This document shows, one piece after another, positions 1 through 44,467 of a stretch of 44,467 bases of DNA. The stretch lies in assembly GCA_018821305.1 (NCBI GenBank), contig JAHJMN010000056.1:1-44467 (forward strand). Direction: 5' to 3'. This DNA is from Myxococcota bacterium (GTDB lineage: Bacteria; Myxococcota_A; Polyangia; HGW-17). How positions within the stretch are numbered: the stretch's first letter is position 1; every line of letters starts with the position of its first letter. The notes under the pieces were generated by a model. The model ran no database searches and was not told the origin of the DNA. It was given only the letters and a program-made list of their open reading frames with translations. Both the position numbers and the translations under genes were made by a program.

Positions 1-410
1 AAAATTAAAAATGTTACGATGAAGATAGCTTTAAGCATATTAATGTTGTATTGAATTTCGAAAAATGTCGCAATAGTCGAGTTTCGCAACTTGAAGTTCT
101 TTCTGAAATGCCATACCTCGGGTTTGCCCGTCATTTAGCCATAATACCCTGTAAATCCACCGAATGTTTCAGTGTTAAAAACGGAGCAAAAAGGGTTGAA
201 AAAACACTTCCCACACAATGGTGTTACTGCAGTTGAAATATATATGCATTTGCGGCTCACTTCGAGAGTTCAAAAAAATGCACCACGACACCAGCAGGCC
301 CCATGGAAATGGGCGCAATGAGGTTGGTGTCATTTGTAAATAATTATTAATTATTGAATTTATTTATTATTACAGGGTGTTAATGTGGTGGGTTCTGGTG
401 CGCTGCTTTC
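1..410. other. Leading region with no convincing gene; one nested imperfect hairpin
   Basis: I see no reading frame here with both a ribosome binding site and protein-like composition. The one structural feature is a nested inverted repeat. GACACCA at 287-293 pairs with TGGTGTC at 325-331, and inside it CCCAT at 300-304 pairs with ATGGG at 309-313. An AT-rich stretch (335-375) follows without a clean T-run, so a terminator call would be weak. The region lies beyond the 3' end of the lipoprotein gene ending at 411. Confidence 0.4.
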
Positions 411-914
411 TCATAGGATTTTTATATGCAGTACTTCTTCGATTCTTTTTACAATGAACTTTGGGATTGCTCCGTTTTTATGTAAAAATTCCGAGGCAAC
501 TCTTACTTTGTACAACCAGGCCTCGAGTTTCCCATACAAACGGGCCCGTCTCACTCCTTCATCCCGGATCTTAAAAGCAACTGACTTATAAGCCGCCAAT
601 CGGCTTTCGTAATCTATTTTCCACTTCCGGTACTCCCTTGATACTGTGTGATCAGTTTTAAAATCTTTCAATGCCTTTGTTTTCGTTGTTGTATTGCCAA
701 TAATATCTGCCCAGAAAAAGAACAGGCGGGATTCATTCTCTACGTGAATATTGAATTGAAAAACATTGGTCAAATTATCCTGAAGTCTTGCGAGAGTCAT
801 TCCATTGTGAAATCTCACTGTAGCGGGCGGAGTCCTGGGTTTTTGGTCCTCTTCCCCGCAGGATCCGGACATAAGGAAAAGGATAAACATTACAGGCCAC
901 TGGTTGAGTTTCAT
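411..914 (-). CDS. Small hypothetical lipoprotein
   Basis: The function is not recognised. The protein has about 167 residues and starts with a hydrophobic signal peptide ending in the lipobox-like run MSGSC, so it is probably a lipid-anchored envelope protein. The mature part is rich in Arg, Lys and aromatic residues and looks helical, with no recognisable motif. I chose the ATG at 914 because GGGAG at 924-928 lies 9 nt upstream; the ATG at 920 is only 3 nt from that site. It stands alone: downstream is the featureless window start and upstream is a 540-bp repeat-rich gap. Lineage-restricted lipoproteins of this size recur across the window. Confidence 0.72.
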   Translation of the reverse strand: MKLNQWPVMFILFLMSGSCGEEDQKPRTPPATVRFHNGMTLARLQDNLTNVFQFNIHVENESRLFFFWADIIGNTTTKTKALKDFKTDHTVSREYRKWKIDYESRLAAYKSVAFKIRDEGVRRARLYGKLEAWLYKVRVASEFLHKNGAIPKFIVKRIEEVLHIKIL

Positions 915-1035
915 TTGCATTGACTCCCACTTATAATTTTTAGTGTTATTTCAGAAAATAACTATCCGTCATGTGACTGACTTTGAAGGGGCAATTCAAA
1001 CGTCGATTATCCAAAGGATCTTTGCCGAGTCTGAG

Positions 1036-1165
1036 CCCCTTTCCCCCTTTAGTTGCGCCGCCTGCGGCGGCGCAACTAAAGGGGGAAAGGGGGGGTAAAC
1101 GCCTGATCCCGGAGCTGAAGCTCCGGGCTATACAAAGGCGTTCTTGCGAACGCGGAGGTTCCGAT
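1036..1165 (+). repeat. Three-hairpin structured repeat, copy 1
   Basis: The element begins with a perfect 27-bp inverted repeat (1036-1062 with 1066-1092) around a 3-nt TGC loop. A second hairpin follows at about 1107-1128, with arms CCCGGAGC and GCTCCGGG. A third is at about 1138-1154, with arms GCGTTC and GAACGC, followed by GGAGGT. Copy 2 at 2835-2962 has the same order of hairpins. The second and third stems differ between copies at paired positions while pairing is kept, which suggests selection at the RNA or cruciform level. No protein gene is convincing here, though short frames run through the repeat. Confidence 0.75.
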
Positions 1166-1181
1166 GTTTTGTAATCGCATC

Positions 1182-1433
1182 GACGTGAATGCTCACAGGC
1201 AAATCCATTCGTTGACGGTGAATCTGAGGGCCATAACATGAATGAACACACCCCTGAATCCCATTGCGACGGTGAATGAACGGATCATAAACATGAATGA
1301 CATCACCTGTAAATCCAAACGCCGACGTTGAATCGGTGGATCATGAGCCTGTGCCAGAACAGGCGAAAGCGCCGGGGTAATCACATAGACGTGAATGAAC
1401 ACACGAACGTCGATGTTGAATGAACGGATCATT
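1182..1433. repeat. Degenerate tandem repeat, about four units of ~55 bp
   Basis: Four imperfect units start near 1182, 1237, 1292 and 1383. Recurring words are CATGAATGAACACAC, GACGGTGAATGAACGG and CGGATCAT. Unit 3 carries about 36 extra bases (near 1345-1380), including a small CCTGTGCCAGAACAGG inverted repeat. Units are adjacent with no unique spacers. The block sits beyond the 3' end of the HAAS/Sensor gene and directly follows structured repeat copy 1. I see no gene in 915-1457. Confidence 0.65.
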
Positions 1434-1457
1434 CGCCTGTGGATGCGGGGTCCATTT

Positions 1458-2318
1458 TCAGCCTTTTACCAGCATGGATTTGGCGGTGATTGATTGGAGG
1501 CGGCCTAGGGCGCGGGCGAGGTGCAGGGTGAGGAAAAACATGAGGAAGCCGGCTATTGGCAGGAGGTAGTAAACCCATGGTTCTACAACAAAGCCGTGGA
1601 TTTGTATCGGGTCGTGGTGGAAAATGAAATAAACAATGGGGGAAGCCATGAAGGCCAGGGAAATTGACATAAATGTAACCATCAGCGTGAAATAGATGAT
1701 TCCAAGGGGGAGCATCAGGATGAAAAATGCCATGGCACTCCAGGTATAGCCGTCACTCAGCCAGCTTTTAAACTGCTCCCATAGACCTTTTTTAGATACA
1801 TCGATTATGGGGTGTCGTGGCATACGATAACCCAGCATCCATTCAATGAGACGCCCTTCAAACACCGCAATGCTGCGGATTGAAAGAAGAAATAGTCCCA
1901 TGAAAGGAATACCGATAACTAAAACCATAAATCCGAGGGACAAACTGATTCCCGTAACGGCCCAGGTGAAATAGAAAATCCCAGTAGCCAGGGAAAAAAG
2001 CAGGTAAAAGAAGGAGCCCCAGGTATGCCCGTCCGCAATGACACCGAAAAACCTCGCAGCAAAAGAACCGGAAGGAGCCGGCGGTGAAGATGGACTTTCA
2101 TTGGTATAGGCCCCGGCGATTTCTTCAGGGGTTCCGTACCGGGCAATGGCCTCAACAGCTGAACTTTCGGCATCTTTTCCCGGAGATTCTTTCATGAGTT
2201 CTTCCATAGCTCGGGTAAGGTGCTCAGTCGCATCGAAAACTGCGTCCTGAATAAGCACCGGGTCTGCACCCTTTAAGTTTTCACGAAGTGTTTTAATATA
2301 TGTATCAATGGGATGCAT
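1458..2318 (-). CDS. HAAS-type membrane protein with two Sensor-like transmembrane domains
   Basis: The protein has 286 residues. Residues 1-75 form an acidic helical domain (DTYIKTL..., RYGTPEEIAGAY) like the HAAS/DUF1700 domains usually paired with PadR regulators. Two similar hydrophobic blocks follow, at about residues 95-180 and 190-275. Each begins with a DGYTW- or DGHTW-like motif and holds two to three membrane segments, resembling the putative Sensor domain (PF13796 type). It is probably an inner-membrane sensor or modulator; no catalytic motif is visible. The start at 2318 has CAGGAGGGG just upstream. The frame overlaps the end of padR by 14 bp, so the two are translationally coupled. 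The duplicated membrane half is the unusual point. Confidence 0.82.
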   Translation of the reverse strand: MHPIDTYIKTLRENLKGADPVLIQDAVFDATEHLTRAMEELMKESPGKDAESSAVEAIARYGTPEEIAGAYTNESPSSPPAPSGSFAARFFGVIADGHTWGSFFYLLFSLATGIFYFTWAVTGISLSLGFMVLVIGIPFMGLFLLSIRSIAVFEGRLIEWMLGYRMPRHPIIDVSKKGLWEQFKSWLSDGYTWSAMAFFILMLPLGIIYFTLMVTFMSISLAFMASPIVYFIFHHDPIQIHGFVVEPWVYYLLPIAGFLMFFLTLHLARALGRLQSITAKSMLVKG

Positions 2319-2679
2319 TGTCCCCTCCTGAAAGCACCGAGTTCACGATGCGGCTTGTGTCTTTCCAAATTTTTTTCCATGATTCGAGGTTTTGTCGACC
2401 AGCGGGAGTAATTTCGTAGTATTTTCGCGGAGGCCCCGAGACAGATGGTTCTACTCTGGATGTCAGAAGTCCGGAAGTTTCCATGGAACGCAGCACCGGA
2501 TAGAGAGCGCCCTGTTTCATCATGGGCAGATTCTCCGCATGCTGTTCCAGATTTTTAACGATCTGGTACCCATAAAGGGGTTCTTTGCTCTGTTCAATGA
2601 TTGCTAAAAGGATGAGTCCCACCGTTCCGGAGTTCAGTTCCTTCTGGAATTTTTTACTGCTTTCGTCAGAAACGCTCAT
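2305..2679 (-). CDS. PadR-family transcriptional regulator
   Basis: The protein has 124 residues with the typical PadR winged helix. Recognisable stretches are LILLAIIEQSKEPLYGYQI, the recognition helix region GALYPVLRSMETSGLL, and the wing PPRKYYEITPAGR. The length fits the short PadR-s1 class, whose members are usually dimeric repressors that control their own operon. It overlaps the downstream HAAS/Sensor membrane gene, a classic PadR-HAAS pairing. A perfect inverted repeat about 110-130 bp upstream overlaps a sigma70-like promoter, which suggests autorepression. The inducing signal cannot be read from the sequence. Confidence 0.92.
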   Translation of the reverse strand: MSVSDESSKKFQKELNSGTVGLILLAIIEQSKEPLYGYQIVKNLEQHAENLPMMKQGALYPVLRSMETSGLLTSRVEPSVSGPPRKYYEITPAGRQNLESWKKIWKDTSRIVNSVLSGGDNASH

Positions 2680-2704
2680 GATCCTTACACCTTCTGCAAA
2701 ATTT

Positions 2705-2732
2705 GTTCGTGTCCTGTAATTCGCTTGGCGAA
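2705..2732 (-). repeat. Fragment of the three-module interspersed repeat (cruciform end)
   Basis: GTTCGTGTCCTGTAATTCGC followed by GGCGAA matches the outer end of the cruciform module of the fuller copy at 19769-19911, in the same orientation. The rest of the element is missing. It lies in the 5' leader of the padR transcript predicted from the promoter at 2787-2814. Confidence 0.6.
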
Positions 2733-2780
2733 ATTACCTGCGGGAAACAATCCAGTAAGTGGCAAATTACCACTGCTGAT

Positions 2781-2814
2781 AAATTTACACTAGTGTAAAT
2801 TTAACACTAGTCAA
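2781..2814 (-). promoter_or_regulatory. padR promoter with overlapping palindromic operator
   Basis: Two overlapping symmetric sites are visible. One is a perfect 22-bp palindrome at 2781-2802, centred on ACACTAGTGT. The other is an inverted repeat of ACTAGTGT (2789-2796) and ACACTAGT (2804-2811) with a 7-nt spacer. On the minus strand TTGACT (2814-2809) and TAGTGT (2792-2787) are spaced by 16 bp, like -35 and -10 elements, so the repeat covers the core promoter. This is the arrangement expected for a repressor operator. Assignment to the PadR protein is inferred from adjacency. Confidence 0.75.
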
Positions 2815-2834
2815 CTGTTTTTTTGGGGGCAGGT

Positions 2835-2962
2835 ACTTTTTTCAATAGATGCGCCGCCTGCGTCAGCGCATCTATTGAAAAAAGTGGGGTGGGTATAATT
2901 GAGATCCCAGAGCTGAAGCTCTGGGCTATCTATAGGCGTTCTACGAATGCGGAGGTGCAGGG
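2835..2962 (+). repeat. Three-hairpin structured repeat, copy 2
   Basis: This copy opens with a perfect 20-bp stem (2835-2854 with 2866-2885) around an 11-nt loop. The outer stem sequence is unrelated to copy 1, but the loop-proximal GCGCCGCCTGCG is shared. The second hairpin has arms CCCAGAGC and GCTCTGGG, and the third has GCGTTC and GAATGC followed by GGAGGT. A partial third piece (AACGCGGAGGTGCA) lies at about 2978-2998. The remaining bases up to the RuvC-like gene at 3132 hold no gene I can support. Confidence 0.75.
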
Positions 2963-3131
2963 TTTCGATTCGTTGCCTGTTGCCAACGCGGAGGTGCACC
3001 GAATTCAGGTTTGAGGACGTTTGGGATGATGATCCATTGATTAAAATAATATTCTTTTTATTATTGTTTTATGATTCTGCTGAGGGATGCGTCCATTATC
3101 GAAAACTTTCCATGTTCTGTGGAGTATGAAA

Positions 3132-3611
3132 ATGTCCAGTGATGCGGAAGCCTATCTCCTTGCCGTGGATTTGGGGCTGAAAACGGGCCTCGCGCTCTTT
3201 GACAATCGTGGGACTCTTTTATGGTACCGTTCTCACAATGTGGGCAGCAGGGCAAATCTGAAACGGGCAGTCCATACCATTTTGCGCCAACTCACTTCAT
3301 TAAAATATATTTACGTTGAAGGCGATCGGGCCCTGGGGGAAATCTGGAAAAAAGAAGGTACAAAAGTCGGTGCGACTCTGACTTTTGTAAGTCCCGAAAC
3401 GTGGCGGGAAGTCTTCATGTATGAAAGACAAATGGAAGACAGTAAAACCGCAAAAGAAACAGCAGTAAAAATGGCCACAAGAGCTGTAGCACTTTTATCT
3501 CCGAATAAATCCCCAATCCCGCTTCGGCACGACACAGCGGAAGCCATTTTACTCGGAGTATACGCCATCTACAAAGAAGGATGGCTCGAAACCATCCCGG
3601 ATTTCGGGTAG
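3132..3611 (+). CDS. RuvC-like RNase H-fold nuclease, compact
   Basis: The protein has 159 residues when started at the ATG at 3132, which has GGAG at 3121-3124 placed 7 nt upstream. The in-frame ATG at 3126 is too close to that site. The fold resembles RuvC-type resolvases: a first strand LAVDLGLKTGLALFD with D13, a second acidic residue in YVEGD (E63), and a C-terminal helix RHDTAEAILLG with D134 and E137. E. coli RuvC uses D7, E66, D138 and D141, so the arrangement is conserved with a final Asp-to-Glu change. It may resolve branched DNA or be a related nuclease. It stands alone, with no ruvA or ruvB nearby. Family assignment is from motif reading only. Confidence 0.7.
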   Translation: MSSDAEAYLLAVDLGLKTGLALFDNRGTLLWYRSHNVGSRANLKRAVHTILRQLTSLKYIYVEGDRALGEIWKKEGTKVGATLTFVSPETWREVFMYERQMEDSKTAKETAVKMATRAVALLSPNKSPIPLRHDTAEAILLGVYAIYKEGWLETIPDFG

Positions 3612-3620
3612 TTCGCTCCC

Positions 3621-3850
3621 GAGTAATACGATTGTGACTCGGTTTAAAGAAATGCTTCAGGAATGAGCCCCCTGATTTCCTGTTCCTGCTTCTGATTTCC
3701 TGATTACCTGAAATTTTTAACAGGTAGACAGGCAGTCAGGAAACAGGGGCAGGATCAGGTCGTAACCATTTAACATCAAAGTAAAATTACAAAAATGGAA
3801 TAAAATATTCACTTTTTAGATTTCGATCCTTTTACTCCGCAAGCGGTCTA
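3621..3850 (+). repeat. CCTG/CAGG long-hairpin repeat, copy 1
   Basis: A head (3621-3670) leads into a long imperfect hairpin. The left arm, 3671-3710, repeats CCTG about every 7-10 bases. The loop is an A/T-rich run (3711-3720). The right arm, 3721-3759, repeats CAGG. A tail at 3761-3850 contains AACATCAAAGTAAAATTAC, TTTCGATCCTTTTACTC and GCAAGCGGTCTA. Copies at 9682-9900 and 43575-43760 share the hairpin design and tail. It sits between the convergent RuvC-like and tetratricopeptide-like genes, so it may also act as a transcription terminator. Confidence 0.78.
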
Positions 3851-3900
3851 GTAGCGGCCTGATAGGATTTTTATTAAAATCCTATTTCAGGACAGTAACT
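3851..3900 (+). repeat. Chimeric fragment of the three-module repeat
   Basis: GTAGCGGCCTGATAGGATTT matches one edge of the cruciform module (compare the reverse complement of 19796-19826). The closing TTTCAGGACAGTAACT matches the terminal inverted repeat of the other module. The middle is absent, so this looks like an internal deletion product. AGGATTTT and AAAATCCT still form a hairpin. It abuts the tail of the CCTG/CAGG repeat. Confidence 0.6.
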
Positions 3901-3910
3901 AAATGGCGGG

Positions 3911-5413
3911 TTATCGTTTTTTCTCAGGATTTTCAGCGTGCAGTTTTTTCAGTTCGAGCCATGGGCGGAAAACTGTCAGATTCGGGTAGTCAGCTATGAG
4001 TTTAGCCAACTCATCAAGCGCTGATGCCTTCTTCAGGGGTGGAATTTTGCGCCCCTGAGAATCATTTTTCGGGGCATTATCCAGGGCAAAAGGCCCAGAC
4101 CAAAAGGAACCCAACACTTTATATGGACCAACGCGGATCGACACAAGGAAAGATACAGTGTTTTTTACATAATGTACTTTGGCTAGAAGAGAAATGAATA
4201 TATGGCTTCCTTCAACTTTTCCTTTGTTTTGTTCGTTTTCGTTGTTATTTACACTGCCGCGGGTCAATCCAGGTTTTTTGAATTGAATAACAGATGATTT
4301 GATTACTACATTTTTATTTTTTATATACTTTCCTTTAATTGAAGAAATTATGGCAAGTATTTTTTTATTTCTAGAGGAAAGAAAAGATTGGAACTTGCTC
4401 TTTTGAGTAGGAATTTCAGGAACATAAAATGCATAGTTAATTATTAACCTTTTATTATCAATAAGACTTTCCAGAGTTTCAAGATATTTCTTTTCGTTGG
4501 ATAGCTTGAGTTTGCGGTAAAGACTCGCTCTTCGTTTAAATTCCCTTTTATCTGTATTGGCCAGAAAAAACATGGGCTTTCCAAAATCGCGATCTTTATC
4601 AAGAGATAGACCAAAGAGCCGGGATGCGCGAGTAAAGTCCCCAGAAGCTCCGGCGGCATAACCACTAAGCAGAAACTTTTTCTGTTTCTCCAGAGCCTCA
4701 CTTGTTTTCATTAGAACTCTGGAATAGAAAGGATATTTTTCCTTGAAAAGTTGAATAGCGTATAGTGGCTTTCTAAACGCTGCCATATGCATTAATTCGG
4801 CTATTCTATTTAATTCCTCAGAATTTTTGAGTTGGGTTTCAAGGCTGGTGCAATGGGTTTTGCAAAAAACTTCAAGATCAGTTTTCGTCCATCCATTTAA
4901 GAGCAGCCTCAGGGTCAACATTTTATATTGTCCTCGCGGTGGTATCTCTTTCTGTGAGACAAGGGATTCAACCTGGGCTTTTTTATGGGGGAGACGAGCC
5001 AGTTCGTAGTATTTCAAGGCACTTTTCAAATCGTTTTTATTGAAAAAACTATCAGCAATTTTTTCATAGAGCTTTAACGCTTTTTCTGTCTGCCCGAATT
5101 TAGTAAGAAGGGCTGCTGCATGAATGATATCCCCCCGGGCTAAAACCGAGTCGACCATTTTCGTCTGGATTCGAATAGTAGATGCCGGATTTTTTGCCAA
5201 CCGATAATACTCCAGAGCTTCGGAATATTTCTCTATTGATTCCGCTGCTTTGCCCATTTCAAACCAGCATTCGGACTGCTCAGATAATTTCGCTGCATTG
5301 CAGTGGCGGGCGGCTTTTTCAAAGTTACCTGTTTCAAGGTAGTCTGAAACGTTCATGCAAGAGGATACAGGCAACCCGAAAACCAGTGACCATAAAATTA
5401 TGAACTTCCACAT
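3911..5413 (-). CDS. Lipoprotein with tetratricopeptide-like helical repeats
   Basis: The protein has 500 residues from the ATG at 5413, which starts a signal peptide ending in the lipobox-like PVSSC and has GGAG 9 nt upstream. An upstream in-frame start at 5518 would bury the signal peptide. Residues about 25-190 contain helix pairs of tetratricopeptide type (YSEALEYYRLAKN, EKALKLYEKIADSFF, LKSALKYYELARL). Such repeats usually serve as scaffolds for envelope complexes. The C-terminal 150 residues look mixed alpha/beta and are not recognised. It is monocistronic, divergent from the aminotransferase operon and convergent with the RuvC-like gene. The specific function is unknown. Confidence 0.78.
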   Translation of the reverse strand: MWKFIILWSLVFGLPVSSCMNVSDYLETGNFEKAARHCNAAKLSEQSECWFEMGKAAESIEKYSEALEYYRLAKNPASTIRIQTKMVDSVLARGDIIHAAALLTKFGQTEKALKLYEKIADSFFNKNDLKSALKYYELARLPHKKAQVESLVSQKEIPPRGQYKMLTLRLLLNGWTKTDLEVFCKTHCTSLETQLKNSEELNRIAELMHMAAFRKPLYAIQLFKEKYPFYSRVLMKTSEALEKQKKFLLSGYAAGASGDFTRASRLFGLSLDKDRDFGKPMFFLANTDKREFKRRASLYRKLKLSNEKKYLETLESLIDNKRLIINYAFYVPEIPTQKSKFQSFLSSRNKKILAIISSIKGKYIKNKNVVIKSSVIQFKKPGLTRGSVNNNENEQNKGKVEGSHIFISLLAKVHYVKNTVSFLVSIRVGPYKVLGSFWSGPFALDNAPKNDSQGRKIPPLKKASALDELAKLIADYPNLTVFRPWLELKKLHAENPEKKR

Positions 5414-5594
5414 TTTCTTTTTCTCCGTCTCATAGTTTACAGAGAAAGCACAATTTGCCAAGGTAGAAAATGTTTTTACTCGCACAGTGGTCCTCATCTG
5501 ACGTGGATAATTTCCCATTCTGGAGTGATTAGGGAAAAATAAATGTTGAATAATTCACCGGTTGTTGTACTTCTCTTTACTGGAGGTAGACATC

Positions 5595-6797
5595 ATGAAA
5601 ATCCAGTTGAGTCAGCGTTCTTCAGATATTCCTTACAGCCCCATTCGAAAGCTGCTGCCCTTCGAAGTTGAAGCGGTAAAGCGCGGGATAAAAATCTATA
5701 AACTGAACATCGGGCAGCCGGACATTGCTACCCCTGCTCCGTTTTTCACCTCTTTAGGTAACGATTTACCGGAAGTTCTCGGTTATGGACCATCTCAGGG
5801 CTTGCCGGAGTTCAGAAAAGCCGTTTCCGATTATTATAAAAGACTGAACATCCCCTTTGAACCGGATGAAATCATTGCCACCGTTGGGGGCAGCGAAGCT
5901 CTGTTTTTCGCATTTCTCGCCGTGGCCAATCCCGGGGATGAAATCATTGTTTTTGAACCTTTTTATACGAATTACATCGGCTTTGCCGTTTACAGCGGTG
6001 TTACATTAGTGCCCTACACCCTGAAAGCTGAAAACGGTTTCCACCTTCCAGCACGGGAGGAAATCACCCGACTTATTACACCGAAAACAAAGGCTATTTT
6101 GTCCTGCAGTCCCAACAACCCCACGGGGACGGTTTTTACTCAGGCAGAAATCGAAATGCTTGCGGACATCGCCTTGGAGCATGGACTTTTCATCATAAGT
6201 GATGAAGTGTACCGCGAGTTTTCCTACACAGGGCAAACACCTCCGGGCATCATGAGTGTGAGCCGCATCTGGGATCAGGCCATTGTAGTGGATTCCATTT
6301 CAAAACGCTTCTCCGCCTGCGGAGCCCGTATCGGCAACTTTGCTACTAAAAACCGTTGCCTGTATGACAGCGTTCTGCGTTTCGGCCAGGCTCGTCTGTG
6401 TCCAGCAACGGCGGAACAACTGGCAGCGGTTTCTCTGTACAGCATGAGTGACGATTATTTCGAAAGCGTACGCGAAGAATACCGCCGTCGCCGGGATGCC
6501 GTCATGAAGGGCCTTGGAGAAATCGACGGAATCGTATGTCACAGTCCCGACGGTGCATTCTACATCATGGCCGCCCTTCCCATCGACGACGGCGACCGGT
6601 TTGCAAAATGGCTCCTTACAGATTTCAGTCATGAAGGCGAAACCGTCATGGTTGCTCCCGGTGCAGGATTCTATGCCACCGCCGGCATGGGCAAGAATGA
6701 AATCCGCCTTGCCTATGTTCTGGAAGCTGAGAAATGCACAAGGGCCATGGAAATACTGAAAGTTGCCGTCGAAAAGTATATTAAAGAGGTGATGTAA
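5595..6797 (+). CDS. Class I/II pyridoxal-phosphate aminotransferase
   Basis: The protein has 400 residues from the ATG at 5595, with GGAGG 8 nt upstream. Fold-type I motifs are clear: LNIGQPDIATP near the N-terminus, GGSEAL (98-103) for phosphate contact, SPNNPTG (172-178), DEVY (203-206), the cofactor lysine K237 in SISKRFSACGARIG, and R245. It belongs to the aspartate/aromatic aminotransferase group; the precise amino-acid substrate is not readable. The stop codon shares one base with the pyrE start (TAATG), so it heads a coupled operon of aminotransferase, pyrE, two lipoproteins and a hydrolase. Confidence 0.93.
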   Translation: MKIQLSQRSSDIPYSPIRKLLPFEVEAVKRGIKIYKLNIGQPDIATPAPFFTSLGNDLPEVLGYGPSQGLPEFRKAVSDYYKRLNIPFEPDEIIATVGGSEALFFAFLAVANPGDEIIVFEPFYTNYIGFAVYSGVTLVPYTLKAENGFHLPAREEITRLITPKTKAILSCSPNNPTGTVFTQAEIEMLADIALEHGLFIISDEVYREFSYTGQTPPGIMSVSRIWDQAIVVDSISKRFSACGARIGNFATKNRCLYDSVLRFGQARLCPATAEQLAAVSLYSMSDDYFESVREEYRRRRDAVMKGLGEIDGIVCHSPDGAFYIMAALPIDDGDRFAKWLLTDFSHEGETVMVAPGAGFYATAGMGKNEIRLAYVLEAEKCTRAMEILKVAVEKYIKEVM

Positions 6798-7363
6798 TGG
6801 ATACATCTGTACGCCTTCTTGAACTCCTTACGGAACTCAGTTACGTTAAAGGGGAAGTCACCCTTGCTTCAGGCAAAAAGAGCGATTTCTACATCGACTG
6901 CCGCAAGACAATTCTTACGGCGGAGGGGCACTGGCTTACAGGGTCTGCCTTTTTAGAAATCATTGAAGAGCATTTTCCTGAGGCGGATGCCGTTGGCGGT
7001 GTTGCTTTAGGAGCATGCCCCATTGCGTCGGCGGTTTCACTGCTTTCCTTCACCCAGGGAAAAAAACACCTTGATGCTTTTTATCTTCGTAAAGAGCCCA
7101 AGGGCCATGGGATGGGAAAACAACTTGAAGGAAACATTCCCGCCGGAACAAAATGTGTTATAGTTGAAGACGTCGTAACAAGCGGCGGGTCAACTCTCGC
7201 TGCGTTGGAACTCGCGGCAAAAGAAGGCCTTGACGTTGCAGGCGTTGTCGTTTTAGTAGACAGGCAGGAAGACAGCGGCATTGAAAAGATACGGGCAAAA
7301 GTTCCTGTCGTAAGCATTTATACCAGGCAGATCATCAAATCTGCAGGAACAGGCGATGAATAA
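6797..7363 (+). CDS. pyrE: Orotate phosphoribosyltransferase
   Basis: This enzyme converts orotate and PRPP to orotidine monophosphate in de novo pyrimidine synthesis in the cytoplasm. The protein has 188 residues. It shows the N-terminal FYIDCRKTIL strand, the catalytic loop stretch LRKEPKGHGMGKQLEG (98-112) and the PRPP-binding motif VIVEDVVTSGGST (121-133). The size is normal for short bacterial PyrE. It overlaps the aminotransferase by one base and the next lipoprotein gene by 8 bp. No other pyrimidine gene is present in the window. Confidence 0.95.
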   Translation: MDTSVRLLELLTELSYVKGEVTLASGKKSDFYIDCRKTILTAEGHWLTGSAFLEIIEEHFPEADAVGGVALGACPIASAVSLLSFTQGKKHLDAFYLRKEPKGHGMGKQLEGNIPAGTKCVIVEDVVTSGGSTLAALELAAKEGLDVAGVVVLVDRQEDSGIEKIRAKVPVVSIYTRQIIKSAGTGDE

Positions 7364-8036
7364 ACTTCTGATTTCTCTCGCAACTGTAATATTTTTGGGA
7401 AGTTGCTCTTCGGATCGCACATGGGTAAACATTAGCCGGGCCCCGATTCATATTGAACCGGGAGATTACTTCAAAGTCTTAAAACGATGGACCCGGAAGA
7501 AAAAAGTCATCAGGAAATTTGATACTACCCTTGATCTGGAAGCGACACTTCTCAGTTGGGAATTCCGCTGGGCTCACACCGTGAAATATGCGGCGGATTA
7601 CCGTCTCACGGAGGATGAAAAAAAGGCTCTGTGGCTCAAGCAACAAACTGAACTTGATGAATTCATAGACTTTGTTCTGATAGTAGCATCTTCGGATAAC
7701 GATTGGAATGATCTTGAAAAAGGCACACCACTACCTGCAAGTCCCGGTGCAACAGCGAAGGGTTCACACTGGAGGATTACTTTAACCGTGGATGAAGGGA
7801 AAAAGTACTCTCCAATAAAAATTCAGTCCGTGAGCCCCGTCACACGTATTCATAAGACTATGTTTCCCAATATTGGGCATTTTCACCGGCTGTATATCGT
7901 CCGCTTCAAGGCAAAGGACGGAAAGAATGATATTCTTCCGTCTTCAACCCGGAAAATCAATCTCGAATTGTCGGGTCCCTTGGGCCATGCTCCCCTCGAA
8001 TGGGTAACAACAAACGTTCAGATCCAGGAAAATTAA
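7356..8036 (+). CDS. Hypothetical lipoprotein in the pyrE operon
   Basis: The protein has 226 residues with a short signal peptide ending in a lipobox (FLGSC), so it is probably lipid-anchored. The mature part has a basic segment (KRWTRKKKVIRKFD), an aromatic-rich helical middle and a C-terminal beta-rich half. No family is recognised. It overlaps pyrE by 8 bp and is followed directly by another lipoprotein gene, so it is surely co-transcribed. The link with pyrimidine synthesis may be only positional. Confidence 0.75.
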   Translation: MNKLLISLATVIFLGSCSSDRTWVNISRAPIHIEPGDYFKVLKRWTRKKKVIRKFDTTLDLEATLLSWEFRWAHTVKYAADYRLTEDEKKALWLKQQTELDEFIDFVLIVASSDNDWNDLEKGTPLPASPGATAKGSHWRITLTVDEGKKYSPIKIQSVSPVTRIHKTMFPNIGHFHRLYIVRFKAKDGKNDILPSSTRKINLELSGPLGHAPLEWVTTNVQIQEN

Positions 8037-8038
8037 AA

Positions 8039-8845
8039 ATGAAAAAGATACTGCCCCTGATGCTTATGACAGTTTTATCCTGTTCCAAGGCTACAAAAGT
8101 AACGGAAAAATCCAAGGAATCTCAATTCAATTTTGGTGTAAAACCATCCGACAAAGTCAGTTTGAAGATTCAGAATATTGGCAATGTGACCGTAAAGTCC
8201 AGTGTCCCGGATAAGATCGTTGCCATGATCACCAAGTCCGCCACTTCTCAAAACCGTTCTAAAGCAGCAGAACTTGTCGACGCAATAATCTTCACTCCCG
8301 TTAGAAGTGCCGAGGCAATCACCTACAAACCTGGTTTTCCAGCTATCAGTTCATCTGAGAAAGTTTCCACGGATGTGACTTTTTTGCTGCCTCTCAACCA
8401 GCATTTTCCTGTTAGTGTAGCTACTGTTAACGGTAAACTGCACATTGGAGGAATCCGCGGCAATGTTAATGCTCTATTAAAAGGTACGTGTCCGGTGTTT
8501 ATCAAAACCTTCACGGGAAGACTCGAACTGAATTCCGAAGGTGGCGACATGTCTATCGGTTACAAAATTACCGGGGGCTCAATAAAAAGTAACAGTGGAA
8601 ATATTCTCCTTACCCAGAGGCTGAAAAATATGGATGAAGATCTCATCATCTCCAGTACCTCCGGTGACGTCAGCCTCGAACTTATTAATAATCCAGAATT
8701 TTCGCTGGAACTGGACGGCAAAAAAGGTATCGAAAATAAATCAGCTACGATAAAACTGAGCGGCAATAACTACAAGGGTAAAGGGAAATATCGCATAGTT
8801 GTAAAAACCGGCGGTAAAATTATCCTGCGACCGGATTTATTCTGA
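8039..8845 (+). CDS. Lipoprotein with DUF4097-like beta-repeat domain
   Basis: The protein has 268 residues from the ATG at 8039, with AGGAA upstream, and starts with a lipobox signal peptide (MTVLSC). The body is a succession of short beta strands with turns such as TVNGKLHIGG, LELNSEGGDMSIG, GSIKSNSGNILL and ISSTSGDVSLELI. This pattern is characteristic of the DUF4097 / putative adhesin right-handed beta fold. It probably faces the periplasm or surface; no enzymatic residues are visible. It lies 2 bp after the previous lipoprotein and 1 bp before the hydrolase gene. Confidence 0.8.
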   Translation: MKKILPLMLMTVLSCSKATKVTEKSKESQFNFGVKPSDKVSLKIQNIGNVTVKSSVPDKIVAMITKSATSQNRSKAAELVDAIIFTPVRSAEAITYKPGFPAISSSEKVSTDVTFLLPLNQHFPVSVATVNGKLHIGGIRGNVNALLKGTCPVFIKTFTGRLELNSEGGDMSIGYKITGGSIKSNSGNILLTQRLKNMDEDLIISSTSGDVSLELINNPEFSLELDGKKGIENKSATIKLSGNNYKGKGKYRIVVKTGGKIILRPDLF

Positions 8846-8846
8846 G

Positions 8847-9683
8847 ATGATAAAGAAATCCTTCCTTCAGACGGGAAAGTTGCGAACGGCTCATCTTTCG
8901 GGAGGTTCGGGAGATCCAATCCTGTTTATCCACTCTATTCCCGGTACATCTTTTTTGTGGATGGATCATCTTGAGGCATTTGCCTCCACATTTTTCTGTT
9001 TTGCACCGGATATCTACGGATGCGGTGATACAACGGGGCCTTCGGATTCCGAGTATGATCTGGAGACCCTGAGCGATTCAATCTACCGCTACAGTACAAC
9101 ACTGGGAATTTCTTCAACTCATGTTGTTGCCCATGGAAACGGCGCCGCTGCGGCACTTATACTTGCCCTGCAAAAGCCCGGTTTTTTAAAATCACTGATA
9201 CTCATTAATCCCATGTTTGGATCCAATATCCCCGGAAAATTAAACCGGACTTTGATGATTCTGGCCAAACGACAGAGTTTATGGGATGCGGGATTTCATA
9301 CAGGGCTTATTCCGGGAATGATTCGACTCCACACAAAAGCACCGCATCAGCGGGAAAAATCAAGAGTTTATACAGGGGAAATACTGAGACCTTTTGAAAA
9401 TTCCACCGCAGCAAGAGCCAGGTTCCAGAAAGTTCTTAAGGATTTCAACCCCAAGTTGACGAAAACCCTCTGCCCTCACCTTCATCGGATCCAAGTACCT
9501 GTGGGCCTTGTAACGGGAAGCGAAGACCACGTATGTACGCCGGACTGGCTACTGGATTTTTCAAAGCTTTTCAATTCTCCGAAATGGGAAGTCATCAACG
9601 GCGGCAGCCATTTCCTGCCCCTCGAAGCCCCAGCTCAACTCACCGACTTCATAAATTCAGTTATAAATCAGACAGCTTCCTGA
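8847..9683 (+). CDS. Alpha/beta-hydrolase fold protein lacking the nucleophile serine
   Basis: The protein has 278 residues with a clear alpha/beta-hydrolase layout: strand and oxyanion region ILFIHSIPGTSFLW, then DIYGCGDT, a cap region at about 125-205, an acid-turn candidate D227 in VTGSEDHVCTP, and a histidine H255 in GGSHFLPLE. The nucleophile elbow reads VVAHGNGAAA (93-102), with Gly97 where Ser, Asp or Cys is expected; the codons CAT GGA AAC GGC are unambiguous. The other two triad positions are kept. It may be a non-catalytic or cofactor-independent variant, or use another residue. It is the last gene of the pyrE operon. A weak ribosome site suggests coupling to the preceding gene. Confidence 0.85.
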   Translation: MIKKSFLQTGKLRTAHLSGGSGDPILFIHSIPGTSFLWMDHLEAFASTFFCFAPDIYGCGDTTGPSDSEYDLETLSDSIYRYSTTLGISSTHVVAHGNGAAAALILALQKPGFLKSLILINPMFGSNIPGKLNRTLMILAKRQSLWDAGFHTGLIPGMIRLHTKAPHQREKSRVYTGEILRPFENSTAARARFQKVLKDFNPKLTKTLCPHLHRIQVPVGLVTGSEDHVCTPDWLLDFSKLFNSPKWEVINGGSHFLPLEAPAQLTDFINSVINQTAS

Positions 9684-9900
9684 GTAAAAGGATAGTGACT
9701 TAATTAAAAGAAATAATTCAGGAAATAGACCCTGATTTCCCTGTTTCGGTTACTGATTCCCTGTGTTCCTGAAATTTTTATCAGATAATCAGGAAGTCAG
9801 GATAACAGGGTCAGGATCAGGGCGTAACCACCCAATATCAATAACAATTAAAAAGAACGTAATTTTTAATTCAATTTCCCAATTTCGATCCTTTTATTCT
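9682..9900 (+). repeat. CCTG/CAGG long-hairpin repeat, copy 2
   Basis: The head starts at the stop codon of the hydrolase gene and aligns with copy 1 (GAGTAA, AAAGAAAT, TTCAGGAA). Hairpin arms lie at about 9730-9770 and 9782-9822 around an AAATTTTTAT loop. The tail has CCAATATCA and TTTCGATCCTTTTATTC. The arms differ from copy 1 in many places yet keep the CCTG/CAGG periodicity. It lies between two convergent genes. Confidence 0.78.
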
Positions 9901-9917
9901 TTTATTCAGTTTTTGGG

Positions 9918-10922
9918 TTAGAAGGCGGTGCGGTTTCGGCCGGAGTTCTTTGCTTCGTAGAGTTTTTCGTCTGCTTTTGCTAAAAGTTGTTCAGGAGTAT
10001 AGTCTTTTCCGGACTCTGCCGTTGCGACCCCTAAAGAAATGGTAACAATGATGTCATTACCTTCAGCTTTAATTGGAGAGGAACATACTTTCAGACGTAT
10101 TCTCTCGGCCAGTTCCGCAGCTCCTGTCAATTCCGTTTCCGGACACAGGACAGTAAATTCCTCACCACCGTAACGGGCAAAAATTTCACCTTTGCGAACA
10201 TCACTTTTAATACGAAGAGCAACTTCGCGAAGTACGAGATCTCCAACAAGATGGCCGAAATTGTCGTTCAGCGGTTTAAAGTGATCTATGTCAATCATTA
10301 CGATACTGAGAGAGCTTCTGGTGGCCCTTTTGTTTCGTTCGATTTCCCGTTCGAGGAAATCCATCAGGTATCTTTTATTATAGGCTTCCGTGAGAGCATC
10401 AATGATCGTAAGGCGATAGAGATCATCATGGTAGTAGGCTTCAGCATCGTCCCCGGAAAGGAATTTGAGCAGAACCTGACCGATTCGGATGATTGATCCG
10501 CTTTCAAGTTTTCGCTGACGGATAATAGAATCGCCAACATAGGTGTTGTTTGTTGAACCCATATCGGAAATGTAGACACCTTCGGGGCGGGTTTCCACTT
10601 TTGCGTGGCGTCTGCTCACGCTGTCATCATTGAGATGCAGATCACAATCGGGATGGCGGCCGATTATGAGGGGCTTGTCCGGGGATATATCTACCTTCCG
10701 TCCTAAAATCGCATTGGGAGGATATAAAACCACAAGAAATGAGTTTTTAACCCCCTTTTCAATTTTGGGGATTGCCTGATTAACCATTGTAACCCTTGTA
10801 TTTTCAGTGTTTCCTTCAGCGGCATTTATCTCAGGTGGATGGGTTTCCGCACCTAAAGGTAGAATGAACTTGGTAGGTCTTGGCTCTCGTTTTCGTTTGG
10901 AACCCTGGTCTTTCTCAGTCAT
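9918..10922 (-). CDS. FHA-domain diguanylate cyclase
   Basis: The protein has 334 residues. An FHA phosphothreonine-binding domain (about 75-165) shows LIIGRHPDCDLHL, SVSRRHAKV and GSTNNTYV. A GGDEF domain (about 175-330) has the active signature RYGGEEF and DIDHFKPLND, so it should make cyclic di-GMP from GTP. The inhibitory site position reads RKGE rather than RxxD, which could alter product feedback. FHA-GGDEF fusions are frequent in deltaproteobacterial lineages. There is no membrane segment, so it is cytoplasmic. The ribosome site AGGA is well placed. It is the last gene of an operon with a coiled-coil protein and glycerol kinase. Confidence 0.93.
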   Translation of the reverse strand: MTEKDQGSKRKREPRPTKFILPLGAETHPPEINAAEGNTENTRVTMVNQAIPKIEKGVKNSFLVVLYPPNAILGRKVDISPDKPLIIGRHPDCDLHLNDDSVSRRHAKVETRPEGVYISDMGSTNNTYVGDSIIRQRKLESGSIIRIGQVLLKFLSGDDAEAYYHDDLYRLTIIDALTEAYNKRYLMDFLEREIERNKRATRSSLSIVMIDIDHFKPLNDNFGHLVGDLVLREVALRIKSDVRKGEIFARYGGEEFTVLCPETELTGAAELAERIRLKVCSSPIKAEGNDIIVTISLGVATAESGKDYTPEQLLAKADEKLYEAKNSGRNRTAF

Positions 10923-10932
10923 GATAATCCTG

Positions 10933-12402
10933 TCAGGCTCTCTGAATCATTAACTCCCAGTTTTTAGTATAATAGATTACTTTTTCTTTGTCCATTGAAG
11001 GATAGAAAATCTTTTCTTCGATGATGTTTTTTGACAGTTCTGATGGAGAGGAAATCATCCCGTTACCCAAAGCAGCCATTGCGGCAGCACCGGCGGCAGT
11101 ACTTTCAAGATTTACCGGGCGGAAAATGCTTGTTTCCAGGACATCAGCTTGAAACTGCATCAGTACATTGTTTGCACTGGCACCACCATCCACACGCAGA
11201 ACCGTGATTTTTTCCCCGGCAGCTTTTTCCATAAGCCGAAGTAGAACGAGGTTTTGCATGGCAATACCTTCCAAAACGGCTCTGGCAATGTGCCCCTGAG
11301 TTGTAGAACGCTCGATACCCCAGAATACTCCACGGGCATCCGTTCGCCAGTAAGGAGCCCCTAAACCGGTCAGAGCAGGAACAAAGAAAACACCACCAGA
11401 ATCGGGCACCGTAAGAGCAAGGGTTTCTATTTCTGCGGCGCTGGTGATAATTTTGAGACCATCCCTGAGCCACTGAACCGCAGCACCGGCAATAAATGCA
11501 CTTCCTTCAAGGGCATAGATTGTTTCATCTCCAATAGTCCAGGCCACGGTGGATAGGATTCCATTACTGTCGAGGGCAGGTTTGGACCCTGTGTTCATCA
11601 TGAGAAATGCCCCGGTTCCGTAGGTGCATTTAGCTTCCCCGAAGTTGAAGGCACCCTGGCCAAAGAGTGCTGCCTGCTGATCGCCGATTACACCGCAGAT
11701 GGGAATACCATCGGGTAATACACTGCAGCCCTTTGTGTGTCCGAAAACCCCGTTACATGGGAGAATTCTGGGGAGAACTTCTACGGGAACACCGAGATCT
11801 TCGCAAAGCTCATGGTCCCAATCGAGGGTATTCAAGTTAAACATGAGAGTGCGTGAGGCGTTTGTAGTATCCGTCGCATGTTCTCCAGACAGCTTATAAA
11901 TGAGCCATGAGTCAACAGTTCCGAATTTGACTTCCCCGCTTCTGGCGCGGGAACTGAGTCCATTATAATCAAGGATCCATTTCAGTTTCGTTCCGCTGAA
12001 ATAGGGATCCAGTAAAAGCCCCGTACGCTCGTGAAACTTCTGCTCAAGACCTTTTCCCCGAAGTGCTTCACACATATCCGCTGTACGCCTGTCCTGCCAG
12101 ACGATGGCGTCCTGAAAAGGCTTACCGGTTTTGGAATCCCAGACTATTGTAGTCTCACGCTGGTTTGTTATGCCGATAGCTGAAATAAAACTTGAGTGTA
12201 CATCACCTTTTTCAAGAGCTCTTGAAATTGCTTTAAGCGTTGAAGTCCATATTCCTTCCGGGCTCAATTCCACCCATCCGCTTTTCGGATAGGTGCAATT
12301 AACTTCCGAATACCCCGAGGATACCAGTTTCAGGGACGAATTATAAATCGCACAGTTTGTTCCACTTGTTCCCTGATCTATGGACAGAATGTATTTTTCC
12401 AT
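10933..12402 (-). CDS. glpK: Glycerol kinase
   Basis: This FGGY-family kinase phosphorylates glycerol to glycerol-3-phosphate with ATP. The protein has 489 residues, close to the usual 495-505. Diagnostic stretches are LSIDQGTSGTNCAIY (N-terminal phosphate loop), NQRETTIVWD, IVWQDRRT, GVIGDQQAALFGQ and RVDGGASANN. No glycerol facilitator (glpF) or glycerol-3-phosphate dehydrogenase is adjacent. The partners are a large coiled-coil protein 2 bp upstream and an FHA-diguanylate cyclase 10 bp downstream. That is an unusual context for this enzyme. Confidence 0.96.
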   Translation of the reverse strand: MEKYILSIDQGTSGTNCAIYNSSLKLVSSGYSEVNCTYPKSGWVELSPEGIWTSTLKAISRALEKGDVHSSFISAIGITNQRETTIVWDSKTGKPFQDAIVWQDRRTADMCEALRGKGLEQKFHERTGLLLDPYFSGTKLKWILDYNGLSSRARSGEVKFGTVDSWLIYKLSGEHATDTTNASRTLMFNLNTLDWDHELCEDLGVPVEVLPRILPCNGVFGHTKGCSVLPDGIPICGVIGDQQAALFGQGAFNFGEAKCTYGTGAFLMMNTGSKPALDSNGILSTVAWTIGDETIYALEGSAFIAGAAVQWLRDGLKIITSAAEIETLALTVPDSGGVFFVPALTGLGAPYWRTDARGVFWGIERSTTQGHIARAVLEGIAMQNLVLLRLMEKAAGEKITVLRVDGGASANNVLMQFQADVLETSIFRPVNLESTAAGAAAMAALGNGMISSPSELSKNIIEEKIFYPSMDKEKVIYYTKNWELMIQRA

Positions 12403-12404
12403 TG

Positions 12405-14732
12405 TTATTTTTTCCCCGTGATAATGCGGGCAACGGCCTGCAGATCGTCACTTGCCTGAAAGAAACCCATCACTTCAAGATTGGATCTGACATTGTGAAT
12501 TATTGAAGCTGCTTCTTCCATCATCCCCTGCTGGGCCTGATAAATTATAAGGTCTGCCTCAAGTTCCCCGAGTTTGGAATTCAGAACACGGTTCTGATGA
12601 TCCGTTGCTTCAGCTTGTCTACGAAGGATGTCCAAATCTTCATTACTACCGGAATTGGAAAGCATGGCCATATTTGCAATCTGATTATGGAGTTTCTCAT
12701 TTACGGCATTCAGATGTTTAATTTCATCACTGACGCTTTCTTCAACTTCAGAAAGCTCAGCACAATACTTGGCCAGCCTTGTTTCCTCCAGGTGGAGTGA
12801 GTCTTCAAATTCATCAAGTATGGTCTCAATGTTTATGATCTGGGCAATGGCTTTTTCAACATCCACTGAAGGCTTCCGGCTCGCAAGTTCGGAAACAAGC
12901 GTGGCACTGCGGGCTTTTTCATCCGCTAAAGCATGATAGTAACTTTCCGAGGCTTCTTTTGCCAATCTGAGTTCGCCGGAAAGGTCATCCACACGACTGC
13001 GTAACTCATCAAGATCACCGCTGCTGAGTGACTTGTCGTTTTCTTTCCTCAGTTCTTCGTTTTCATCCTGAAGGTAAGCAATTTCAAGTTTAAGTTTTTC
13101 CAGAAGCGAAATGGAATCGGAAAGATCCCGCTTCATGGAATCGCTGTTTTCAGATTCTTCAATCAGTTTATCTGTAAGTGCTTTATATTCTTTTTCAAGT
13201 TTTGCAAATTCATCAGTCAGATGTTCTACTTCCATCTTTAGAAGTTCATTTTCTTCCTGAAGTTCACTACTGGAAACACCGGTTTGGATGTTTTCATCAA
13301 TGAAAATACCTGCGGGGGAAGTTGTTTCAACAACTTTTGAATCTGTGATTAATTGCTCCATTTCCATGAGTTCAAGTTTGACGTCATCCAGATCTACTAC
13401 AGACAGTCTATCTTCCAGTTCCTGAGCGTTTTCTTCAAGAAGTGTGAGAGTTTCCTCAAGTTCGAGAACTCTGGTTTCCAGATCAGAAATAATCTCTCTG
13501 GCTGTCTCGAGATCCCCGGATAATTCAGAATTTGAGTGCTCAAGGGTTTGTTTTTCATCGAAGATTGCTGCTGACTGAATTTCAAGGTCGGTTTTTTCCG
13601 TTTCAAGTTCTGCAAGTCTCTTTTCAAGGGCAGCCTTCTCCGTGGAAAGTACTTCTACATCAACCATGGATGATGCCTGCATCTCAAGTCGTTGTTCATA
13701 ATCGGAAATTCGGAGGTTTAATGTATCCCGTTCCAGGATCATTTCGTCCATGGCGATTTTGAGTTTTTCAAATTCTTCATCCCTTAGGGCTAAAGTAGAG
13801 TGAAGGGTTTCCACTTCATCGGCAAGGTTTTCATTGCGAACGGTAAGATCATTAATTTTATTGGTAAACTCCCACTCGGTTCGCAGATGATCTTTGTCAC
13901 GCCGTGCTAAAGAACGACTAAGGCCCTGAAGTTTGTTTGAAAGATTGAGATTTTCCAGTTCCAGGTTCAGTTTAGCAGTACGAAAAGCATCCCGCTCCTC
14001 AGTTAACTGATGATTTTTTTCCTGAATCTTTTCAACATCCCTCGCACCCTGACTGATTATGTGCTTGAGATTGTTAAGAGCTGTCTGTTGCTGGGTTGAT
14101 TCATCTCGAGTCCTGCGAAGTTCCTCAGTTTCCCGTTCAAGAGCCGCAAGACGCACAATGTACTGATCCTCCGAATCCAGAAGTTCCGAGAGTTGCTGCC
14201 TTGTGGCAATCAGTTCCTGAGCGAGTTTCTCGTTTTTATATTCAGCTTTTTCAAGCCGTTCCTTTGCGTTTTCATTAAGCTCACGCTTAAGGTCGTTGAT
14301 CTGATTTTTAATTTCGACATTTTCGTAATTTAGTTTCTGACTGCGTGAGCGCTCTTCTTCCAGCAGATTTTCAAGGTTCTTCTTTTCTCGAGAATCAGTA
14401 AAAAGATTACCGGCAATTCCGTCAATCCCTCTTGATATTACGGAAAGTGATTCAAATAGCTCGTTAAATCCAGCTTTTGCCCTTCCAATTATCTCACGAA
14501 CGTGGCCTTCATCTTCACTGTCACGTGGCGAAACCTCAGTCTGATTAGAAGATGGCCGTGGTTCTGCCACTGCGGCAAACGAACGAGAGGCCAGAAGTTT
14601 CATGAGTGTGATTTTTTCCCGAAGAAACTCTTTTTCTGCCCAGATTCGGTCTTTATTCTGATTAAGGCTGATGAGAGTGTTTATAAGTTCCCCGAGTTCA
14701 AGTTCACGATTTTCCATGTTTGTGTCCTTCAT
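12405..14732 (-). CDS. Large coiled-coil protein
   Basis: The protein has about 775 residues and is almost entirely heptad-like alpha helix from about residue 110 to 700 (repeated LE, KLE and ELR patterns, high Glu, very low Pro and Gly). A short low-complexity, proline-containing break lies near residues 60-80. No signal peptide, membrane segment or enzymatic motif is visible, so it is probably a cytoplasmic structural or scaffold protein of the SMC-like or filament-forming kind. I cannot name a family. The start could be the ATG at 14732 or at 14717; both have AAGG-type sites upstream. It is first in the operon with glpK and the diguanylate cyclase. Confidence 0.8.
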   Translation of the reverse strand: MKDTNMENRELELGELINTLISLNQNKDRIWAEKEFLREKITLMKLLASRSFAAVAEPRPSSNQTEVSPRDSEDEGHVREIIGRAKAGFNELFESLSVISRGIDGIAGNLFTDSREKKNLENLLEEERSRSQKLNYENVEIKNQINDLKRELNENAKERLEKAEYKNEKLAQELIATRQQLSELLDSEDQYIVRLAALERETEELRRTRDESTQQQTALNNLKHIISQGARDVEKIQEKNHQLTEERDAFRTAKLNLELENLNLSNKLQGLSRSLARRDKDHLRTEWEFTNKINDLTVRNENLADEVETLHSTLALRDEEFEKLKIAMDEMILERDTLNLRISDYEQRLEMQASSMVDVEVLSTEKAALEKRLAELETEKTDLEIQSAAIFDEKQTLEHSNSELSGDLETAREIISDLETRVLELEETLTLLEENAQELEDRLSVVDLDDVKLELMEMEQLITDSKVVETTSPAGIFIDENIQTGVSSSELQEENELLKMEVEHLTDEFAKLEKEYKALTDKLIEESENSDSMKRDLSDSISLLEKLKLEIAYLQDENEELRKENDKSLSSGDLDELRSRVDDLSGELRLAKEASESYYHALADEKARSATLVSELASRKPSVDVEKAIAQIINIETILDEFEDSLHLEETRLAKYCAELSEVEESVSDEIKHLNAVNEKLHNQIANMAMLSNSGSNEDLDILRRQAEATDHQNRVLNSKLGELEADLIIYQAQQGMMEEAASIIHNVRSNLEVMGFFQASDDLQAVARIITGKK

Positions 14733-14936
14733 TCCACGAACCTTTCTGGTGTGTGAAAACAAACGCCTTATTACATTACACGTCTAAGCAGGATCGTTTC
14801 CGGTTATCCGAAATGAGAAATTCAAGACATTTTAATATCCAATTCAATTTTATAAAACCGAAATCGATCTGGATGTATATTATACATAAGTATGCGGTTT
14901 GGAAAAGAAAATTAGCATTTTGATTTTTTTTGTTCT

Positions 14937-16067
14937 TCAGACTACTGAAAATGCGAGATTTTTCCAGATCTCCACTCCCAGATGAAGAACATTTTCATCA
15001 AAGTCGAAGGTGGGAGAATGGTGGGGTTTTCCACCTTCAAAACCGGCACCGATAAGGGCAAATGCCCCGGGGATAACATCTGTGTAAAAAGAAAAATCCT
15101 CTCCGATCATTTGAAAATCGCATTTGTTTACCTGTGCCCCGGCGAGGGTTGATGCCAAATGCAATCTGGAGGTAACTTTTTCATCATTAATCACTGCGCC
15201 GTATTTTTGAAAAACCCTGAATTCCCCTGCGAGGTCTCTCCTCTCAAGAAAACCGCTAATAAAAGTATCTGTTTGCTTAATAATTTCATCATGTGCAAGG
15301 TTGTCTGAACTGCGGAGAGTTCCTCTAATAATAATTTTTTCTGCAACTACGTTATGACCAAAGCCACCGCTGATAGTCCCCGCATGAAACAGAAGGGGCT
15401 TTGACGCTGTGGAGGCTTCCTTTATCCTCTGATGAAGGATTGTAACCAGAGCGCAGGCAGCTTCAAGGGGATCAGAAACCTCATGCCTCTTAGCAGCATG
15501 GACACTGCTGCCCCGAATTGTAATTTCAAATCCGCAGGTTGCGGCAAATACGGGACCCTGGGAAAGAAAAACCACTCCGGATTTTTCATAAGTCCAAAGG
15601 TGAAGACCAAATATCTCCTCTGGAATAATACTGGATTTCTCTTGAGAAACGGCCCCTTCGCGTGTCATGATTGCGGCGCCGCCATGGCCTTCTTCACCCG
15701 GTTGAAAAATTAATCTTACGGATTTTTTAAGCTCATTTCGACGGCTGTTAATATCCCCAGCTGCCGCTAACAACATTGCGGTATGTCCATCATGACCACA
15801 AGCATGACATTTCCCCTGATGGATGCTTTTCCATGGTTTATCAATAAGATCAGGAATATCCAAAGCATCAGTGTCTGCACGAAAAACAATTGCTTCTGGT
15901 CTGTCCCCCGGAATATCAGCAATAATCCCACTGGTTTGAGCAGATTTACGCCAGGAAATCCCCTGAGATGTCAGTATTTCACCAATGAGAGTTGCGGTTT
16001 TATTATTATGGAGACCAGTTTCCGGTATTTTGCGAAATTCCCTGCGGAGGGAAATAACGTCCGTCAT
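14937..16067 (-). CDS. M20-family amidohydrolase (N-acyl amino-acid / hippurate hydrolase type)
   Basis: The protein has 376 residues, the usual size for the M20D amidohydrolase group. Metal-binding and catalytic signatures are visible: RADTDALDIPD, HACGHDGHTAMLLAAA, QPGEEGHGGA, GLHLWT and the later histidine in GGKPHHSPTFDFDE. It should hydrolyse an N-acyl or similar amide bond of an amino-acid derivative; the exact substrate is not readable. No signal peptide is seen, so it is cytoplasmic. It begins 3 bp after the amylase stop, making it the last gene of the porin-amylase operon, an unexpected partner for starch use. Confidence 0.92.
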   Translation of the reverse strand: MTDVISLRREFRKIPETGLHNNKTATLIGEILTSQGISWRKSAQTSGIIADIPGDRPEAIVFRADTDALDIPDLIDKPWKSIHQGKCHACGHDGHTAMLLAAAGDINSRRNELKKSVRLIFQPGEEGHGGAAIMTREGAVSQEKSSIIPEEIFGLHLWTYEKSGVVFLSQGPVFAATCGFEITIRGSSVHAAKRHEVSDPLEAACALVTILHQRIKEASTASKPLLFHAGTISGGFGHNVVAEKIIIRGTLRSSDNLAHDEIIKQTDTFISGFLERRDLAGEFRVFQKYGAVINDEKVTSRLHLASTLAGAQVNKCDFQMIGEDFSFYTDVIPGAFALIGAGFEGGKPHHSPTFDFDENVLHLGVEIWKNLAFSVV

Positions 16068-16070
16068 TTT

Positions 16071-18050
16071 TTACTTTCCGGATTGAACGAGAATCAGTGC
16101 GGTGCGTGGTCCAAGGGTCAGATCCAGCGTACCACCACTTCCAACGGTGTATGTAGCAGCTTCGGATTCAGAGCAAATGTGATCTCCGCAGAATACGTTT
16201 TTCAATCTTGTACCAGTTGTGAAACTCGTTGACATGGCCTGATTTGAATAAGAATGAGTATAACTTGTAAGTGTATCGCTTACGTTCATGACCACTAAAA
16301 CCGTTTCACCGCCGTAAATGCGTTCGAATGCAATGATTCCGCGCATGGGATAAAGGGGAAAACCGCCTCCATCTGTTTCATTATTGTCAGACCGGACGTC
16401 GGATTTATACCTCATGGTAACTCCACCCCGGCGAAGAGGCGCGTATTGCTTTCGAAGAGCAATCAAAGTCTGAATTGTCTTAAACGTAGGATTGGTTGTG
16501 TTGAAGATCTTGTACTGCTGCCCGCTTGGATCCTTTGGCATATTTGCAGGTTCGAACATATCTTCACGATTCATGGGATCGTTTCCCCCGGAAAATTCCT
16601 GCTCTGTTCCATAATAAAGGCAGGGAATGCCATCCCAGGTGTAAAGATATACTAATGCAGTATGGAGTGCTTCAATTGAAGGTTTATCATATAAAAACCG
16701 TGGAACGTCATGGTTGTCCATGAAGTTTACAAGCATGGATCTGGGAGCGATGAGGTTTCCGTTGTCATCCACAGGTCCGTTTGTATTTCCGGTAGCAGCA
16801 TAAGGAGGTTCTCCATCCACGCCATTTAAACGACCGGTTAACAAACTTTCAACATTTCCCGTTGCCTCCCCGTACTTCATAACCCCATCGAAAACGGTAA
16901 ATTTCTGAGAGAAATAGAAGACGCTGTCGAACATGCCGCCACCGGTGTAGCTGGCTAAAAGCCAATCAATACCGGAAAATGCTTCCCCGAAGATGAAGAA
17001 GTTCTTTTTACCAAGCGTATTTACTGCATAATCACGGATTGCAGAGTTAAACTCTACCCAGAAATCGTGTTCAACATGTTTTACCGTATCAATGCGGAAA
17101 CCATCGAAATCTGCTACGCGAATCCAGTGCTTGAAAACTTTAATAAGAGCCTGACGCACTTCAGGAAGTTCAGTTCGAAGATCTTTAAGTCCGCCTGGGA
17201 AGTCACCGTAGATTTCCTGCTCACGAATATAGTTGAAGCAATCGGTATTTTTCGTGTTAGGCCCACCGGAAAGACCGAGAGCAGTACAGGCATCCTGTTC
17301 GCGACCCCAGACTGTTACTCTGCCCCGTCGGTTAAACCAGTTTTCATTGTGAAATTCTGGTGGATTCGGGGGAAGACGGTTAATTTCCGGCATGTCAACC
17401 CATACCACACGAGCCGGTCCTGATTCACCAAGACTTGTCCAGCCCTGGATTCCGCGGGAATCATAATCCGGATCCCATTCGGTTATGCGCTCCAGAGGAG
17501 AAGTGGATCCGCTGCCCATGAGTGTATCATCGGGAGCTCCGTTCCCGTTTATATCATAATAAAATAACTGGCCCACGTGATTTGTAACTACATCAAGGAT
17601 AACCTTAATATTGCGTTTATGCGCCGCATCCACAAGCCTGCGGAGGGCTGTAAGATCACCGAAATGTGGATTTACACTGATAAAATCTTGAGTCCAGTAT
17701 CCATGATATGAACCGAACCCTGCATCTTCCTCCACATTTCTCACAACGGGGCTTATCCACAGAGCAGTCACACCAAGGGTTTCAAGGTAATCAAGTCGAT
17801 TTATGAGACCCTGCCAGTCACCACCGTGATATTTAGCCATGGCACTGCGATCAACGTTGTAATTGTTGTTAACATCGCCGTCATCAAAGCGATCCACCAG
17901 TACCTGATAGATCATTTCGTCGCGCCAGTCACCGACATCAGCTTTTGTAATGAACCCGGAGTTCATGATGTCATCAGGGTTTTTTGTATCACAACCGGCA
18001 AATGACGTAAGAGCAAGTATACTTAAAATAAACAATAATCTGGATTTCAT
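16071..18050 (-). CDS. Lipid-anchored GH13 alpha-amylase family enzyme
   Basis: The protein has 659 residues from the ATG at 18050, with GGGAG 7 nt upstream; it starts with a signal peptide and lipobox (TSFAGC). The four GH13 conserved regions are present: DVVTNH, GFRIDTVKH with the nucleophile Asp, FGEAF with the acid/base Glu, and FMDNHD. A C-terminal beta domain ends the protein. It should cleave alpha-1,4-glucans at the cell surface or in the periplasm. It follows a maltoporin-like gene by 14 bp, giving a matched break-down and uptake pair. The substrate range (starch, maltodextrin, cyclodextrin) cannot be decided here. Confidence 0.94.
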   Translation of the reverse strand: MKSRLLFILSILALTSFAGCDTKNPDDIMNSGFITKADVGDWRDEMIYQVLVDRFDDGDVNNNYNVDRSAMAKYHGGDWQGLINRLDYLETLGVTALWISPVVRNVEEDAGFGSYHGYWTQDFISVNPHFGDLTALRRLVDAAHKRNIKVILDVVTNHVGQLFYYDINGNGAPDDTLMGSGSTSPLERITEWDPDYDSRGIQGWTSLGESGPARVVWVDMPEINRLPPNPPEFHNENWFNRRGRVTVWGREQDACTALGLSGGPNTKNTDCFNYIREQEIYGDFPGGLKDLRTELPEVRQALIKVFKHWIRVADFDGFRIDTVKHVEHDFWVEFNSAIRDYAVNTLGKKNFFIFGEAFSGIDWLLASYTGGGMFDSVFYFSQKFTVFDGVMKYGEATGNVESLLTGRLNGVDGEPPYAATGNTNGPVDDNGNLIAPRSMLVNFMDNHDVPRFLYDKPSIEALHTALVYLYTWDGIPCLYYGTEQEFSGGNDPMNREDMFEPANMPKDPSGQQYKIFNTTNPTFKTIQTLIALRKQYAPLRRGGVTMRYKSDVRSDNNETDGGGFPLYPMRGIIAFERIYGGETVLVVMNVSDTLTSYTHSYSNQAMSTSFTTGTRLKNVFCGDHICSESEAATYTVGSGGTLDLTLGPRTALILVQSGK

Positions 18051-18064
18051 AATTTTACTCCCGA

Positions 18065-19666
18065 TCAGTTGTAGGTTGACGAATTGAACCACCACTCAGC
18101 TTGAATACCGATAAAGTGCTCGGTACTGCGGTTGCGGCGATAATCTTTTTCATGGTACCAGAGTCTTGCATCGTCGTTTGGCATTGCAAGTGTGTAAACA
18201 AGCCTGACTGCTGGTCTGGAATATGTACCCTTTCCAGCAATCCAGGTGGGAATTATTGAAAATTTCCAAACGGATGGATGAGCACTTTCATTTGTATCAG
18301 GATTCAGACCGTTTCGATTAGTCATCTGATAACTGATTTCACCGCTGAGGGCGATATTATTACCCAGAATTGAAGGAAGCCAGACCATGGGACGCAGAGC
18401 AAAAACAGCTTCATAACCGTCGTCCCAATCGTAATCAACGGAATCGGCATCCTTGAAGGAACGCAAATAAGCGCCGAACATGATTCCTACATTTGAACCA
18501 GCCATTATATTGCCTGTAGCAGCAATGACCAATTCGGATGCGGATTTTGCGCTGTAATTGGAGTTAAGATCCTGCTCGTAGCCTAGACCGAAAGGTGTCG
18601 AAAACTCTCCATAAGCAGCAATTCCCGTGGCATATCTTGCAAAGACGTTGACAAATGACTTGGGAGCAAAATTCCAAACACCGAGCTGCAACCCCACTGT
18701 AAAACCAGTTTCCGAAGGTAGAGCTATCTGTTCTGGCTGATCTTCAAGGGCATTATATGTACCGCTTGGTAATGAATGAAACTCCGCATAGCCTTTTACT
18801 TTAAAGCCCACTGAGTCCTTAATCTGGTGCCAGTATTCAAGTTTTGCACTTGCTATAGTACGCTGGCGGTTCAGGGTTGGAATAGACTGACTCCCAACAA
18901 ATGGAGTTTCTACAGAACTTTCCTGATACTGAAACTTACCTAAAACCCGGTTGATACCCACATGAATACCACCACGGAGGGGTTTTTTATCGTACCAGAT
19001 ACCTGCTCCAAGTGTATTGAGGTTATCAAGGGGCCAGAAATCAAGAAGATAAATATCATCGCCACGATACATCCTGGATCCGGCCCAGAAGGAAAACCCT
19101 TCAATACCGGACTTTTTCACTTCCAGAAACAGATTCCGCACAGCAATGGAACTATCCCACTTTCCATCATAATGAAACAGCGAGTCCGCTAATGCAAGGG
19201 TTGACACGGTCTTGGTCAGGATATCCCCGGCAAAGCGATGATAATAATAGAGATCCAGTTCAACATAACTGGCTTCTTCAAGACGGGGACCATGAGAAGT
19301 TATATTTACAGGATAAACTGGCTCGCCATCGCTGTTCCGACCGAAATTGACTCGACCATAACTTCCAAAGCGGAAACCGGTGTCTGAATCTTTAAGTTTT
19401 TTCTTTTCTGAAGCAGGCTTTACTTCGTCCAGCTTCTTCTCCGGGTCCCGAGGTGGGATAACTTCAGGCTTTGCCACCGGTTTTGCCTCGGGCTTTACTT
19501 CCGGCTTTGCCTCGGGCTTTACTTCCGGCTTTACTTCCGGTTTAACTTCGGCAGTGCCATCGGGATTTGTAACCGACTTTTTTTCAACTTCAGGGCTTAC
19601 GGTGGTATCTGTAGTTTGTCCGTAAACTACGATCCAGATGGAAAAAAATAAGTTCAGGATATTCAT
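18065..19666 (-). CDS. Maltoporin-like outer-membrane porin with EVKP/EAKP tether
   Basis: The protein has 533 residues. A signal peptide (residues 1-16) is followed by a Pro/Lys/Glu-rich low-complexity stretch (about 40-85) of repeating KPEVKPEA units, then an aromatic-rich beta-barrel region to the C-terminus. The segment FWAGSRMYRGDDIYLLDFW resembles the conserved LamB motif, and SYGRVNFG is LamB-like at the barrel start. It probably lets maltodextrins cross the outer membrane. The charged linker could span the periplasm or bind peptidoglycan, a guess. It is first in the operon with the amylase and amidohydrolase. AGGA lies upstream of the start. The repeat codons suggest slippage-prone length variation. 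Confidence 0.85.
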   Translation of the reverse strand: MNILNLFFSIWIVVYGQTTDTTVSPEVEKKSVTNPDGTAEVKPEVKPEVKPEAKPEVKPEAKPVAKPEVIPPRDPEKKLDEVKPASEKKKLKDSDTGFRFGSYGRVNFGRNSDGEPVYPVNITSHGPRLEEASYVELDLYYYHRFAGDILTKTVSTLALADSLFHYDGKWDSSIAVRNLFLEVKKSGIEGFSFWAGSRMYRGDDIYLLDFWPLDNLNTLGAGIWYDKKPLRGGIHVGINRVLGKFQYQESSVETPFVGSQSIPTLNRQRTIASAKLEYWHQIKDSVGFKVKGYAEFHSLPSGTYNALEDQPEQIALPSETGFTVGLQLGVWNFAPKSFVNVFARYATGIAAYGEFSTPFGLGYEQDLNSNYSAKSASELVIAATGNIMAGSNVGIMFGAYLRSFKDADSVDYDWDDGYEAVFALRPMVWLPSILGNNIALSGEISYQMTNRNGLNPDTNESAHPSVWKFSIIPTWIAGKGTYSRPAVRLVYTLAMPNDDARLWYHEKDYRRNRSTEHFIGIQAEWWFNSSTYN

Positions 19667-19768
19667 TTTCTGTTCCTTTTAAAAATCCGTTTTCGTCTTA
19701 ACAGGATTGTATCCGTATATTTATTTGCCTTATCATGTTGTTATTACAACTATAAATGCAATCAAGTA

Positions 19769-19911
19769 GTTCGTGTCCTGTAATTCGCATCGCGAAGGAT
19801 TTTATTAAAAATCCTAACAGGCCACTACTCGTAAATTCAACACCTTGCGGTTACTGTCCTGAGTAAAAAATCGACAAAAAATTTGAAAAACCGTATTTCA
19901 GGACAGTAACT
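19769..19911 (-). repeat. Full three-module interspersed repeat (reverse orientation)
   Basis: Three parts are joined. A cruciform-like module (19769-19825) has outer CCTGT/ACAGG ends enclosing two hairpins, TTCGC-ATC-GCGAA and an AGGATTTT stem. A linker (19826-19849) carries the complement of GCAAGGTGTTG. A hairpin module has perfect 13-bp termini GTTACTGTCCTGA (19850-19862) and TCAGGACAGTAAC (19898-19910). The copy at 44246-44379 has the same parts in the opposite orientation. It lies in the 405-bp gap between pgi and the porin gene, which otherwise shows no gene. Confidence 0.78.
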
Positions 19912-20072
19912 AAGTAAGTAAAATCCAGTCAATCTCCAATACCATTAAAAGGTATAGCATACACTGCGCATGGTCAATTCAATTCTGTTTTAAGGGAAAA
20001 AATTAACAATCAGTACGCGGAATGGAGCGCTTGGGAAGCAAAGGATCGAAAACTGGAACTAATAAAAGCCAA

Positions 20073-21716
20073 TCAGCGTTTGTGTTGTTTATAAAAATCA
20101 ATGAGTCCGTTTGTAGAGGAATCATGCCCCTGGGTTTTCCCGGGAGTTCTCATATCTTTTAAAACAGCCTTTGCAAGGACTTTTCCTAGCTCAACTCCCC
20201 ACTGATCAAATGAATTGAGATTCCAGACGATGCCCTGAACAAAGATTTTATGCTCATAGAGAGCAATAAGTGAACCAAGAATGCGAGGAGTCAGTTCAGG
20301 AAACATAAACGAAGAGGTTGGTATATTCCCCGGAAAAGTCTTTGCTGCCGTGAGAATTTCGAGTTTTTCTCCGCTGATTCCCTGAGCAACAAGCTCTGAG
20401 CGGGCTTCTTCACTTGTTTTCCCCGTCATCAGTGCCTCTGTTTGTGCAAAGAAATTTGAACACAGAAGGTCATGATGTTCCCCTGAAGGGTTGTGCGAAC
20501 GAGCAGGAGCAAGGAAATCACAGGGAATCAATCTTGTGCCCTGATGTATCAACTGATAGAAAGCATGCTGTCCGTTGGTTCCGGGTTCGCCCCAAATAAC
20601 CGGCCCGGTGCTGTAATCAACATTCTGCCCGGTTTTTGTAACAGATTTCCCGTTGGACTCCATGTCTCCCTGTTGAAAATACGCCGCAAATCGAGACATA
20701 TATTGATCATAAGGAAGAATTGCATGCGTATGAGCATCATGGAAATTATGATACCAGATACCAAGAAGGGCCATGATAACCGGTATATTCTTTGAAAAAG
20801 GAGTATTTCTGAAGTGGAGATCAACATCATGGGCTCCTTCCAGCAGTTCAAGGAATTTATCCATCCCGATTGCCAGAGCAATGCTGAGTCCAATAGCACT
20901 CCAGAGGGAATATCGACCACCAACCCAATCCCAGAATTCGAACATATTTGCCGGGTCAATTCCGAAGGCCTTTACAGCTTCAGTATTTGTGCTCATAGCT
21001 GCAAAATGCATTGCGATATATGCTTCATCCCGGGCATGCTCAATAAACCATTGTCTCGCCGTGTGAGCATTAGCCATAGTTTCCTGAGTTGTAAAAGTCT
21101 TGGAAGCAATTAAAAACAGAGTCGTTTCAAAATTTACTCGCTTTAAAACCTCAATTATATGAGTGCCATCCACATTAGAGACAAAATGAAAATTCAGTCC
21201 TTCTTTAACATAAGGAGTTAGAGCATTCACGACCATTACCGGGCCAAGATCACTCCCACCAATTCCTATATTAACGATATCAGTTATGTTTTTCCCAGTG
21301 CACCCCTTCCAGATCCCATTCCGGACTCTATCCGTAAAGGACGCCATTTTTTCTAAAACAGCTTGTACCCGGGGCATTACATCCACACCATCCACAAAAA
21401 CAGGCGAGTTGGAGCGGTTCCTCAGAGCGGTGTGCAATACAGCACGGTCCTCGGTATTATTTATCTTTTCCCCAGAAAACATTCCTTCAATAGCCCTGGA
21501 AAGGCCAGTATCTTCTGCAAGTGCAACCAGAAGATCAATTGTTTTTTCTGTAATCCGATGTTTTGAATAATCAAAGAGAATAGAGCCAAGATTCAATGAA
21601 AAGTTCTTGAATCGGTCCTGGTCTTTGACGAATAAATCCTTCATGTGGATGTTTTTCATTTCCCCAGCATGCTCTTCCAGAGAAATCCAACTGTTTAGTT
21701 TTCTGAGTTCTGACAT
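20073..21716 (-). CDS. pgi: Glucose-6-phosphate isomerase
   Basis: This enzyme interconverts glucose-6-phosphate and fructose-6-phosphate in glycolysis and gluconeogenesis. The protein has 547 residues, matching E. coli Pgi (549). Signature stretches are [26 protein letters not shown], the active-site region [18 protein letters not shown], and the C-terminal [10 protein letters not shown]. The ribosome site GGAG stands 7 nt before the start. It lies downstream of the zinc-ribbon gene with a 129-bp gap holding a repeat fragment, so it probably has its own promoter. Upstream lies the amylase-porin operon, so starch sugar could feed into this step. Confidence 0.97.
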
Positions 21717-21742
21717 TTCTTTACTCCGATTTTTTTTATTCG

Positions 21743-21777
21743 TTCGTGTTCTCTTGCATTTCGCATCGCGAAAATGC
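21743..21777 (-). repeat. Decayed cruciform-module fragment upstream of pgi
   Basis: GTTCGTGTTCTCTTGCATTTCGCATCGCGAAAATGC-type sequence matches the outer end of the cruciform module of the three-module repeat. It keeps the TTCGC-ATC-GCGAA hairpin, which is extended here by flanking GCAT/ATGC pairing. It sits in the 5' leader or promoter region of pgi. Confidence 0.55.
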
Positions 21778-21845
21778 TTGCCTGAAAATCAATTTTATCC
21801 AAATTGACCATGTTTAAGAAAACATGCCATTCAGAACACTGACTG

Positions 21846-23381
21846 TTATTTTTTAGGATTTGTTCCGAATTTAAGTGTATACTCAACAATATAAGACAGT
21901 CTATATATTCCAGTTGACTTATACTTTCGATCACCGACTATTACTATCATATCACCCAAGTCCGCCTTTAATATTTTCACATACTCTATGGCAGCTTTCA
22001 GGCGGAAAAGATCAGTTTTATCCTTCACAGAAGCTTCAAAATCCGGAACTTTCACTGCAGACTTTTGAGCAAGCTCCACAAGAGTTTTCATAACCCGGCC
22101 TTTCAGTCTCCAGTTTGTAGTCCCCATAATTCCGGCTTTAAAATAATTGTACGCAGTATCTCCCCCAAGACGATATACCGTCCAGGCACTGAGAATCTCC
22201 GGTGAGTCGATTTTTGATTCCCCCGTATGAGGTATTTCAATTATCCTGATTTTCCTTAAATCCTCACTTTTTATCTGTTCAATATATCGTCCAAGGGATC
22301 TGAGGCGGGCAATAGCAATGTAAGTATATGGATATATAATATATACGTCTGTACCAGATCCTTTTTTAATCACAGGTGCGTTGTATTTTTCCACAAATGT
22401 TTTAAGGGAAGACAGTTTAAACTTATCAACTTTTGTTGAGTCATTTTCAATAAAGCGGTACCAGCTTTTCAGTTCGAAATTATGAGTTGTTGGCTGGTTT
22501 TTTGAGTACTGTTTCAATGACTTGCTGGCATTTTTTCGATAATCCTGATAATCCTTTGCATATTTTTTTGAGTACTTATCATACCGCTTATGACGATTTC
22601 TCGTTCGACTTCTATTTCCACTGGTAAAATATGCCCCAAGGCCAATAATAAAAACGGCAAATAAAATGCCGACAATTCCCATGTATGAGCCCTGTGTCTG
22701 TCTCTGAGGCGGTCTAATCTGACTAATTGGAGGAGGAACATACACCGGAGGAGGCTTTGTTGCTTTTGGGGCTACCGGCGGTGGTGAATAGGATTCCACA
22801 GACGCTAAAGGAACAGATTTTTCCTTCTCAGGGCGAAAATCATCGGATTTAAAAGGATCTGTTTCCCGATTATTTGTGTTTTCATTTGTAAAATCAATTT
22901 TACTATCCGTTGAAGAGGAAGCGGAAGAAACAACTGAAGTTGAGTAAGATGTCTCAATTTGCGCATCCTCGTTGGAACTGCTGAATAACGGAGCGGCAGA
23001 AAGATTTTTCTCTTCCTGACTGATTTTCTTCTTTCGATTTGCAAGAGCATCATTGACACTCTCGGACTGAATCCGTTCTGAAGGGGGTGTTTCCGACTTT
23101 TTTTCTTCCGTTTGAAAAGGAACTTCAGACACATAGGATGGTTTTTCCGATTCCTCTCCCAGAGATGAAAAAAACAATGGTTTATATCCCTCATCGGAAG
23201 ACAACTTAGTATCGAAATTCATGCTGAATTCAAAATCAGAGGAAGTTGAAGTACCTGAATTTGCTGACTTTTTAACATTCAGTTTCGCATGACAGAAATC
23301 ACACTCGGCCGCAAGGGCCCCGGGAATAACTTCATTTTCCGCGCCACAGGAAGAACACTTGATTTTGATCAGATCCAGCAT
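21846..23381 (-). CDS. Zinc-ribbon membrane protein of unknown function
   Basis: The protein has 511 residues. The N-terminus (about 8-38) is a zinc ribbon with CSSCG and CDFCH knuckles. A long Ser/Thr/Glu/Pro-rich disordered region (40-230) follows. One membrane segment, about 235-255, reads MGIVGILFAVFIIGLGAYF. A basic Tyr/Lys-rich stretch (KRYDKYSKKYAKDYQDY) comes next, and the C-terminal 200 residues form an unrecognised folded domain. A cytoplasmic zinc ribbon joined to an external domain is likely. It lies 30 bp after the DHH phosphoesterase gene, in the same operon. The ribosome site AGAGGG precedes the start. Confidence 0.75.
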   Translation of the reverse strand: MLDLIKIKCSSCGAENEVIPGALAAECDFCHAKLNVKKSANSGTSTSSDFEFSMNFDTKLSSDEGYKPLFFSSLGEESEKPSYVSEVPFQTEEKKSETPPSERIQSESVNDALANRKKKISQEEKNLSAAPLFSSSNEDAQIETSYSTSVVSSASSSTDSKIDFTNENTNNRETDPFKSDDFRPEKEKSVPLASVESYSPPPVAPKATKPPPVYVPPPISQIRPPQRQTQGSYMGIVGILFAVFIIGLGAYFTSGNRSRTRNRHKRYDKYSKKYAKDYQDYRKNASKSLKQYSKNQPTTHNFELKSWYRFIENDSTKVDKFKLSSLKTFVEKYNAPVIKKGSGTDVYIIYPYTYIAIARLRSLGRYIEQIKSEDLRKIRIIEIPHTGESKIDSPEILSAWTVYRLGGDTAYNYFKAGIMGTTNWRLKGRVMKTLVELAQKSAVKVPDFEASVKDKTDLFRLKAAIEYVKILKADLGDMIVIVGDRKYKSTGIYRLSYIVEYTLKFGTNPKK

Positions 23382-23411
23382 CCGGACACCCTCTCGTTTG
23401 AAATCAGATTT

Positions 23412-24449
23412 TTAATCTATGAATTCAGGAAGTTCTTCAATACGGTCTCTAGTCCTCATTGAGTGTATATCCCGTTCAAAATTCCTCAATATAAATAATA
23501 TTTCCTGTACAATTTCATTTGCTTTTGATTCTTCAGCAAGAGAAACAGCGATTCCACCAACGTTGTAATGGCCACCCCCTCCATATTTTTCACAAAGGGT
23601 ACCAATATCGAAATTGCCACGCCGGTCCTCAGGAATAAACGGGTTTGCCCCAACGCTGATTTTCAATTTGTCAGGGTACTTTAGAAATGCCACGGAGTAA
23701 TCAGTTTCCGGCTCAAGGTAGTATGAAATAAATTTATTGTATCCATTATTTACTCTATCAGTAATCTTAACGTATGAAACCCCTTCTTCCGTTTCCATAA
23801 CCCTGCGTATATCTTCAACTGTGTCCCAGTTTTTCTGACGAACTGTATTCAACCGGTTTGACCACCAGGTTGTGGCGGCCATGGCATCAAAATCTCCCAG
23901 ATTAGCGAGATCCTCAATAAATTTAACCTGCAGTTCCGGATCATTTGATGCTTCCAGTAAAACGGCAAAAGCAACTGCATTGTCAAACAGTTCAACAGGA
24001 ATCTCAGGCGATTCAAACCCAGCTGAATCAATCGTATCCGCCCATTCAATTACGGTATTCCATTGGGGATCCAGTTTGAAATTGTAAAATCGCATAAGAG
24101 TATCAGCTTGAAATCCAGTATTGGAAGGGGCTTTGGGATTCCAGAAGAAATGTTCTTTCCGGGATCGGCTTTCAAAGTGTTTTCGATCCCGTGGAGTCAT
24201 AAAAGTTGTCTGGTGATGATCAAACCACCAGTCAACCCATGGAACCGGGGGATACCTGAAATCCATTACAGCATTGACATCCGCATCAAACATTTCTTTT
24301 TCATAGGAAAATTCCTGCATGTGAGCAAGTGGAATAAACTTAAAATCGCCTTCGGCGTCAAGGCATTGCAAATAAAATACCTTGAATAATGCAGCACTTA
24401 CGGCTCCGTCAAAGCAATTTCCGTGAAAAAACACGTTGATTTTTTTCAT
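23412..24449 (-). CDS. DHH-family phosphoesterase
   Basis: The protein has 345 residues. Motifs of the DHH superfamily are visible: an N-terminal variant HGNCFDGAVSAALF, a second metal site VMDFRYP, the DHH signature WWFDHHQT, and the glycine-rich DHHA1-type end GGGGHYNVGG. Relatives act on phosphodiesters such as nanoRNA, pAp or cyclic dinucleotides; the substrate here is not decided. The first motif differs from the usual DxDG form, as in divergent relatives annotated as DHH exopolyphosphatase-like. It is flanked by a lipoprotein gene 12 bp upstream and the zinc-ribbon membrane gene downstream. Confidence 0.87.
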   Translation of the reverse strand: MKKINVFFHGNCFDGAVSAALFKVFYLQCLDAEGDFKFIPLAHMQEFSYEKEMFDADVNAVMDFRYPPVPWVDWWFDHHQTTFMTPRDRKHFESRSRKEHFFWNPKAPSNTGFQADTLMRFYNFKLDPQWNTVIEWADTIDSAGFESPEIPVELFDNAVAFAVLLEASNDPELQVKFIEDLANLGDFDAMAATTWWSNRLNTVRQKNWDTVEDIRRVMETEEGVSYVKITDRVNNGYNKFISYYLEPETDYSVAFLKYPDKLKISVGANPFIPEDRRGNFDIGTLCEKYGGGGHYNVGGIAVSLAEESKANEIVQEILFILRNFERDIHSMRTRDRIEELPEFID

Positions 24450-24461
24450 AATAAAACCCTC

Positions 24462-25142
24462 TTAGATCTTCGGATGATGGAACATATTTTTAACAATACC
24501 TACCAACTTTTTTAAATCCGGTGGAGAGATTGAACTTTCCCCGGCGGCTTCTCTTAAAGCCGCAGCCATAGCATCCTTGCGTTTAAGTAATTTATATTTT
24601 TTATGTAACTTCTCATATGATTTCAAGCCTTTGACTTCATCCTTTGTGAGCTTCTGCCATGGCTTTGATTTCGGTATATATTGAAGATACCTGTCTGATC
24701 CCGATCTTGTCCCACCCCAGTTATTACCGTCTTTGGACATATACAATTCCGCAAAAACCCCACCGGTTTCACGAAATCCACGGGACCAGAAATAAATTTT
24801 AACACAATGGGCTTTTGTATCCATCATAAGGTAATTTGCCAGGGCAAAAGCCTTACGACGAAAAGTCTTACTATCCATGTGGATATCTGCATCCACCATG
24901 ATGAGAGCACGTCCACGATTTTTAACACTTTTATCAATAATTTTCCACACATCACTATAGGTTGTAGTAGACCCCTGAACTTGAGCTGTGTCTGTTTCAA
25001 TACTGAAACTGAAGAAATCTTTAAAAGCTTTCTTAACCATATTGCTCTCCTGCCTTGAGTCACCTTCAGATGTTGGCAGGACGTCCTTGACTTTATCGCA
25101 GGCGGTAAAAATCAGAGTTAAAACTATAATGTATCGAAACAT
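24462..25142 (-). CDS. Hypothetical lipoprotein
   Basis: The protein has 226 residues when started at the ATG at 25142, which gives a short signal peptide and lipobox (IFTAC). The upstream in-frame ATG at 25217 would place 25 non-hydrophobic residues in front. The mature protein is mixed alpha/beta, with stretches such as GRALIMVDADIHMD and HCVKIYFWSRG and a Lys-rich C-terminal half. No family is recognised. It is first in the operon with the DHH phosphoesterase and zinc-ribbon gene. The ribosome site is weak, so the exact start is uncertain. Confidence 0.7.
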   Translation of the reverse strand: MFRYIIVLTLIFTACDKVKDVLPTSEGDSRQESNMVKKAFKDFFSFSIETDTAQVQGSTTTYSDVWKIIDKSVKNRGRALIMVDADIHMDSKTFRRKAFALANYLMMDTKAHCVKIYFWSRGFRETGGVFAELYMSKDGNNWGGTRSGSDRYLQYIPKSKPWQKLTKDEVKGLKSYEKLHKKYKLLKRKDAMAAALREAAGESSISPPDLKKLVGIVKNMFHHPKI

Positions 25143-25337
25143 ATTTCTAATATATCTCACTGGAAACTCATTTTCCACAGTAAATTTACTCGAAAAAAGG
25201 CTGTTCTTTTTTAACATTTTAGAATTACAGTGATTTTGTCACCATTCCAAAGTGTTTTATTCCGAAAAAGCACAACTGAAATAAAAGCACTGCAAAAGGG
25301 GAAATAATCAACTGTCTATGAATTTTGATTGTATATT

Positions 25338-25712
25338 CTATTCAAGTTCAGCAATTGCTTCAATTTCTATAAGAGCATCCTTCGGCAATCTTGCAACCTG
25401 ATAGGCCGCTCGGGCAGGTTTTTCTGTAAAAAATCTTCCGTAAACTTCATTCATTGCGCCAAAAAAGGACAGATCCTGCATCAGAACCGTACACTTGACT
25501 ACCTTATCAAGAGAAGAACCACAAGACTCCAGAATAGCAGCTATATTTTTAATTGATTGCTCTGTTTGTCCAGCAGTATCCGTCGAATCAATATTCCCCG
25601 TAGAGGGATTGATTGGCAACTGTCCACTCACAAAAATCAGATTACCAGTAACCACCGCTTGAGAATAAGGACCAATAGCTGCGGGAGCATGTTCTGTATT
25701 AATTTTCTTCAT
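25338..25712 (-). CDS. ridA: RidA family protein (enamine/imine deaminase)
   Basis: The protein has 124 residues, the standard RidA/YjgF/UK114 size. Family signatures are IGPYSQAVVTGNLIFVSGQLPINP and the C-terminal ARLPKDALIEIEAIAEL with the conserved arginine that binds the substrate carboxylate. RidA proteins form trimers that hydrolyse reactive 2-aminoacrylate and related imines produced by pyridoxal enzymes. A strong GGAGG site stands 6-7 nt before the start. It is monocistronic and divergent from the Cys-rich lipoprotein gene. Confidence 0.95.
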   Translation of the reverse strand: MKKINTEHAPAAIGPYSQAVVTGNLIFVSGQLPINPSTGNIDSTDTAGQTEQSIKNIAAILESCGSSLDKVVKCTVLMQDLSFFGAMNEVYGRFFTEKPARAAYQVARLPKDALIEIEAIAELE

Positions 25713-25840
25713 AAAAAACCTCCTGAAAAAAAAATCATTTTACCACTGGACACGAATTAATTAAAGCCTATAATTAGTCATAGTTCTGAAAATAACAAAC
25801 GAACCTTCAGGTTTTATATTTGTAACACTTGGGCGATAAA

Positions 25841-28675
25841 ATGAAACGATTACTTACAATTTTCAGTATTTTCCCTGTTCTTTTTTCATTTTTTTCATGT
25901 GAACCATCCATTCCTGATGGCCACTTTCGATGCGATCCGGACAAGTCCAGATCCTGTCCATCTGGATGGATCTGTCAAAAACGTGGTACTGAGGGTGTTT
26001 ATAGATGCTGGTCGAAATCAGCCGGCTATTGTGGCAACGGCAAACTGGACCCCGGTGAAGAGTGCGACAAATATGCATTTCGCGAAGTTTCAGATTGCGA
26101 CCCCTCGGTAAGTACCTGCGATTGTCCTGGTTCTTCGATGGTCTGTAATCCTGATAACTGTACAGTATATTGTGCCGAATGCGGAGACAAGATAATTGAG
26201 GGTTCCGAACAGTGCGATGATGGCAATAGCAATTCCGGTGATGGTTGCTCAGCTTCATGTCTGGTGGAACGCTACTGTACCGATGAAAATGAAACGGCTT
26301 CATGTACTGGATGGTGCGGTGATGGCCAAGTCAACGGGCCTGAGGTCTGTGATGGAGATAATTTCGGGTATTATACATGTGAATTTTTCGGTTACTACGG
26401 AGGAACCCTGAGCTGTTCTGACGATTGTACGGAGTTTCTTACCCACTACTGCAGTGGTTTTTGTGGGGATGGAACACAAAACAGCGTTGAAAGTTGTGAT
26501 GGAGACAGACCTGCTGACCTTTCCTGCCAGCATTTCGGTTATGACGACGGGTTTACTACCTGCACTGCTTTTTGTCAGCAACGCATTGAGAACTGTTACA
26601 GCCAGACACGAAACTTGTTTTCACCTGAAGTAATCAGCAACTCTGCAAGTGTTGGAGATTATAACTATTTCACTTCTGGAAGTTGCCTGTATTTTACTAA
26701 TACGCTGTCCACAACTCAATTATCATGCCTTGAGTCGGGAGAACAACTCACCTATATTGCGGCAGCATCGCCGAATGATATTCTTCTTGCCTCAAGTCAG
26801 AACAATATTTATAAATTTAACGGTTCAATTCTTTACCTTCATGGATACATTGGCCAAGGCACCTATACTGGACCTTCCCCCATCTGTTACGATGGAGAAC
26901 ATTACTACTTTGCTTTTAAAAACTACCTTTATCGCAATATAAACAATATAACAAACATTGTTTATTCTCACCCGGATACAGAAACGCGATTCACTCACAT
27001 TGCCTGCCTGCCAAATGGCAATGGCGCTATTTTGGGGGGAACTTCAAATTCTCAGAATGTTCTTGTAAAGTATAACTCTGCCATTTCCAGTGAACTGACA
27101 CCACCACCCGGAACTTTGCAGAAAATTACTACCAGCGATACAGAAATTTTTCTTCTTTATATGAATGACACCTATTCTGAGTATTCTATTTACAGCCTCT
27201 ATGAAGATCAATTTACCCTTTATGCATCGGGAGCTTCAACCATTTTTGACATTCGATATGACAAGGATTTCGGCCTGACAGGCATATTGGATGGCGGGAT
27301 CAGGACCTTGCCATCGGGGGGCACCCCGGAACTGATTTTCCCTGATCCTGATGCCATTAAGTTGCTCGATTTTAATAAAATTGCAACGATTGATGCTGGT
27401 AAAAAAACTATTAGAATAAAAATGTTCCATTCTCATTTTATTGAAACAATTGGACTTTTTTACACTTCACAAAAGCAGAGCATCGGCCATGGACTATTTT
27501 TCCTTTCGGATTTCTGGCTTTTATCCGATGGAAATAGAGTCATTTTCGAAAACTTGAACCCACCATTTCAGAATCCGGCAGTAACAGCAGAATCCAGCGA
27601 TGTCGTTCACCTCGGAGGTTCTCTTGGAACGGGTGGGACAATTATTAATGGCATTTATTCCCCCTGGACAATTCCCGAAACTTTATGGAACAACCAGAGG
27701 ATCACTACTCTTTCCGTTGATCCCAATGGAAATTTATGGGCAGGAGGTCGTAACGGTACTGTTGCCGTCCGCACAGGAAGTACCTGGGAACTGAAAACTC
27801 TTTATGCATCCGGCATTTTTGAGATCCTTTTTACAAATCAGATTTCAAATATAGTCTTCACTTCCGGAAACACTCTCTTTGTTTCCGCCGGTGAAGACAA
27901 ATGTTATCGCTGCCCCGATAATAACAGTTGCTCTCCTTGTGCTACCGAGTCACTTAATTTTCATTCAATTGCTTCAATGGGTAATTTTGTCCTAATAAGC
28001 GCTGAAAACAAAATTACGGGTGATCCTGCTTTACTCCGGTGCACTGACTCAGATTGCATTAAAATCATGAATCCTTCCCAAACACCGATTCGAAAATTAT
28101 CCTGGATTTCTAATGATTTAATTACAGCTGAAACGACTACAGAATTTTTCATCTTTGGACCTTCGGGATGGCAAAAACATTCTGAACTTACCCCCGAGGT
28201 ATCAGCTTGCTCTGTCAAAGGCTGCATCACTTCCAATAATCTCTCCTCCGGTTTTCTTTTTACACACCGCGGACCAACTCAAAGGATTTCTCCATATCTG
28301 GGTCAATTTGGGGAAATTTATTGTTCCTCAGACCGAATTATAAAAACTGATGACAATACCCTTCCCTTTATCCATCAGTGTGATTTAGATCCTGACTTTT
28401 TCTCTTCAAATTATTTTCAATCATGGACCTTTACTTCACCGGTATCAGGAGATTTTACAGTTTCAATTGATGGCGATCCATCAGATTCAGGGCTATTACT
28501 CATCACTGATTTTTCCGATGATAATCCGGGGATACCGCAGTCGTGCGATATATATGATGAATGGGTTGACAATAAACTGGAACTTTCCTTAAATGCAGTT
28601 ACAGGCCAGAAATTTCACATAATTGCATTTTCCTCCTCTCCCCGGCAGTTTGTTCTCAAAGTTGATTGTCTATAA
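25841..28675 (+). CDS. Large Cys-rich (DUF4215-type) lipoprotein with propeller-like domain
   Basis: The protein has 944 residues from the ATG at 25841, with a lipobox signal peptide (FFSC). Residues about 25-260 hold three to four Myxococcus-type Cys-rich repeats: CGNGKLDPGEECD, CGDKIIEGSEQCDDGNSNSGDGC, CGDGQVNGPEVCDGD and CGDGTQNSVESCDGD. The middle (about 280-780) has repeated beta-strand motifs such as NGNLWAGGRNGTV and looks like a propeller. The last 130 residues resemble a beta-sandwich (FTSPVSGDFTVSIDGD). It is probably a surface or periplasmic binding protein. It is monocistronic. This repeat type is typical of Myxococcota and relatives. Confidence 0.85.
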   Translation: MKRLLTIFSIFPVLFSFFSCEPSIPDGHFRCDPDKSRSCPSGWICQKRGTEGVYRCWSKSAGYCGNGKLDPGEECDKYAFREVSDCDPSVSTCDCPGSSMVCNPDNCTVYCAECGDKIIEGSEQCDDGNSNSGDGCSASCLVERYCTDENETASCTGWCGDGQVNGPEVCDGDNFGYYTCEFFGYYGGTLSCSDDCTEFLTHYCSGFCGDGTQNSVESCDGDRPADLSCQHFGYDDGFTTCTAFCQQRIENCYSQTRNLFSPEVISNSASVGDYNYFTSGSCLYFTNTLSTTQLSCLESGEQLTYIAAASPNDILLASSQNNIYKFNGSILYLHGYIGQGTYTGPSPICYDGEHYYFAFKNYLYRNINNITNIVYSHPDTETRFTHIACLPNGNGAILGGTSNSQNVLVKYNSAISSELTPPPGTLQKITTSDTEIFLLYMNDTYSEYSIYSLYEDQFTLYASGASTIFDIRYDKDFGLTGILDGGIRTLPSGGTPELIFPDPDAIKLLDFNKIATIDAGKKTIRIKMFHSHFIETIGLFYTSQKQSIGHGLFFLSDFWLLSDGNRVIFENLNPPFQNPAVTAESSDVVHLGGSLGTGGTIINGIYSPWTIPETLWNNQRITTLSVDPNGNLWAGGRNGTVAVRTGSTWELKTLYASGIFEILFTNQISNIVFTSGNTLFVSAGEDKCYRCPDNNSCSPCATESLNFHSIASMGNFVLISAENKITGDPALLRCTDSDCIKIMNPSQTPIRKLSWISNDLITAETTTEFFIFGPSGWQKHSELTPEVSACSVKGCITSNNLSSGFLFTHRGPTQRISPYLGQFGEIYCSSDRIIKTDDNTLPFIHQCDLDPDFFSSNYFQSWTFTSPVSGDFTVSIDGDPSDSGLLLITDFSDDNPGIPQSCDIYDEWVDNKLELSLNAVTGQKFHIIAFSSSPRQFVLKVDCL

Positions 28676-28807
28676 TCGTCTGTTTTAAAAACTAAATTTT
28701 TTTATTTTTTATACCATTTTATACTTGCACTTTATTTTTCTCAGTAATAGTGTTTAGATCAGTTGCAAAATAACCTGTGCATAAAGCACACAACCGGAGG
28801 AAACATC

Positions 28808-29329
28808 ATGACTGATCTCGAAAAGTATGAAGGAATTGTACAAAAAATAGCTGATCTTTCTGAATTCTGCAGGCTATCATCAAGAGAGACACCCGGTCGT
28901 ACTTACAACAAGCCAGAAGTTGAAGCTCTTTCACTTATGATAAGAAACGAAGAAGCTCTTGCAATGCTTTCAATTTCCATGTTGGCAGCAGTAAAATCCA
29001 CAAAAAATATTCAAGGTTCTGCCTCAGCCAATGATAATCCGATCGCAGCCTCCGATGAAATGAAGCAACGACTTGCCTCCATTGCAAAAGATGCTGATAG
29101 CACAGCAGGGGCCGTTTCTGATCCATTAATGTCAGATGTTCTAAAGGATATCTCGAATGCACTTCCTCTCTTCGAAAAAGAGGAAATGGATATCGTTGGG
29201 CAATGGATAAGACTTATTTGGGTTCAATGCACTATTTGTGGGGGTATTTTTGCTCTTGCTGCTCTGTTCCCACCTCCATATGCCTGCAGGTTTTGCGGTG
29301 CTCCATACTGGCACTGGATCGTTCTCTGA
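28808..29329 (+). CDS. Hypothetical protein with C-terminal zinc ribbon
   Basis: The protein has 173 residues from the ATG at 28808, which has GGAGG 7 nt upstream. A small hairpin (TGTGC-ATAAA-GCACA, 28776-28790) stands just before that site. The first 140 residues are helical and polar. The C-terminus holds CTICGGIFALAALFPPPYACRFCGAPYW, two CxxC knuckles around a hydrophobic loop, likely a zinc ribbon or rubredoxin-like metal site. No family is recognised. It is followed 59 bp later by the flavodoxin-ferredoxin gene, so an electron-transfer partnership is possible but unproven. Confidence 0.72.
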   Translation: MTDLEKYEGIVQKIADLSEFCRLSSRETPGRTYNKPEVEALSLMIRNEEALAMLSISMLAAVKSTKNIQGSASANDNPIAASDEMKQRLASIAKDADSTAGAVSDPLMSDVLKDISNALPLFEKEEMDIVGQWIRLIWVQCTICGGIFALAALFPPPYACRFCGAPYWHWIVL

Positions 29330-29388
29330 GATTTTCATAGAAAAAAAGCTTGTGGTAATGTACCTTCCTTTTGTTGGGAGGCATCGAC

Positions 29389-30270
29389 ATGAAAGTTCTT
29401 TTTCTTCTACAGTCAACGACGGGTAACACAGCGGTAATTACAGAAGCTGCGTCCCGCATTCTAAAATTATCTGGCATCGAAACTCAAATTGTAAACATTG
29501 TAAAACACGCGCTTCCTGAGTCATATGAGGAGTTTGATGCTCTGTTTATATGCTCCAGTGTAATGTATTTCCGACCTCTCATTCAAATGGAGAAGGTTCT
29601 CGCAAATATGCCCGCCATTGAAGGGAAACCGGTTTTTGCTCTTGCAACCTGCGCAGGAGGACCTGGAGGTTTTTTTGATATTATTGACGATATTTTGCGA
29701 AACAAAGGAACCGAATTGACGGGCTCGTTTTATACGTTGGCTCCATCAAACTGGCCCCTTCACCTTCATATCGCAACTAAAATCCCCGGTCAAAGCATCG
29801 GGGACTTTCTTTCTCTCAAATTTCCATCGTTTCGACCACTCCTCGGATTTCCCTGGCCTGGGTCATGTACACCATCGATCAAAGATGCAGATAAACTGGA
29901 AGAATGGGTCTCAGCGGCAGGAACATTCTTAAAATCATCCACAAGTGATGGCGTTCCAAAAGTAAAAACGTCCCTGCTAATGTCTGCTTTAGGAAAAATG
30001 ACGACCCATAGCCAGATTGAAAAAGGAATGGATTTATTTATTGATCACGTAAAATGCACAAAGTGCGGTCTATGCGTTAAAAATTGTCCCGCAAAAATCA
30101 TTGCCCAGAATGATCTCAAAGAAGTTCCTCACTTTAAATCCGGCTGTCATGGTTGCTATACTTGTTATAATATTTGTCCCGCTGCAGCTATTGGTCAGAA
30201 ATATGCGAGAGGCCCTGGGAGCCAATACCATGGTCCCTCCCCGGAAATGAAGTCAGTATTTTTGTCCTGA
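29389..30270 (+). CDS. EFR1-family flavodoxin-ferredoxin fusion
   Basis: The protein has 293 residues from the ATG at 29389, with GGAGG 7 nt upstream. Residues 1-170 form a flavodoxin-like domain with the FMN phosphate loop STTGNT. The C-terminus has two 4Fe-4S clusters: CTKCGLCVKNCP and CHGCYTCYNICP. This matches EFRRO/EFR1 proteins, which carry electrons between a flavin and iron-sulfur clusters in anaerobic or redox-stress metabolism. The electron partner is unknown. The gene is convergent with pepN, with 8 bp between stops. Confidence 0.9.
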   Translation: MKVLFLLQSTTGNTAVITEAASRILKLSGIETQIVNIVKHALPESYEEFDALFICSSVMYFRPLIQMEKVLANMPAIEGKPVFALATCAGGPGGFFDIIDDILRNKGTELTGSFYTLAPSNWPLHLHIATKIPGQSIGDFLSLKFPSFRPLLGFPWPGSCTPSIKDADKLEEWVSAAGTFLKSSTSDGVPKVKTSLLMSALGKMTTHSQIEKGMDLFIDHVKCTKCGLCVKNCPAKIIAQNDLKEVPHFKSGCHGCYTCYNICPAAAIGQKYARGPGSQYHGPSPEMKSVFLS

Positions 30271-30278
30271 ACCGTTTT

Positions 30279-32855
30279 CTACCCCAGGGCTCTGGTAGCC
30301 TGCTCAAGCAAATCTTTTGAAATCCCGGGTTTTTTAACAAGATTTTCAATTATTTTTCGCATCAGATCCTTGTGAGGATTCGAGTACATACGCCATTTTG
30401 CAAAGGGAGAAAACAGACGGGATGCAAGGATGGGATTGACTGCATCAATTTCAATAATCCGATCCATGGCAAATTGATATCCTTCGCCGGATTTTTGATT
30501 AAAAACAGCGAAGTTGGAGCACAAGCCTCCGATAAGTGCGCGAGCCATATTGGGATTTCTTATATCAAATTTCGGATGATTAAACAGATTTTTAATGTTT
30601 TCAAAGGCATCGCTCGTTTTCGCCTGAGCCTGAATTAAAAACCACTGGACGAGTGGTAGAAAATCGTCGGAAAAACGATCGTAATAGTTTGTAATAACGT
30701 CGCTTTTAAAAGGAGAATCTGTATTACAGAGTATCGCAAAAGCCGAAAGGCGATCAGTCATATTTTGAGCATTGAAGAAATGATCCCGAGCATCAATCGC
30801 ATACTTTTCATCCAATTCCACAAGATATGACAGAACCATGTTGGACAATTTTCTCATTGGAGCATCAACAATTTCAAGGTTTTTGCGTATTTTCCAGGTG
30901 TTATCAAGCTCATTTTTCAGGAAAGTAGCAGCAGATTTCCTCATGGTTTTTCGAGCAACTATGAGAGGCTCAACTTTTATTTCGCCCATTTCTTCTCCAG
31001 CGAAGTGCTCTTGAGGGATGGAAAGAAGCATTGATTTAAAGCGATGATCAACTGCGGGATCTTTTAAAATTCTTGACATTACATCCAGGAGATTCTGCGA
31101 AACTGCTGCACTTGAATCTTCAACCTGTGTTTTCATTTCATTCAAGTATAACCGCTGAATTGAATCCCACTTTACATAAGGGTCGCTGTCATATGCAGCT
31201 AATGTCATAAGGTCATTTTCGGAATAATTACATCCCAATTTACAAGGAGCGGAAAACCCTCTCAGAAGCGAAACCACGGAATCCGACGAAGGCCCTGTAA
31301 TTCGATAATCCTGCGTAGCACTTCCTAAAAGAATGGTCTGCTCCCTGGACTCGGCTCCGCCATCAACGGAAAACGGCAAAAGGCCGTCGCTGGAAACAAA
31401 GGCACATCGGACTGGAATCAACAACGGAAGCGGCTCAACTGGGTTTGTCCCTTTTGCCAGTCTCTGACTTAATCTTAAAACAAAAGCATCTTTGCCGGCT
31501 TCTTTAATTAACTCTGCCAACAAAAGGGGAGTTCCGGATTGGGTATACCATCGGAAAAACTGCTGAAAATCAGTTTCTGAAGCGTCTTCCATTGCTTTGA
31601 CGAAATCTTCACAACAAACGGCATGTCCATCATGTCTTTCAAAATAGAGATCCATCCCTTGGCGAAACTTCTCCGGGCCAATAATACTGTGAATCATTCG
31701 AATAACTTCAGCACCCTTGTGATACACAGTTAAGGTATAAAAGTTATTGATTTCCATATAACTTTCCGGACGAACAGGATGTGATAACCCGCTGGCATCT
31801 TCTGAAAATTGACTACTTCGAATTAAATAGGCATCTTCAATCCGTTTTACTGCTCGACTACCCATGTCCGAAGAAAATTCCTGATCCCTGAAAACCGTAA
31901 GTCCTTCCTTGAGACTTAACTGGAACCAATCCCGGCAGGTAACACGATTTCCAGTCCAGTTATGGAAATATTCATGACCGATAACCCCTAAAACGCCTTC
32001 GTAATCAGAGTCTGTTGCTGTTTGGGGATCAGCAAGGACGTATTTCGAATTAAAAATGTTCAGACCCTTGTTTTCCATTGCCCCTGCATTAAAGGAATCA
32101 ACAGCAACAATTTTAAAATTATCAAGATCATACTCCCGACCAAAAATAGTTTCATCCCAAGCCATGGCCTTTTTGACACTGTCTGCAGCATGGGCACATT
32201 TATTAATATTTCGTTCTTCCACATAGATGCCGATAGCAACTTTATTTCCTGACATGGTGGTAAACTCATCTTTATGAACCGCCAGATTACCGGCGACAAG
32301 GGCAAAAAGATAAGTGGGTTTGCGATGCGGATCATTGAAGAGAGCAAAATGGTTTCCGTTTGCTGTATCCCCTGAATCAACCAGATTTCCGTTACTGAGA
32401 AGAACGGGATATCGTTTTTTATCAGCCTCTATCCTTACGGTCCAGACGGACATTACATCCGGTCGATCCGCAAACCATGTTATTTTTCGAAAGCCCTCAG
32501 CTTCGCATTGTGTGCAGAGGATTTCCCCACTTTTGTAAAGCCCCTCAAGAGAAGTATTTGCACCGGGATGAATATAGTTTTCTATTTCACAGACGAAATG
32601 ACTGGATTTAATATTATTTATTGTCAGTGAATCTTCGCTTTGAATAAAATCATTCCAGAGAACGCCATCAATGGATAAACTAATCATTTCAAGGTTTTCA
32701 CCATCAAGAATAATTTTGCCATCAGAACCGGCATAAGTAATTTCCATAGTAGATTTAACTTTTGTAGTCTCTTCGCCTAGCAGGAAATCCAGTCTGATTG
32801 CATCAATACTGAAATCCAAAGCACGATAATCACTGAGATATTTCCTTTTATCCAT
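30279..32855 (-). CDS. pepN: Aminopeptidase N (M1 zinc metallopeptidase)
   Basis: The protein has 858 residues, near the E. coli length of 870. The zinc site is HEYFHNWTGNRVTCRDWFQLSLKEGL, that is HExxH plus the downstream Glu. The exopeptidase motif reads GAMENKGLN. The C-terminal half is the helical ERAP1-like or DUF3458/Ig-type region of the bacterial PepN branch. It removes N-terminal amino acids from peptides in the cytoplasm. It is monocistronic; downstream is the convergent redox gene and upstream the hairpin repeat at 32875. Confidence 0.95.
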   Translation of the reverse strand: MDKRKYLSDYRALDFSIDAIRLDFLLGEETTKVKSTMEITYAGSDGKIILDGENLEMISLSIDGVLWNDFIQSEDSLTINNIKSSHFVCEIENYIHPGANTSLEGLYKSGEILCTQCEAEGFRKITWFADRPDVMSVWTVRIEADKKRYPVLLSNGNLVDSGDTANGNHFALFNDPHRKPTYLFALVAGNLAVHKDEFTTMSGNKVAIGIYVEERNINKCAHAADSVKKAMAWDETIFGREYDLDNFKIVAVDSFNAGAMENKGLNIFNSKYVLADPQTATDSDYEGVLGVIGHEYFHNWTGNRVTCRDWFQLSLKEGLTVFRDQEFSSDMGSRAVKRIEDAYLIRSSQFSEDASGLSHPVRPESYMEINNFYTLTVYHKGAEVIRMIHSIIGPEKFRQGMDLYFERHDGHAVCCEDFVKAMEDASETDFQQFFRWYTQSGTPLLLAELIKEAGKDAFVLRLSQRLAKGTNPVEPLPLLIPVRCAFVSSDGLLPFSVDGGAESREQTILLGSATQDYRITGPSSDSVVSLLRGFSAPCKLGCNYSENDLMTLAAYDSDPYVKWDSIQRLYLNEMKTQVEDSSAAVSQNLLDVMSRILKDPAVDHRFKSMLLSIPQEHFAGEEMGEIKVEPLIVARKTMRKSAATFLKNELDNTWKIRKNLEIVDAPMRKLSNMVLSYLVELDEKYAIDARDHFFNAQNMTDRLSAFAILCNTDSPFKSDVITNYYDRFSDDFLPLVQWFLIQAQAKTSDAFENIKNLFNHPKFDIRNPNMARALIGGLCSNFAVFNQKSGEGYQFAMDRIIEIDAVNPILASRLFSPFAKWRMYSNPHKDLMRKIIENLVKKPGISKDLLEQATRALG

Positions 32856-32874
32856 TATCTTTCCATTTTTTCTC

Positions 32875-32966
32875 TACTGTCCTGAAATACAAAAAAATCA
32901 AATTTGTCTTCGATTTTTTGCTCAGGACAGTAACTGCAAGGTGTTGTATTTATTGTAGTGACCACG
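32875..32966 (+). repeat. Three-module repeat, hairpin and linker only
   Basis: TACTGTCCTGA (32875-32885) and TCAGGACAGTA (32922-32932) form a perfect 11-bp terminal inverted repeat around an A/T-rich core with its own weak symmetry. The linker GCAAGGTGTTGTATTTATTG follows at 32936-32955, then a short CACGAA end (32963-32968). The cruciform module is missing. It lies between pepN and the hybrid kinase, within about 5 bp of the kinase stop. Confidence 0.7.
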
Positions 32967-32972
32967 AAACAG

Positions 32973-34490
32973 TTATTTGTATCGGGAGAAAATTGCTTCC
33001 CTTGTCACTTCAAGTATTTCATTCAGTTTAAATGGTTTATATACTGTGCAGTAAGCATAGTTTTCAATTTCAGCAGACGGCTCAGAGCTTCGTCCGGTAA
33101 TTACAATAAAAGCCGGTTTATTTGAAAGATTAAGTCGTGTAGCTTTCTCAAGAAATTGCATTCCCGTCATCTGCGGCATTTGCAAGTCTACAAGCACGAC
33201 ATCAATAGTGTTTTCAGACATAATTTTTAAGGCTTCGTTGCCGTTGCCTGTCTGAAAAACTACATGTCCCTTGTTCGTAAAGAATTTTTCCAGAAGTTCT
33301 CTGAGGTCAGGCTCATCATCTAACACAAGAATATTTACAATGGGCATCTTTTTACGCCAGTTGCTACCGGATCTGACGCCACTTTGAGCCGGAGCCGCAA
33401 TTACTGGCAGCGAGAGAGTAAACGTGGTCCCCTGCCCGACTTCTGATTCAACTTTTATGTCACCCTTATGGTTCATAACAATTGTGTGGCTGACGCTGAG
33501 CCCCAGACCGGTACCCTTCACCTTACTTTGAGCATCAGTACCATTTGAGTGCTCTCCTTTTGTGGTGAAAAATGGACTGAAGATTTTCTGAAGGTTATCT
33601 CTTGGGATACCACAACCGGTATCGGATATTTTCACAAAAACGTTTTTATCATCGTGACCCGTTGAAATTATTATCTTTTTTATTTCACGGTCAGTAAGCG
33701 CATGATGAGCATTTATCAGAATATTAAGAATAACCTGCCCAATCTGTGTGTAATCCATAACCGTATCCGGTGTAGGATTCAGTTCGGTCTCGATCTCAAT
33801 ACCACCGGATGAAACCTCATGGGACAGCATTATCATGGTTTCTTCAACAACTTTTCGAAGATTGGCAGCCTCAAGTCGACCTGTTCGGCTCCCGGAGAAA
33901 GTGAGTAGATTACTTATTATTGACCGTGCCCGGAGAGCACTTTTCCTTATGGTCTTGAAATAATTCTTAATTTCAGGTTCAACACCTTCCCGGAACAAGC
34001 CCAGTTCAGCATACCCAAGAATTGCTAAATTAATATTATTAAATTCGTGAGCGACGCCCCCTGCCAATGTGCCAACGGCAGCCATTCGCTCCGCTCGTAT
34101 TAGCTGCTCCTCAAGATTTTTGCGTTCGGTTATATCCCGTGATGAAGCTTCAACCCCCGCAATCGAACCATTCTCGTCAAGAAAATAACTTGCATTGGTG
34201 CTTATCCATATGCTGCTTCCATCCCGGCGATGCACGACGGATTCAAAATCCGAAACGGAGCCCTCCGTTTCAAGTCTTTCAGAAAGCTGCCTCAGTCGAT
34301 CTTCATCAATATTGAAATCAGTAAAAAAATTCTTTCCAATAATTTCTATATCCGAAATTCCGAAGATATTTATGCATGATGGGGACGCAATATATATTTC
34401 GCCCTTCTTATTCATATGAAAATAAGCATCATGAAGATTTTCAAAAATATTTTTGTAGATCTGGTAGTTATCGTCTGAAGATGTTTTCAT
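32973..34490 (-). CDS. Hybrid histidine kinase: PAS, HisKA, HATPase, receiver
   Basis: The protein has 505 residues with no membrane segments, so it is cytoplasmic. A PAS domain (about 10-122) ends in the typical SSRDITERK. The dimer/phosphoacceptor helix holds His148 in GGVAHEFNNINLAILGYAEL. The ATP-binding domain has NILINAHHAL, ISDTGCGIP and GTGLGLS. A C-terminal receiver (about 385-505) carries DD at 391-392 and the phospho-acceptor Asp435 in VLVDLQMPQ. There is no output domain. It is separated by 191 bp from the second kinase gene upstream, so co-transcription is uncertain. Confidence 0.93.
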   Translation of the reverse strand: MKTSSDDNYQIYKNIFENLHDAYFHMNKKGEIYIASPSCINIFGISDIEIIGKNFFTDFNIDEDRLRQLSERLETEGSVSDFESVVHRRDGSSIWISTNASYFLDENGSIAGVEASSRDITERKNLEEQLIRAERMAAVGTLAGGVAHEFNNINLAILGYAELGLFREGVEPEIKNYFKTIRKSALRARSIISNLLTFSGSRTGRLEAANLRKVVEETMIMLSHEVSSGGIEIETELNPTPDTVMDYTQIGQVILNILINAHHALTDREIKKIIISTGHDDKNVFVKISDTGCGIPRDNLQKIFSPFFTTKGEHSNGTDAQSKVKGTGLGLSVSHTIVMNHKGDIKVESEVGQGTTFTLSLPVIAAPAQSGVRSGSNWRKKMPIVNILVLDDEPDLRELLEKFFTNKGHVVFQTGNGNEALKIMSENTIDVVLVDLQMPQMTGMQFLEKATRLNLSNKPAFIVITGRSSEPSAEIENYAYCTVYKPFKLNEILEVTREAIFSRYK

Positions 34491-34681
34491 GAAAACCCTG
34501 ATTTCTGAAAACCTTAAAGAATTTAAAAATTATACACCCTGAAAAATTGTCAACTCAGGAAACAATCCACCGGATTTCCGGTCATAATCAATCTAGTTTA
34601 TTAATGAATTAATTACAAGATTAAGACATTGAAAATTTTCACGGCTGTGCATTATTTTTTATAGTTCTGGAAAGAAAAAAG

Positions 34682-37600
34682 TCATAAGTCAAGGGCATTA
34701 TCTACAGTGTAATCATTAAACCATGTACGCAAATCTGTAATTTGCATACCAAGTTCTGATATCATTTCTATCTGGATTTCCGTATTATTTTTAACGCTGT
34801 CCTCAATCATTTTCGCCGCTGAACTGAGGGGCTCAGCACAAAGGGTCAATGCACCACCTTTTATCGCATGAGCAGTCTGGCCAAGAGCTACTGAATCCGA
34901 TTGGTCGAAGGATTTTTCCATGCTGTCAAACTGTTCACCAAGTCTCTCTATGAATCCTTTAATTATATTCAAACCTACTATTTTGTTGCCACCCATTTTT
35001 TCATAAAACTCTTCAATATCGATAGGCTGTCTCTTATTTGTGTTCACATTATCTATTGCCAGTGCTGGTTCCGATTTCCGGTATGCCACGGTTTTATTGA
35101 GAATATCCGGGTTGGATTCTCCCATGTCTCCGGTAGGAACATTCTCCTGAGATACTGAATCCTCCGTCATTTCTGGTTCATTGCCAGATTCAACCCTGCA
35201 GTATCCATCAGATACCGAAGCGATGACATCCACGATCTTCCGGTAAAAAGAGGCAGCAGTGAACGGCTTTGTGAGAACATCATTCATGCCTGCCTTTATA
35301 CATTCATCAACATCCTTTTGAAAAGCGTTCGCTGTTATACCAATTATTGGAAGTTGCCGTTTATCAAAGTGACTACGAATAATGGAAGTTGCTGTGTATC
35401 CGTCCATTACAGGCATTTGAATATCCATAAGCACAAGATCAAACTGGTTGACCGTTGCCATTTCTACTGCTTCACGTCCATTATTACACAGGGTTAAAAC
35501 ACCCTTGTATTTATCCACAAGATATTTAATAACCTGTTGATTTGTTATATAATCTTCAGCACATAAAATTTTTATGCCCGTTAATGCAATTTCCGAAGAC
35601 GCATCTATGGGTGTAAATCGACCGGAAGTCCCGGCGGTTTTTTCAGATACTTCTAATGCTAAGACAAACCAGAATTCAGTACCTTCCCCCGGTTTTGAAT
35701 TAAATTCAAGTTCACCTTTCATCAATTCAATAAACCGTCGGGAAAGACTTATCCCGAGTCCGCTTCCACCATATTGCCGCGTTATAGATGAATCTCCCTG
35801 AACAAAATCATCAAAAATTCTTTCTTTAACATCATCCGCCATTCCGATGCCAGTGTCGATCACACGGAACATTATATTCAGTGATTTTTCAAATAATTCT
35901 ATTACACGAACTTCAAGAGTAACAGAGCCTTCATTTGTGAATTTCACTGCATTTCCAAGAAGATTCACTAGAACCTGATGGAGTTTCATACCATCGCCAA
36001 TGAGATAGTCGGGGATTTCATTGTTATAAATAACTTTAAAATCAAGGCTTTTCTTGCCTGCCAGGACGCCGAAAGTCTTTTTGAGACTGTCTACTATATC
36101 CCTCAGGGAAAAATCCAGAAGGTCCAGTTCCATTTTCCCGGCTTCAATGCGGCTGAGATCCAGTAACTGGTTGATAAGTTTTAGTAACCGGTTACTTTCC
36201 TTTTTAATGATTTTTCCATAATCACCAGCCTGCTCTGCACTGTTACAATTTTCGATAATCTCAGAAAACCCTATAATTCCGTTTAAAGGAGTTCGCATTT
36301 CATGTGACATATTGGCCAGAAATCGTGACTTGAACTCACTGGCGTTTCTTACTTCATCAATTGCTGCTTTTAAAGCGGCATTGGCTAGACTTAACTCGCT
36401 TGTACGTTCCATTACGCGTGTTTCAAGTTCCGCATGACTTTCTTCTATCCGGCGCCGCGCAAGGTCTTGTTCAATAAAATTCTGTGTAATTCCGGCAGCT
36501 TCTGTTGCTATTCCCGCCACATCCTGAAAAAAGCGATCTCCAAATAAAGTATGACAATCTTCAAACGAAAACCATCCGTACATTTTATTCTCAATATAAA
36601 TTGGAATAATCACTGCTGTAGAAAAATCATTTGCTGTTCTGAACTCAGACCACTCAGAAATCCTTTCGCCTTCGTTCATAATGATTTCAGGGTTATTTAT
36701 ATTACACCGATGCTGTTCAAGTATCTGCACAACTTCTACGCCATATACCTTCCCAATCACCTGAGATCTTGATTTTTCCCGCCATTCTTCTCGACATACA
36801 GAAAAACCATCATCTGTAACCCCGCAAAAAATAATGCGTCCACTTTTCAAAGTGTTACCAGTGGTTTCAAGTATATGACTTATGATCTCAGATTCGGTAA
36901 TATCCGGTCTAGCTGAAAGAGTAAGAATCTCCGCCCTGAGGTTAGTAATCTGTCTTTTGATTTCCAGCTTCTTCTCAATTTCATTGCGGGATTTCAGAAC
37001 GGAATCAAAATCCTGTTTAACAAGATACATACTCATATAAACAGGAAAAAAAGGGTCGTCTTCCTGGATTTCATCAAAATCGAGTTCTGACCCTACCTTT
37101 GTCCAGTTGATTGAACTGATGAAATCAAAGAGCCGGGCAACTTCCACTTCCAGATTGGGGGCATTGTGATCCTGCACAACGGGAACCTCAGGCACAATGA
37201 ACGATCTTGCTCTATCTCTCAAACGATGGAGAATTTTTTCAACTGGCCCTTCGGATACACTTCCATGAAGAATCTCCAAAGCTCTACTAATTGCATCATC
37301 CCTGTTATTAACAGTAGTTACAGGAATTCTTCCCCGATGAAAAATCCCACCAGTGTATATTATGAGTCGAATATGGGCAGACGCATTAAACCCAATATAG
37401 CCCTGTAGATGCCCGCGCTGGCTTTCTTTTTCAAGTAAAGCAGCAAACAAAATTCTTGCTTCCCGATCAATGATTGAAGGAACTTCTGAATAATTCTTTA
37501 TTTCCACATGCGGTTTGTTCCACAATCCGCACTCAATAAGGAATTTCATCCGTTTATCCATAAATTTTTTGATACCTTCTACAGTGGTATTTCCTTGAGG

Positions 37601-37732
37601 AAAAGTCTCAATAATCCCCTGCTCATAGCACAAAAAACACGCATTATAGCCCGGAGTTAACTGGACATTTCTCCACTCCGCCACTACTTTAAGAGGTTCA
37701 TCATTATTTTTATGGATAAATCTATAGTTCAT
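34682..37732 (-). CDS. Hybrid histidine kinase with novel N-terminal domain, GAF, HisKA, HATPase, receiver, HPt
   Basis: The protein has 1016 residues. Residues 1-160 form an N-terminal module I do not recognise (PGYNACFLCYEQGIIETFPQ, ECGLWNKPHVEIKNYSE). A GAF-like domain lies at about 265-420 and a short coiled helix at 420-465. His477 sits in FLANMSHEMRTPLNG. The ATPase boxes are HQVLVNLLGNAVKFTN, VIDTGIGM and GGSGLGIS. The receiver has Asp770 in LVLMDIQMPVMDG, and the HPt domain has His955 in AHAIKGGALTL. This is a full phosphorelay in one chain. The start codon overlaps the stop of the response-regulator gene by 4 bp (ATGA). No membrane segment is seen. Confidence 0.93.
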   Translation of the reverse strand: MNYRFIHKNNDEPLKVVAEWRNVQLTPGYNACFLCYEQGIIETFPQGNTTVEGIKKFMDKRMKFLIECGLWNKPHVEIKNYSEVPSIIDREARILFAALLEKESQRGHLQGYIGFNASAHIRLIIYTGGIFHRGRIPVTTVNNRDDAISRALEILHGSVSEGPVEKILHRLRDRARSFIVPEVPVVQDHNAPNLEVEVARLFDFISSINWTKVGSELDFDEIQEDDPFFPVYMSMYLVKQDFDSVLKSRNEIEKKLEIKRQITNLRAEILTLSARPDITESEIISHILETTGNTLKSGRIIFCGVTDDGFSVCREEWREKSRSQVIGKVYGVEVVQILEQHRCNINNPEIIMNEGERISEWSEFRTANDFSTAVIIPIYIENKMYGWFSFEDCHTLFGDRFFQDVAGIATEAAGITQNFIEQDLARRRIEESHAELETRVMERTSELSLANAALKAAIDEVRNASEFKSRFLANMSHEMRTPLNGIIGFSEIIENCNSAEQAGDYGKIIKKESNRLLKLINQLLDLSRIEAGKMELDLLDFSLRDIVDSLKKTFGVLAGKKSLDFKVIYNNEIPDYLIGDGMKLHQVLVNLLGNAVKFTNEGSVTLEVRVIELFEKSLNIMFRVIDTGIGMADDVKERIFDDFVQGDSSITRQYGGSGLGISLSRRFIELMKGELEFNSKPGEGTEFWFVLALEVSEKTAGTSGRFTPIDASSEIALTGIKILCAEDYITNQQVIKYLVDKYKGVLTLCNNGREAVEMATVNQFDLVLMDIQMPVMDGYTATSIIRSHFDKRQLPIIGITANAFQKDVDECIKAGMNDVLTKPFTAASFYRKIVDVIASVSDGYCRVESGNEPEMTEDSVSQENVPTGDMGESNPDILNKTVAYRKSEPALAIDNVNTNKRQPIDIEEFYEKMGGNKIVGLNIIKGFIERLGEQFDSMEKSFDQSDSVALGQTAHAIKGGALTLCAEPLSSAAKMIEDSVKNNTEIQIEMISELGMQITDLRTWFNDYTVDNALDL

Positions 37733-38121
37733 ACCAGTTTATACCGGACAATGAGCTCATCCAGTTCGTTTTTCCTTACGGGTTTGGACAGATACTCATC
37801 ACATAAATTATAAAATGCCCTGGCGACATTTTTAGGATCTTCCAGTGCAGTGGTCATAAAAGTAATTGTTCTTTCCGAATGTGGAATTCCTGAATCACTT
37901 TCCATTCGTTTCAGTTCAACTAAGACCTCGTGACCATCCATATCCGGTAGCCGGATATCTATACAAACCAGATTGTACGGTTCGTTTATCTCATATGATT
38001 TTTTTATGAAATTTACCGCTTCTGAACCATTCGCCGCCGAATCGATTTTACCATAAGGCTCAAGAAAAAATTCTATCATTGCCCGGGCTGCATATTCGTC
38101 TTCCACTATGAGTATTTTCAT
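37729..38121 (-). CDS. Single-domain response regulator (CheY-like receiver)
   Basis: The protein has 130 residues and is a lone receiver: acidic pair E7-D8, phospho-acceptor Asp55 in CIDIRLPDMDG, Thr90/Thr91 in the FMTTA switch, and Lys113 in YLSKPVRKNE. There is no DNA-binding or enzymatic domain. It overlaps the hybrid kinase start by 4 bp, so the two are coupled and it is the likely phosphate acceptor from the HPt domain. Output presumably works by protein contact. The Arg/Lys-rich insertion near 71-83 (MESDSGIPHSER) lengthens the loop before beta4. Confidence 0.92.
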   Translation of the reverse strand: MKILIVEDEYAARAMIEFFLEPYGKIDSAANGSEAVNFIKKSYEINEPYNLVCIDIRLPDMDGHEVLVELKRMESDSGIPHSERTITFMTTALEDPKNVARAFYNLCDEYLSKPVRKNELDELIVRYKLV

Positions 38122-38234
38122 TTTTACAACTCCTGTGCTCCCTATATATCGGACTTTTTGATCATTAGTTTAAAAATTATTTTTTGAAATCTATTTTTTT
38201 TCTTCAGGCAAATTGAGAAAACTTTGAAGTTATT

Positions 38235-39248
38235 TCAGACAAGATATTCTTTTATTATTTCAATAATTTCTGAACCTTCAGGAATCGTCAGATTCGCCTG
38301 AGTAACTGCGTCCTGAAAATCAATCGGAACAGGGGCATAGAAAAACAGAGGATTTCCAGAAAGCGGAACACTCAGCGCAATTGAATGAAGCATCTGGCGA
38401 GTAAAAATTGTAGTCTCAAGTAGAGACTCGGTCATTCCTTCTTCAATAAATCTAAGGAAAACATCAGAGGAGCAACCATAAATTTTATCACCACCTATGG
38501 GAAAGCCCGCATATTCGAGATGAGCACGAATCTGATGCTGACGGCCGGTTCTGGGAAATGCTAAAACCAGACTGAATGTTGTGGTTGAGGAAAGAGTAAT
38601 AAAATCAGTCCTTGATTCTTGGCCATCATCAACCACCGCCATTTTGATTTTTATTGGGGAGTTCAAATCCGGTCCTAAGGGTCGATCAACCGTGAATGTT
38701 TTCGTGGGTATTCCTTTAACTATGCACAAGTAGGCTTTGGAGGTCAGTCGTTGTTCAAAAGCTTTTTTTATAATTCCGCTAGAGGAACCTTTTTGTGCAC
38801 AAATGATGAGTCCCGAAGTCTCGCGATCAAGACGATGAGATGGAGTGTAATCCTCAAAACCATTTACAGACAGCCAGTGAGTCAATGTCCGTTTTAAGAC
38901 CCCCGCCGTGGGATGAACTGTAAGATTTCCAGGTTTACACAGGGCAAGGAGAGGAGGATCATGCACCAGAACCTGAACTTCCGGAAGTGTTTCATCTTCA
39001 ACAGGCAGTGGCTTAAAAAAAGAAACAACTGAATCTTCTGTTAATCGTTGAGAGCTTCTTCGCACCGGTTCAGCGTTCAGAGAAACCTGGCCCCGACGGA
39101 TCATATCCTGAATTCGATGTCGGCTTATACGCTTCATTTTGCGACATAGAAAGACATCAATCCGCATTCCGGAACTGAGGCTATCAACAATAAAAACAAC
39201 CCTGGAAAATTTATTATTTATGTTTTCAGATTCCGTTTCAGTGGACAT
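38235..39248 (-). CDS. RluA-family RNA pseudouridine synthase
   Basis: The protein has about 337 residues. An N-terminal S4 RNA-binding domain (about 20-75) is followed by the pseudouridine synthase domain with the catalytic motif HRLDRETSGLIICAQ and RTGRQHQIRAHLEYAGFPIGGD. It converts uridine to pseudouridine in rRNA or tRNA; the exact site (RluC-, RluD- or TruC-like) is not readable. The ATG at 39248 is preferred, though an in-frame TTG at 39260 would overlap the upstream stop; ribosome sites for both are weak, which suggests coupling to the upstream gene. Confidence 0.92.
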   Translation of the reverse strand: MSTETESENINNKFSRVVFIVDSLSSGMRIDVFLCRKMKRISRHRIQDMIRRGQVSLNAEPVRRSSQRLTEDSVVSFFKPLPVEDETLPEVQVLVHDPPLLALCKPGNLTVHPTAGVLKRTLTHWLSVNGFEDYTPSHRLDRETSGLIICAQKGSSSGIIKKAFEQRLTSKAYLCIVKGIPTKTFTVDRPLGPDLNSPIKIKMAVVDDGQESRTDFITLSSTTTFSLVLAFPRTGRQHQIRAHLEYAGFPIGGDKIYGCSSDVFLRFIEEGMTESLLETTIFTRQMLHSIALSVPLSGNPLFFYAPVPIDFQDAVTQANLTIPEGSEIIEIIKEYLV

Positions 39249-39256
39249 GATTAAAG

Positions 39257-40294
39257 TCAAGACTCAGGCTTTTTACCTGTACTCTCCTGCCTTAAAAACT
39301 CAAGTATGATGTCATCAACTTTGGTATCCATATTTTCAAGAGAAATGAAATCATCGGGGATACTTTTAGAAGTATCCGGTTTAAAAAGGCCCGGAGGAGC
39401 TTCAACTGGTCCTGTTAGACGCATTTCGTCTACTGGGGGAGGAGGTGGTGGCGGCGGCGGTGGAAGGTCTTCATAGTTGTTGGAATTTGTTGATTTGCCA
39501 CTACTTCCCACTTTTAAAATGGAACCGGATGAGGGAGGCATCGGGGATGCAAAAGTCCCGAAGGGTTCACTTTCACCAGTTAAAATAATAGCTGGACGGG
39601 AAATTACCACGCCCCCACCACTATCCGAAGAAGTGGGAATGGAAGGCATAATACTGACAACAACAGTGCTTTCGTTCTTTACGGGTGGTTTTGGTGGTGG
39701 TGCTGGTGGTGGAATTTCTTCATCAGAAAAATCAGCATGGGCAAAAGGATCATCGCCCATACGTTCCGGTGCAGATTTCCCTTTCATCCAGTCATTTTCA
39801 TCAACAAGAGTATCGGATTCGCGGTATACACCACTGATAATATTGCGTTTACCGGTTGTCGGTTTATGCTTTGGAGGTTCCTGAATTGGTTCCTGAATTT
39901 TAGGTACCCGCTGGGATGAACTCATAGTGGCACTCATCGCCTGACCCACAGGATCCAGAGGAGAAGGAGAGCCCCCACCAGTTTCAACATCAGCTTCCGA
40001 GGAAAAACATCCGAAATATTTGAGGATTTTTTCGTCAAACACATTATGAAGGAGGCTTGACATCATATCCTTGTGCTGAAGTTGCATCATTTTGCGAACC
40101 TGTTCTTCGGCGTCCCCAGCTCCAAGCACTTGAGAATATTCACTTTTCTTTGTTGCAATAATAATTCCATTGTGAAAAAGATGCGTAAAAATATGGGGAT
40201 TCGACTCTCCGGAGTCTTCCGTCTGGATATGATAAAGTCTCCCCTTATAGCGGAGATTGTGGTTATACCCTAAAAGTGGAGAGCGTGAAGCCAT
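39257..40294 (-). CDS. Conserved deltaproteobacterial-type protein with proline-rich linker
   Basis: The protein has 345 residues from the ATG at 40294, with GAGG 9 nt upstream. The N-terminal 95 residues (LGYNHNLRYKGRLYHIQTED, NPHIFTHLFHNGIIIATKK) form a compact domain that I associate from memory with uncharacterised Myxococcota and related proteins; its function is unknown. Residues 100-320 are disordered and proline-rich, with two poly-proline runs (positions near 192-204 and 277-290) and acidic patches. Such proline runs may slow translation and need EF-P. It lies directly upstream of the RluA-type gene in one transcript and is divergent from the M50 protease. Confidence 0.78.
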   Translation of the reverse strand: MASRSPLLGYNHNLRYKGRLYHIQTEDSGESNPHIFTHLFHNGIIIATKKSEYSQVLGAGDAEEQVRKMMQLQHKDMMSSLLHNVFDEKILKYFGCFSSEADVETGGGSPSPLDPVGQAMSATMSSSQRVPKIQEPIQEPPKHKPTTGKRNIISGVYRESDTLVDENDWMKGKSAPERMGDDPFAHADFSDEEIPPPAPPPKPPVKNESTVVVSIMPSIPTSSDSGGGVVISRPAIILTGESEPFGTFASPMPPSSGSILKVGSSGKSTNSNNYEDLPPPPPPPPPPVDEMRLTGPVEAPPGLFKPDTSKSIPDDFISLENMDTKVDDIILEFLRQESTGKKPES

Positions 40295-40540
40295 AAGCAA
40301 TTACCTCAAAAACAATGAAAATGCACAGTAGCAGATTCTAACCTGCTTGCAATCAAAATCCAATAGTTTTGTTTGAATGATTAGTAAATGACTTTCCGGT
40401 ATCCCAGAGCGCTGCAATTCCCCAGAAGGATATCCCAAAGTTCAAGTACCTTGACATTAGTACAAAAAGTGTTTACTGAGTGTTTTGCCGGACTTTTTTC
40501 CGGTTTTCTTTCCGGCCAATCGCCGGCAGCAGGATTAGTG

Positions 40541-41203
40541 ATGGATGCCAATCAATTCCGGAACGGGCTGATTTTATTTATTGGGCTAATAGTAAGCGTC
40601 GGCGTACATGAATTTGGACATGCCTTTGTTTCACACAAACTTGGAGACCCAACACCGGAATCCGAGGGCCGGGTAACTCTTAACCCCCTCGCCCACCTGG
40701 ACATGATCGGGACAGTAATCCTTCCGATTTTCTTTATCTTTATCTTAAACACAACACTCATGTTTGGTTGGGGAAAGCCCGTAAACATTAATCCCCTTCG
40801 TTTCAAAAAGTCCGTGAGCATGCGTTTCGGCGATATCCTCGTCAGTTTTGCCGGCCCCCTGATGAACATACTTTTCGCTGCTCTTTTACTTTTAATAATG
40901 GGAATTCTGGTTCGCGGCGGTTTTGTAAAACCAGCAGAGCCAATGCTTCAGGCACTGGGCATGTATGTCATGCTGAATTTCATCCTGGCTGCATTCAATT
41001 TGCTGCCCCTTCCTCCCCTCGACGGAAGTCATATAATGATCAACTCTTTCAACATGGGACGCCGCCATCCCCTTGTTGAGTTTCTCGAAAATTATGGAAT
41101 GTGGATTTTAGTAATCCTTCTTATTTCAGGAGCTCTTAAATACATTCTTGGTCCCGTCCATTATTTCAGTATATCTCTCATCCGCCTGGCCATTGGAGCA
41201 TGA
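40541..41203 (+). CDS. M50 (site-2 protease) family membrane metalloprotease
   Basis: The protein has 220 residues from the ATG at 40541, with AGGA 7 nt upstream, the usual length of compact M50B proteases. Zinc ligands are HEFGH (23-27) and the aspartate motif in NLLPLPPLDGSHI. NPLAHLD and several hydrophobic segments complete the fold. It should cut substrates within the membrane. A frame extending back to 40388 has no ribosome site and an atypical composition, so I excluded it. It overlaps scpA by 4 bp; the M50-scpA-scpB order is common in deltaproteobacteria and Firmicutes. Confidence 0.92.
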   Translation: MDANQFRNGLILFIGLIVSVGVHEFGHAFVSHKLGDPTPESEGRVTLNPLAHLDMIGTVILPIFFIFILNTTLMFGWGKPVNINPLRFKKSVSMRFGDILVSFAGPLMNILFAALLLLIMGILVRGGFVKPAEPMLQALGMYVMLNFILAAFNLLPLPPLDGSHIMINSFNMGRRHPLVEFLENYGMWILVILLISGALKYILGPVHYFSISLIRLAIGA

Positions 41204-41952
41204 CATCTCCGGATTTCGTTTTAAATCAGGATCTCGACATTCATATTGAGGAATTGTTCTCAGGTCCCTTTGATCTGCTCCTGCATCTTGTCCGTAAACA
41301 TGAGCTGGAACTTCATGAAATTCCACTTGGTTTCATTACTGAAAAGTATCTTGCAGCCATAAAAAGACTTCAGGAACTCAACGTTGAACTTGCAAGCGAC
41401 TTCCTTGTAATTGCAGCTACTTTAGTAGAACTTAAAAGCCGTTTCATCGTTGCCGGGGAAAATAACGACGAAGAGGAAGAAATTGAGGATCCGGCTTCAG
41501 TACTTGCCGCTCGATTGGAGCTCTACCGTCGATTCAGGCAGATTGCAATATATCTCAATGATAACCTCATTTTAGAACGCAGTGTGTGGAAGCGTCAGGC
41601 AAAAAACCTAGAAAAAAGCCGTGATATTGAAAAGTTCGAACCTGTTGAAATGAAAGTTGCCCTGGAAGAAATGCTTCCACGGTTAAAAAAAATGGGGTTC
41701 CGCACAAAAACAATTATCCGGCGTATTTCCCTGGCGGATCGGATCTCCACTTTACTGGAATTCATGGAAATAGCTGGAAAAGTCTCATTTTCCGAGTTGA
41801 TTCGAAGCTCGGGAGATCCTATAACCACGTTCCTTGCAGTCCTGGAGATTGTTAAACTGGGAATCCTGTCACTGGTTGATTCCGAAAATGATTTTTATCT
41901 CCGACTCAGGGAAGAGGAAGGAACCCTGTTCAGTGGAATCTCTGACGATTGA
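41200..41952 (+). CDS. scpA: Segregation and condensation protein A
   Basis: ScpA is the kleisin that bridges the heads of the SMC ATPase and, with ScpB, forms the condensin that organises and segregates the chromosome. The protein has 250 residues. It has the N-terminal FSGPFDLLLHLVRKHELELHEI, the ELNVELASDFLVIAATLVELKSR helix and a C-terminal winged helix that ends in KLGILSLVD. It starts 4 bp before the M50 stop (ATGA overlap) and overlaps scpB by 20 bp. smc itself is not in the window. Confidence 0.96.
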   Translation: MTSPDFVLNQDLDIHIEELFSGPFDLLLHLVRKHELELHEIPLGFITEKYLAAIKRLQELNVELASDFLVIAATLVELKSRFIVAGENNDEEEEIEDPASVLAARLELYRRFRQIAIYLNDNLILERSVWKRQAKNLEKSRDIEKFEPVEMKVALEEMLPRLKKMGFRTKTIIRRISLADRISTLLEFMEIAGKVSFSELIRSSGDPITTFLAVLEIVKLGILSLVDSENDFYLRLREEEGTLFSGISDD

Positions 41953-42703
41953 CAACCTGCTGCGCTTTTGCGGCTTTGAAGATGCAGACCCGGAGCTGGC
42001 TGTTATTATTCAATCTTTACTTTTAGTAAGCGATACTCCCCTCACTTTAAAGCGCATAAGCGAACTCGTTCCAAGGTACAGCAACGAAGAAATTCTTCGC
42101 ACTTTTGATGCCCTTCGGACGCTTCATTCGGTCATGGGAGTAAAAATCCATGCCGCTGCGGGAGGTTATTCTTTCACAACGGCACCCGCAGCAGCACCTC
42201 AGGTTGAACAGCACATGGAGCTTAAACCACAGAAACTTTCAAAAGCAGCCCTTGAAACCCTTGCGGTTGTCGCATATCTGCAGCCCGTAACCCAACTACA
42301 GGTAAATGAAATTCGTGGAGTTCAAAGTGACAGTTCCCTCAAATATCTTGTTGAAAAGGGTTTTGTGAAAACAGTTGGCCGCCTTGAAGAACCAGGGCGA
42401 CCGATTTTGTACAGCACAACCAAGGAGTTTCTGGAGTTTTTCGGTCTTCAGTCTCTGGAAAGCCTGCCTCCCTTTGAATCACCACCGGAAGGAAACGAAG
42501 AATCGTATACCCAGACGACAATCAGTCTGGACAAATTGATGAATGCCATTACAACAGGCAGAGATGACAGTGATGAGGAAATCCTCAATTCGCTGAAACT
42601 GGCAGCTGATGTCAGCGAAGATGTCAAGTCCCGGGAATCAAGATTGATGACAAGTCTTGGAATTTTCCACAGTGACTCTGACAGTAACAATAAATTATCA
42701 TAG
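41933..42703 (+). CDS. scpB: Segregation and condensation protein B
   Basis: ScpB dimerises and binds ScpA in the SMC condensin. The protein has 256 residues with two winged-helix domains; signatures are LTLKRISELVP and KAALETLAVVAYLQPVTQLQVNEIRGV, followed by the C-terminal PGRPILYSTTKEFLEFFGL. The GTG at 41933 is chosen because AAGGA stands about 10 nt before it and the protein then starts at the usual place; an ATG at 41834 would add 33 non-conserved residues inside scpA. The last 60 residues are an acidic tail. Confidence 0.94.
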   Translation: MESLTIDNLLRFCGFEDADPELAVIIQSLLLVSDTPLTLKRISELVPRYSNEEILRTFDALRTLHSVMGVKIHAAAGGYSFTTAPAAAPQVEQHMELKPQKLSKAALETLAVVAYLQPVTQLQVNEIRGVQSDSSLKYLVEKGFVKTVGRLEEPGRPILYSTTKEFLEFFGLQSLESLPPFESPPEGNEESYTQTTISLDKLMNAITTGRDDSDEEILNSLKLAADVSEDVKSRESRLMTSLGIFHSDSDSNNKLS

Positions 42704-42777
42704 ACTTGAACTTACAAAACAGGCACGTAGATTTCAGATAATCCGATGGCCTTAATGAAGAAATTTATGGATAAAAC

Positions 42778-43512
42778 ATGGAAAAAAAAGAACGAATCAA
42801 TAAATTCATAGCGCGATGCGGAGTTGCTTCCCGTCGCAAAGCTGACGAACTCATTAAAGAAGGCAGAGTTAAAATCGGCAACACAGTAGTTACGGAACTT
42901 GGCACAATGGTTGATCCCCGGTCGGATAAAGTTCGCGTTGACGGAACTCGCATTTCACCACCGGAAGACTACGTTGTCATTGCCTTGAACAAACCCGCCA
43001 ATGTACTTTCAACGGTTTCCGACCCTGAGGGACGAGCCACTGTACTGGAACTCCTTCCCGATCTTCAATTTCGCATTTATCCCGTTGGCAGGCTGGATTG
43101 GGCCAGCGAAGGACTCATACTACTGACAAATGACGGCGAGCTTACGCAGGCACTTACACACCCCAATCATGACGTTAGTAAGATTTATGAAGTGAAAATA
43201 AAAGGACACGTGGTTGAATCCACCCTGAAACGCATCCGTGAAGGTGTCGATCTTCCGGATGGAAAAACCAGGCCCGCCCGCGTGGAAATTGTCAAAGTAC
43301 TTCAAAAAAATACGTGGCTTCGCATCACGGTCCAGGAAGGCCGAAACCACCTGGTTCGTAAGATTTTCGAGCATTTCGGTCATGATGTTATCCGCCTTGT
43401 GCGAACTCAGATTGGAAGCATCAAACTGGGAACCCTGCAGGAAGGGAAATACCGCTATCTGAATAAACCCGATATAGCAAAACTGAAACGTGAAGCCGGC
43501 CTGACCTCCTGA
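42778..43512 (+). CDS. rluB: RluB/RsuA-family pseudouridine synthase
   Basis: The protein has 244 residues with an N-terminal S4 domain (RINKFIARCGVASRRKADELI) and the catalytic stretch GRLDWASEGLILLTNDG. The C-terminal QEGRNHLVRKIFEHFGHDVIRLVRTQIG matches the RluB/RluE/RsuA group, and the gene order behind scpB is the usual place for rluB. It should modify 23S rRNA. The gene starts 74 bp after scpB. A CCTG/CAGG repeat follows and probably ends the transcript. Confidence 0.93.
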   Translation: MEKKERINKFIARCGVASRRKADELIKEGRVKIGNTVVTELGTMVDPRSDKVRVDGTRISPPEDYVVIALNKPANVLSTVSDPEGRATVLELLPDLQFRIYPVGRLDWASEGLILLTNDGELTQALTHPNHDVSKIYEVKIKGHVVESTLKRIREGVDLPDGKTRPARVEIVKVLQKNTWLRITVQEGRNHLVRKIFEHFGHDVIRLVRTQIGSIKLGTLQEGKYRYLNKPDIAKLKREAGLTS

Positions 43513-43574
43513 CCCTGCCAGTACTATTCTCGGTGCTAACACTCCCCTTCAAAGTAAACAAGTAAACACCATGG

Positions 43575-43760
43575 ATCCTGTTTCCCTGAATTCCTGTTTA
43601 CTGTCTACCTGAATACCTGAAATTTTAAACAGGGACTCAGGTAGTCAGGCAAACAGTGTCAGGTTCAGGGCTTAACCATTCAATATCAATGTAAAATTAC
43701 AAATGCTGAAAGAAGATATTCACTGTTCTACTCTCGATCCTTTTATTCCACAAGCGGTCT
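43575..43760 (+). repeat. CCTG/CAGG long-hairpin repeat, copy 3
   Basis: The hairpin has left arm 43575-43619 with CCTG every 7-10 bases, an A/T-rich loop, and right arm 43630-43670 with CAGG. The tail TCAATATCAATGTAAAATTAC, CTCGATCCTTTTATTC and CAAGCGGTCTAATA (43678-43762) is close to that of copy 1. The head differs from copies 1 and 2. A short GGGCACGAA end of the other repeat family follows at 43802-43810. The whole gap between rluB and the tRNAs holds only repeats and a promoter. Confidence 0.78.
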
Positions 43761-43838
43761 AATATTCCACCCTACTTTCCATATTTCGACCTTTTTACTC
43801 AGGGCACGAACCATTTTTCAAATCCTTATAATTTTTCC

Positions 43839-43866
43839 TTGACTAAAAAACTGGACGTATTAAATA
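43839..43866 (+). promoter_or_regulatory. Sigma70-type promoter of the tRNA pair
   Basis: TTGACT at 43839-43844 and TAAATA at 43861-43866 are separated by 16 bp. The tRNA-Arg begins 14 bp after the -10 element, a very short leader, as is usual for tRNA operons. A GC-rich start region (CCCCTGCG) follows the -10, compatible with stringent control, which is an inference. Confidence 0.7.
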
Positions 43867-43879
43867 TGTTCCCCTGCGA

Positions 43880-43953
43880 GCGCCCGTAGCTCAGTTGGAT
43901 AGAGCGTCGGACTTCGAATCCGCAGGTCGGGTGTTCGAGTCACCCCGGGCGCG
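43880..43953 (+). tRNA. tRNA-Arg (anticodon TCG)
   Basis: The 74-nt sequence folds as a cloverleaf: acceptor GCGCCCG with CGGGCGC, D arm GCTC/GAGC, anticodon loop CTTCGAA (43912-43918) with anticodon TCG at 43914-43916, and T arm GGGTG-TTCGAGT-CACCC. CCA is not encoded. The outermost anticodon-stem pair (position 27-43) is a T-C mismatch. Confidence 0.96.
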
Positions 43954-43983
43954 CAGTATTGCGCCACTTGTGACGTTTCGCAT

Positions 43984-44056
43984 GGGCCCATAGCTCAATC
44001 GGTAGAGCAGCGGACTCTTAATCCGGAGGTTGAAGGTTCGATTCCTTCTGGGCTCA
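43984..44056 (+). tRNA. tRNA-Lys (anticodon CTT)
   Basis: The 73-nt sequence folds as a cloverleaf: acceptor GGGCCCA with TGGGCTC (one G-T wobble), D arm GCTC/GAGC, anticodon loop CTCTTAA (44015-44021) with anticodon CTT at 44017-44019, and T arm GAAGG-TTCGATT-CCTTC. CCA is not encoded. The 27-43 pair is a G-G mismatch. It lies 30 bp after tRNA-Arg and is probably co-transcribed. Confidence 0.96.
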
Positions 44057-44060
44057 CAAA

Positions 44061-44186
44061 TCATTTCAATAACTCAGCAAACCCATCAAAATCGCGATAA
44101 TAAAATTTCCCGGTTTTTTCCCGGTCAGCGCGGGTAGTAGTTTCTGTCTGCAATACATACAACAACCGTGGTCTTCTTTCCACCAT
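44061..44186 (-). CDS. Small ORF or 3' remnant of a gene, 41 residues
   Basis: The frame reads MVERRPRLLYVLQTETTTR and then a Lys/Tyr/Asp-rich half ending GFAELLK. The composition is protein-like with balanced charges. The frame is open for another 11 codons upstream to a stop. An AGAGGG lies upstream of an in-frame TTG (TTG-CAG) rather than of the ATG, so the start is unsure. It begins 5 bp after tRNA-Lys on the opposite strand. It could be a small gene or the tail of an older gene. Family unknown. Confidence 0.35.
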   Translation of the reverse strand: MVERRPRLLYVLQTETTTRADREKTGKFYYRDFDGFAELLK

Positions 44187-44245
44187 GACCGACTGCAATG
44201 AAACAAGCCCTCTTGCTTACGTTTCGCTCATCAACTATGATTAGT

Positions 44246-44379
44246 CTAAGTCCTGATTAAAAAAAGAATTCAAAAAATGAATTTTTATCAGGACATAGAC
44301 CACAAGATGTTGTATTTATAGGAGTGCCCTGTAAGAAATTTTAACAAATTCCTTCGCAAAGCGAATAACAGGGCACGAA
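44246..44379 (+). repeat. Full three-module interspersed repeat (forward orientation)
   Basis: Module A is a hairpin with ends GTCCTGAT (44250-44257) and ATCAGGAC (44287-44294). The linker ACAAGATGTTGTATTTATAG spans 44302-44321. The cruciform module has a perfect 9-bp outer stem, GTGCCCTGT (44324-44332) with ACAGGGCAC (44368-44376), enclosing an A/T-rich arm and the TTCGC-AAA-GCGAA hairpin (44353-44365). The outer stems differ from the 19769 copy but still pair. It lies directly upstream of the gene starting at 44403. Confidence 0.75.
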
Positions 44380-44402
44380 AAAACCTGTTTGGAAGGCGCA
44401 AG

Positions 44403-44467
44403 ATGTACCAGCTCGGTGATGAAAAACAGACGTCAGTTGACCTCAAATACAACATTCGAGGCCTTCT
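44403..44467 (+). CDS. Start of an unidentified protein (runs off the window)
   Basis: An ATG at 44403 follows GGAAGG (44391-44396) with a 6-nt spacer, a good ribosome site. The frame stays open to the window end and gives MYQLGDEKQTSVDLKYNIRG plus one more residue. Too little is visible to name a family. Confidence 0.5.
   Translation, partial: MYQLGDEKQTSVDLKYNIRGL

Follow-up and report, generated by a model that had tools for sequence, protein, structure and literature searches.

The pneumococcal RUP, a MITE related to IS630-Spn1, has IS630-like ends, a TA target, more than 100 copies, an intergenic location and a habit of forming clusters and nests; convergent gaps hold more of its copies than expected (23 convergent, P 3.4e-7; PMC3049150). 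Correia/NEMIS elements of Neisseria are likewise MITEs, with 24-26-bp TIRs, 5'-TA ends and target duplication; they come in size classes that either have or lack an internal block, and their transcripts form long hairpins (PMC2229807). BOX of Streptococcus pneumoniae has a variable number of internal modules, and in 36 cases the adjacent gene takes its stop codon from the element (PMC3049150). REP/BIME sequences are palindromic, extragenic, present in high copy number and located 3' of genes.

A hairpin repeat present in three copies in the window (the whole 44,467-nucleotide stretch of DNA analysed here, which encodes proteins of gram-negative bacteria, LamB and GGDEF among them, and so is not of archaeal origin, as from Methanosarcina) resembles each of these systems in the features just listed. 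It appears closest to RUP, a likeness of description rather than of compared sequences. RUP nevertheless is a firmicute element of 107 bp with a 9 bp TIR, whereas the present repeat measures about 240 bp, has TIRs of about 21 bp and contains a hairpin built from CCTG/CAGG arrays. For Correia elements, cleavage of the transcripts by RNase III at the TIRs and promoters in some of the copies are described in addition (PMC10969869). BOX differs in its modular boxA/B/C structure and in being linked to ISSpn2 rather than IS630, and the passages of PMC3049150 that treat its stop codons do not describe regeneration of a stop from TA plus G. REP/BIME units are far shorter (REPs are 20-40 bp), are tagged with GTAG or CGTC and are associated with RAYT (PMC2817692, PMC3733652). 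Convergent bias and the use of stop codons are already known for pneumococcal repeats (PMC3049150). The original prediction that the repeat belongs to no named family holds for its sequence, as an Rfam search of the window at gathering score returned two tRNAs only and no match to the repeat, but not for its kind, given that RUP, Correia/NEMIS and BOX behave alike (PMC2229807, PMC3049150). The repeat forms a new family within a familiar class of genomic parasites and is not a new RNA element; more specifically, it is very probably a non-autonomous MITE of the IS630/Tc1-mariner type.

Copies in the window and their boundaries

All three repeats of the predicted design are present where they were first placed, although the unit proved larger than had been proposed, being bounded by TIRs that extend copy 1 to 242 bp. 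The parts are as follows.

3609..3850, plus strand: copy 1, 242 bp with the TA of each end counted in, nearly complete; its left end is the TIR consensus minus one base and its right TIR is exact
3609..3628, plus strand: left TIR of copy 1, whose counterpart in the parent lies on the transposase-3' side; inner sequence ACGATTGTGA
3671..3710, plus strand: CCTG arm of the internal hairpin of copy 1
3721..3759, plus strand: CAGG arm of the internal hairpin of copy 1
3830..3850, minus strand: right TIR of copy 1, transposase-5' side, inner sequence GGATCGAAA, read on the minus strand as TAGACCGCTTGCGGAGTAAAA
9669..9900, plus strand: copy 2, with a right TIR that is degenerate in its outer part
9669..9689, plus strand: left TIR of copy 2 (CAGACAGCTTCCTGAGTAAAA)
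9731..9821, plus strand: internal CCTG/CAGG hairpin of copy 2
43577..43761, plus strand: copy 3, lacking the left third and left TIR, 65 bp past the pseudouridine-synthase ORF 42778-43512
43577..43668, plus strand: internal CCTG/CAGG hairpin of copy 3
43741..43761, minus strand: right TIR of copy 3 (TAGACCGCTTGTGGAATAAAA)

The outer right end of copy 2 is thus gone, as is the left third of copy 3. Two of the copies supply the stop codon of the preceding gene. In the case of copy 1, the first three bases of the left TIR are the TAG of ORF 3087-3611, while the left TIR of copy 2 provides, 12 bases in, the TGA (9681-9683) that ends the alpha/beta hydrolase ORF 8847-9683. An additional degenerate TIR-like end (TTTCGACCTTTTTACTCAGG) lies at 43785-43810, right after copy 3 and upstream of a tRNA-Arg gene.

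Family size, target sites and the parent element

The conserved tail TCGATCCTTTTA occurs in 229 exact copies in the 5.22-Mb genome (113 forward and 116 reverse), against none for a reversed-pattern control. Copy 1, used as the query of a DNA search, gave at least 48 matches among the 40 of 594 candidates that were scored; together these counts indicate a large family. Two separate samples of genome stretches, of 1.59 Mb and 1.06 Mb, were used for further analysis. In the former, 48 copies have both TIRs located. Alignment of copies with their flanks shows that complete members are about 240 bp and are bounded by TIRs of about 21 bp with the consensus TAGACCGCTTnnnGARTAAWA. The two ends differ on the inside, one running on as GGATCGAAA and the other as ACGATTGTGA. 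Size classes of about 99-104, 220-247 and 270-292 bp can be distinguished, none with a transposase gene. Some of the longer copies, for example C123:68831, C30:37 and C17:3307, have a recurrent palindromic insert or hairpin of about 35 bp (GCATTCCGCTGCGCGAAATTGC or GCATTTTTGCAAAGCAAAAATTGC) in their left arm.

Over 215 ends the outer boundary is sharp, with TA at 80%/93%, a pyrimidine (Y) at -1 in 82% and W at -2 in 83%, such that the bases flanking the ends fit W-Y|TA|R-W. Some copies are arranged head to tail or nested, with one TA common to both. A second repeat of higher copy number, about 120 bp or more in length and found in dozens of copies in 1.59 Mb, serves as an insertion target; it is represented in the window at 19767-19886 and elsewhere at, for example, C16:18623-18744 and C67:13187-13307. 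Two copies of the MITE, C29:31972-32216 and C166:30412-30651, occupy the same TA of this independent repeat. When their flanks are joined with a single TA, they match uninterrupted copies of the target repeat over 122 bp at 98% and 117 bp at 97%. Since the rejoined flanks correspond to unoccupied copies, they constitute evidence from empty sites for insertion with duplication of the TA.

Among 13 genomes of the order, TIR ends with up to two mismatches number 317 in the source genome and five in its sole congener, the sister species G004, and are absent from the other 11. A scan of named genomes with the exact pattern gave no matches, the source genome itself possibly lying outside the set scanned. 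In G004, contig C27 carries the TIR TAGACCGCTTCATGAGTAATAAGGATCGAAA, of the GGATCGAAA type, and then, about 80 bp from the end, MKILSLDLRMRIVESYESGKTRTYKET, where an IS630-like protein begins. On C5 of the same genome, a transposase C-terminus is followed by a CCTG array and then by the other type of TIR, and on C8 both TIRs surround the 3' end of the transposase, a deletion derivative. The source genome has two transposase pieces at contig ends, one of them (relic C10) bounded by a TIR; joined across the contig overlap, they match PF13358 (DDE_3) at 3e-32. An intact autonomous element is found in neither genome, the transposase being split at contig ends by the assembly or decayed. The assignment to IS630-type MITEs follows from these ends held in common with the IS630 transposase of the sister species and from the DDE_3 match of the joined pieces. 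The family therefore combines TIRs, TA duplication with a preference for YTAR/CTAG, short size, ends shared with IS630 and a DDE_3 transposase. Of the roles first proposed for the repeat, that of a mobile element is the one borne out, by the TIRs, the TA duplications, the empty sites and the sister-species transposase with the same ends.

The MITE very probably derives by deletion from an IS630-like insertion sequence and would be moved in trans by the DDE transposase of that parent, which would cut at the TAGACCGCTT... ends and insert at YTAR targets, best at CTAG, with duplication of the TA. Mobilisation of a REP/BIME-like palindrome family by a RAYT (a Y1 tyrosine transposase) would also account for a high-copy, extragenic, palindromic repeat located 3' of genes. 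It has next to no likelihood here, as the unit is about 240 bp, ends in TAGACCGCTT, has long TIRs and TA duplications, and bears ends that sit on a DDE_3 transposase element; the TA empty sites contradict it as well.

A gene for a four-helix-bundle protein of the 23S_rRNA_IVP family (PF05635, 1.5e-16) lies antisense after a transposase fragment and has a CCTG array and a TIR next to it, with sites at L021 (C56:25509-25736) and L147 (C78:3713-4009). An intact copy elsewhere has a CAGG array but no TIR nearby. This gene is possibly a passenger or a separate cassette; a literature search pairing IS630 with the four-helix protein returned nothing useful.

The internal hairpin

Inverted CCTG and CAGG arms occur in all three window copies. 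When both strands of these copies were compared with dinucleotide shuffles, z-scores ranged from -3.4 to -7.2; for 42 genomic copies the mean folding z was -4.9, with 98% below -2. The proposal that the rhythm stays while the linkers drift agrees with a consensus of 93% at CCTG/CAGG columns, as compared with 80% in the linkers and loop and 83% in the rest of the element. The rhythm is that of a degenerate octamer repeat, CCTGNNNN, whose unit number differs between copies of the MITE and which also forms linear arrays without it. Thirteen runs of at least four units lie outside MITE matches in 1.59 Mb. Arrays of this octamer are uncommon in the sister species, and the other genera of the family have none.

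Three points favor a functional RNA element at the 3' end of transcripts, a stabiliser or bidirectional terminator that transposition spreads and host selection retains behind genes: hairpins that are very stable on both strands, the conservation of CCTG/CAGG above the linkers and, in two window copies, a weak hairpin of terminator type formed by the minus strand. This reading is unlikely. The main hairpin has no T-tract after it, terminator-like matches in the element are near the shuffle expectation, and compensatory changes between the arms of a copy were not seen. For the 42 copies, pairing of a copy's own arms averaged -41.5 kcal/mol, as against -41.1 kcal/mol when the partner arm came from another copy (permutation z -0.8), and pairing of own arms did not differ from that with the arms of the nearest relatives (p 0.39 and 0.59). 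As own arms pair no better than foreign arms, their complementarity rests on common units and not on coevolving arms.

The same data bear on the notion of a non-mobile slipping minisatellite, the arms of which would have grown site by site through replication slippage or template switching. The linear CCTGNNNN arrays and the variable number of units among copies speak for it. Slippage can account for changes within the arms but not for dispersal, however, and template switching should have left coevolving arms within each copy. The entire 240-bp body and the TIRs, rather than the arms alone, are common to the copies, and the TA insertion sites are clean. We regard this explanation as highly improbable.

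As part of an IS630-type MITE, the internal hairpin may be understood as a pair of inverted CCTGNNNN arrays. The transposase-3' end of the parent bears a CCTG-type array in G004, and the hairpin could have been inherited from this sub-terminal array after a deletion or inversion placed two arrays opposite each other.

Outside the MITE, linear CCTGNNNN arrays reach 14 units; they include L021:1390-1494, C67:49369-49471 and C61:68922-68981, as well as L134:3000-3400 in the sister species. In both species an array of this kind follows a Cys-rich protein gene, the two genes being similar. At L021:1327-1390, a nine-base tandem array of the GTGGACNNN type is located after the stop of a Cys-rich gene and directly before the CCTG array. 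Another repeat starts with TAGACCCAATGCTGATCGG and has the CAGG units first, then the loop and then CCTG (L055:17806-17861, L057:17785-17839 and L043:8883-8936). Some of its sequence is also present upstream of the gene for the four-helix protein, and it is therefore probably a second derivative family.

Position relative to genes and stop codons

Placement was scored against our own hexamer-based ORF calls rather than curated annotation (1218 genes, 87% coding), with expected counts taken from free intergenic length; matches near sample edges (12 and 39) were left unclassified. The 1.59-Mb sample has 61 copies between convergent genes (13.6 expected), 48 in tandem gaps, five between divergent genes (31.6 expected) and none inside genes, and the 1.06-Mb sample has 33 (9.8 expected), 41, two (23.5 expected) and none, respectively. 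Pooled, 94 copies are convergent where about 23 are expected and seven divergent where about 55 are expected, with none in genes. The bias persists within gap-length classes, and a copy is held by 39% of convergent gaps as compared with 6% of tandem gaps. The predicted position 3' of genes thus holds genome-wide.

At 62 ends (33 and 29 in the two samples), the first three bases of the element coincide exactly with a gene's stop codon. TAG accounts for 52 of these 62 junction stops, as compared with 20% of all stops, since the target TA and the first G of the element regenerate a stop. Insertion into TAG would restore TAG, and insertion into TAA would give TAG. The transposase-5' end faces the upstream gene at 42 of the 59 stop-codon junctions that could be typed, a modest bias that is carried by the 42:17 count itself, the baseline of a Fisher test being inflated by chance matches to a loose pattern; it may reflect a preference at insertion, selection, or a difference in how readily the two ends are detected. 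In tandem gaps, 34 copies run in the direction of the gene and 55 against it (p 0.03 pooled), with 16:32 (p 0.03) in one sample and 18:23 (p 0.53) in the other, which alone does not repeat the bias. The shared orientation of the three window copies, which had been put forward as a property of the repeat, is accordingly due to chance.

Enrichment in convergent gaps beyond the effect of gap length and the end bias at stop junctions both favor the 3'-end RNA element, while the mixed orientation counts against it, as does the absence of the MITE from most of the order. The same convergent bias is reported for RUP, BOX and insertion sequences in PMC3049150, whose authors take it as a sign of parasitism. 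The stabiliser envisaged in the original prediction finds no support, arm covariation being absent and the commoner gene-relative orientation being opposite to that in the window. A related possibility, which we consider quite doubtful, is that the host has recruited the MITE as a portable gene-end module that inserts at stops, restores TAG and, through its minus strand, which is entered at the transposase-5' end, ends or protects the transcript. If so, the ending or protection of transcripts would lead to the heavy occupancy of convergent gaps. The positive evidence for such a recruited role, to which we likewise give little credence, consists of position and the modest end bias. For a selfish MITE, on the other hand, position would be set by the target site and by purging: the 3'-of-gene location could result from the removal of insertions in genes and promoters, together with tolerance at stop codons.

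A suggestive pattern at gene ends is in this way resolved as a high-copy family of IS630-type MITEs in an uncultured deltaproteobacterial lineage. That a TA-targeting element beginning with G restores TAG in stop codons shows why elements of this type look bound to gene ends. The end bias at stop codons, if upheld by RNA-seq, would offer a natural way of testing whether the hairpins of MITEs turn into gene ends.

Follow-up and report, generated by a model that had tools for sequence, protein, structure and literature searches.

Prokaryotic MITEs with a known insertion sequence (IS) as partner have been described, an example being the 187-nt MITE of an ISL3-type IS in Microcystis (PMC11448079; review PMC10969869), and folded MITEs are common (PMC10969869; PMC2229807). 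The CIR elements of Caulobacter possess two long inverted repeats as arms with a linker, are intergenic, have a length of about 110 bp and are described as only partly MITE-like (PMC2229807). A third group, the REP/BIME repeats associated with RAYT, is made up of modular hairpins in mosaic or tandem arrangement, with paired changes in their palindromes and an abundance that is species-specific (PMC2817692).

The window (the whole stretch of DNA analysed here, 44,467 nucleotides) contains copies of a repeat, designated family F1, which is very probably a MITE family of high copy number whose members are moved in trans by a DDE IS of the ISNCY type present in the same genome, judging from the comparison of their sequences. 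Like the IS-partnered MITEs, F1 is short, free of a transposase, intergenic, high in copy number and able to form stem-loops, and its terminal inverted repeats (TIRs) and target duplications match those of an IS. It differs from MITEs of the Microcystis type in having an ISNCY-type partner and a TANNTA target. It also differs from IS-partnered MITEs in consisting of two hairpin modules and a linker, where the known ones form one end-to-end stem, and in that its single modules also occur with duplications of their own. With CIR it shares two arms joined by a linker, an intergenic location and small size; unlike CIR, it has target duplications and a partner IS, and by inspection the GANTC motif is absent from its consensus. 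An IS-driven MITE is therefore an element of known kind, and its two-arm-and-linker layout is precedented in CIR (PMC2229807). A search limited to the open literature found no precedent for hairpin modules that move separately, combined with a TANNTA target and an ISNCY-type partner, so that the claim of novelty is a modest one.

Structure of the element and its copies in the window

The features identified in the window are as follows.

19763..19768, no strand: left target-site duplication CAAGTA (consensus TANNTA), from the sequence and the statistics of the 6-bp duplications
19769..19910, + strand: complete MITE of family F1, 142 bp, from direct reading, alignment and BLAST
19769..19827, + strand: left module A, in which the left TIR GTTCGTGTCCTGT pairs with ACAGGCCAC and encloses two short hairpins (three-way junction)
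19828..19849, + strand: single-stranded linker (..TAAATTCAACACCTTGCG) of about 22 nt
19850..19910, + strand: right module B, a 61-nt hairpin GTTACTGTCCTGA...TCAGGACAGTAAC which terminates in the right TIR
19911..19916, no strand: right target-site duplication TAAGTA, from the sequence and the flank table
44244..44380, - strand: second complete F1 copy, old and diverged, its target duplication gone, from alignment
32873..32966, - strand: truncated F1 copy with module B, linker and a remnant of module A
3851..3899, - strand: 50-bp internal-deletion derivative, the inner half of module A joined to the outer end of module B
2705..2732, + strand: fragment, left end of module A only
21742..21843, + strand: F2-type left module of 102 bp with an extra F1-like arm, degenerate, target duplication not clear

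The 142-bp element is short, carries no transposase gene and is bounded by the TIRs GTTCGTGTCCTG / GTTACTGTCCTG. Within module A, the left end is base-paired to an inverted near-copy that lies further inside the module, while the right end of the element is formed by the final 12 bases of the module B hairpin. Matches of the same length elsewhere in the genome show 90-95% identity by BLAST. The second complete copy diverges by 31% from the family consensus and can still be aligned end to end with the others (50 in the alignment). Both copies fold far better than dinucleotide shuffles, with z-scores of -5.7 (19769-19910) and -8.8 (44244-44380), and none of 200 shuffles was as stable as either. 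A sequence-only reading of the window had described a terminal-repeat hairpin, a linker and a two-arm cruciform; the fold of F1 is real and consists of a three-way-junction hairpin, a linker and a long hairpin.

That reading had also placed two full copies in opposite orientation, which is correct, together with a number of partial ones. Those starting at 2705, 3851 and 32875 are genuine, and so is 21743-21777, although it was called too short, being the start of the longer module of the sister family F2 at 21742-21843. The supposed copy at 43802-43810 comprises 9 nt and is no better than chance. At L057 (TAAGTA on both sides) and L011 (TATTTA on both sides), a single module stands by itself between matching flanks, and the same is seen with less perfect flanks at L059 and L053; these solitary modules measure 48-61 bp and explain the remark that each module can be present or absent.

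Copy number, target duplication and empty sites

The first 20 bases of the element gave 265 left-end matches (at most two mismatches) in the 5.22-Mb genome, the reversed pattern giving two. The general terminus GTTNNTGTCCTGNAAT occurs exactly 655 times genome-wide, against two for its control; as a complete element has two such termini, this corresponds to roughly three hundred elements with good ends. The further copies anticipated from the window thus exist in their hundreds. The search of 59 relatives yielded no F1 copy beyond a single 29-nt match, and that of 317 genomes from the class, among them one other genome of the same genus, yielded none.

Tabulation of the flanks showed left/right agreement of about 0.8 at each of exactly six positions, with an abrupt drop outside, and a duplication of 5 bp was dropped in favour of 6 bp on this basis. 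After removal of double counting, 59 unique copies of F1 and F2 remained, and 31 of them had identical 6-bp flanks; 10,000 shuffles gave 4.6 on average and never more than 12. An exact fit to TANNTA was seen in 36 left and 38 right flanks of these 59, and 44 copies have the same two free central bases on both sides, where 10.1 would be expected. Since these bases are unconstrained, their agreement indicates true duplication and more than a mere target preference. Tandem copies have a single TANNTA in common between neighbours.

Two copies, L003 and L006 (the latter with TAATTA), sit inside copies of a second dispersed repeat. On removal of the element and one TANNTA, the remaining sequence aligns without a break to paralogues that lack the interruption, L003 at 83% over 129 bp and L006 at 80% over 135 bp; the empty paralogue of L006 carries TAATTA at the site. 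Judged by these paralogous sites, F1 inserted cleanly into a different dispersed repeat. The empty sites lie within that repeat family and are not between sister strains. In G001, a genome of the same genus, the genes flanking the orthologous site are on two different contigs.

The second repeat is itself dispersed at high copy. It is about 230 bp in length (AGACCGCTTNCGGAGTAAAAGGATCGAAA ...), lies in the window at 3610-3850, 9670-9900 and 43575-43765, and is represented in 334 kb of the genome by tens of pieces located with BLAST, some MITE copies being hosted by it.

The probable partner insertion sequence

No transposase is encoded near the element, as had been noted; a matching one is present on another contig, C216. 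The likely partner is an IS of 1,679 bp, pieced together from sequence joined across contig ends, with a 450-aa transposase (P0001), whose gene is the only PF01609 match in the genome. The search for a partner covered the transposase families PF01797, PF01609 and PF00665, and no transposases of the rve type (IS3, IS21, IS30, IS481) were found in the genome. By far the best family for P0001 is ISNCY_1 (model NF033593), which it matches over nearly its whole length (E-value 1.2e-87); its score of 294 bits is below the model cut-off of 325, and it is hence a divergent relative. The D, D and E columns of the DDE catalytic residues are kept in an alignment with five distant relatives. The IS possibly belongs to the ISDol1 subgroup of ISNCY.

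Downstream of the gene the IS ends in ATTTCAGGACAGTAAC followed by TATTTA, giving the right-end pattern ATTTCAGGACAGTAAC|TANNTA. The left end, TANNTA|GTTCGTGTCCTGAAAT, was read at six contig ends, which overlap the first 76-84 bases and run into GTTCGTGTCCTGAAAT preceded by TAACTA or TATTTA. The IS has GTTCG at its left end and GTTAC at its right, an asymmetry that the MITE ends reproduce side for side. Only about 16 bp per end are common to the two, so that simple internal deletion of the 1,679-bp IS does not account for the MITE. Distant relatives of P0001 in other genera (about 30% identity) are also bounded by duplications of the TANNTA type, that in G238 having TACCTA and similar ends (GTTCCCGTCCC) and others having TAGCTA.

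With these same-ended IS termini in their TANNTA flanks, the copies, target duplications, paralogous empty sites and stem covariation bear out the suggestion of a non-autonomous MITE. The MITEs would carry only the ends recognised by the transposase, besides two hairpin modules and a linker. P0001 would bind ends of 12-16 bp (left GTTCGTGTCCTG[AT]AAT, right GTTACTGTCCTGAAAT) and cut out or copy the intervening DNA, and the element would be joined to a staggered cut at TANNTA, generating the 6-bp duplication. New copies inserting at the TANNTA beside an old copy could give rise to tandem runs with one common TANNTA. That P0001 is what moves the MITEs we infer from the matching ends, and the mode of transposition, cut-and-paste or copying, is likewise a matter of inference. 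With TANNTA as a defined target, the MITE and this IS would form a clean pair amenable to testing, in a transposase group that has received little study.

At L074, L075 and L076, IS ends adjoin (TAAC)n or (AACT)n runs, which possibly reflect several rounds of insertion and loss at TAACTA. A 99-bp hairpin MITE (L193, 82-180) with a TAAAGA duplication is present in the distant genome G238; its ends match the ISNCY-type IS of that genome, and a similar element lies at about 265-366 of L194.

Genomic setting

Gene context was scored in 20 stretches of 11-19 kb around copies, which are thus biased towards copies. All 40 strand-wise records were intergenic, in stretches of which 13.5% is intergenic DNA; the counts are approximate, a few F2 elements having been counted once per strand. 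This placement fits selection against gene disruption. With respect to flanking genes, 12 records had the same and 15 the opposite orientation. It had been proposed that the element often sits in promoter or leader regions, but no preference for gene orientation or type of gap was seen, and there is no sign of a strand-specific host role.

Origin of the stem covariation

The observation that outer stems differ between copies yet still pair holds across the 50 aligned copies, where 97.9% of cells pair (94.3% when shuffled) and 42 cells are doubly changed, compared with 10.1 in shuffles and at most six in slid controls. The hundreds of copies are a natural record of stem matching in folded mobile DNA. 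Compensated states arise several times on a tree built from unpaired columns only, which is weakly resolved, and two alternative states of the stem, GAT/ATC and AAA/TTT, come up repeatedly over this tree. The sister family F2 (153 bp) has the layout of F1 with different inner arms.

There is an even chance that this covariation is mutational, template switching from arm to arm and recombination between copies having matched the arms with no selected function. Palindromes are known sites of arm-to-arm correction, and the recurrence of two stem states on the tree is what exchange between copies would give. Correction alone, however, would not predict a layout common to F1 and F2 with such unlike inner arms.

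It is possible, but doubtful, that the fold is selected, the interior having a function either in the DNA, as a cruciform and in presentation of the ends, or in RNA, where it would protect the element or a host transcript. The excess of covariation over both controls, the repetition of doubly changed states on the tree, the layout retained by F2 and the existence in another genus of the 99-bp hairpin element with its matching ends and TAAAGA duplication would all suit such a role. Against it, the left terminus of the IS shows no fold (-2.2 kcal/mol), from which it follows that transposition of the IS is independent of such a hairpin; the lack of strand preference speaks against an RNA role in the host, and arm repair with exchange between copies also yields paired changes. 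Correction with exchange is on balance rated somewhat likelier than selection for the fold.

A broader and rather speculative idea, thought improbable, is that the ISNCY-type transposases of this lineage repeatedly yield folded MITEs of modular build, both ends of which pair with inverted copies of themselves lying further inside. The fold would then be selected for mobility or for shielding of the ends, with the 61-bp hairpin as the minimal mobile unit and the common element as a fused pair.

At five loci (L013, L052, L056, L065 and L066) the same foreign insert (TCTCACTGTTTTCGATGAAAACAGTTGTCGTC...) is present at one point of module B, most simply explained by the composite having been moved or copied as a unit.

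Relation to REP-type repeats

The comparison to a REP-like unit is very unlikely to hold in the sense of a REP/BIME-type repeat spread by RAYT (a Y1 tyrosine transposase) on single-stranded hairpins: the modular hairpins in alternating orientation, the high copy number, the palindromes maintained through paired changes and the existence of three Y1_Tnp genes would suit it, and F1 also resembles REP/BIME in its mosaic and tandem arrangement and its species-specific abundance, but it has a 6-bp target duplication, ends that match a DDE-type IS and no GTAG-type REP, and no RAYT-like gene of the genome is bounded by it. To our knowledge, a target duplication is not expected from IS200/IS605 chemistry. 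Of the three Y1 genes, two are embedded in another repeat, which is GC-rich, and there is no F1 copy around the third; a lone F1 copy sits a few hundred bp from one of the former (C84). RAYT was accordingly rejected as partner, the Y1 genes being linked to other repeats or to none. On the preferred reading of F1 as an IS-driven MITE, a DDE transposase can give rise to a mosaic hairpin repeat with the look of REP/BIME.

The GC-rich REP-like repeat (GAGCTGAAGCTC ... GGCGTTCT), which surrounds two Y1 (RAYT-like) genes, is present in the window at 1089-1144 and 2887-2942, and elsewhere at L032 (1320-2010) and L031 (1001-2020). Beside the RAYT-like gene at L031 (2020-2400), ATTTCCGCTTCTGAAAAGAAGCGGCTCCATTGAAGC recurs at regular spacing and has the look of a CRISPR array.
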